Positions 1 through 36,387 of a stretch of 36,387 nt of DNA are shown here, in pieces. This DNA is from Nitrososphaeria archaeon. Lineage in GTDB: Archaea; Thermoproteota; Nitrososphaeria; Nitrososphaerales; Nitrosopumilaceae. Under the pieces are notes generated by a model. The model had not been told where the DNA came from, ran no database searches, and saw only the letters and a list, made by a program, of their open reading frames with translations. The position numbers were made by a program, and so were the translations under genes. The stretch is from positions 1 to 36,387 of the forward strand of contig RHCX01000006.1 in the NCBI GenBank assembly GCA_010028495.1. The letters run 5' to 3'. Position 1 is the stretch's first letter. The number at the start of each line of letters is the position of its first letter.

Positions 1-405
1 GAAAAACTTAGAAAAGAAATAATGAATGATAATTACAATGGTTGTTGTGTAGATCATGCGCATATTCATGCAGTTCCAGCACAAGTAAATGTCTCAAATG
101 AGCTAAAGAAGGAATTCAAATTCACTAAAATAAAAAAAGTTTCAGAATTAGCAAAAATTGGAAAAAATGGTAATTATCTGTACGTAGATGATATTTCTGG
201 TGATAAACTAGTCTTTGAAGCCAATAGCGTTAGATCACAACACATTAGGTATCTTATTGCAGAAGAGTTGAACGTTCCAGAAAAAGGTGATTGGTACATT
301 TATCCAGGTGAACAGGAAATAAATGCCACAATAAGAAAACTGTCAAAAGAAAAAATGAAAAAGTTTGAAGAGACAATGCTTGTTGTTGGCAAAGATGAAA
401 GATGA
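1..405 (+). CDS. HIT-family nucleotide hydrolase/transferase, 5'-truncated by window edge
   Basis: Frame is open from base 1 (EKLRKEI-MNDN...). Contains GCCVDHAHIHAVP, the HxHxH histidine-triad signature. The N-terminal HIT domain is outside the window. Confidence 0.75.
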   Translation, partial: EKLRKEIMNDNYNGCCVDHAHIHAVPAQVNVSNELKKEFKFTKIKKVSELAKIGKNGNYLYVDDISGDKLVFEANSVRSQHIRYLIAEELNVPEKGDWYIYPGEQEINATIRKLSKEKMKKFEETMLVVGKDER

Positions 406-1297
406 TAACATAAGTGATTTTCTCCCTCTCACTAATCTGACGGCGCAAGATTTCGATAAAACAATAGCAAAATTAGATGAATTCTGGAAAGCAAAAAGCA
501 TCGCTATCTTGGACAAACTTGGTTTTCATGTATTACCTGGAGCGGCCATTCTGGCTTGGAACGAAAAAATCAGTCTAAAACTACTTAATTATTGCAAAGA
601 AAATAATTGGACTTCAGTTACAATTCGAACAGATAAGGCAAAAGAAACAGGAGAAAACATACCTCGTGGCGGATATCAAGTTCAGATCAACAAATTAGAA
701 ACAGAGATCAAAAAACATCTCAGAAACGGTAGAATTGTTATAGTGCATGAACCAAGAGATCGTTACAAAAATCTTTACGGAATAAATGTGCTATATGATA
801 ACAAGATTCCTACTGAGCTCTATTTTGAAGTGGTAGGACATGGTTTTGAGGTAAGTAATCTTAACAGAGGAGATATTCAACCCCATGAAAAATTAGTAAT
901 AAGGAAAAAGAACGACGAATTTGTTATTTTAAAACGAGATATTATTTCAAATTCTGAATACAAAAATTCTGTCAATCTACGTTATCAACAAATTGGTATC
1001 TCGCTTATGGACCAAACTGTTGAATCTAGCATGTCGAAAAAGAATCTACAAAACTATGGCCGAGCTTTCTTGAAAAAACACGGATATGCTCTATTAAACA
1101 GCACATATGAAAAAATCCCGCTTAACTATATAAAACAAATTTCTCACTCTGTGATTAGATTACCATATAAAATGTCAAAATTGGGGATCACTATTGATCA
1201 ACTAGTTTTATCCATAACAGTTTTTGACTCGGAGCAATTAGTTTATTGGGATATGGTCTTACCAAAACACAAGTACGAAGGTATCAAAGTTGATTAG
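395..1297 (+). CDS. Conserved-looking protein of unknown function (301 aa from ATG 395); contains PRGGYQV...GRIVIVHEPRDRY..LYGINVLYD...YFEVVGHGFEVSNLNRGDIQPHE
   Basis: Long ORF in an overlapping operon; ATG at 395 overlaps the HIT stop at 405. The motif block looks like a conserved enzyme core, but I cannot assign a family with confidence. Confidence 0.7.
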   Translation: MKDDNISDFLPLTNLTAQDFDKTIAKLDEFWKAKSIAILDKLGFHVLPGAAILAWNEKISLKLLNYCKENNWTSVTIRTDKAKETGENIPRGGYQVQINKLETEIKKHLRNGRIVIVHEPRDRYKNLYGINVLYDNKIPTELYFEVVGHGFEVSNLNRGDIQPHEKLVIRKKNDEFVILKRDIISNSEYKNSVNLRYQQIGISLMDQTVESSMSKKNLQNYGRAFLKKHGYALLNSTYEKIPLNYIKQISHSVIRLPYKMSKLGITIDQLVLSITVFDSEQLVYWDMVLPKHKYEGIKVD

Positions 1298-2105
1298 TTA
1301 TAAGAAAATAGTACCACCTCTTGATGATACAGTAAGCAAAAGTTATGGTCTTTTTGATTGGCAAAGTTTCTTTTCAAATGTTTTCTATTCAAATAATCAA
1401 CGAATAAAACAAACAGGATATAATAACAACCAAGTAGCGTTTCTACGAGGATACGTAGTTTCACACATATCTCAAGATTTAGGTGACTTTGCTGAAGCAT
1501 TAAGAGAATCTGATAACGTAAAACTAAGAACAAAAACAGGCTCTATGTTTGCGTGGATATTTGCACTCGCAAATGAATTAGAAGAAGATTTAGAGGACAT
1601 AATTTACGATAAATATCCAGGGTTTTGTCCATACTGTGGTCATAAGTATCATTGTCAATGCGCGTGGTGGCTTCCATCTCAAATTAAGAAAGGTAAAGAT
1701 AGAATTCACACAAAACCAATTGAAGATAATGAAAGTCCTCACACAAAACCAAACCAACTTTCTGGCTGGATCACGACTTGGGAATTAATTTATGGAAAAA
1801 AATACAAAATTGCAATGACTGTTGCTGATATAATGTACAAACTTCTCGAAGAAGAGGCTGAAATTTTAGAGGAGCTTGATAAAGCTAAAGGAGGCCAATT
1901 GAATAGAGACGAACCATACTATAAAAAATTAACAAGAGAGGTAGCTGATTTTGTATCTTGGTATTTCGCATTACTCTACAAACTTCAGCAAGATCTTCCA
2001 CCGGATCAATTATCAAAAATACTATATGAAAAATTTAAGGATGGTTGTCCGTGGTGTAAAGAACAAATCTGCAAATGTTATCCGAAATGGCTTGAAGAAA
2101 GTTAG
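1290..2105 (+). CDS. Tandem MazG-like nucleotide pyrophosphohydrolase with two Cys clusters
   Basis: TTG start overlaps the previous stop. Two all-alpha NTP-PPase-like repeats (DLGDFAEALRE...FAWIFALANELEEDLEDIIYDKYPGFCPYCGHKYHCQC and EEEAEILEELDKA...EVADFVSWYFALLYKLQQDLPPDQLSKILYEKFKDGCPWCKEQICKC). Confidence 0.75.
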   Translation: MISYKKIVPPLDDTVSKSYGLFDWQSFFSNVFYSNNQRIKQTGYNNNQVAFLRGYVVSHISQDLGDFAEALRESDNVKLRTKTGSMFAWIFALANELEEDLEDIIYDKYPGFCPYCGHKYHCQCAWWLPSQIKKGKDRIHTKPIEDNESPHTKPNQLSGWITTWELIYGKKYKIAMTVADIMYKLLEEEAEILEELDKAKGGQLNRDEPYYKKLTREVADFVSWYFALLYKLQQDLPPDQLSKILYEKFKDGCPWCKEQICKCYPKWLEES

Positions 2106-2568
2106 AGGAAAACTGTATCTTCATAGATCTGCGATACAGGAATTAGATGAAAACTTACAATCACAATTTGAAGAAGCTTCTGTGTTACTTCCTAATGAAT
2201 TTGAATGGAATATACTTCGTTTTGATTTAAAATCATACCAAATCTCATTTTTAAAATATGCTGACTTTGAATCAGATCCGCATCCTAGTTTAATTGATTC
2301 AATTACGACGCATGTGGCGACAAGAAGAATAAAACATTGGTTTGCCTCATCAATCAATCCTCCAATATTACATAGAAAAGAAACTTTCATTATGAACAAT
2401 GATCCAAATTTCTATAGGTTTCATCGTTTAACACTACAAGAAGAAGAAGCTGGATTATTAGATCCAAGAATATCACACAAGATTGGTTTCAAAAAACAAT
2501 GGGAAGAATTACTAGAAAGTAAAAATCTTCAGATTATTAATCATCAGCTAGTGCCCCCTGTAAACTAA
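2092..2568 (+). CDS. Stand-alone protein matching the C-terminal region of DNA phosphorothioation-associated putative methyltransferases
   Basis: Motifs KLYLHRSAIQEL, SFLKYADFESDPHPSL, NPPILHRKETFI...FYRFHRLTLQEEEAGLLD recall the C-terminal half of the Dnd-associated methyltransferase family (TIGR04096-like). TTG at 2092 overlaps the MazG-like stop; the listed ORF start at 1951 is likely too early. Confidence 0.65.
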   Translation: MKKVRGKLYLHRSAIQELDENLQSQFEEASVLLPNEFEWNILRFDLKSYQISFLKYADFESDPHPSLIDSITTHVATRRIKHWFASSINPPILHRKETFIMNNDPNFYRFHRLTLQEEEAGLLDPRISHKIGFKKQWEELLESKNLQIINHQLVPPVN

Positions 2569-3101
2569 TGAATTTCTCTCATAAAACAGCCATTCATAGG
2601 AATAAACCATCATCTACAGTAAGAATGATCGAAAACTTAGGTTATATCAAAAATCAGGTATTTGACTTTGGTTGTGGTACAGGAAAGGATGTCAACTATC
2701 TGAAATCCAAGGGCTTTACTGTCGAGTGTTGGGATCCTTTCTATTTCAAGGAAAACGAACTATCTAACTTCAAATCTAACTCATTTCAAACTATTCTCTG
2801 CACATACGTTTTGAATGTAATTCATAAGAATGAAAGGATTGATGCTATCAAAAATATTAAAAAATTATTGCATAAAGAAGGAGTTGTATTTTTCACTGTG
2901 AGAACAACACAAGATATTCTAGATAAAGCCAAGAATAATTCTTGGAAAAAAAACCTTGACGGATGGATCACTCAAAAGAAAACCTTCCAAAAAGGATTTA
3001 CCTCCGAAGAGCTAGAATCACTAATACGTGATAATGGATTTAGGAATGTCAAAACAGTCTCAAAGAATCCGCTGATTGTACAAGCATCAGAAACTGAATG
3101 A
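2568..3101 (+). CDS. Class I SAM methyltransferase, N-terminal-type domain of Dnd-associated putative methyltransferase
   Basis: SHKTAIHRNKPSSTVRMIENLGYIKNQVFDFGCGTGKDVNYLKSKGFTVECWDPFY: the characteristic N-terminal tag plus SAM motif I (DFGCGTG). Start overlaps the upstream stop (TAATG). Confidence 0.75.
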   Translation: MNFSHKTAIHRNKPSSTVRMIENLGYIKNQVFDFGCGTGKDVNYLKSKGFTVECWDPFYFKENELSNFKSNSFQTILCTYVLNVIHKNERIDAIKNIKKLLHKEGVVFFTVRTTQDILDKAKNNSWKKNLDGWITQKKTFQKGFTSEELESLIRDNGFRNVKTVSKNPLIVQASETE

Positions 3102-3281
3102 TAATCTGTTGACAATGTAACTAAGTTCATAAATCCAACATGACATTATAATCGATCTTATTTTTATTAAATCAATTTTCCCTAGATACTCCTACACAAC
3201 GTTTAGTTCTCAATTCACTCAATGTAAAAATACTCTACTCATTATAATGAATTAAAAAATTGGGAGGGTTAGTTCCATACA

Positions 3282-3301
3282 TAGCCTAACGAATTAGGCT
3301 A
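3282..3301. repeat. Perfect 8-bp inverted repeat (TAGCCTAA-CGAA-TTAGGCTA)
   Basis: Read directly; competing TAGCCT copy downstream at 3315..3320. Confidence 0.8.
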
Positions 3302-3332
3302 ATATCGTTCAAACTAGCCTCTTGTACTGTAC

Positions 3333-3351
3333 ATGCGGCGAACCGCCGCAT
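3333..3351. repeat. Perfect 8-bp GC-rich inverted repeat (ATGCGGCG-AAC-CGCCGCAT)
   Basis: Read directly in an otherwise AT-rich intergenic region. Confidence 0.85.
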
Positions 3352-3381
3352 ACATTGAACTTTTTACCATAGTTCATAGAA

Positions 3382-3660
3382 TCAAAATGCCTCATCTCTA
3401 GAATCAGCTTCTTTCGTACGTTCCAGTTCTTTTTCTATAAACGCTAATCTTCTCTCAATCTCTTCAGCCTGTTCATCGTTTATCAATTCCCTACCAACAC
3501 TTATCGTATATGCTATAGTCCTAGCATATCTGATGCATTTTTCCATGTCTTGTTCCTTGTCAAATTCATCCGATAATTTTTTAATAATTCGGTGTAGTAT
3601 TCTGCCATACGAACCTCTTGATTTCCACCGTACGCTGCCTTTAGCACCTGATTCTGTCAT
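3382..3660 (-). CDS. Hypothetical charged alpha-helical protein (92 aa)
   Basis: ATG-initiated ORF with charged helical composition and no overlapping alternative; family not recognised. Confidence 0.55.
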   Translation of the reverse strand: MTESGAKGSVRWKSRGSYGRILHRIIKKLSDEFDKEQDMEKCIRYARTIAYTISVGRELINDEQAEEIERRLAFIEKELERTKEADSRDEAF

Positions 3661-3924
3661 GCTTTAGATGTGATTATGACATATTAGAGAACAATTATGC
3701 AATTCAAAAAAGATCTGTATCCATTTCCCAAGCAAACTGTACCTATTTTGTGCCTAATCCATGAGTAACCCCCCATATCTTGTAAAAATTACAATTTCCT
3801 ATCTGGTGCGTCCGTTTTGAACAACATATTTGATAATAATTCTGGAATCGTACATAATTCAGGTGTTTGAGGTTGTCGCCAACATACAACCATAGTTGAC
3901 CTTAAGCCTTGGATGCCTGTTTCT

Positions 3925-4878
3925 TTAGTTTCTGCACTTACAGCCAGGTTCGCCGCAAAGACAATACACCTGAAAAGTAAACACCTTGGTCTTGGATGAA
4001 ATTCCATCTGTCACATCGACATATACCAAAAATGTCTTGATGTCATTGAATTCCTTGCTAATCTCATATGATACAGAATAATTTCCTTCAGAGTCTGTCT
4101 CACCCTTGAACTCCTCCAAAACATTTTCCCCATAATCTTCAACTCGAACAAAGACAGTAGCACCAGGAACATTTCCCTCAAAATTCTCCACATGAATGTC
4201 TAGATCTTGCGTGGATCCGCGCCTTACTGCCTTTTGGCCATGTATTGTAACATCAAGGCCTGGGTCTACCTGAGTAGAATCTACAACATTTACTTCCAGA
4301 ACTTTGTTATTCAGCAAATACTGGATAAAATGCAAAAATTCATTGTCATTGATTTTGCCGGCAGACCAAAGCTTTACCGTGGATTTTATCCATAATGGAA
4401 TCGAAGAATTTTTTTGTACATCAAAGTAATATGATTGCAATTCCATTCCATTATGATATCCAGATACCTCGTAGGTACCAATAGGAGAATCATATTGTAT
4501 TGGTATTGATGTGGAATATGCGCCGCTTTGCAAAACCGGTATAGTATATTGAGTTCGCAGACCATCTGGCCTTGTTACAATTAGTGTAACAGAACTAGTT
4601 TGCCCATAATCGCTTACTCGGCCGTTTATTTTGATAAATGCAGTATCGCCATATTTTGGTAGCTCATATTTTGTCTGCACAGCTCGAATCTTTGGAATTT
4701 GAATAATGTCGCGTTTATTCAGGTCTATTAGGGAGCTAACAAAGGAATCATCGTTTACCTTATCCAATGCCCAAAGTCTGATCTTGCTTTTGATTACGTT
4801 TGGGATTTCTTCTGCGTTTGCTACTTGTACTAGCGATAATACCAGTACAGCAGAAAGCAGCAATCCTAGTTTGTACAA
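3925..4878 (-). CDS. Secreted protein with two IPxxIKSxxxLWxxxKxxDxxF repeats, Ig-like regions and Cys-rich C-terminus
   Basis: N-terminal signal peptide (MYKLGLLLSAVLVLSLVQVANAEE); repeats IPNVIKSKIRLWALDKVNDDSF and IPLWIKSTVKLWSAGKINDNEF; C-terminus YCLCGEPGCKCRN. Confidence 0.75.
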   Translation of the reverse strand: MYKLGLLLSAVLVLSLVQVANAEEIPNVIKSKIRLWALDKVNDDSFVSSLIDLNKRDIIQIPKIRAVQTKYELPKYGDTAFIKINGRVSDYGQTSSVTLIVTRPDGLRTQYTIPVLQSGAYSTSIPIQYDSPIGTYEVSGYHNGMELQSYYFDVQKNSSIPLWIKSTVKLWSAGKINDNEFLHFIQYLLNNKVLEVNVVDSTQVDPGLDVTIHGQKAVRRGSTQDLDIHVENFEGNVPGATVFVRVEDYGENVLEEFKGETDSEGNYSVSYEISKEFNDIKTFLVYVDVTDGISSKTKVFTFQVYCLCGEPGCKCRN

Positions 4879-4923
4879 TACAATACCAAGCCGGTTTTTA
4901 ATAAAAAATCATTCTATCAAATG

Positions 4924-5511
4924 TCAAACTGGTTGAGACCGCCACAAATACCAGGTAGCCACACTTCTATACGGACGCCATTTTTGCGCAATCTTTTCCA
5001 TTTTCTCTTTTTCTGGCAATTCCTCCATGGAATACAATCTTTGAATGCCTTTTTTGAGGCCCAGATCCCCTACTGGTAAGACATCCTGTCTTCCTAGTGA
5101 AAAAATCAAAAACATTTCCGCAGTCCACCTTCCGATTCCTTTGACTTCGGTCAACTCTGCAATGATTTCTTCATCTGTGAGATTTTTCATCAGATGCAAT
5201 CGGAGCTGCTTTGTTTCTATTCTGTGGGACAGATCCTTGATGTAAGAGATTTTCATGTAGGACAGGCCTGCTTTGCGAAGCGTATCATCAGATGTTTCCA
5301 AAACAGCTGCAGGTTTTGGAAATCTACCATATGTTGCACGAAATTTCTTTGATATGGAATCAGCTGCTTTTCCTGAAAGCTGCTGTGTTATAATTGCCTC
5401 AACTAGGGATTCGTATGGATTTTTTGTAATTGGAATATTTGGTTTACCAACCTGATCTATTATTCTAGCTAGTTTCTTGTCTTTTTTGAGATGTCGTATA
5501 GCTGCAGTCAA
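4924..5511 (-). CDS. DNA-3-methyladenine glycosylase (AlkA-like, HhH-GPD superfamily)
   Basis: PYESLVEAIITQQLSGKAADSI and LTEVKGIGRWTAEMFLIFSLGRQDVLPVGDLGLKKG: HhH-GPD motif and catalytic Asp context. Confidence 0.9.
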   Translation of the reverse strand: MTAAIRHLKKDKKLARIIDQVGKPNIPITKNPYESLVEAIITQQLSGKAADSISKKFRATYGRFPKPAAVLETSDDTLRKAGLSYMKISYIKDLSHRIETKQLRLHLMKNLTDEEIIAELTEVKGIGRWTAEMFLIFSLGRQDVLPVGDLGLKKGIQRLYSMEELPEKEKMEKIAQKWRPYRSVATWYLWRSQPV

Positions 5512-6266
5512 GCCAGCTTGAGAACATCAAGTACTTGATCAAAGCTTTCCTTAGTTCTGTTTTCCTTGTATGTTCGAAGAGAAGAAATGATTTTTTGTTT
5601 TGGTGGAAGCTTGTAAATTCTATTTACCATATTTGCAAGACCAGAGCCAATCAGCATTGCTTGAGATGCAGAGGTGACATTAGATGCTCTTCGTTCAAGG
5701 CTGGCGCTCTCAAAGTCGATCATAGTGATGTTTTTGCCCACGATAACATGCTTGGTTATATTGCTCAACTCCCCGTGGTCAATCCCTGCCTCGTCTAATT
5801 TGTAACAGTCAGTTAATACTTTTTTTATTACGAATTTTAGCTTGGCAGCGCTTCCCCTTCCTTTGAGCTCATCAACCCAGTCATAGATTTTCTTGCCACC
5901 GACAAACTCCATTACGACAAAGTTTTTGCTGCTGGAAATCAGCTTTGGTCCGACTCGCACTTTGTTTGCGGCTGATAACAATACAGTTTCTCCTTTCATA
6001 TCTTTTCTTGGAGAGTCGGTTCTGCGGATTTTTAGTGCAACTTTTTTTGTTCCCTGCTTTGCTAGTACAACAATGCCTGCATAGCCCTTGCCTAAAACAC
6101 AAATCTTGTTAATTGTCATTGGGCCTTCAAATGATACCCCATCGATACGAAGCTGTTTTAGTTCTTTGACTCTGGATTTTATCTGGGCTTTTGTGGCGTG
6201 CGGATAGCCAAGTATTGAAGAATATGGCTCGTTAGCTAGATCATTTACTGGAAAAAATTGTTTCAT
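5508..6266 (-). CDS. Archaeal predicted Ser/Thr protein kinase (COG2112-like)
   Basis: GKGYAGIVVLAKQGTKKVALKIRR, DHGELSNITKHVIV, MIDFESAS match the COG2112-type atypical kinase core. Confidence 0.8.
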   Translation of the reverse strand: MKQFFPVNDLANEPYSSILGYPHATKAQIKSRVKELKQLRIDGVSFEGPMTINKICVLGKGYAGIVVLAKQGTKKVALKIRRTDSPRKDMKGETVLLSAANKVRVGPKLISSSKNFVVMEFVGGKKIYDWVDELKGRGSAAKLKFVIKKVLTDCYKLDEAGIDHGELSNITKHVIVGKNITMIDFESASLERRASNVTSASQAMLIGSGLANMVNRIYKLPPKQKIISSLRTYKENRTKESFDQVLDVLKLA

Positions 6267-7569
6267 CTATTGAGACAAGCTCTTTTGCAGCCTCTTTAAT
6301 GGATTTGTTTTTTATTATATTTCCAGAAGTTATTTTGAATTTTTTTATCTCGGATTTTAGTCCTGCAGGAACGCCAGCTTTTTCTATGTTATTTTGGATT
6401 AGCTTGCGCAAAAACTGCACAGCATCTGTGTTTTGCCTTTTTTGTAAAGAGCAGACCTTTCCGTCGTCGTTGATCCAAATGGTGAGGGATTTTTTCTTGT
6501 TTGCTGCAATGAATTTTTCTACATGATCTGCGACAAAAAACTCTGGACCAATTCTTTCCTGCAAGTCATCTAATCTAGTTGATTGCAGTAAAAATAGACA
6601 CGCAGCTGTATTGTCTTCGGTGATGGCAGATGATCTTTTGAGCACGAAAAACCCGGCCTGGTTCATCTGAGTTGCCAAAGATGTAGTTGTGCGTTTTATC
6701 TGTCCCCAGATGATATCCGGGCTTCGTTGTTTGTACTTGAATGATATTATCAAGACGTTTTTGATGTTCATTTTGGATTTTCTCTTTCTTGATGCAAATA
6801 ACGAAACAGAAGGCTTTCTCAGAAATGCTCTTGATGCCAAGACAAATCTACCAATGTTTTCTATAGATATTGCAGCTCCGAGATTTCTGTTTTGGTCTAT
6901 TGGATCAATGATTACTATTTTGGTGTCAAATGATTTTGTGGTATTTCCTATCACTTGACCTGGTTTTAGCTCAGAGATTGCTTTGAGAACATTTTCAAAT
7001 GATCCAAAGTTCAGAACCAACACTTCAGCTACATACCCGGAGAATCCCTGTTTGGCAATTTCAGCTCCATAGATCTCATTTGCCTTGAGAAACGCCTTGA
7101 GTAGTCTTACCTCATTTTTCATAGTATCTGTTAATGATTTTATCATGAATTTTGTGTGAAACGGAGAACGATCTGCGGAGCTCTTCCAGGAACCTTCCTG
7201 AACATCATAACAAGGAACAACATTGACCTTGGTGTCTTTGATTTGGGCCTCGACGAAGGGATGTTCCGCATATCTGACATATGGCTTGAAATCCTTGAGT
7301 GAGGCAAATCCTATTTTTTTACCAAGCTCGACAAATTCTTTTTCTGGAGTGTCAACGTGGAATTTTACAAAAATATCAATATCTGCTTTTTTTGGAAGCC
7401 AGGTTCCCTTGGCATATGATCCGACCACTTCAATTCCTGTTACCTGAGAATAGCCTGATGCCTGTTTTTGTACTAGATTTACTGCTTGTTCTACGATGGC
7501 ACTCTTTTGTTTCTGTACTAAATCAGATGGTATGGTGTATTTTGATGCCTTTTGCAATATCTGGTTCAT
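6241..7569 (-). CDS. cca: Archaeal CCA-adding tRNA nucleotidyltransferase
   Basis: EVVGSYAKGTWLPKKADIDIFVKF (nucleotidyltransferase motif), archaeal class I CCA enzyme layout, 442 aa. Confidence 0.93.
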   Translation of the reverse strand: MNQILQKASKYTIPSDLVQKQKSAIVEQAVNLVQKQASGYSQVTGIEVVGSYAKGTWLPKKADIDIFVKFHVDTPEKEFVELGKKIGFASLKDFKPYVRYAEHPFVEAQIKDTKVNVVPCYDVQEGSWKSSADRSPFHTKFMIKSLTDTMKNEVRLLKAFLKANEIYGAEIAKQGFSGYVAEVLVLNFGSFENVLKAISELKPGQVIGNTTKSFDTKIVIIDPIDQNRNLGAAISIENIGRFVLASRAFLRKPSVSLFASRKRKSKMNIKNVLIISFKYKQRSPDIIWGQIKRTTTSLATQMNQAGFFVLKRSSAITEDNTAACLFLLQSTRLDDLQERIGPEFFVADHVEKFIAANKKKSLTIWINDDGKVCSLQKRQNTDAVQFLRKLIQNNIEKAGVPAGLKSEIKKFKITSGNIIKNKSIKEAAKELVSIDETIFSSK

Positions 7570-8099
7570 TTTGCGTTTACTACTCCTATATCAGAATAGA
7601 TTGGGCCACTAGGTGTAAGAACGCTTTGCTTGAATTTTACACTGGAGACTCGCTGCGAGCCAAATTTTGCGCCATGGTATTGTGTCAGCTGGTCTGAAAT
7701 ATCGCCTGTTTGGTTTTTGATTCTAAATATTGTTGCATGGGGCTTGAATGGTTTGTCTGATTTGAAGCCTAATGGTGCAAGCTTTTCTTCTACCTGCTTT
7801 GCAAGCTGAACTAGTTTTTCTCCATTTTCCAGACCAATCCAGATCACTCGAGGAAATTTTGGTTTTGGAAATGCACCTACTCCGACAAAACCAATATCAA
7901 ATGCAGAAAATTCTATTGAATTCAGCTGGGCCTGAACCTTTTTTGATATGTCTTCAGTGATCTCACCCAAAAACATAAGAGTAAAATGCATATTGTGGAT
8001 TTCAACTGGTTTTGCAGAAACTTTGATTTGAGTCTGGACTTTTTTTATTGAATCCAACACTGTCTTGTCAGTTATCTCCACTGCAACAAATGTGCGCAT
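7566..8099 (-). CDS. thpR: RNA 2',3'-cyclic phosphodiesterase (2'-5' RNA ligase family)
   Basis: Two HxT motifs (HFTLMFLGE, HATIFRIKN); overlaps cca by 4 bp. Confidence 0.92.
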   Translation of the reverse strand: MRTFVAVEITDKTVLDSIKKVQTQIKVSAKPVEIHNMHFTLMFLGEITEDISKKVQAQLNSIEFSAFDIGFVGVGAFPKPKFPRVIWIGLENGEKLVQLAKQVEEKLAPLGFKSDKPFKPHATIFRIKNQTGDISDQLTQYHGAKFGSQRVSSVKFKQSVLTPSGPIYSDIGVVNAK

Positions 8100-8172
8100 T
8101 GGTGTCGTAGTGTTTTTGTCTTTTTAATGGCTTGCGGTAGCTTCAATATCTGGAATCAAAAAGATACAGCAA

Positions 8173-8721
8173 ATGCCAAAGTTGATCGTATGCCTGACTG
8201 GAATGCCTGGCGCGGGCAAGTCCACAATTTGTTCAGGACTGGAAAAAAAGGGATTCTCTAGCATTAACATGGGTGATGCAGTGCGTGCGGAGGCAAAAAG
8301 GCGTAACCTGGAACCAACCGGCCAAAACTTGGGCAAGCTCATGTTGGAGCTACGAGAAAAAAATGGCCAGGGGGCAGTGGCAGAACTAATCAAAGATCAG
8401 ATAACAAATTCAAAATCAGAAGTTATTGTAATTGATGGAGTACGCTCTAATGCGGAAATCGAGGTACTCAAAAAGCTTGCAACGGTAAAACTACTTGCAG
8501 TCCATGCATCAACTGATACTCGTTTTAGTTTTCTCACAACAAGACACAGATCCGATGATCCACAAAACAGACAAAGCTTTGATGAGCGAGACAATAGGGA
8601 AATAGGCGTCGGCATTTCTGCATCTATTGCATTGGCAGATGAAACACTATCCAACAATAATCTCACAGTGGATCAGCTGATCAACACAGCTTATTCTATC
8701 ATAACAAAGTGGCTTGCATGA
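8173..8721 (+). CDS. UPF0200-type P-loop kinase-like protein (dephospho-CoA/adenylate kinase-like)
   Basis: CLTGMPGAGKSTICSGL Walker A; IVIDGVRSNAEIEVLK; archaeal UPF0200 layout. Confidence 0.8.
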   Translation: MPKLIVCLTGMPGAGKSTICSGLEKKGFSSINMGDAVRAEAKRRNLEPTGQNLGKLMLELREKNGQGAVAELIKDQITNSKSEVIVIDGVRSNAEIEVLKKLATVKLLAVHASTDTRFSFLTTRHRSDDPQNRQSFDERDNREIGVGISASIALADETLSNNNLTVDQLINTAYSIITKWLA

Positions 8722-9107
8722 TTCCACTGGTTGACTGTAAAATAGAGATTGCATGCTCAATTAATCCCTCAGAAGATCCTTCCAAAATAGAGCAGGCAAT
8801 AACCAATGTCTTTGATAATGTGGAAGTAAAGGCCAGTAAATACGCACTAAAAGCAACATCAAAGGAGCTGGAATCACTATCCAAAGTTCATGAATCCATT
8901 GCAAATCACAATACCAAGAAAATCTACTATAGAATTCTAAACCAAAATCTGGAAGGAAACTCTACATGGTTTTATCTAAACAAGCAGGCAGCATTTGCAA
9001 ATAACGTTGCAGTGTGCGAGCAGGATGACGAATCCCCATTGGGCCCAATCAAGATTATTTTATCATCAAAGAACATTGAACGAGTAATAGAGTGGCTTAT
9101 TTCCTAG
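8709..9107 (+). CDS. UPF0201-type RNA-binding domain protein
   Basis: CKIEIACSINPSEDPSKIEQAITNVF and SPLGPIKIILSS; overlaps the UPF0200 gene. True start may be ATG 8718. Confidence 0.75.
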   Translation: MACMIPLVDCKIEIACSINPSEDPSKIEQAITNVFDNVEVKASKYALKATSKELESLSKVHESIANHNTKKIYYRILNQNLEGNSTWFYLNKQAAFANNVAVCEQDDESPLGPIKIILSSKNIERVIEWLIS

Positions 9108-9180
9108 TCATCTTTTTTCCCTAGTTGCTCAGCTGGATTTGCTGCGCAATTTTTTATGATTTTTGCAATATTGAATTGCA

Positions 9181-9981
9181 TTGATAGGCAAGCTAGTCAT
9201 TGTAGGCATAATTATAGCTGCAATTGCAGTAGTTGCCTACTCCCAGCAAGACAAGATACTAGGCATCAAGGACAATCCCACAATAAACAATGTAAAAGAA
9301 GATCTCGGTGATCTAAAAGACACCACAGTCAAGCGTGTTACGCACGAAGTAGACAAGACAACAAATGCAGTCGGAGACAAAATAGATGACGTTGTTCCAG
9401 AAGTTGAAAAGCTAAACCCAATTCCAAAGATAGAGCAAACAATAGCCATTCCACCAATCAAAGAAACACATCAAGGCCAAGTCTATGAAAAAGACGGAGA
9501 CACATGCCAGATCTCTGTACCAAAAATGGCAAAGACGATCAACGGAGTAAAAGAGCTGACACACACCATAACTCTACCCGATTGTAAATTTGACAAGAAC
9601 GAGCCAGTCCAAGTAACAGTGCTGACAGATCCAAATACTGGACACCAAAACATCTCTGTAGATCCATTCTCACAAAACAAAATCTATGATACTTTACAGC
9701 TTACAACTACAAAAAATGCCGACAATACAGTTGGAATCCACTATGAAGACTCTTCTGGAAAAACCATCAAGGTAACAGTAACACTACGTAACTCTGACAA
9801 GCAATTGTTCACTGGTGAATTCTTCGCATCAAAGTTTGACACTAACGTTAATGACATAACGGACACGCCGCACGTAATAGAAATGATAGTAGAGCATTCA
9901 GAATACGGAACTATCAGCTCATCCGTGTACAATCCTCAAGGAAATAAAGAAAACACAATCTATGGCGTCTTTAGCAAGTAG
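9181..9981 (+). CDS. Hypothetical membrane-anchored/secreted protein
   Basis: TTG start; N-terminal hydrophobic anchor LVIVGIIIAAIAVVAYS followed by a polar extracellular-type region. Confidence 0.7.
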   Translation: MIGKLVIVGIIIAAIAVVAYSQQDKILGIKDNPTINNVKEDLGDLKDTTVKRVTHEVDKTTNAVGDKIDDVVPEVEKLNPIPKIEQTIAIPPIKETHQGQVYEKDGDTCQISVPKMAKTINGVKELTHTITLPDCKFDKNEPVQVTVLTDPNTGHQNISVDPFSQNKIYDTLQLTTTKNADNTVGIHYEDSSGKTIKVTVTLRNSDKQLFTGEFFASKFDTNVNDITDTPHVIEMIVEHSEYGTISSSVYNPQGNKENTIYGVFSK

Positions 9982-10696
9982 ATTGTACCAGCTTTACTAG
10001 TTCTGGCAACGCAACAGCTGATTTTTCCCGTACTGACAAATCCATTTCCGATGACATGACTGTTTTTTCCGGATTCACTTCGATTAGTACGGCTCCGTTT
10101 TGTTTTGCGTATAATGGTAAGGTGTTTGCAGGCGATACAACCAGTGACGTGCCTACAATAATCATCACATCGCAGGTTTGCGCATGAGATATGGCCTCGC
10201 CCCAGACGTTCTGAGGCAGGCCTTCGCCAAACCACACTACATCTGGGCGTAAAATCTCTCCGCACTTGCATTTTGGCGGGAGATCTTCAAATGGTGTTGT
10301 GATGTTGTCCTTAAAATCACAAACCGTGCATTTTATGCGTATGATACTTCCATGCAATTCCAAGACATGCCTGCTACCAGATCTTTGGTGCAAGCCGTCA
10401 ATGTTTTGCGTTAGTATAATGACTTGTTTGTATTTTGCAAGCTCTGATATTGCAAAATGTCCTGGATTTGGCTCTGCGGCCAAAATGTTTGTCCTTCTCT
10501 CCTCATACCATTCCCAGACTAGCTTTGGGTCTTCGTAAAATGCATCAATGGTAGCTAGCTGCATTGGATCGTATTTTCTCCACAAACCATCCTTTCCCCG
10601 AAATGTCGGAATTCCACTTTCTTGGGAGATACCAGCTCCAGTAACAAAGACAATTTTTTTTGCATCCTTGATTTGTCTGGATAAAGAATCAAACAT
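9971..10696 (-). CDS. cobB: Sir2-family NAD-dependent deacylase
   Basis: VTGAGISQESGIPTFR, TQNIDGLHQRSG, HGS, zinc CTVC...CKCG, VGTSLVVSPAN. Confidence 0.95.
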   Translation of the reverse strand: MFDSLSRQIKDAKKIVFVTGAGISQESGIPTFRGKDGLWRKYDPMQLATIDAFYEDPKLVWEWYEERRTNILAAEPNPGHFAISELAKYKQVIILTQNIDGLHQRSGSRHVLELHGSIIRIKCTVCDFKDNITTPFEDLPPKCKCGEILRPDVVWFGEGLPQNVWGEAISHAQTCDVMIIVGTSLVVSPANTLPLYAKQNGAVLIEVNPEKTVMSSEMDLSVREKSAVALPELVKLVQSTC

Positions 10697-10697
10697 T

Positions 10698-11597
10698 TTA
10701 TTTTATTTCTATTTCAAGTAGGTCTTTAGCTGCAATGACGGAATCATGTATTGTTCTAGCTTCTTTTGCAAGCTCGTCTTCATCTTTGTGTCTTGCAGAA
10801 AAATGAGTCAAAATTAGATTTGCAACGTTTGCGTTCTTAGCTAGAGTAGCAGCTTCTTTTGCAGTAGAATGATTCGTATCTATTGCTTTATCCCTGAGGG
10901 TATCAGAAAATGTGCAATCAAATGACAGATAATCGCAATTTTTGAAAAACTCTTCCAATAATTTTGTTGGACGTGTATCACCAGAGATTCCAATTTTCTT
11001 GCCAGGCCTTTTCTCACCTACTACTTGAGATGGGGAAAATATATTATCACCAATCTTGACTTCCTTGCCTGTTTGCAGATCATGCCAAAGTGGACCTTCT
11101 GGAATTCCGAGCCTGATTGCAGTCTCTCTGTCGAATTTACCAGGCTTATCCTTTTCCTCAAATCTATATGAAAATGCCAAAACAGAATGCTCTGCCTTTT
11201 GCGCATAAACCAAATACGATTTTTCCTCGCATACCAAACCAGGATTCACCGCTGTGATAATAACAGGAAATGACAAACCAAACTGCAAAATTCTAATATT
11301 TTCTCCAATGAACTGCTCAATTCCGTCTGGGCCGTAGATTTCAATTGATTCTGTTCTGTGTTGTAGCGTCATTGTTTGGAGCAATCCCAAAATTCCTATG
11401 CAGTGGTCTCCGTGCATGTGAGTGACAAAAATCTTCATTTTCTTGTTCCAACCAAGGCCTGATTTAAGATACGAAACCTGAGCTCCCTCTCCTGCATCAA
11501 ACATTAACACCTCTCCTTCTCTTTCCAGACAAATACATGACAAAGCTCGGTCTTCTGTTGGCTGCGCCGCCGATGTCCCCAAAAATACTAGTTTCAT
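10698..11597 (-). CDS. rnz: Ribonuclease Z
   Basis: [42 protein letters not shown]. Confidence 0.95.
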
Positions 11598-12535
11598 TTT
11601 ACCAAAATCATCCTTGTCAGGCTTTTGTGGCGATATATCTCATATTTTTTTGTCAGGTTTAGCTTGATATCGTCTTCTAGGCCTTTTTTGCACATTATTG
11701 CAAATTTTGCCTTTCTTGGTATTTTAGAGATGAACTTTTTCATTATTTTCTTTGGTGGCTCCGATACCTTGGATGCTGTTCCATATGGTAAATCGGTAAC
11801 AATTCCATCGAACTTGATCTGGTCCATGTACTCGTAGGTTTGATTGTATATTTCTGCTGAAAACTTGTTTGCCTTTAGATTGTCCTTGGATATTTTACAC
11901 ATTTTTTCATCAAAGTCTATTCCAATTGCATTGATTCCCATGGATTGTGCTTCTAGTAACGTACTGCCAGTACCACAAAATGGATCGCAAACTATCTCAT
12001 CGTCATTGATTCTTGCCAGATTAATCATGGCGCGAGTCAGCTTCCAGTCCAGTTCGTGATGGAACTTTGTGATCTTTTCTGGCCTTTTTACAGGCTCAAA
12101 TTTGGTTGAAAAGCCAAAGAAGTTCTCCTCATCCGTAAAAATCATGTATATGATAACATCTGGTTCGTCCAGCGATACCTTGGCGTTGCAAAAAGTAGAG
12201 ACCATGCTTCCCAAAGATCTTTCTATATCCGGAATGTTTACCTCTTTTTCGGACAGATTGATCGCCTTACACATGAAGGTTTTTGCTCCAAACAAAAGCG
12301 AATAATTGTTCTCATCAAAGAAAACATTTGACATTTTTCTTAGTAATTGTCCTGCAGTCTTTACAAATGTGGCACGCCTTGCTATTTTTTCCCAAGGGGT
12401 CACGCTTTGTATCAATACGAGATTGGATATTGTCTTTATTTTTGCAAATCTGTCGTACATTTTAACCAAGGTTACAACCTCGTCTACTGCTAATTCTGGA
12501 TATTCTTTTGAAACTAGGAAAAAGCTCTCTGGCAT
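11594..12535 (-). CDS. Trm11/TrmG10-like tRNA (guanine-N2)-methyltransferase with THUMP domain
   Basis: [29 protein letters not shown] and TDLPYGTAS (DPPY-like motif); N-terminal THUMP-type region. Confidence 0.85.
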
Positions 12536-13408
12536 TTAGATTGCCTTTGCAATTACTTCTGATACATCAACTACAGATGCACTGCCAGGTATTGTATTTG
12601 CAGATATTATCGCAGAAACGCCGGACTTTTTGATTTTCTTTTCTGCATTGTCAATTAGTAGCGCATGCGTACATGCAACAAAGACCTTGCCACATTTTTG
12701 CTTTTTGAGAAATTCTGTTGCCTTTACAATACTTCCGCCGGTGCTGATCATGTCATCTACAAGCACTAGATCTCTGTCTTTGACTCCATCTAAATTAGCA
12801 GTCATGATCTGGACTTTGCCGGTTTTTCTGTCTCTTTGTTTTTGCAATGCAATATAATCAGTGCCATAGAATTTTGCAAATTCTGCAGCTCGTTCTTTTC
12901 CTCCAAGGTCTGGTGACACTACAAGTGGGTTTTTGAGTCTGAGTTTTTTGAAATAATTTGCTAATTCTGGTACCGCAGAGACATTTTTGATTGGAATCTT
13001 GAAAAGCTTGAGGCCAAGCATACTGTGCATGTCAACTACTATTACCTTGGATGCGCCAGCAGCAGAAAGCAGTTTTGCAATTACAGATAGTGTTACTATT
13101 TCGCCAGGCAGAAATTCTCGGTCTTGTCGTGCGTAGCCCATATATGGTATCACGCAAATCACTTGACTTGAGAATTGCCTTGCCTTTGATACCAGAGATA
13201 TTGTCTGAATAAAATTGGAATCAACTGGCGGGTATGTGGAATTTACAACAATAATTTTGCCCTTTGGTTTTGCAGAGATAGTAACCTTGCTTTCACCGTC
13301 TGGAAAAACTCTCAGCTCGGATGAAACAAAGGATGCCTTTAGCCTTTTTGCTAGTTTTCTTGCCAGATCTTCAGATGCCTTTCCACCAATAACAGTAACT
13401 GACAACAA
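12536..13408 (-). CDS. prs: Ribose-phosphate pyrophosphokinase
   Basis: FPDGESKV, YMGYARQDREFLPGE, VVDMHS, VVSPDLGG, LVDDMISTGGSI (PRPP loop). Confidence 0.95.
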   Translation of the reverse strand: MLSVTVIGGKASEDLARKLAKRLKASFVSSELRVFPDGESKVTISAKPKGKIIVVNSTYPPVDSNFIQTISLVSKARQFSSQVICVIPYMGYARQDREFLPGEIVTLSVIAKLLSAAGASKVIVVDMHSMLGLKLFKIPIKNVSAVPELANYFKKLRLKNPLVVSPDLGGKERAAEFAKFYGTDYIALQKQRDRKTGKVQIMTANLDGVKDRDLVLVDDMISTGGSIVKATEFLKKQKCGKVFVACTHALLIDNAEKKIKKSGVSAIISANTIPGSASVVDVSEVIAKAI

Positions 13409-13450
13409 ATCAACAATCTAAGGGGGGCTCTTAAGTTTTAGGAAGAGATT

Positions 13451-14179
13451 CTATTTTTTTGCAGGAGCTGGCTTTGCTTCTTCTTTCTTTTCCGCCTTTT
13501 TGTTATTGTAGGTCTCTACAAAATTGATCTTTTCAAGTGTCGGCACGAACTTGAAAATGTCCATCTGGACAAAGTGTTTGATAACTCGAAGTGTTTCTGC
13601 ACCAAAGAGTTCCTCTGGTATTGTGACATCAAGTGAGTTACCTGTTAATTTTGATGATATTTTTGAATCCTCGACTGGCATGTGTCTTTTTAGAACACCG
13701 TTAATTTTGTCCTCGTTTGTTTCTAATGCTTTTAGTACATTAACATCGTAGACTATTGTTTTTCCTGCCAGTCTGTGGTTGAAATCAACTTGTACACGAC
13801 CAGAGCCGACAAATCTCACAACTCCTTCTTTTTGATCAACTTCGATAGTATCGCCGACGCCCACCTTGTCTGCGTCTTCACCCAGCTTTCTTAGTGGAAT
13901 CATTCTCACCTTTCCAGAGTCGCGCTCGCCAAAGCCCTTGTCTGGTGTTACATCAACTGTTAGCTTGTCGCCCGCCTTTGCATTTGCAAGCGCATCATCT
14001 AGTCCTTTTAGAACCCAGGATTCGCCGACTGAGACCAGTTTTGGCTGGTACTTGATGTTTTCCTGGAATAAATTGTGCTTTTTGGCATCCTCGATAATTG
14101 TAGTCTCTACTACTTCATTAGAGTCCTTTACCTTTGCAGTATAATCGATTAGGATTAGTGAGCCTTTTGTGAATGCCAT
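13451..14179 (-). CDS. SlyD-type FKBP peptidyl-prolyl isomerase
   Basis: LIDYTAKVKDSNEVVETT, GLDDALANAKAGDKLTVDVTPDKGFGERD, VDFNHRLAGKTIVYDV. Confidence 0.93.
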   Translation of the reverse strand: MAFTKGSLILIDYTAKVKDSNEVVETTIIEDAKKHNLFQENIKYQPKLVSVGESWVLKGLDDALANAKAGDKLTVDVTPDKGFGERDSGKVRMIPLRKLGEDADKVGVGDTIEVDQKEGVVRFVGSGRVQVDFNHRLAGKTIVYDVNVLKALETNEDKINGVLKRHMPVEDSKISSKLTGNSLDVTIPEELFGAETLRVIKHFVQMDIFKFVPTLEKINFVETYNNKKAEKKEEAKPAPAKK

Positions 14180-14211
14180 GCGATCAGTCCTCGAATTTCC
14201 TAATATTAAGA

Positions 14212-15357
14212 TTAGAGTTGCTTTAGCTTCTCTTCTGCAACTTTGAGGGCTTCCATCTGCTTGGTCTTGTAGCCCATCATCTCAAGTGTGGAGCCGATTG
14301 CAGAAATTGATCTCATGACGTGGTATTCTTGAACCTCGCCCATGCAGCCAACTCTGAATACTTTGCCTTTGAGATTTCCAAATCCGCCTGCGACTAGAAC
14401 CCGGAATTTTTCAGCAAGTGTGTTTCTGAAGGTCTTGTCTTCCAATCCTTCCAGATAGTTCAGTGCAACTACTACGGTTGATCTTGCATCTTCTTTTGCA
14501 AATGGAGTCAGACCCAGCTCAGACAAACCAGAGTACAATGCTTGTGAGCAGACTCGATGTCTTTTGATTCTGTTGTCGAGACCTTCTTCTAGAATCACAT
14601 TCATTGCTTCTCTGTATGCATATAGCAATGGCAGAGCAGGTGTGAATGGAGTGTGCTTTGCTTCTTCGTAGTACTTGAAGTATCTTGATAAATTAAAGTA
14701 CATTGAGTTTGGCGGATTTGCGTTCATGTATTTTTTTGCGCGCTCGTTTACGACAATTGGTGAGATTCCTGGTGGTGCCGCAAATGCTTTTTGAGCTCCA
14801 GTCATTGCAACGTCGATTCCCCACTTGTCCATTTCTAGGTCTTCGCCGCCGACAATAGAGACACCATCTACTACATAGAATGCATCATTTCTTGCGGTTA
14901 GGTTCTTGATTTTATCCAAATATTTGATCATAGTACCTGTTGAGGTCTCGTTCCATACGCAATAGAACGCCTTGACGTCCTTGTTGTTGTCAAATGCTTC
15001 TTTTACTTGATCAAATGTTGCGTTTGTTCCTGGGGTGCTTTCCAGTCTGACTACGTTTGCACCTGCCCACTCGAGCATTTGCGCCAGTCTTCCGGAGAAT
15101 TCTCCGTTTGTTGGGATTATTACTTTGTCGCCTTTTTTAATTAGATTAACAACGCTTGCCTCAACAGCTCCTGTTCCGGATGCTGATAGCAAGACTGCCT
15201 CACCACTGCTTTTGAAAACTTTTTGAGTTTTCTCAACTGCGTCTTGGTATAATTCTACAAAATCGTCACTTCTGTGGTTGATCATTGGTGTGATCATTGC
15301 ACGCATTACTCTCTCTGGTACGTTTGTTGGACCAGGTAACATTACTAGATATTCCAT
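14212..15357 (-). CDS. Class V PLP aminotransferase (alanine-glyoxylate / serine-pyruvate aminotransferase-like)
   Basis: MLPGPTNVPERVMRAM..NHRSDDF, SGTGAVEASVVNL, VVDGVSIVGGEDLEMDKWGIDVAMTGAQKAFAAPPG (PLP Lys). Confidence 0.9.
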   Translation of the reverse strand: MEYLVMLPGPTNVPERVMRAMITPMINHRSDDFVELYQDAVEKTQKVFKSSGEAVLLSASGTGAVEASVVNLIKKGDKVIIPTNGEFSGRLAQMLEWAGANVVRLESTPGTNATFDQVKEAFDNNKDVKAFYCVWNETSTGTMIKYLDKIKNLTARNDAFYVVDGVSIVGGEDLEMDKWGIDVAMTGAQKAFAAPPGISPIVVNERAKKYMNANPPNSMYFNLSRYFKYYEEAKHTPFTPALPLLYAYREAMNVILEEGLDNRIKRHRVCSQALYSGLSELGLTPFAKEDARSTVVVALNYLEGLEDKTFRNTLAEKFRVLVAGGFGNLKGKVFRVGCMGEVQEYHVMRSISAIGSTLEMMGYKTKQMEALKVAEEKLKQL

Positions 15358-15393
15358 AAGTATTCTGAACTGTTTTGCGGGCTTTATTTAAAA

Positions 15394-15888
15394 CTAAAGC
15401 TTGGCCAGGCGATCTTGTGCATTAATTTTTGTCAAGACCTTTGCGGTTCCTTCTGGGACAAGCTCGGACCAGCTTTGTCCGGTTGCAATTTTTTGCCTAA
15501 TGTCTGTTCCTGAGAGTATTTCTCTTTGCTTTAGCGGAACTGATATGACTTTGATTCCGCGTTTGTTGTACAAATCATGCGTAAAATCGTCATTTGAAAA
15601 TACAATATCATATTTTGGAATTATGCTATCTACATGATAGGTCCACTTTGCATGATCATTTACATCTGGCACAAAATAGATCGTACATCTTTGCAGATCC
15701 GATTTATCCACGGATAATTCTATCATTTCTTTTCTTTCTTCTGGAGTGAATGGATTTCTTTTTTCATTAAATCGATTTGAGCTGCCGATTCCAATGTATA
15801 ATTTTTCAACTTGAGTCAGTGCGAATTTTACTGCGGCCAAATGTCCTAGATGAAAAGGTTGAAACCTACCAATGAGAAGACCGTCCAT
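15394..15888 (-). CDS. Nicotinamide-nucleotide adenylyltransferase (archaeal NMNAT)
   Basis: MDGLLIGRFQPFHLGHLAAVK (HxGH motif), IGIGSSNRFNEKRNPFTPEER, SGTDIRQKI. Start set at ATG 15888 rather than 15954. Confidence 0.92.
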   Translation of the reverse strand: MDGLLIGRFQPFHLGHLAAVKFALTQVEKLYIGIGSSNRFNEKRNPFTPEERKEMIELSVDKSDLQRCTIYFVPDVNDHAKWTYHVDSIIPKYDIVFSNDDFTHDLYNKRGIKVISVPLKQREILSGTDIRQKIATGQSWSELVPEGTAKVLTKINAQDRLAKL

Positions 15889-15940
15889 GGTTTTTTTTCT
15901 CGCATTTGATTTAAAAACTAAACAATGACAATACCACCAA

Positions 15941-16960
15941 ATGACTCTAATCAAAATTGACGGCTCATATGGAGAGGGTGGTGGACAGATACTTCGGTCC
16001 GCACTAACATTATCAGCTATAACGCAAAAACCAATCCAAATTGAAAATATTCGTCATAACCGCAAGGTCCCAGGCCTAAGACCATCGCATTTATCCACAA
16101 TCAAACTTTTGGGCAAAATCTGTAATGCAAAAATTGATGGCCTGACTGTCGGATCTACAAGTATTGCATTTACTCCGGGACAAATCCAAGACACAAAAAT
16201 ATGTGAAAACGTCGGCACTGCAGGAAGCATTTCTCTGATTTTACAGGCAATAATACCAATTGCTTTAGCAGGAAAAAAGTTGGAGCTATCCATTACGGGA
16301 GGAACGGATGTGCCGTGGAGTCCTACTGCAAACTACACCAAATTTGTTTTGTCAGAGGCATGTTCCAGACTAGGAATAAAATTTGAGATGAACATCAAAA
16401 AGCGCGGCTATTATCCAAAGGGAGGCGGCCAAATTGACATCACAATTCATCCATGCCATACCATCACACCGATTAATCTCACAAAGCGAAGCTCCAAAGA
16501 TGCAAGGATTCTCTGTTCTTTCTCTGGTATGGACAAAAACCAAATAACAAATTCTGTAGACTCTGCAAAAGAGATGCTACAGCAAAAAGGATTTTTCACA
16601 CAATCAGAAATTACACAGGAAAATGCGCTAAACCCCGGAGCATCATTTACTGTGTACAGTTATGATGAAAACTCCGTAAACGGCGCAGACGAGCTGTTTG
16701 ATTCAAAGACAGACTTTGGAAAAGCTACAATTACATCATTTGTGAATAGTGATCTTGGTGTAGATACAAATCTCTCTGACATGCTTGTCACTCCGCTAGC
16801 ATTGTGCAAACAAATGTCTATTTTCACAGTCAAAGAAATAACACCGCATTTGGAGACAAATCTGCACATCACATCAGAGATCACAGGATGCAAGTCAGGC
16901 GTGAGTAAGATTAACGGCGGTTACGAAGTACGAATTGTAGGCTCAGAGGCCGGCATCTAG
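15941..16960 (+). CDS. rtcA: RNA 3'-terminal phosphate cyclase
   Basis: IDGSYGEGGGQILRSALTLSAITQKPIQIENIRHNRKVPGLRPSH; GGTDVPWSPTANY; GYYPKGGG. Confidence 0.96.
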   Translation: MTLIKIDGSYGEGGGQILRSALTLSAITQKPIQIENIRHNRKVPGLRPSHLSTIKLLGKICNAKIDGLTVGSTSIAFTPGQIQDTKICENVGTAGSISLILQAIIPIALAGKKLELSITGGTDVPWSPTANYTKFVLSEACSRLGIKFEMNIKKRGYYPKGGGQIDITIHPCHTITPINLTKRSSKDARILCSFSGMDKNQITNSVDSAKEMLQQKGFFTQSEITQENALNPGASFTVYSYDENSVNGADELFDSKTDFGKATITSFVNSDLGVDTNLSDMLVTPLALCKQMSIFTVKEITPHLETNLHITSEITGCKSGVSKINGGYEVRIVGSEAGI

Positions 16961-17437
16961 TATTGCGGCAAAGAGTAATATCAATACCGACAATACGACT
17001 GTGATTTCGCCAACTATGATTATCTTTTTGCGAAGCTTTTTGATTTGTTTTTCATCGAATTCTTTTTTCATTATCTTTTCTTCAATGTCTTTGCGAATAA
17101 TTCTCACATGTACGGCAAATGAAGCCAATAGAGCCACAACCAAAAACATCTTGATAATCAACATGTTTCCATAGCTGGACGACATCAAGTATCCTGGATT
17201 GCCCAAAAATTCTTTTGAATTCCAAATTCCAGTCGCAATCAAAATCAGCAAAGCAGGAACTGCTATCTTGTTGAATCTCCTGCCGACTTTGATCATTATC
17301 TGCAGTCTTTCTTCCATCGTTGGTACCATTGTTTTGAGAATCGGAGCAAAAACAATCGCGATGAATAACGATCCGCCGACCCAGATTGCCGAGCAAATGA
17401 GATGAATCCAAGTTATGATAGCTTGCTCTAGTGCCAA
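16943..17437 (-). CDS. CopD-like integral membrane protein
   Basis: TM helices plus WIHLICSAIWVGGSLFIAIVFAP, typical of the CopD/DUF2269 region. Confidence 0.7.
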   Translation of the reverse strand: MALEQAIITWIHLICSAIWVGGSLFIAIVFAPILKTMVPTMEERLQIMIKVGRRFNKIAVPALLILIATGIWNSKEFLGNPGYLMSSSYGNMLIIKMFLVVALLASFAVHVRIIRKDIEEKIMKKEFDEKQIKKLRKKIIIVGEITVVLSVLILLFAAILDAGL

Positions 17438-17503
17438 CGTTTTGTAGAACGGTACTTCAAATATTATCTAATTGACACCAACATTTTTTAGTTGTAAGAA
17501 TTT

Positions 17504-18010
17504 GTGTACGATTACTTGGACTTTCAACGAAAAGCAGTTCTCTATGTAGCGCTTGGCGGACTCTTTGCATTGCTTGGCGGTATTGTTTGGTATTCCAGCC
17601 TTGACAACCCAAAGCTTGGCCAAGTCGAAATCGACATGGGAACAGTAAAGCTGACAGGCCAAAACGACATTGAAGGAAAGGCAAAACTTGACGTCGGATT
17701 TGTGATATCAAACCCAAGCGACAAGACATTTACCGTATCCAGAATTGATTACGAATTATTTGCTAATGGCGTTTCAATAGGCAAGGGACAATATTCCACA
17801 GAGGATATTGCGATGCCTGGCCGTGCAGCATTTTATTCGGGAGCATCAATTGAGCTTCCAAGCCAATTTACACTAACAAAGACTCCAGAAAACGCTGATC
17901 AATACACAGCAATCACAACACAAGGACCGGTTGTTTATTCAGCAAAAGGCCTCATCGTAGTAGAATCTGCATGGAGTCTTGTGGAAAAAGAATTCAACAT
18001 TTCTCAATAA
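17504..18010 (+). CDS. Membrane-anchored LEA_2-like extracellular protein
   Basis: GTG start, N-terminal TM, LDVGFVISNPSDKTFTVSRIDYELFANGVSIGKG, typical of the LEA type-2 fold. Confidence 0.65.
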   Translation: MYDYLDFQRKAVLYVALGGLFALLGGIVWYSSLDNPKLGQVEIDMGTVKLTGQNDIEGKAKLDVGFVISNPSDKTFTVSRIDYELFANGVSIGKGQYSTEDIAMPGRAAFYSGASIELPSQFTLTKTPENADQYTAITTQGPVVYSAKGLIVVESAWSLVEKEFNISQ

Positions 18011-18022
18011 TTTTGTAAAAAA

Positions 18023-18096
18023 TGGGCCGAGAGAGATTCGAACTCTCGATCACCGCCGTGTCGAGGCGGTATCCTAACCAACTAGACTACCGGCCC
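18023..18096 (-). tRNA. tRNA-Val(GAC), with unusual C33
   Basis: Minus strand GGGCCGG-TA-GTCTAGTTGGTTAGGAT-A-CCGCC-TCGACAC-GGCGG-TGATC-GAGAG-TTCGAAT-CTCTC-TCGGCCC-A. Full cloverleaf, no encoded CCA, followed by a T-rich tract. Confidence 0.85.
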
Positions 18097-18154
18097 AATA
18101 AAGAACAAACCAAGAGCTCTACATTATTAACCTTTAACAGACACAACAGAAATT

Positions 18155-18871
18155 GTGAGCGAGTTCTCTACCCAAGAAAAATCCGGACTCTACAAAGCAA
18201 TCTACACAAGACGCGATGTCAGATCTCACTTTAACTCTAAACCAATTCCAGATGATACTCTAGCTAGAATTCTTAATGCGGCTCATCATGCACCATCTGT
18301 TGGATTTTCCCAGCCATGGAACTTTGTATTAATCCGAGATAGTATAACAAAACAAAAGGTCAAAGAATCATTTGAGGCAGAAAAGGACCGCTCTGCAAAT
18401 GACGTTGACGATCAAAAAAGGGAAAAATATCTTTCGTTAAAGCTCGAAGGAATTTTGGAATCCGACGTAAACATCTGTATTACATATGACCCAACCAGAT
18501 TCGGACCGTTTGTTATAGGTCGCTCCAGTATTCCAGAAACAGGAATCTATAGTGTTTGTTGCGCAGTACAAAATCTCTGGCTTGCAGCTAGATCAGAAGA
18601 AATTGGCGTCGGTTGGGTTAGCATTTTATCAAATGACACGCTAAAAAATGCACTAGGATTACCAGATCATATCATTCCAGTTGCGTATTTGTGTTTAGGA
18701 CATGTGCAAGAATTTGCAGAAAAGCCAGATTTAGAAACTGCAAAGTGGCTTCCAAGGCTTGAACTAAAGGATGTCGTGTATTTTGAAAAATGGGGCCAAA
18801 CATCAAACGATCTCTGGAACAAAATCAACGATTTGATTAGAACAAATCTCGATTATGTTTTTATCAAGTGA
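18155..18871 (+). CDS. bluB: 5,6-dimethylbenzimidazole synthase
   Basis: IYTRRDVRSHFNSKPIPDDTLARILNAAHHAPSVGFSQPWNFVLI...ARSEEIGVGWVSIL...PVAYLCLGHV: BluB nitroreductase-fold motifs. GTG start. Confidence 0.93.
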   Translation: MSEFSTQEKSGLYKAIYTRRDVRSHFNSKPIPDDTLARILNAAHHAPSVGFSQPWNFVLIRDSITKQKVKESFEAEKDRSANDVDDQKREKYLSLKLEGILESDVNICITYDPTRFGPFVIGRSSIPETGIYSVCCAVQNLWLAARSEEIGVGWVSILSNDTLKNALGLPDHIIPVAYLCLGHVQEFAEKPDLETAKWLPRLELKDVVYFEKWGQTSNDLWNKINDLIRTNLDYVFIK

Positions 18872-18889
18872 AAAGATCGATTTTGTGCT

Positions 18890-18983
18890 GGGCTTGTAGC
18901 GCAGAGCCATTTTTGGCGCGTAACATGGATAGCGCAGTAGCCTCCTAAGTTACAGGTCGAGGGATCGAAGCCCTCCAAGCCCG
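18890..18983 (+). tRNA. tRNA-Arg(CCT) with ~20-nt insertion (putative intron) in the D-loop
   Basis: GGGCTTG-TA-GCGC-[29-nt loop]-GCGC-A-GTAGC-CTCCTAA-GTTAC-AGGTC-GAGGG-ATCGAAG-CCCTC-CAAGCCC-G. Anticodon CCT at 18944..18946; 94 nt instead of ~73. Confidence 0.85.
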
Positions 18984-19019
18984 CTTCTAACTTAAATAAA
19001 CAAAAACCCAACAAAAACC

Positions 19020-19541
19020 ATGAAAGTTGTAGTGATCTCCGGCAGCCCAAGAAAGCAGGCAGTCACGCAAACAATGATGAAGTTCGTCTATGATTATACA
19101 AAGTCAAAAAATCCAGAAACAAAATTCATCAACTTGTCTGACGATATTGTAGAGTGCTACAAGGGCTATGATGTGACATATTCTGCCACGACAACACAGG
19201 CAGCCAAAGACATTATGGATGCAGACGTTTGGCTCATTGGCACGCCAATATACAACTCGTTTTTCAGTGCCGCACTCAAAAATCTATTCGAATTTGTAAA
19301 CTACAAGCAGACTGCAGGAAAGACTGCAGGCATGGCTATTCTGGCGTCAGGACAAATCGGCTTTACAGATGTGCAAACCTTGCTGACTCAGCTAATGTCA
19401 TATTTTAGAGTCATAACAAATCCTAAAGCAGTATTCATGACAGCAGACCAGATCAAGGATGGAGTCATAGACCAAAACGGCCAGACAAGACTAAAAGAAA
19501 TGGTTGATGAAACTCTACTTTTGGGCTCTAGACAGCATTAG
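19020..19541 (+). CDS. NADPH-dependent FMN reductase family protein
   Basis: VVVISGSPRKQAVTQTMM, IGTPIYNSFFSAALKNLFEFV flavodoxin-like motifs. Confidence 0.88.
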   Translation: MKVVVISGSPRKQAVTQTMMKFVYDYTKSKNPETKFINLSDDIVECYKGYDVTYSATTTQAAKDIMDADVWLIGTPIYNSFFSAALKNLFEFVNYKQTAGKTAGMAILASGQIGFTDVQTLLTQLMSYFRVITNPKAVFMTADQIKDGVIDQNGQTRLKEMVDETLLLGSRQH

Positions 19542-19929
19542 CATTGACTGGCAGATACACTACTTTGAAGATTTTAACAGTATAGTCGCCATCAAAGACC
19601 TTGGTTTCTTTTCCATTAGTGACATCTCTAACTCTAAACTTGTATTCATAAGAGCCGTCCTTTTTCACATCAGTCTGTGCAAAGTGAACTGGATCGCCGT
19701 TTTTGAAAATCTGAATAATCACAGGATTTCCCTCAACTGGATTTGCTACTTTGCCTTCAACAAAACCCCAAGGAAGCTTGTTGTTTTTTGGAGCAGAAAA
19801 CGGAACTATTGTCTTTTCAATTCCTATTGAAGAATTGATTGGTGTGATTGTGGTTTCTGCAAATGCCGAACCAGCCGTAGCTAGAACAAGTGCAAATGCA
19901 AGCGCAGCGACTATAGCTTTAACAAACAT
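19528..19929 (-). CDS. Secreted small protein with Ig-like/bridging domain
   Basis: Signal peptide MFVKAIVAALAFALVLATAGSAFAE; VEGNPVIIQIFKNGDPVHFAQTDVKKDGSYEYKFRV. Confidence 0.75.
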   Translation of the reverse strand: MFVKAIVAALAFALVLATAGSAFAETTITPINSSIGIEKTIVPFSAPKNNKLPWGFVEGKVANPVEGNPVIIQIFKNGDPVHFAQTDVKKDGSYEYKFRVRDVTNGKETKVFDGDYTVKIFKVVYLPVNANAV

Positions 19930-19978
19930 TGCTCAATTTTTACCAAAGTCAAATATTAAGATGACGTAGCTATCATAC

Positions 19979-20095
19979 ATGGAAGGAGTTCTCAACGACG
20001 GTTGCATCTGCAAATGCCATTTTGGAGGAGCTGTTAGCTGTCCTGGATGTAAGAAAAACCACAGAGGCATGAAAACCTGCTCGCACTGTAAATGA
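19979..20095 (+). CDS. 38-aa Cys-rich microprotein (putative metal-binding)
   Basis: MEGVLNDGCICKCHFGGAVSCPGCKKNHRGMKTCSHCK*; CxCxC, CPGC and CSHC motifs. Below the ORF-track length cutoff. Confidence 0.55.
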   Translation: MEGVLNDGCICKCHFGGAVSCPGCKKNHRGMKTCSHCK

Positions 20096-20572
20096 TTATT
20101 TCCGCTTTGCAGCAGCTGCTTTGAGATTTGCAAGTTCTGCCTTGAGCGATTCGATCTGCATTAATGTCTCTAAATTGGCAATCTCTTGTTTCATTCTAGC
20201 AATTTCATTGTCTTTTAGCTTTACCTCGCCTTTGAGCTCTTCCAGCTCTGCAGTAAATGCAGTTCGGAATCTGTCCAGCTCTTCCACTGATACATTGCTT
20301 AGTTTAGCCGAGCTTTTTTTTTCCTCATGACTGTGATCATGTGAATGACTGTGGTCATGTGGATGAGAATGCTCAGAGTGGCCGCCGTGCTTTTTAGTCC
20401 AGTCTGCGCTTTTTTGCGCCAGCCAGCAGATCACTACCAAAAACCAAGTCACTATTGTAGCGACTAGGAGCAGTTGGTGTAGTGGTGGGGGCATGTAAAA
20501 GTACATTCCGGACAAAAACACCGCAAAACAGCCGGTAACTACTGTTGCCAGATGATTTCGCAGATAACCCAT
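20096..20572 (-). CDS. Membrane protein with His-rich segment and C-terminal coiled coil
   Basis: Two TM-like segments, HGGHSEHSHPHDHSHSHDHSHEEKK, then a coiled-coil region (LKDNEIARMKQEIANLETLM...). Confidence 0.75.
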   Translation of the reverse strand: MGYLRNHLATVVTGCFAVFLSGMYFYMPPPLHQLLLVATIVTWFLVVICWLAQKSADWTKKHGGHSEHSHPHDHSHSHDHSHEEKKSSAKLSNVSVEELDRFRTAFTAELEELKGEVKLKDNEIARMKQEIANLETLMQIESLKAELANLKAAAAKRK

Positions 20573-20646
20573 GTCTAAGCGAGCAAAAAGTCGAATATAA
20601 CGTTAATGCTGAATCTCATAAGAATAAAAGAAAAGATAAACGAAAT

Positions 20647-20877
20647 TTATTCGTCTTTTTCTGATACAGTAATCTCTTGTGGAACTTCAGATTGTAGAAT
20701 CTTGATTTTTGACAGCAGTTCATTTCTGAGATCGCGTGCAACCCTTCGTACAGTTGGTCTTGGAACGCCCAGTTCTTCGACAACTTTGCTGTAAATGTCT
20801 TGCTTGTCTGTCAGTCCCTTTTCAAGGTAAGTGTTGATTGCTTGTTTGATAACGGTGCTTTGATTCGTGCGATTCAC
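20647..20877 (-). CDS. Small HTH DNA-binding protein (76 aa)
   Basis: DIYSKVVEELGVPRPTVRRVARDLRNEL: helix-turn-helix pattern. Confidence 0.7.
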   Translation of the reverse strand: MNRTNQSTVIKQAINTYLEKGLTDKQDIYSKVVEELGVPRPTVRRVARDLRNELLSKIKILQSEVPQEITVSEKDE

Positions 20878-21114
20878 GATCTGTAATTTTTCTCGATCTA
20901 TATAAGACTATAACTTTTCCAGAAAAAAAATTCTAAGTTTGTGTGAGCTGCAAAAAATTATTATAATATGCAAAGTCCAACCGATCCCGACAAAATCCTA
21001 AAACCATTTTGGCATCACAAAATGCAAAAATAAAAAATTTGTAATTTTTACAAAACACTTTCAAAATAATTCAATAGCAAGACTCTTATGCTCAAAGACG
21101 GGATCGTGGTATAA

Positions 21115-21594
21115 TTGACCAATGCAACTATTGAAACCAAGTTTGGAAAAATTGTATTTAAATTATTACCAGAACTTGCACCAGAACACGTACGAAACTT
21201 TGTAAAACTTGCCCAGTCTGGCTTTTACGATAACACACAGTTCCACAGAGTCATTCCCGGATTCATGATTCAGGGAGGAGACCCAAACACAAAGACTCCA
21301 AACAAGTCCACATGGGGCATGGGTGGTCCAGGCTATACAATCAAGGCGGAATTCAACAACAGATCCCATCTTCGAGGCATTGTGTCGGCGGCAAGAGCAA
21401 TGGATCCCAACAGCGCAGGCTCACAGTTCTTTATTGTTACTTCGGATAGCACCTTTTTGGACAGACAATACACCGTTTTTGGTGAAGTCCTAGAGGGAAT
21501 GAACGTGGCAGACCAGATAGTAAGTCAGCAAAGGGACAGAAACGATTGCCCTCTACAAGAAGTAAGAATGACCAAGGTTTCCATCTCTGAATAA
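21115..21594 (+). CDS. Cyclophilin-type peptidyl-prolyl cis-trans isomerase
   Basis: FHRVIPGFMIQGGDP, GGPGYTIKAEFNN, AMDPNSAGSQFFIV; TTG start. Confidence 0.95.
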   Translation: MTNATIETKFGKIVFKLLPELAPEHVRNFVKLAQSGFYDNTQFHRVIPGFMIQGGDPNTKTPNKSTWGMGGPGYTIKAEFNNRSHLRGIVSAARAMDPNSAGSQFFIVTSDSTFLDRQYTVFGEVLEGMNVADQIVSQQRDRNDCPLQEVRMTKVSISE

Positions 21595-21595
21595 A

Positions 21596-22480
21596 ATGAA
21601 AATTATCATTGCAGTGTTGCTAGTGGCGTCTCTTTTTTCGTCTGCTGCGTATGCCCAAATCACCTTTGGAGATCCTGCAGAGCAAGAAGTGTCAGTCAAA
21701 ATATCGGATAATGGAGATGTCCACGTAACTCATCACGTAAAAGATAGCAAAAAAACACAACAAGTCGAGTTTTTATCGCCAGATTATACCAATTTCACCA
21801 TAATAGATGAAGACAACGAAGAGCCGCAATACGCAGAGGCAAGCGGCCAAAATCCTGGAATCGTATTATTTCCTACCAAAAACAATGTTACCATAGAATA
21901 TGACATTCCAAACGCAGTAAAGCAAAGAAGCGGCATGTGGACTTGGGATTATAGATATTTGGCAAACACCGAGTTTTATCTTCCAAGTTCCGTGAAATTG
22001 CCTTATGTAAATGGAAATCTGATCCAACTTGGAAATCAAAAAGGCATACAATGTCATGGATGCCAAGTATTTCTGGAATACGAGCTGGAACCAACTATCA
22101 TAACTAAACAAGTAGAATGGGAAGGAAAATCATTTGACGTCAAAATAATCACATTGGCAGACATTCCAAAGCTAGACTTGGACCAACCGGCAAAATCGCT
22201 AAGCTTTGAAGTTACAGAACCTGGCAAACACATTACACTTGTAATTCCAAGGGAGCTGCTCTGGAGCCCATACGATGTAGCGTTAAATGACAAGCTTATC
22301 CTAAAACAAGAAAGACTTGACGTTGACGGCAAAGTTTGGCTACACATAATACCAAAGGAAAAAGGAACACTCAAAATCACCGGAGTTTCTGTTGTGCCGG
22401 AATTCCCGTTTGCAACTATATTGGTGCTAAGCACTGCAATGGCGGCTATTGTGTATACTACGAGATTTAGTCGCCGCTAG
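21596..22480 (+). CDS. Secreted/C-terminally anchored hypothetical protein
   Basis: Signal peptide MKIIIAVLLVASLFSSAAYAQ; C-terminal VVPEFPFATILVLSTAMAAIVYTTRFSRR, an archaeal PEF-type sorting/anchor-like tail. Confidence 0.75.
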   Translation: MKIIIAVLLVASLFSSAAYAQITFGDPAEQEVSVKISDNGDVHVTHHVKDSKKTQQVEFLSPDYTNFTIIDEDNEEPQYAEASGQNPGIVLFPTKNNVTIEYDIPNAVKQRSGMWTWDYRYLANTEFYLPSSVKLPYVNGNLIQLGNQKGIQCHGCQVFLEYELEPTIITKQVEWEGKSFDVKIITLADIPKLDLDQPAKSLSFEVTEPGKHITLVIPRELLWSPYDVALNDKLILKQERLDVDGKVWLHIIPKEKGTLKITGVSVVPEFPFATILVLSTAMAAIVYTTRFSRR

Positions 22481-22622
22481 AGCCACAAGAACAAAAACCA
22501 TATTCATCAATTCGAACATTGCAGACTGGGCATTTTTCCCCATAGTCTACCTCCCAAGGCTCTTTGCCAAATAATTTGAAATGGTCATCTATCTCTAGTG
22601 GGATCTCTCGCTTTTTCTCCAA
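22467..22622 (-). CDS. 51-aa zinc-ribbon-like small protein (TTG start)
   Basis: Read manually: (M)EKKREIPLEIDDHFKLFGKEPWEVDYGEKCPVCNVRIDEYGFCSCGSSGD*. Not in the ORF track. Overlaps the convergent gene by 14 bp. Confidence 0.5.
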   Translation of the reverse strand: MEKKREIPLEIDDHFKLFGKEPWEVDYGEKCPVCNVRIDEYGFCSCGSSGD

Positions 22623-22703
22623 CGTTTTGGCTTGGGCATTTTGGTATAATAATATGAGTAATTATCAAGTCAGAATTATTAACGCAAGTTATCGTACAAA
22701 AAC

Positions 22704-22892
22704 ATGAAGTGCGACTGCGGATGTCATTGTATCAAATGCAAAAGTCCTGATCTAGAATCATTTCAGGTTGGAAAGACAGAAGCAGACGGATATTTTGACA
22801 TGCATCATACTTGTCGCCAATGCAACACGCACTTTGATCACCTAGATGGAACGATCTATCAAAAATGTGATATCTGCAAATATTCTAGTTGA
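22704..22892 (+). CDS. 62-aa Cys-rich zinc-binding small protein
   Basis: MKCDCGCHCIKC...CRQCNTHFDH...CDICKYSS: multiple CxxC pairs. Confidence 0.65.
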   Translation: MKCDCGCHCIKCKSPDLESFQVGKTEADGYFDMHHTCRQCNTHFDHLDGTIYQKCDICKYSS

Positions 22893-23364
22893 TTAGTGGA
22901 GTTTGTTTGCAGTAGAAGGTCTTTTTCTCCTCAGAGGTTTTCATTAGTTCTCTATTGAATGCCATCTTTGAGAGAGTTTTAGATACAGCCAAAGGACTTG
23001 CAATCCATCCGTGTTGGAGTAACTGTTCTACTGTTTCCGATACGGTTCTTGGCTTTGCAAAGAATCCATTCATTTCCAGCTCTTCAATTCTGCTTGGAAG
23101 CTCTTCTGGTGTTATACCAGTTGGTGCGGTAAATTCCGGCTCGTGCACTTCGGCATTGCGAAGCATTTGCAGATAATCCATATTTTTCTCATATGTTTCT
23201 GTTATGCCTGATACTTTGAATTCCGGCTCTACTTTGTCAGAGCTCTCCTGTAATCTGGCAGTAAGATCTGCTATTACCTGCGGTAAAGTGTCATTATCTA
23301 CGTAAAAGTCGCGCGAGTCTATCTCTATCTCATTGTCTCCTAGCTTGAGTCTTACCTTTGCCAT
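22885..23364 (-). CDS. Conserved hypothetical protein (159 aa)
   Basis: ATG ORF with good coding composition (KVRLKLGDNEIEIDSRDFYV...TVSETVEQLLQHGWIASPLAVSKTL). Confidence 0.7.
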   Translation of the reverse strand: MAKVRLKLGDNEIEIDSRDFYVDNDTLPQVIADLTARLQESSDKVEPEFKVSGITETYEKNMDYLQMLRNAEVHEPEFTAPTGITPEELPSRIEELEMNGFFAKPRTVSETVEQLLQHGWIASPLAVSKTLSKMAFNRELMKTSEEKKTFYCKQTPLIN

Positions 23365-23496
23365 ACATCAATGAGTATAGTTTTTGATTTATCTTGAGAG
23401 CTTAAAGGAGCTTAGAGGCATGGCCAAAACTTTTACACACCAAATGACGAAGTTTTTGCCTCCTTTACACAAAAATCATACATTGCAATACTAAAC

Positions 23497-23943
23497 ATGG
23501 CAAAAAAGGCAGCAGCTGCTGTTATTGTAATTATTCTAGCCATAGCAATCTTCGCATATACCCAATATGCATCGGCCTTACAAATCACTGCTAAAATTGT
23601 ACAAAGTAAGATTCTAGACAAATCAGAAAAAGGCACGACTCGCAGCCTCGAACTAGAATTTCACAACCCGTCCCTGTTAATCCTAACAGCTGGACAGACA
23701 GAATTCACAATATATGCAAATGACAAGACAATTGGCTCTGGCACACTGGATCCGTTTACTTTGCCAGCACTAGGCAACACCAAAACAAGCGGAACATGGC
23801 TCAAGGACCAGCCAGCAGAGATAAACTCGCAGATAAAGATCTCTGGCACCACAAAATATCAACTACTCTTTGCATCAATTGATGTGCCGTTTACGTATTA
23901 TCCAACACACGAGCAGACCAGCGAATTTATACAAGATTCCTAA
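23497..23943 (+). CDS. Membrane-anchored LEA_2-like protein
   Basis: N-terminal TM; RSLELEFHNPSLLILTAGQTEFTIYANDKTIGSGTLDPFTLPAL. Confidence 0.65.
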   Translation: MAKKAAAAVIVIILAIAIFAYTQYASALQITAKIVQSKILDKSEKGTTRSLELEFHNPSLLILTAGQTEFTIYANDKTIGSGTLDPFTLPALGNTKTSGTWLKDQPAEINSQIKISGTTKYQLLFASIDVPFTYYPTHEQTSEFIQDS

Positions 23944-23952
23944 TCGCAAGTC

Positions 23953-24846
23953 ATGCTTACTGTTTTTGGCTCTACAGCACTGGACACAATCCGCACTCCA
24001 AACAAAATACTCAAAGATGTTCTAGGAGGGGCAGCAACATTTGCGGCAATCTCTGCGAGTTTTTTTGTTGATACTGGTTTGATAGCTGTGGTGGGAACGG
24101 ATTTTCCAAAAAAATATCACAATATTTTAAAAAAATATCTAGATCTGGAAGGATTGGCAATAGAAAATGGCAAGACATTTCGTTATGACGGCAGCTACGA
24201 TTCCACTTTATCCACAAGAACAACAAACAAGACAGAGCTCAATGTTTTAGGAACATTTCAGCCAACAGTGCCTGAAAAATACAAAAAATCCAAGTTCGTG
24301 TATCTAGCAAACAACGACCCTGACCAAAATACCAAGATAATCAAGGAATTTGACAATGTAAAATTCTCGATGTGCGATACAATAGAATTCTGGATTAACA
24401 CAAAAAGAAATTCCGTAATCAAAATGATCGGTGCAGTGGATGCCGTAGTGATCAATGACGAAGAGGCCAAACTCCTAACCAAAGAGCACAATCTGATAAA
24501 GTGTGCCAAAAAAATAATGAGTTGGGGCGCAAAATACGTCATAATTAAAAAGGGCGAACATGGCGCGCTGTTGTTCTTTGAAGATATCGTGTTTCCATCT
24601 GTTGCTTTCTCTTTGGAAGACATTGTGGATCCAACCGGCGCAGGCGATTCCTTTGCAGGCGCAATGATTGGATATTTGGCGTCTAAAAACAGCACCAGTC
24701 TATCGGATATCAAAAAGGCAGTAATCCACGGAAATGTCATGGGTTCATTTGCTGTGGAAAAGTACGGCCTTGATGGACTGACAACAATTACCAAGGCAAA
24801 GATCCAGGCCAGAATCAAAAAATATCAATCAATGATAGACTTCTGA
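23953..24846 (+). CDS. PfkB-family carbohydrate/nucleoside kinase
   Basis: VLGGAATFAAISASFF and DIVDPTGAGDSFAGAMIGYLA (PfkB signature 2). Confidence 0.92.
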   Translation: MLTVFGSTALDTIRTPNKILKDVLGGAATFAAISASFFVDTGLIAVVGTDFPKKYHNILKKYLDLEGLAIENGKTFRYDGSYDSTLSTRTTNKTELNVLGTFQPTVPEKYKKSKFVYLANNDPDQNTKIIKEFDNVKFSMCDTIEFWINTKRNSVIKMIGAVDAVVINDEEAKLLTKEHNLIKCAKKIMSWGAKYVIIKKGEHGALLFFEDIVFPSVAFSLEDIVDPTGAGDSFAGAMIGYLASKNSTSLSDIKKAVIHGNVMGSFAVEKYGLDGLTTITKAKIQARIKKYQSMIDF

Positions 24847-24878
24847 AAGGTTATCTACAAGATCCAAAAAATAATTTC

Positions 24879-25208
24879 ATGGACAGATTGGATGAAATCT
24901 TTGCAATGCAAAAAGGACTGGCAGAAATGATGAATCTTGACAGATACCCAAAAGATCCAGAAGGACGCGTATCTGCATTGTCCACTGCAATAATGCACGA
25001 GGCAGTGGAATTACAGCGAACAACAAACTGGAAGTGGTGGAAAAAGCCCACACAATTCAATGAATCAGATGCAAGAGAGGAGCTAATTGACATTTGGCAT
25101 TTTGTAGTACAGGCATCACTAGAGCTGAACCTGACACCTGATGATATAGTACAAGAATATAGAAAGAAAAACGAGATAAATCGAAACAGGCAAAAAAACG
25201 GCTACTGA
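24879..25208 (+). CDS. All-alpha NTP-PPase (dUTPase_2-like)
   Basis: LDEIFAMQKGLAEMM...IMHEAVELQRTTNWKWWK...AREELIDIWHFVVQASLEL: dimeric dUTPase-like helices with E/D motifs. Confidence 0.8.
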   Translation: MDRLDEIFAMQKGLAEMMNLDRYPKDPEGRVSALSTAIMHEAVELQRTTNWKWWKKPTQFNESDAREELIDIWHFVVQASLELNLTPDDIVQEYRKKNEINRNRQKNGY

Positions 25209-25663
25209 ATTATTGGAATAATGTTCTGCAGTCTAGTTTCTCCAATTTTGTCTATTAGCTGAATTTTTTGAAAATTTGTAATCTCATCTTTTGATACTGT
25301 TAGTATTGGATCTGGGCTGATGGAATTTATTATTCTGTTGCTATCATCCGTGCCGAATTTATGAAGGCAAAACAGTGCATGGCCTGTTTTATGACCAGAC
25401 ACTTCTTTGCCGCATACTAAAATTGTGTGCAAGCTCGGATTCTGGTTTACAAATCGCACCAGCTCGTCAATTCCCCTGTTTTCAGAAAATAATCGTGCGG
25501 CAATTGCAATTTTCTGCATTACATTCGAATGAGAAATCTCTTTTAGCAGATCAATGCTGGATAATGTGCAAATAGCAATTCCAGAACCTGCGCCGACAAA
25601 TCTTTCTTCAGGAATTGGAAAGATTTTCTTGCATATTTCTCCTGCAATCTCTCCAAAATTCAT
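25202..25663 (-). CDS. Stand-alone tetrahydromethanopterin S-methyltransferase subunit A (MtrA)-like protein
   Basis: GSGIAICTLSS...ENRGIDELVRFVNQNPSLHTILVCGKEVSGHKTGHALFCLHKFGTDDSNRII matches the MtrA core. Confidence 0.75.
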   Translation of the reverse strand: MNFGEIAGEICKKIFPIPEERFVGAGSGIAICTLSSIDLLKEISHSNVMQKIAIAARLFSENRGIDELVRFVNQNPSLHTILVCGKEVSGHKTGHALFCLHKFGTDDSNRIINSISPDPILTVSKDEITNFQKIQLIDKIGETRLQNIIPIIQ

Positions 25664-26739
25664 AGATTCTTGATTATCTTTGCAGTCGTTTCTAGGTTTT
25701 TCCTAGTTACCTTTGGTTGCACTGGAAGTGAAAGAACGCTTTTTGCTGCCCATTCTGTGTTTGGCAGCTTTATCTTTTGACTGTAAAATGGAGTCTGGTG
25801 TACTGGTGTGCCATAGTATACAGTAGCGCCGATATCGTTTTCGTTTAGTTTCTTTGATATTTTGTCGCGATTTTTGCTAGCTATGGTATAAAGATACCAG
25901 TTTACCTTTTCATGCTTTCTTGGTATTGGCAATGTAACATCTGCACCTTGAAGCAATCCGGTTAGTATCTTGGCGTTTTGCGCTCGTTTTTGCAAAAATC
26001 CTGACAGTTTTTTCATCTGTACTTTTGCAATTGCGGCATTTATCTCTGGCAGTCTCAAATTCAATCCTAGAATTCTGGTGTCGTATCCATGAACCATTCC
26101 ATGGTTTCTAATCATTAGTAATTTTTCGTAAAGCTTTTCATCAGATGTTGTGATTACTCCACCTTCGCCTGAAGTCATGACTTTAGCCGCATACAGACTA
26201 AAACAACCCATCTGAGAAAAATTGCCGGTTTGCTTGCCCTTGTATGTAGAACCCATTGATTGCGCAGCATCCTCTATCACTGGAATGTTTTTCTTATTTG
26301 CAATCTCTGAAATCTCGTCAATATATGCAACATTCCCGTACAGGTGTACTGGCATGATTGCCTTGGTTTTTTTAGTGATTTTTCTTGCTAGGTCTTCGGG
26401 ATCCATGGTGTAGTTGTTCTTTTTGATATCAACAAAGACAGGCTTTGCGCCAACAGATACCACAGAATTTGCAGTAGCTACAAAGGTAAATGACGGAATC
26501 AAGACCTCGTCGCCGGCTTTGATATCAAGAGCATAAAGCGCTGCCTGTAATGCAGCAGTTCCAGAGTTTACTGCAATGGCATATTTTGATTTAACCAAAG
26601 AACAGACCAGTTTTTCAAATTCTTGGACGTTTCTGCCACCGTCCTTTGCTGCCGTGGTTAGTGCACCTGCTTTCAAAATAGCAGCAACTTCGGCAATCTC
26701 TTCTTTTCCAACCAATGGAACGTTGACTGGAACCTTCAT
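25660..26739 (-). CDS. DegT/DnrJ/EryC1/StrS family PLP aminotransferase
   Basis: YAIAVNSGTAALQAALYALDIKAGDEVLIPSFTFVATANSV; PVIEDAAQSMGSTYKGKQTG; start set at ATG 26739. Confidence 0.94.
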   Translation of the reverse strand: MKVPVNVPLVGKEEIAEVAAILKAGALTTAAKDGGRNVQEFEKLVCSLVKSKYAIAVNSGTAALQAALYALDIKAGDEVLIPSFTFVATANSVVSVGAKPVFVDIKKNNYTMDPEDLARKITKKTKAIMPVHLYGNVAYIDEISEIANKKNIPVIEDAAQSMGSTYKGKQTGNFSQMGCFSLYAAKVMTSGEGGVITTSDEKLYEKLLMIRNHGMVHGYDTRILGLNLRLPEINAAIAKVQMKKLSGFLQKRAQNAKILTGLLQGADVTLPIPRKHEKVNWYLYTIASKNRDKISKKLNENDIGATVYYGTPVHQTPFYSQKIKLPNTEWAAKSVLSLPVQPKVTRKNLETTAKIIKNL

Positions 26740-26821
26740 GATTTTGTGATTTTCGCGAATAGTAATAAACCTCGTTGCACAATTAGACAATTCTTATATC
26801 CAAATCACAATTTTTGGCATC

Positions 26822-27385
26822 ATGGCAAAACATCTTCAGCAGACAGATAAAGCGTACAAGGTCTACCTGTACATTTTCTATGTTTGCGCGTTTGCAATGC
26901 TAGCTATAATGGTGTACGGAACGTGGGCAATGTATGTTGACTGGCAAGAGGACGGATACTATGTCATGGGAGAGGTCCTAGTCAACACAGAATTTCCGTT
27001 TGCACATTTTGCCAAATTAACTACGTGGCTTTTCTTTGCTTGTATAATTGGCTGGTACTGCGTTTCAAGAATTGGATGGAAAAAGGCAGTTGGCTTGCAT
27101 TCGTGGAGAATGTCATTACTCCAACTGATGCTTTTGGGCTTTGCAATCATAAACTTGTATGAAGTATTGTACAATTTTGTAATGCTAAATGCGCAGGTAA
27201 CTGCCGGAATTATAGATGGTAAAATGCCAGACATTGACAGATTAACAATCGCATATCCGGATCACACCAGACCGTGGAATCTGATATTTGCTACAAAGAT
27301 TTTCCTAGTTGGATTTTTGATTTCAGCTCATGCGTTCTATCTTAGTACCAGGCCAAGAAAATCGCAAGAAGAGCTCGAAACGTAA
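26822..27385 (+). CDS. Four-TM integral membrane protein, unknown function
   Basis: Hydrophobic segments around residues 12-38, 63-85, 97-122 and 158-178; no family recognised. Confidence 0.7.
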   Translation: MAKHLQQTDKAYKVYLYIFYVCAFAMLAIMVYGTWAMYVDWQEDGYYVMGEVLVNTEFPFAHFAKLTTWLFFACIIGWYCVSRIGWKKAVGLHSWRMSLLQLMLLGFAIINLYEVLYNFVMLNAQVTAGIIDGKMPDIDRLTIAYPDHTRPWNLIFATKIFLVGFLISAHAFYLSTRPRKSQEELET

Positions 27386-27419
27386 CTTTATAGTATTATA
27401 AAAGAGAAACCCAGTATCA

Positions 27420-28460
27420 TTGGATGTAACAAGTAAAGTAGATCTGATTATGCGTCCTCCAACAGAAGAGGCAGTAACGCAGGAAGAGCTGACAAATCTA
27501 TTTCAGACAAACTCCAAGCCAAGGCATTACATCGGATTAGAGATTTCTGGATTTTTGCATCTTGGAAGTTTGATTAGTACAGGATTCAAGATTAATGATT
27601 TTATCAAGGCAGGAGTCGACTGCAACGTTTTCTTGGCAGACTGGCACACACTAATCAACGACAAGTTAGGAGGAAACTGGGAGACAATATCCAAGGTTTC
27701 CCAATATTACGAAAAAGCATTCAAGACTGTCTGCCCAGGCGTCAATATTATCCGCGGAAGTGAGCTGTACGATTCCCACAAAGAATACTGGAAAAATTTT
27801 GTCTTATTCACAAAACACATGACTCTAGCTAGAACAATGCGCACAATGACTATCATGGGCAGATCCGAAAGCGAGGACAAAATTGACTTGTCCAAATTAT
27901 TGTATCCTCCAATGCAGGCAGTCGATATCCATACTATTGATGTTGATATTGCGCATGCGGGAATGGACCAAAGAAAAATCCACATGCTGGTCAGAGAAAT
28001 ATTCCCAAAAATGAAGTGGAAGGTTCCAGTTGCTGTTCACCATGGATTGTTACCTGGACTAACAGAGCCAGTAGCTACTGATGATGAGGCTGGAACCAAA
28101 ATGTCAAAATCCAAACCAGCGTCTGGCGTTTTCATCCATGATTCCGATGACGAGATAAAATCAAAGATAAAGAAAGCCTGGTGCGAGCAAGGCAACATAA
28201 AGACTGCATTACTATCAATAGCAAAGCATGTCTTATTCCATGAACTCTCCGAGCTCACAGTAGAAAGACCCGAAAAATTCGGCGGAAACGTAACCTATAC
28301 CAATTACTCCCAGTTAGAATCTGCCTTTGCAGAAAGCAAGCTTCATCCAATGGATCTGAAAAATCTAGTTGCAGAAAATTTGGTCAAAATTGTAGGACCG
28401 ATTCGTGATAAATTGCAAATGGACGAAGACACTAAAAACGCGATTAAAAATTCCGTCTAG
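27420..28460 (+). CDS. tyrS: Tyrosyl-tRNA synthetase
   Basis: HYIGLEISGFLHLGSLIS (HIGH-like), FLADWHTLINDKLGG, YPPMQAVDIHTIDVDIAHAGMDQRKIHML, KMSKSKP. TTG start. Confidence 0.93.
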   Translation: MDVTSKVDLIMRPPTEEAVTQEELTNLFQTNSKPRHYIGLEISGFLHLGSLISTGFKINDFIKAGVDCNVFLADWHTLINDKLGGNWETISKVSQYYEKAFKTVCPGVNIIRGSELYDSHKEYWKNFVLFTKHMTLARTMRTMTIMGRSESEDKIDLSKLLYPPMQAVDIHTIDVDIAHAGMDQRKIHMLVREIFPKMKWKVPVAVHHGLLPGLTEPVATDDEAGTKMSKSKPASGVFIHDSDDEIKSKIKKAWCEQGNIKTALLSIAKHVLFHELSELTVERPEKFGGNVTYTNYSQLESAFAESKLHPMDLKNLVAENLVKIVGPIRDKLQMDEDTKNAIKNSV

Positions 28461-29227
28461 GTCTGTAGATTATATTTTGAGGTGTATCCTCTAGGATTAA
28501 TCATCAGATCTTTGAAATTGTACGTCGATGAATTGCCTATGATAACAGTACTAATCATGCCAAGCTGGTCTGCATGGCTTTCCATGTTTTCTAGATCTGT
28601 AACCACTATCACTTGGGATTCTCTGTACGCACCTTTGATAATGGCAACAGGCGTGGTAGGCTTTCTGTATTTGAGCAATAACTTTCTAGTATCCTGTAAT
28701 TGATGAATTCTTTTCTTGCTTGATGGATTGTAAATTACTATGACATAGTCGCCTTGCGCAGCCGCCTCTACTCTTTTTGTGATAATCTCCCATGGAACAA
28801 GCAAATCACTCATTGACACAACCGCAAAGTCTGTCATTAGAGGAGAACCAATTAGTGAAGCGCATGAATTCAATGCAGAAACTCCAGGTACTACTTCGAC
28901 TTGTAATCCTGATTTTGGATCCCAGCCGGCCTCTGCCAGCGTTTCATAGATCAAACCTGCCATTCCATAAATTCCAGGATCTCCGCTGGATACAAGCGAC
29001 ACAATTTTTCCAGACTGGGCAAGCTCGATGCATTGTTTCGCTCTTTCTACTTCTTGCGTCATTGCGTATCTGTGGATTTCCTTTCCCTGAATAAGATCTT
29101 CAACTAAACCAACATAGGTGTCATAGCCTACTATGGTGTCGCTTTCTACAATGACTTGCTTTGCGCGAAATGTCATGTGGTCATGCGATCCCGGACCTAC
29201 ACCTACAATGTATAATTTTCCTACCAA
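28457..29227 (-). CDS. cobJ: Precorrin-3B C17-methyltransferase (cobalt-factor III methyltransferase)
   Basis: LYIVGVGPGSHDHMTFRAKQVI, VSSGDPGIYGMAGLIYE, VVPGVSALNSCASLIGSPLMTDFAVVSMSDLLVPW. Likely TTG start at 29227. Confidence 0.92.
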   Translation of the reverse strand: MVGKLYIVGVGPGSHDHMTFRAKQVIVESDTIVGYDTYVGLVEDLIQGKEIHRYAMTQEVERAKQCIELAQSGKIVSLVSSGDPGIYGMAGLIYETLAEAGWDPKSGLQVEVVPGVSALNSCASLIGSPLMTDFAVVSMSDLLVPWEIITKRVEAAAQGDYVIVIYNPSSKKRIHQLQDTRKLLLKYRKPTTPVAIIKGAYRESQVIVVTDLENMESHADQLGMISTVIIGNSSTYNFKDLMINPRGYTSKYNLQT

Positions 29228-29253
29228 GTGATTTTTTTCTAAAAATTGATAAT

Positions 29254-30672
29254 TTATCCCTTGTTGGGTCTCGGCTCTACAATAGGACAATTAACAATGT
29301 GATCTTCGCTTAGCGGTCTTGCCGGAGCGACATAGATGGAACCATCTGATTTTTTGGATTCAATGTCTGATAGTGTTTCCAGTGGCATGGCGGAATTTTC
29401 CTCCTTCCATTCTACTATAGATACTCGACACACTGGAATGTAATTCTGGTCTGGCGTATTGCTGATTACGTTAGGCTGGAATCCAAGCGTGCCAGAGCCC
29501 CTGAGTCCATTTTTGAACTGGTACATATCAGATATGGTGGATTTTGCTAGGCTTGCTAGCTTGCCAGACACTGGGATCTTCATGATATCTGCTGGACCTT
29601 TTGGTGTTGCGTCTGGTATGATAACATAGGTGGTCCTGCCGTCAGGCCCCCATGATCTGTGAGCAACAAATGTCACTTTTCTAGTTCCATTGTCTATTTT
29701 CAACACTTGGACATCATTGAGATTGGTGCTGTTTGTTGCAGGAATTTTTCCGCCAGGCCAGGTAATTTGAGGAGTGTTGATTGTTACATTTGTTTTTGTT
29801 ATTTTTAGTCTAGAGTCCTTTTCCGCCTTTAGAACATCATCTGATGATTGCAATACTTGGGCCTTTTGCCCCGCTTTCCATGATACTAATGCAATACTGT
29901 TCAGAGGAGAATACTGTTTTTGCAAAGGAGTGGAGCTAAACACTTCATTTTGGTATCCGTAAATACCATCTCCCTTGATTCCGTTTGTGAAAACATATGC
30001 TGTATCCAGTGCGGAAGAAGGAATCCATCTAAGCTTTGGCGCAAATTTGACAGGCCAGCCCTGCTTTAGTGATACTTTTTCCGATATAGTTTGGTTGCTG
30101 GAATCTGTCAAAATATAATCTAGAGACTGCTTTTCAAAAAATCCCGCACGCATTGGTATCGATACAGGAATGTTTTGATTAGTCAGTGTTACTTCTTTGG
30201 ATTTTATTTCATATGTCTGCGATACCAATTCGACTGGTTTTCCACGAATCCATGCATCTACTGTTGCGGTTACGACAAACTGTGATGCGCTTCTAAATGC
30301 TACTGCCGAGCCTGTAAACTCGAATGTTCCGCCGTTTTTGGGCTCGATTTGCGTCACGGCATAAACCGTTTTTCTATCAACGCTCCATATTGGCTGGCCC
30401 TTGACATCCTCGCTTGGAATTTCGTGTAATACAATAATTTCAATTGGAGAATTTGCAGTAAAGGTTAGAGTCCCTGCGTAAATGCTTTCCTTGTTTGGCG
30501 ATAACACCAAAGCAAATTGGCCGGGTTTTCCGCTTGGATCAGAAGATGAGCTAAATGTCTTTGTAAAGTGCAGCTTTGTCTGGGGTTTTGCAACTGCAAA
30601 AGGATCCTGAACCAAAAACAAAACTGCTATTATTGGTATTAGAAATAATGCAAACAGAATTCTTTTGTTCAC
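29254..30672 (-). CDS. Large secreted/membrane-anchored hypothetical protein
   Basis: N-terminal signal MNKRILFALFLIPIIAVLFLVQDPFAVA; paired 'F.NG.(K/R)G.G..G.Q..V.S.TP' motifs. Confidence 0.75.
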   Translation of the reverse strand: MNKRILFALFLIPIIAVLFLVQDPFAVAKPQTKLHFTKTFSSSSDPSGKPGQFALVLSPNKESIYAGTLTFTANSPIEIIVLHEIPSEDVKGQPIWSVDRKTVYAVTQIEPKNGGTFEFTGSAVAFRSASQFVVTATVDAWIRGKPVELVSQTYEIKSKEVTLTNQNIPVSIPMRAGFFEKQSLDYILTDSSNQTISEKVSLKQGWPVKFAPKLRWIPSSALDTAYVFTNGIKGDGIYGYQNEVFSSTPLQKQYSPLNSIALVSWKAGQKAQVLQSSDDVLKAEKDSRLKITKTNVTINTPQITWPGGKIPATNSTNLNDVQVLKIDNGTRKVTFVAHRSWGPDGRTTYVIIPDATPKGPADIMKIPVSGKLASLAKSTISDMYQFKNGLRGSGTLGFQPNVISNTPDQNYIPVCRVSIVEWKEENSAMPLETLSDIESKKSDGSIYVAPARPLSEDHIVNCPIVEPRPNKG

Positions 30673-30699
30673 TATATCAGAAAAGTTTTGGTATCGTTT

Positions 30700-32103
30700 T
30701 TAGTTTTGCTCTGCCAGCTTGAACTCGTCATGTAGAGCTTGTACGGCAGCTGCGCAATCCGAATCCTTGACTACAAATGCCAAGTTAAGCTCCGACGATC
30801 CTTGGGCAATCATCATTACGTTTGATTTTTTCTTGGCAACAGAACCAAATACACGAGATGCAACGCCTATTGTTCCCCGCATTCCAGATCCGATCAATGC
30901 TATTATAGAAACATCTGTGGTGACATCTATTTTTTTGATTATTTTTCCTAAAAGCTCCATTTCCATTGTGTTTACTGCTTTATCGAGATCATTTTTCTTG
31001 ACCACAATAGAAATGCTGGACTCTGATGGACTCTGAGAAATCATCATAATGTTTACTCCTACTTTTGCCAATGTTGTGAATATTGTAGCTGCAGTTCCTG
31101 GAGCTCCAACCATGCTTCCGCCCCGCATATCGATTAGTCCGTTATGTCTAATCACGGAAACGCACTTGACTGTCTTGTTTGTCTTTTCATCTGGGTTTGC
31201 AGTGACTAACGTGCCGGGATTATTCACATTAAAGGTGCTGCGTATACGCATTGGGATTTTCTTTGATAGCAACGGCTCAAAGGATCTAGGGTGAATCTGC
31301 TTTGCGCCAAAGAGCGCCATCTCCATTGCCTCTACGTATGATACCTCTGGGATTACTCTGGCGTTTTTGACCATTTTCGGGTCTGCACTCATCAAACCAT
31401 CAACATCACTCATGAGCCAGACCTCGTCTGCCTTTACACATGCAGCTATGATGGTTGCAGTGTAATCGGATCCGCCTCGGCCAAATGTCGTTATGTGGCC
31501 ATGCTGGTCAGCTCCTGCAAATCCTCCTATCACAGGAATGAATTTCTTTTCTAATAATGGTTCAAGATTTGTAGATACTCGCAGTCGTGTAGTATCCATT
31601 AATGGCTTTGATTGGCCGAAATTGGAATCTGTAACTATTCCTACTTCTTTGCCTGTTAGTGCGACGGATTTTGTCTTTAGATCTAGTATGGCATGAGACA
31701 CAATTTCCACCGATAGTCTTTCTCCAAATGATATTAGGTAATCTAGTGATTGTGGCGTTACCTCTCCTAGTAAAATCATCCCATGGATTAATCCATTGAG
31801 CTCTTCCAATATGGAATCCAGTTTTTCAAATAATGATTTTCGAATTACAGCATTTGATATAGTATCCTTTGCTACTTGCTTGTGCTGTTTTGTTAAATTT
31901 GATAATACGGAATCTGCTTTCTTGCGGTTTTCTTTTTTTATGGATTCAGAAATTTCTAGCAGCTCATCAGTGGTGTCATTGATAGCAGAACAAACCATTA
32001 CAACTTGGTTTTTCTTTGCTAGCGTCTGGGCAAACTTTGCCACGCCCTTGATGTGTTTTGGTGATGCAAGCGATGTACCACCAAACTTTACTACTAATCT
32101 CAT
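30700..32103 (-). CDS. lysC: Aspartate kinase (two ACT domains)
   Basis: MRLVVKFGGTSLASPKHI, FGRGGSDYTATIIAACVKADEVWLMSDVDGLMSADPK, ACT repeats with SQSPSESSIS and AQGSSELNLAFVV. Confidence 0.95.
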   Translation of the reverse strand: MRLVVKFGGTSLASPKHIKGVAKFAQTLAKKNQVVMVCSAINDTTDELLEISESIKKENRKKADSVLSNLTKQHKQVAKDTISNAVIRKSLFEKLDSILEELNGLIHGMILLGEVTPQSLDYLISFGERLSVEIVSHAILDLKTKSVALTGKEVGIVTDSNFGQSKPLMDTTRLRVSTNLEPLLEKKFIPVIGGFAGADQHGHITTFGRGGSDYTATIIAACVKADEVWLMSDVDGLMSADPKMVKNARVIPEVSYVEAMEMALFGAKQIHPRSFEPLLSKKIPMRIRSTFNVNNPGTLVTANPDEKTNKTVKCVSVIRHNGLIDMRGGSMVGAPGTAATIFTTLAKVGVNIMMISQSPSESSISIVVKKNDLDKAVNTMEMELLGKIIKKIDVTTDVSIIALIGSGMRGTIGVASRVFGSVAKKKSNVMMIAQGSSELNLAFVVKDSDCAAAVQALHDEFKLAEQN

Positions 32104-32135
32104 TGGATTCCTCTCTCAAAATGACTTTTTATGCT

Positions 32136-32879
32136 TTAACTTTCTACGCGAGGTGCCAAGTAAAAGTGAATTCTGCCCATGTTTGCCACCTTGAATTCTA
32201 TGCGTAATGGTTTTGCAGACGAATACTCGCAGATTATTGTGCCTGTTGCCGCACCCACTGCCCTTACTATTGGGTTTAGGTATTCGAGGCTGTACGTGCC
32301 TGTGGATTCCACCTTAGATGAAATCTCTGTCAATTCATCTGGTTGTTTCTGCAGTGATATGAGGACCTCGCCGGAATCGCCCTTACCGGAAAACTCTGAC
32401 TTGGATTCGTCTGTCTTTATTGTGAGATAATCAGATACTACCTGGACATCGCCCAAAATTTTGTCAAATAGAGTATTTGCCAGGCCAATTTTTGCATCAT
32501 AGGGGATTTTTGGCAGCGGTGTATCTGTAGCTGATGATTCAATTAGTCGCATTTTGTACTGCTTGTTTTTGCCAATAACTATAAGCAACATGCTATCTGC
32601 TATGCTGATTTGGATTGATTCTGTCTTGTCTGATCTTTTGATTAGCTTGGAAAATTCGTCAATTCTTACACCGAACTTTATTGGGCCGTCGCATTCATAT
32701 TTTTCAAATGCCGAGTTTGGCCAAGAAATATCAATTAGTGCTACATGGGATGGGTCCATTCCGCGAAAGCTAATTCCTTCTACCGTTGCCTCAAATGTGG
32801 CCTCTTCAACCAGAGTAGAAATTGCGGACAAAATTGCCTTCCATTCATCTGATCCGCTTGTCTTTGCAGAAAACACCAT
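32136..32879 (-). CDS. pcn: DNA polymerase sliding clamp (PCNA)
   Basis: GISFRGMDPSHVALIDISWPN, FGVRIDEFSKLIKR, MRLIESSATDTPLPKIPYDAKI, C-terminal LRIEFKVANMGRIHFYLAPRVES. Confidence 0.96.
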   Translation of the reverse strand: MVFSAKTSGSDEWKAILSAISTLVEEATFEATVEGISFRGMDPSHVALIDISWPNSAFEKYECDGPIKFGVRIDEFSKLIKRSDKTESIQISIADSMLLIVIGKNKQYKMRLIESSATDTPLPKIPYDAKIGLANTLFDKILGDVQVVSDYLTIKTDESKSEFSGKGDSGEVLISLQKQPDELTEISSKVESTGTYSLEYLNPIVRAVGAATGTIICEYSSAKPLRIEFKVANMGRIHFYLAPRVES

Positions 32880-32919
32880 TTAGCTAATTGACCGTTCGCT
32901 TCCAGTTAAACGTTATTTT

Positions 32920-33216
32920 TTATGAATAGTCACGCCAAGTGTGCGCGCATTTTGAACATCGATAAAATTGTGTTGTCGGCTCGTCTGCAGATCTTGTCTG
33001 TAGCATCCACCAAACAGCTTCGTCGTTTCCGCACTTTTCGCATTCCTTTTTGATTGTTGACAGTGTTTCCTTTCCGTCATTTTCATCAAAAACAGTAAAT
33101 GACTTGTCCATTTCGGATGTAGTTTTTTTGGTTTCTGCTTTGGCAGTTTCAGAATATCCGCATTTTGTGCATGTACCTTTCTTTAACCGCAGATTGCACT
33201 TGGGGCAAAATTGCAT
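32920..33216 (-). CDS. tfs: Archaeal transcription factor S (TFS/TFIIS-like)
   Basis: MQFCPKCNLRLKKGTCTKCGY; CEKCGNDEAVWWMLQTRSADEPTTQFYRCSKCAHTWRDYS. Confidence 0.95.
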   Translation of the reverse strand: MQFCPKCNLRLKKGTCTKCGYSETAKAETKKTTSEMDKSFTVFDENDGKETLSTIKKECEKCGNDEAVWWMLQTRSADEPTTQFYRCSKCAHTWRDYS

Positions 33217-33498
33217 CTAAACACCTTTGATTTTAGAGTGGACTAGTTGCTTTAGTTCCTGGGCTGATTCGATTGCAACCTTTGTTGCCTTTTCGACTTC
33301 CTTTAGAGGACTGCCCTTGGAAGAATTGATACGCATTCTGTATTCAGCAGTCAGTGGGTGTCTAAGAATAACACCTGCAAAGTCAACTTGGTTGTCCTTG
33401 AGCAGTTCGTGCTGGACTATATACAAAGTACCGATATCGGTGCCTTTCAGAGCCAGTTCGGTCTCTTTTGGAGATGACTTGACTACTTGTACGTTCAT
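33217..33498 (-). CDS. rpoL: DNA-directed RNA polymerase subunit L
   Basis: MNVQVVKSSPKETELALKGTDIGTLYIVQHELLKDNQVDFAGVILRHPLTAEYRMRI. Start set at ATG 33498, not 33582. Confidence 0.9.
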   Translation of the reverse strand: MNVQVVKSSPKETELALKGTDIGTLYIVQHELLKDNQVDFAGVILRHPLTAEYRMRINSSKGSPLKEVEKATKVAIESAQELKQLVHSKIKGV

Positions 33499-33541
33499 TC
33501 TATCGGAAAACCACTTATTGTGGATATAAATCATCGTCAGC

Positions 33542-34072
33542 ATGGGAAGCACAATAACCGAAATAATCCTGACAGCGGACAAGCCGGCATATGAGAAATC
33601 CGACGATATAGTATTAGTTGCGTCGTTTAAAATTCAGGGCGATCTGCGGGATTCATTCAATGAGAAAAACTGGACAGATGCTTACAACAAATATGATAAT
33701 TTATTCAAGCTAAAATATGGAATCAAAGTATCAGCTGGCGGATTTAGAAAAAAGGAACTCAAAGACATTGACACTTATCGCAAGGCATCATTTTTCTGGA
33801 CTCGCAATCCAAAATTAGTAAACCCAATGAAGGAAAAACGTGTCTGGGTCCAAGTTGCAAAGAACTTTGAGCCATTTATCAAACTGACAGAAGAAGAGAC
33901 TAAAGCGGAATTACTAGATTTCAACGAAAGAATTACAATCAAAGCATCTGAGCTGGGATCTGGCAAACACAAGATCAGCGCAGAAGCTTGGACCTCTTGG
34001 CAAAAACATCTATGGACTGATTCTGGCGACGCAAAGGGCTCTTCCAAAGAAATCGAGATTACTATAAATTAA
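33542..34072 (+). CDS. Hypothetical protein with beta-sandwich-like pattern
   Basis: GSTITEIILTADKPAYEKSDDIVLVASFKIQGDL...; good coding ORF, family not recognised. Confidence 0.65.
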   Translation: MGSTITEIILTADKPAYEKSDDIVLVASFKIQGDLRDSFNEKNWTDAYNKYDNLFKLKYGIKVSAGGFRKKELKDIDTYRKASFFWTRNPKLVNPMKEKRVWVQVAKNFEPFIKLTEEETKAELLDFNERITIKASELGSGKHKISAEAWTSWQKHLWTDSGDAKGSSKEIEITIN

Positions 34073-34105
34073 AAAATTATAAGCAAGAATTTTTTGCATT
34101 ATACC

Positions 34106-34258
34106 ATGGCAAAATACGATGGACTGATGGGTCAGCCGGTTTTGGAAGTAGAGGAACCAGATGCAGAAGGTGGAGTCACTCTAATTTTCAAGGACAACAG
34201 ATTCCTATTCATCAAAATTGTTGACGGCAAACTAGACACAATATCTATACCAGAATAA
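34106..34258 (+). CDS. 50-aa hypothetical microprotein
   Basis: MAKYDGLMGQPVLEVEEPDAEGGVTLIFKDNRFLFIKIVDGKLDTISIPE*; clean ORF between convergent genes, below the ORF-track cutoff. Confidence 0.55.
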   Translation: MAKYDGLMGQPVLEVEEPDAEGGVTLIFKDNRFLFIKIVDGKLDTISIPE

Positions 34259-34639
34259 TCACTTTCTGGCATTTTGAATTATTACGGTATCTGTGTATTG
34301 TCTGAACTTTGCAATTTTGTTGTTTTGTATGGTGTAAATGTGCACAAACGGAGCATCGAATTTCTTGCTGGATTTTGATGTAATCTTATAAGTGCCAAAA
34401 ACAATCACTCGACTTTCTTTTTCCATATATTCGTCGATTTCTACATGAAATTCCGAATAATTTGCAAATAGCTTTGGAAAATAGCCATCAAAGACATCCG
34501 TTTTGCCTACATGGGTTCCTCCATTTGGCATGTTCTCCATAACTCGCCACTCTATGTTGTCATCGCATAATTCCAAAAACGCCTTGTCGCATTTTCCAAA
34601 TAATTCATAAAATTTTTTGACTAGCTCTGCATTACTCAT
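34259..34639 (-). CDS. SnoaL/NTF2-like (ketosteroid-isomerase-like) protein
   Basis: VKKFYELFGKCDKAFLELCDDNIEWRVMENMPNGGTHVGKTDVFDGYF...IYTIQNNKIAKFRQYTDT. Confidence 0.88.
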   Translation of the reverse strand: MSNAELVKKFYELFGKCDKAFLELCDDNIEWRVMENMPNGGTHVGKTDVFDGYFPKLFANYSEFHVEIDEYMEKESRVIVFGTYKITSKSSKKFDAPFVHIYTIQNNKIAKFRQYTDTVIIQNARK

Positions 34640-34643
34640 GCAA

Positions 34644-35141
34644 TCACTTTGATTTTAGAAATTTCTCGTATGTAGACACTGCAATTTCTTGCGATGTTGA
34701 CTGGATGGAGCCAGGCCTTTCCTTTCTGACTAGCTCAATTGCCTCTTTTGCTGTCATTTTTTTGTATTTTATGAGATAGCTAGCTAAAATTGTACCCGTC
34801 CTGCCAATTCCGGCTGCGCAGTGAACCATTACTGGCTCTTTGTTCTTGATTCGCTCTGCGATATAATCAACAGTAGAGTCTATCTTGTCAATGTCTGGAG
34901 CTGTGAGATCTTCGGTTGGAACATGAAGATACTCCATTCCATCAATCCAAGCTTGCGGCAAACCGTATTCCGTCATGGTTACAATGGATTTGATGCCCTG
35001 TTTTTGTATCCAGCCTATCTCTTCTATTGTGGTTGGCATTCCTGAACCTGCCAGTGTACCATCCAAAAGCCATGAAAAGTTTGTAGGACGTTTTGTTATT
35101 TTGCCGTGAATTTTGCGCCAAAGATTTCCCGGTTTGCTCAT
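34644..35141 (-). CDS. Dual-specificity protein phosphatase family
   Basis: VMVHCAAGIGRTGTILASYLI (HCxxGxxR(T) signature). Confidence 0.93.
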   Translation of the reverse strand: MSKPGNLWRKIHGKITKRPTNFSWLLDGTLAGSGMPTTIEEIGWIQKQGIKSIVTMTEYGLPQAWIDGMEYLHVPTEDLTAPDIDKIDSTVDYIAERIKNKEPVMVHCAAGIGRTGTILASYLIKYKKMTAKEAIELVRKERPGSIQSTSQEIAVSTYEKFLKSK

Positions 35142-35216
35142 TTGTTGGTTTTGACATTTATCGATATTTAGACACTAAGATTTGTTTATATTACAAAATC
35201 GCATAACTATACGGTT

Positions 35217-36275
35217 TTGAACAAAGAAGCAATCCTGTACGAGAAATTACCTGACGATAAAGTCAGATGTACTGCATGTGCTAGATACTGCGAGATAAAG
35301 CCTGGACAAGTAGGATTGTGTGGAATTCGAGGAAATGAAGGAGGCAAGCTAGACTTGTATGTGTATGGTAAGGTTATCACAGGAAATGTCGATCCGATTG
35401 AGAAAAAACCAATAATCCATTACATGCCTGGGAGTAGAATCTTTTCCATAGCAACTACTGGATGCAACTGGCTTTGCAGGTTTTGCCAGAACAACGACAT
35501 TTCTCAGAGACGCAAAGTGGAAGGAATTGATCTTTCGCCAAAGCAGGTTGCACAGCTTGCTATAGACAAAAATGCTCAAGCAATTGCATATACGTACAAC
35601 GAGCCGTCGATTTTCATAGAGTTTGCACGCGACTGCGGAATAGAGGCGCATAAAAGAGGACTGTTCAATGTTTTTGTCTCAAACGGATACGACACGCCGC
35701 AGTCTGTCAAAATGATGGGAGAATTTTTGGACTGCATCACGGTTGATTTCAAGGGATCTGCAGATCCGGAATTTACAAGAAAAATTGTAGGCATTCCAGA
35801 CCCAAAGCCAATCTTTGATACTTTGATTGAAATTCGCGACAAGACCAAAATTCACGTAGAAATTACTGATCTGATTGTTCCGCAAATCGGCGAGAGTTTA
35901 GATCATGCAAAAAAGCTTGCAAAATTCCTCTATGACAATTTCGGCCCAGAAATGCCAATTCATTTTCTGAGGTTTCATCCCGATTACAAAATGATGGAGT
36001 TTCCCGTCACACCAGTGCAAACTCTGGAAAAACACTATGAAATTGCAAAAAAGGAAGGATTACAGTATGTATATCTGGGAAATGTTCCCGGTCACAAATA
36101 CGAGCACACGTATTGTCCTGGATGCAATACAATAGCAGTGGGCAGATACGGATTTGATATTACATCATGGAATCTGGACAAGGACAACAAATGCAATACT
36201 TGTGGCCACAAAATTCCAATAATTGGACAGCTTGACAAAAATTACAAAAAAAGCCGTTTCCAGTTTGTAATTTAG
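35217..36275 (+). CDS. amrS: AmmeMemoRadiSam system radical SAM enzyme
   Basis: RCTACARYCEIKPGQVGLCGIRGNEGGKL; TTGCNWLCRFCQNNDISQRR (CxxxCxxC); IAYTYNEPSIFIEFARD. TTG start. Confidence 0.95.
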   Translation: MNKEAILYEKLPDDKVRCTACARYCEIKPGQVGLCGIRGNEGGKLDLYVYGKVITGNVDPIEKKPIIHYMPGSRIFSIATTGCNWLCRFCQNNDISQRRKVEGIDLSPKQVAQLAIDKNAQAIAYTYNEPSIFIEFARDCGIEAHKRGLFNVFVSNGYDTPQSVKMMGEFLDCITVDFKGSADPEFTRKIVGIPDPKPIFDTLIEIRDKTKIHVEITDLIVPQIGESLDHAKKLAKFLYDNFGPEMPIHFLRFHPDYKMMEFPVTPVQTLEKHYEIAKKEGLQYVYLGNVPGHKYEHTYCPGCNTIAVGRYGFDITSWNLDKDNKCNTCGHKIPIIGQLDKNYKKSRFQFVI

Positions 36276-36387
36276 AACGCAATTGCGCGCACGGGTGAGC
36301 CTGTAGCATTTTGAAGCTTCAGTGGTAATGCAACTAGGTTAAAGTTCGTCTTTACCTTGGATAAATTGCACAGATTCTCCAAAATCA
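36272..36387 (-). CDS. Cyclase/kynurenine formamidase-like protein, C-terminal end only
   Basis: Minus-strand reading ...ILENLCNLSKVKTNFNLVALPLKLQNATGSPVRAIAF*; GSPVRAIAF resembles the cyclase-family C-terminus. Truncated by window edge. Confidence 0.65.
   Translation of the reverse strand, partial: ILENLCNLSKVKTNFNLVALPLKLQNATGSPVRAIAF

Follow-up and report, generated by a model that had tools for sequence, protein, structure and literature searches.

Prokaryotic ubiquitin-like (Ubl) operons of type 6e encode a polyUbl, an inactive E2/RWD protein and a JAB-E1 fusion, and were proposed to be mobile and to act in addiction or against invaders (Iyer et al. 2006, PMC1779556). In type II CBASS, E1-E2 and JAB proteins are reported to modify the nucleotide cyclase reversibly (PMC10097602, PMC11153139), and in the Bil system the catalytic residue of BilB is Cys138 (PMC11354881). 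An island rebuilt from the draft genome of an ammonia-oxidising Nitrosopumilaceae archaeon resembles the type 6e operon in having a Multiubiquitin-family Ubl, an inactive E2-like protein and a JAB-E1 fusion in that order, in a mobile setting. It departs from that operon in that its Ubl has a single domain instead of two or three, the predicted metal-binding protein Y was not seen (downstream of JAB-E1 comes a short membrane ORF), a CARF regulator is divergently encoded, genes for a HIT protein, P2, a MazG-like protein, P4 and P5 follow, and the host is archaeal. With type II CBASS (Cap2/Cap3) and Bil it shares E1 and JAB functions combined in a mobile conflict-type locus; however, no CD-NTase ORF is present in the rebuilt island, and its E2 is without the catalytic cysteine that BilB has. 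The island looks like a new combination of known parts, probably antiviral.

The window analysed (36,387 nucleotides) is an entire contig, C149, of a draft genome of 1.63 Mb in 203 contigs, and the core genes in its right-hand part fit Nitrosopumilaceae. Its positions 1-3101 hold five plus-strand ORFs with an overlap at each junction: P1, the C-terminal half of a HIT protein (1-405, its 5' end open and cut by the contig end); P2, an orphan of 300 amino acids (395-1297, start ATG at 395); P3, tandem MazG-like (1290-2105, start TTG at 1290); P4, an N-terminal domain of Dnd-associated methyltransferases (2092-2568, start TTG at 2092); and P5, a class I SAM methyltransferase domain (2568-3101, start ATG at 2568, with a TAATG overlap with P4). 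The coordinates, starts and overlaps of these same-strand ORFs reproduce those given in an earlier note on this DNA, and the distinct, Lys/Asn/Ile-rich composition that it described was also recovered: GC is 33.0% for 1-3101 versus 40.3% for the remainder of the window, and Lys, Asn and Ile together make up 21-29% of each protein in the block. This AT-rich block is horizontally acquired. The five ORFs therefore stand as described, but not as the whole unit that the term five-gene cassette implied, since the window begins at a contig end and the block forms the 3' portion of a longer series of genes. Positions 3102-3770 make up the right-hand end of the inserted island and contain an ORF of 92 aa on the minus strand (3382-3660).

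An extension of the system upstream, suggested earlier, was found on two further contigs, C56 and C165, which carry the HIT N-terminus and the Ubl operon. A HIT search of the same genome placed the N-terminal half of the protein at the end of C56 (1434-1700), running off it. Joined in frame to P1, it raised the PF01230 score from 18.9 to 23.4 bits (E 9.5e-5) and the DcpS_C score from 26.4 to 32.8 bits, giving a protein with HxHxH in a HIT fold and bearing out the HIT assignment. The joined protein aligns across the C56/C149 junction to plasmid HIT proteins (E 6e-13, 1e-9 and 5e-8) and to phrog_23000 (E 2.9e-12), and these alignments indicate that approximately 15-20 residues are missing there. 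C56 (1,700 bp) starts inside the JAB-E1 gene and continues through the short membrane ORF to the HIT half-gene. The N-terminal part of JAB-E1 is encoded by the end of C165; its residues 2-50 are 55% identical to fusions of this kind, and C56 resumes at residue 71. The protein, in which JAB is fused to E1, is 55-57% identical to full-length fusions; its JAB domain has an intact JAMM motif (HTHP-x7-S-x2-D) and its E1 domain the GxGGxG nucleotide-binding motif. Preceding it on C165 are a Ubl gene (PF14452, Multiubiquitin, E 2.9e-10; 5620-5841) with a single domain that ends ...VPYG, an E2-like gene (PF14462, E 5.7e-25) with no conserved or catalytic Cys in eight aligned sequences, and a divergent CARF/winged-helix regulator of the HFX_2341/DUF6293 type. 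No overlap of contig ends was found at the C56/C149 or C165/C56 join. The Ubl-E2-JAB/E1 core with a divergent CARF-like gene is also present in three other Nitrosopumilaceae (G236, G226 and G129), and in at least one case, G226 (L077), the gene that follows the core carries a TIR domain.

Together, C165, C56 and C149 appear to rebuild one island of approximately 7.6 kb directly 3' of tRNA-Pro(GGG). This reconstruction is drawn from nine same-genus genomes, in which the C165 gene run with tRNA-Pro(GGG) joins directly the window's 317-aa gene or its neighbour, so that the tRNA-Pro flank lies beside the window's core genes; in a tenth relative, tRNA-Pro adjoins the right flank. The 150-bp spacer between tRNA-Pro and the 317-aa gene, host sequence that directly follows the tRNA in relatives (the right edge of the empty site), was recovered at window 3771-3922, 74-80% identical to that of G003, G025 and G627, and the right island boundary falls at window ~3770. 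The island accordingly extends over C165 4342-6384, C56 and window 1-~3770, with ~7.5 kb assembled. At each contig join a gap of ~50 bp (~15-20 codons) is unassembled, which counts against the reconstruction; synteny lends independent support to the proposed chain, in which the links of C56 rest on two split genes. The rebuilt order is [tRNA-Pro], an 81-aa ORF (minus strand), CARF/winged-helix DUF6293 (minus strand), Ubl, inactive E2, JAB-E1 fusion, small membrane ORF, HIT, P2, tandem MazG, P4, P5, the 92-aa ORF (minus strand) and [core genes], and this full gene set was found in one genome only. No integrase was seen in the island, and no tRNA 3'-end direct repeat (att-like) was found in the window. 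At the same tRNA-Pro site, G025 (L104 11859-13030) and G627 (L107 962-2096) hold other DNA of ~1.1-1.2 kb, with transposase-like and membrane-protease-like ORFs by eye; because this DNA is also foreign-looking, the site is regarded as a variable spot.

HIT and MazG proteins are widespread nucleotide hydrolases. P1 carries an intact HIT triad, HxHxH, as DHAHIH (window ~52-69), plus a C-terminal extension. On Caulobacter plasmid NZ_CP048816.1 a relative of the island HIT adjoins a PRA-PH/MazG-type protein of 815 amino acids and an annotated methyltransferase, and in Parabacteroides (NZ_OY725790.1) another adjoins ThyX, an AAA-type ATPase and dihydrofolate reductase. P2 is not similar to the Caulobacter 815-aa protein, belongs to no family in Pfam, NCBIfam, PADLOC or PHROGs, and has no relative in the PDB, in 301 class-level and 300 phylum-level genomes, or in plasmids or phages. 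Scans for close relatives of P2, P3 and P4 in viral contigs, and of P2 in genome contigs as well, found none. A single-sequence fold of P2, made with no alignment, was unusable (pLDDT 38); by eye the protein may be ATP-grasp-like, a lead only.

Alignment of P3 agreed with its earlier description as a tandem MazG, showing two MazG-like repeats that each close in a CPxC...CxC zinc motif. The ExxE...ExxD metal site of MazG pyrophosphohydrolases is found in repeat 2 only, which retains EEAE/EVAD, repeat 1 being without the ExxE/ExxD ligands. P3 itself gave no Pfam MazG match, and a P63C match (E 0.0027) was taken as chance. Single-domain archaeal MazG-like proteins share with P3 the ExxE...ExxD helices and the zinc motif, and P3-matching proteins of this type with a CPxC...CxC tail occur in 140 of 400 phylum genomes; P3, in contrast, is duplicated and its first repeat is stripped of metal ligands. 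In a distant relative (G352, contig C17) a gene for a class I SAM methyltransferase overlaps a second tandem MazG gene, whose product does score as Pfam MazG.

P4 and P5 match different parts of the NCBIfam model TIGR04096 (E 4.9e-27 and 7.5e-26; 94.8 and 90.9 bits), as the earlier idea of a split Dnd-type methyltransferase would have it, although each scores below the family cut-off of 150 bits and no one protein exceeds it. The domain order of the family, N-terminal then SAM, is kept, as two genes rather than one and with no Dnd or Ssp genes nearby. P4 is 36-40% identical to the N-terminal domain of full-length relatives and P5 29-32% identical to their SAM domain. A permuted order was considered and rejected, since the model begins past the N-terminal domain and P4 also matches the C-terminal repeat of that domain. 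The C-terminal half of a full-length TIGR04096-type protein is absent from the window; a Pseudanabaena protein has a second P4-type domain at its C-terminus. Motif I of P5 is FDFGCGTG, of the class I SAM methyltransferases, but no DNA-methyltransferase motif [SDN]PP[FYW] was seen in it and no DndC-like gene in the genome, and the DNA-modification reading first placed on the block was not upheld. P4 and P5 lie in different frames, and each frame has stops near their junction; one wrong base within 2541-2566 could still mimic the split, but overlaps of the TAATG kind are typical of coupled genes.

Across 80 genome loci with a P4 domain, P4 and P5 are fused in one ORF in 75, and HIT, P2, MazG or E2 lies beside the domain in none. 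Among 300 phylum genomes the P4 domain was found in this genome only. In the tree, which has low resolution, P4 falls within the bacterial sequences and its branch is long, which makes a bacterial origin of the domain likely. An AlphaFold model of P4 from 48 sequences (pLDDT 91.6, pTM 0.83) gave 409 weak Foldseek matches in the PDB, none meaningful (best E 0.44, TM below 0.3), and with nothing below that E value the predicted fold seems to have no solved counterpart visible to the search.

Because the type 6e arrangement is accompanied by a cassette in the place of a TIR-domain follower, it appears fairly probable that this is a mobile conflict (antiviral-type) island, with a type-6e-like Ubl core and a nucleotide-chemistry accessory or effector module, and the context suggests an anti-phage role. 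The CARF regulator would control expression of the island, E1 would adenylate the Ubl, JAB would remove it, and the HIT-P2-MazG-P4/P5 cassette would serve as the accessory or effector module. The activities of MazG and HIT proteins are established chemistry of those families, and by that chemistry the intact MazG repeat 2 would hydrolyse (d)NTPs and HIT would hydrolyse or transfer a nucleotidyl group; a P4/P5 complex may methylate a substrate. The preferred mechanism is that Ubl tagging would switch the cassette, modelled on Cap2/Cap3 acting on the type II CBASS cyclase. A version in which Ubl conjugation in this ammonia-oxidising archaeon would directly control a nucleotide-chemistry effector of HIT, orphan, half-dead MazG and trans-split Dnd-type methyltransferase, a Ubl-switched immunity not described before, is put forward tentatively and is rather unlikely.

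Counting against a single system, ~88 bp separate the membrane ORF from the HIT gene and contain an inverted repeat, so that the cassette may be a separate transcript. The repeat, GGTCTGGGTCAACTATAGTTGATCCAGATC at C56 ~1350-1380, could be a terminator or an operator. It is quite possible, if somewhat doubtful, that the tRNA-Pro island holds two independent modules, one being a type-6e Ubl operon and the other a HIT/P2/MazG/methyltransferase cassette driven from its own promoter. The intergenic repeat is consistent with this, as are the absence of the cassette from every other Ubl locus seen (HIT, P2, MazG, P4 or P5 adjoins none of the close JAB-E1 relatives) and the Caulobacter plasmid neighbourhood of HIT, PRA-PH and methyltransferase genes, where the annotated stretch contains no Ubl gene. 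However, the cassette is adjacent to the Ubl operon on the same strand and takes the position that TIR-domain or other variable genes have behind JAB-E1 in relatives.

That the block is the remnant of a Dnd/Ssp phosphorothioation island, with only the methyltransferase left, is very improbable. The family does have Dnd or Ssp core genes close by at 43 of the 80 P4-domain loci (30 of the 47 with full flanks), and in another Nitrosopumilaceae genome, G074, a decayed copy persists next to DndC/DUF4007-type genes. In this genome, by contrast, P4 and P5 are open, ordered and with overlapping start codons, not decayed; the rebuilt island contains no Dnd gene, in agreement with the earlier note, and no DndC/SspD PAPS-reductase with DndD/E or SspB/C, so that Dnd genes would need to lie inside ~100 unassembled bases. 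The classical Dnd operon once considered possible just upstream is replaced there by Ubl, inactive E2 and JAB-E1 genes, not Dnd/Ssp. No credible DndC is present elsewhere, as a search of the genome with PF01507 (PAPS-reductase, DndC/SspD) returned one PP-loop protein barely over the cut-off, on an unrelated 1.5-kb contig, and its CxxC-rich tail suggests the tRNA-thiolation type. A housekeeping nucleotide-metabolism operon, to which the wide distribution of HIT and MazG might point, is scarcely tenable given its absence from relatives, whose site is empty, and the low GC, tRNA insertion, orphan P2 and Ubl neighbours.

If the conflict-island interpretation is correct, prokaryotic Ubl machinery would be linked to nucleotide metabolism and to a family of Dnd-associated methyltransferases that was never characterised, and this in archaea of the marine type, about whose antiviral systems little is known. 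Free-standing P4 is an isolated version of a domain that has no PDB fold match and no assigned function even in Dnd systems, and with P4 and P5 being separate proteins the two domains could be tested individually. In G074 the phosphorothioation-type island (contig C14, 1-20000) encodes DUF4007, a 1130-aa ATPase, PAPS reductase and cysteine desulfurase, along with PLD, helicase and GHKL-type genes, and the decayed TIGR04096 fragment at 394-783 of that contig contains six stops.

Follow-up and report, generated by a model that had tools for sequence, protein, structure and literature searches.

The left-end operon and its methyltransferase pair

At the left end of the window, by which we mean the whole stretch of 36,387 nucleotides analysed, five genes lie on the forward strand, each overlapping the next. 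The first (positions 1–405) is cut by the contig end and carries an HxHIH motif, HIT-like by eye. It appears similar to a phage protein family (PHROG 23000, E 3.7e-8) and has one weak relative on a viral contig; the phage search gave no match. The second gene (383–1297, 304 aa) matched nothing in any library used, including the plasmid and phage searches. The third (1290–2105, 271 aa), MazG-like by eye only, gave no significant match in Pfam, NCBIfam, PHROG or the plasmid search and only weak phmmer matches. Its two halves resemble each other, and both terminate in a cysteine-rich CPxC motif (CPYC/CPWC). Both the second and the third gene are absent from 150 relatives.

The fourth gene (2092–2568) encodes the motif series YLHRSA...DPHPSL...PPILHRKETF and is called the module gene below. 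Its product has 158 aa when started from the TTG at 2092 and 175 aa from an in-frame ATG at 2041; either start is possible. In the profile search its reading frame (2092–2565) matched positions 325–476 of TIGR04096 (dnd_rel_methyl), a 478-position model of DNA phosphorothioation-associated putative methyltransferases, with 94.6 bits (E 5.6e-27), as the first-pass annotation had anticipated in calling it a C-terminal-type module. The fifth gene (2568–3101, 177 aa) encodes a methyltransferase (MTase), and its reading frame (2568–3098) matched positions 5–148 of the same model (90.9 bits, E 7.5e-26). Both scores lie below the curated cut-off of 150 bits. Moreover, model positions 149–324 have no counterpart, and the two matched ends lie on separate proteins. 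The archaeal ORFs are therefore homologous parts of TIGR04096 and not formal members.

The 177-aa protein qualifies as a class I SAM methyltransferase by its glycine-rich SAM loop (FDFGCGTGKD) and its Pfam Methyltransf_23 domain (PF13489; 54.4 bits against a cut-off of 27). The catalytic motif of DNA amino-methyltransferases is [DNS]PP[YFW]. Reading of the 177-aa sequence revealed no such motif, and by this mark the protein does not classify as a DNA amino-methyltransferase. PADLOC reported mad2 alone, a weak partial match to the MTase (E 0.0055). At 3337–3357, 3′ of the MTase gene, lies a GC-rich hairpin-like sequence (tgcggcgaaccgccgca), possibly a terminator or a repeat.

The module has no Pfam family in the Pfam search and no sequence relative of solved structure. 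Its AF2 model, built from an alignment from which rows of plasmid or phage records had been left out, reached a pLDDT of 95.7 and a pTM of 0.88, so the module is confidently predicted to fold independently. A fold search of the PDB with this model gave no match, and a search of viral models gave one (E 8.9e-8), to a segment of an unnamed viral protein 1232 residues long. Residues invariant or nearly so in the alignment include Y9, H11, F59, P65, H94, K96 and W137, which is compatible with a binding or catalytic site.

An archaeal CCA-adding enzyme at 6241–7569 (362.8 bits against a cut-off of 281.3) indicates that the window is archaeal. The leftmost operon is AT-rich and lineage-specific; its GC content is 0.32–0.34, compared with 0.38–0.43 over most of the window. 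Alignment to relatives starts only at 3710–3934, which places the pair outside the syntenic part, and a survey of 400 genomes from the order turned up the module in one. Lateral acquisition of the pair is likely, and its source was probably a virus or a mobile element.

The junction between module and methyltransferase

The first-pass annotation described the enzyme as split into two proteins, and both ORFs are indeed present, overlapping, and each matched to a separate part of TIGR04096. The two genes share one base in a TAATG (2566–2570), with the stop codon at 2566–2568 and the start codon at 2568–2570. The split could nevertheless be an artefact in which the assembly lost one base, for example from the run of five Cs at 2554–2558, and broke a fused module-MTase of about 335 aa. 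One added base at that run brings both ORFs into a single open frame, the domains would then be spaced by about 8 residues, within the 4–35 spanned by fused proteins, and module-MTase fusions that lack the remaining regions do exist (e.g. 345 aa in phage L177). Against this, an ATG of its own opens the MTase ORF a few residues ahead of the conserved HKTAI, near the start used by short-form members; all junctions in the archaeal operon are overlaps; the C run is merely five bases long; and phages commonly have module and MTase as separate pairs. We therefore regard a single broken gene as unlikely. Even as a frameshifted single gene, the archaeal order would differ from the MTase-first order of TIGR04096.

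Family architecture and ancestry of the pair

The family layout given in the first-pass annotation, with the MTase N-terminal and the module C-terminal, holds for the TIGR04096 model and for short forms, but long forms carry the module at both ends. Many bacterial members of 650–880 aa combine a module, the MTase, a middle region and a second module in one chain. Plasmid proteins annotated as members of the TIGR04096 family (649–704 aa) each start with a YLHRSA...ILHRKE module followed by the MTase and the middle region. A second, more or less diverged terminal module was found by BLAST in two of three plasmid proteins, and the profile still reaches that region in the third. The 80 nearest genome loci show mainly two layouts: one is module-MTase-middle-module, and the other, present in Nostocales and some further groups, is MTase-middle-module. 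In Verrucomicrobiota, the three members above the cut-off are all long forms. As a separate observation, a MAG labelled Akkermansia encodes a 412-aa module-MTase protein without middle region or second module (L083:5893-7128), the stop codon of which lies near the contig end. Since TIGR04096 begins at the MTase, an N-terminal module matches the end of the profile.

The module tree groups the archaeal module with the N-terminal copies and with free-standing modules (SH-aLRT 99), apart from the C-terminal copies and the short-form module. Likewise, the archaeal module shares 40% identity with the N-terminal copy of a Pseudanabaena long form and 31% with its C-terminal copy. As long forms start with a module and the tree unites the archaeal module with their N-terminal copies, the archaeal pair is the long form's N-terminal half, present as two genes. 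Its order is collinear with that half, the middle region and the second module being missing.

In the MTase tree the archaeal protein is placed close to phage MTases and not within the fused bacterial clade, and branches are long. It is divergent and its position is unstable. The archaeal pair might preserve an ancestral state with separate genes, the bacterial fused family being derived from it, rather than result from a later fission. In favour of this, the module takes a basal position in the bacterial clade, with the MTase just outside it, and phages have free-standing pairs. However, both archaeal proteins sit on long branches, the AU test (p 0.28) does not reject an MTase placed at the margin of the fused clade, and on the trees fused forms are interspersed with separate ones, which indicates frequent fusion and fission. 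An ancestral state thus seems doubtful to us.

Still less probable is that the two ORFs are nonfunctional pieces of a decayed long-form gene left in a genomic island. Decay of the dnd_rel_methyl family does occur in this lineage: the remains of a module in a related genome (G239) are interrupted by six in-frame stops, and genes for DUF4007, a large ATPase and a PAPS-reductase protein lie on the same contig. Both archaeal ORFs, however, are intact with conserved residues kept and clean ends, and downstream of them the middle region and second module were untraceable at E 0.01 to 1e-3. Finally, the proposal of a permuted gene order, in which a C-terminal-type module was relocated ahead of the methyltransferase, agrees with the MTase-first order of the TIGR04096 model and the short forms, but is very improbable and was rejected on the modules at both ends of long forms and on the trees that place the archaeal module with the N-terminal copies.

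A putative two-subunit enzyme and its relatives

The pair recurs in viruses. The 485-kb phage LR745208 and one further contig (L017) encode module and MTase as separate genes in the archaeal order. We collected 44 module-bearing viral contigs, 41 from a scan with diverged phage modules plus L006, L007 and L017, and read up to 4 kb on each side of the module for an MTase. An MTase was present in 29 of the 44 contigs and on the same strand in all 29, figures that include near-copies and hence fewer independent cases, and that come from an MTase profile to which four of the same loci had contributed. The background of this profile amounted to 6 stray matches in 871 kb of bacterial loci outside the family protein. 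Sixteen of the 29 pairs are fused, eight in each order; the other 13 are separate and at most 1.7 kb apart, with the module first in ten and the MTase first in three. L144 has a TAA stop, then AAGGAG and a further ATG, which shows that separate genes are real there. No MTase was detected alongside the module in the remaining 15 contigs, indicating that the module also works without one. Viral scans with the archaeal module, the MTase and the 304-aa gene gave no confirmed match.

Phages commonly carry class I MTases. Very large proteins of Pelagibacter and Rhodobacteraceae phages (L010, L011, L012) contain an MTase domain with 26–36% identity to the archaeal MTase, and a module was undetectable in them.

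Taken together, we consider it rather likely that the two ORFs together make up a single modular SAM-dependent methyltransferase, its two subunits being encoded by a tightly coupled gene pair that a virus or mobile element probably supplied. The product of 2092–2568 would be a recognition or helper module and that of 2568–3101 the catalytic Rossmann domain. Occurrence of two domains both fused and adjacent is a usual genomic sign of physical partnership. Since fused as well as separate versions of the pair recur, a heteromeric enzyme is a fair inference, in which the two proteins would bind each other. The module may recognise or present a nucleic-acid-like substrate while the other subunit would transfer the methyl group from SAM, possibly in phage-host conflict. 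The model of a natural fused N-terminal half with both domains (pLDDT 92, pTM 0.67) is consistent with two separate domains, and its pTM gives no sign of a fixed arrangement between them. Also speaking against the two-subunit reading are the frequency of class I MTases in phages, the divergence and unstable placement of the archaeal MTase, and the 15 viral contigs with a lone module.

Fusion partners of the module give a hint, and only a hint, of a nucleic-acid substrate, perhaps tRNA. GNAT domains are fused to it in phages L166 and L020, and a 480-aa phage protein (L145:905-2344) combines a module, a ParB-like nuclease domain and an MTase. Four viral contigs (L154, L156, L160, L163) also encode tRNA nucleotidyltransferases of the CCA-adding type (Pfam PolyA_pol, PolyA_pol_RNAbd, HD) to which the module is joined at the N-terminus. 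More tentatively, module and MTase may form a widespread unnamed two-part phage enzyme, in which the module, with a new fold, would be the subunit that recognises nucleic acid (perhaps tRNA) and would be shared with the CCA-adding, GNAT and ParB-like partners; the Dnd- and BREX-associated fusions and the archaeal pair would then be cellular captures for phage-host conflict.

The association with Dnd put forward in the first-pass annotation is unsupported in this genome. DndC and DUF4007 were not found in it, the genome being 93% complete and its contig beginning at window position 1, so that Dnd-type partners could be missed; the same search gave a signal in G239, the positive control. Most likely the pair acts independently of phosphorothioation here. 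The contig of the related archaeal genome mentioned above (L103, G239:C14) carries DUF4007, a 1130-aa ATPase and a PAPS-reductase protein together with the decayed dnd_rel_methyl remnant (394–783). In the literature, a gene set of DUF4007, ATPase and PAPS-reductase is described as Type-4 BREX or Ssp-like (PMC12839542). The TIGR04096 family itself is hardly mentioned in the open-text literature searched, and the excerpted text of a Dnd reappraisal (PMC10853773) does not treat it.

With this pair, a family that owes its name to DNA phosphorothioation is uncoupled from that setting, and the C-terminal region of TIGR04096 is shown to be a portable domain without a solved relative. Two small, separately expressible subunits offer a handle for finding the substrate of the family, and the recurrence of the two-part unit in many phages, fused or split, suggests a general two-part enzyme.

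Compared with known systems, the archaeal pair resembles TIGR04096 proteins in that both domains are homologous and their order is that of the N-terminal half of long members. It differs from them in being two genes without the middle region or the second module, and in lying in an archaeal genome without detected DndC or DUF4007. The free-standing phage pairs (LR745208, L017, L144, L174 and others) are like it in having separate adjacent genes on the same strand, usually module first, but the archaeal module sits in the clade of PPILHRKE type, and most phage modules in another, diverged one of IWHHKW type. With the polyvalent proteins of phages and conjugative elements (PMC5512222) the likeness lies in some very large phage proteins found here (L020, L151), which join MTase, GNAT and module; in contrast, the archaeal proteins are small and single-domain, with no sign of virion packaging.
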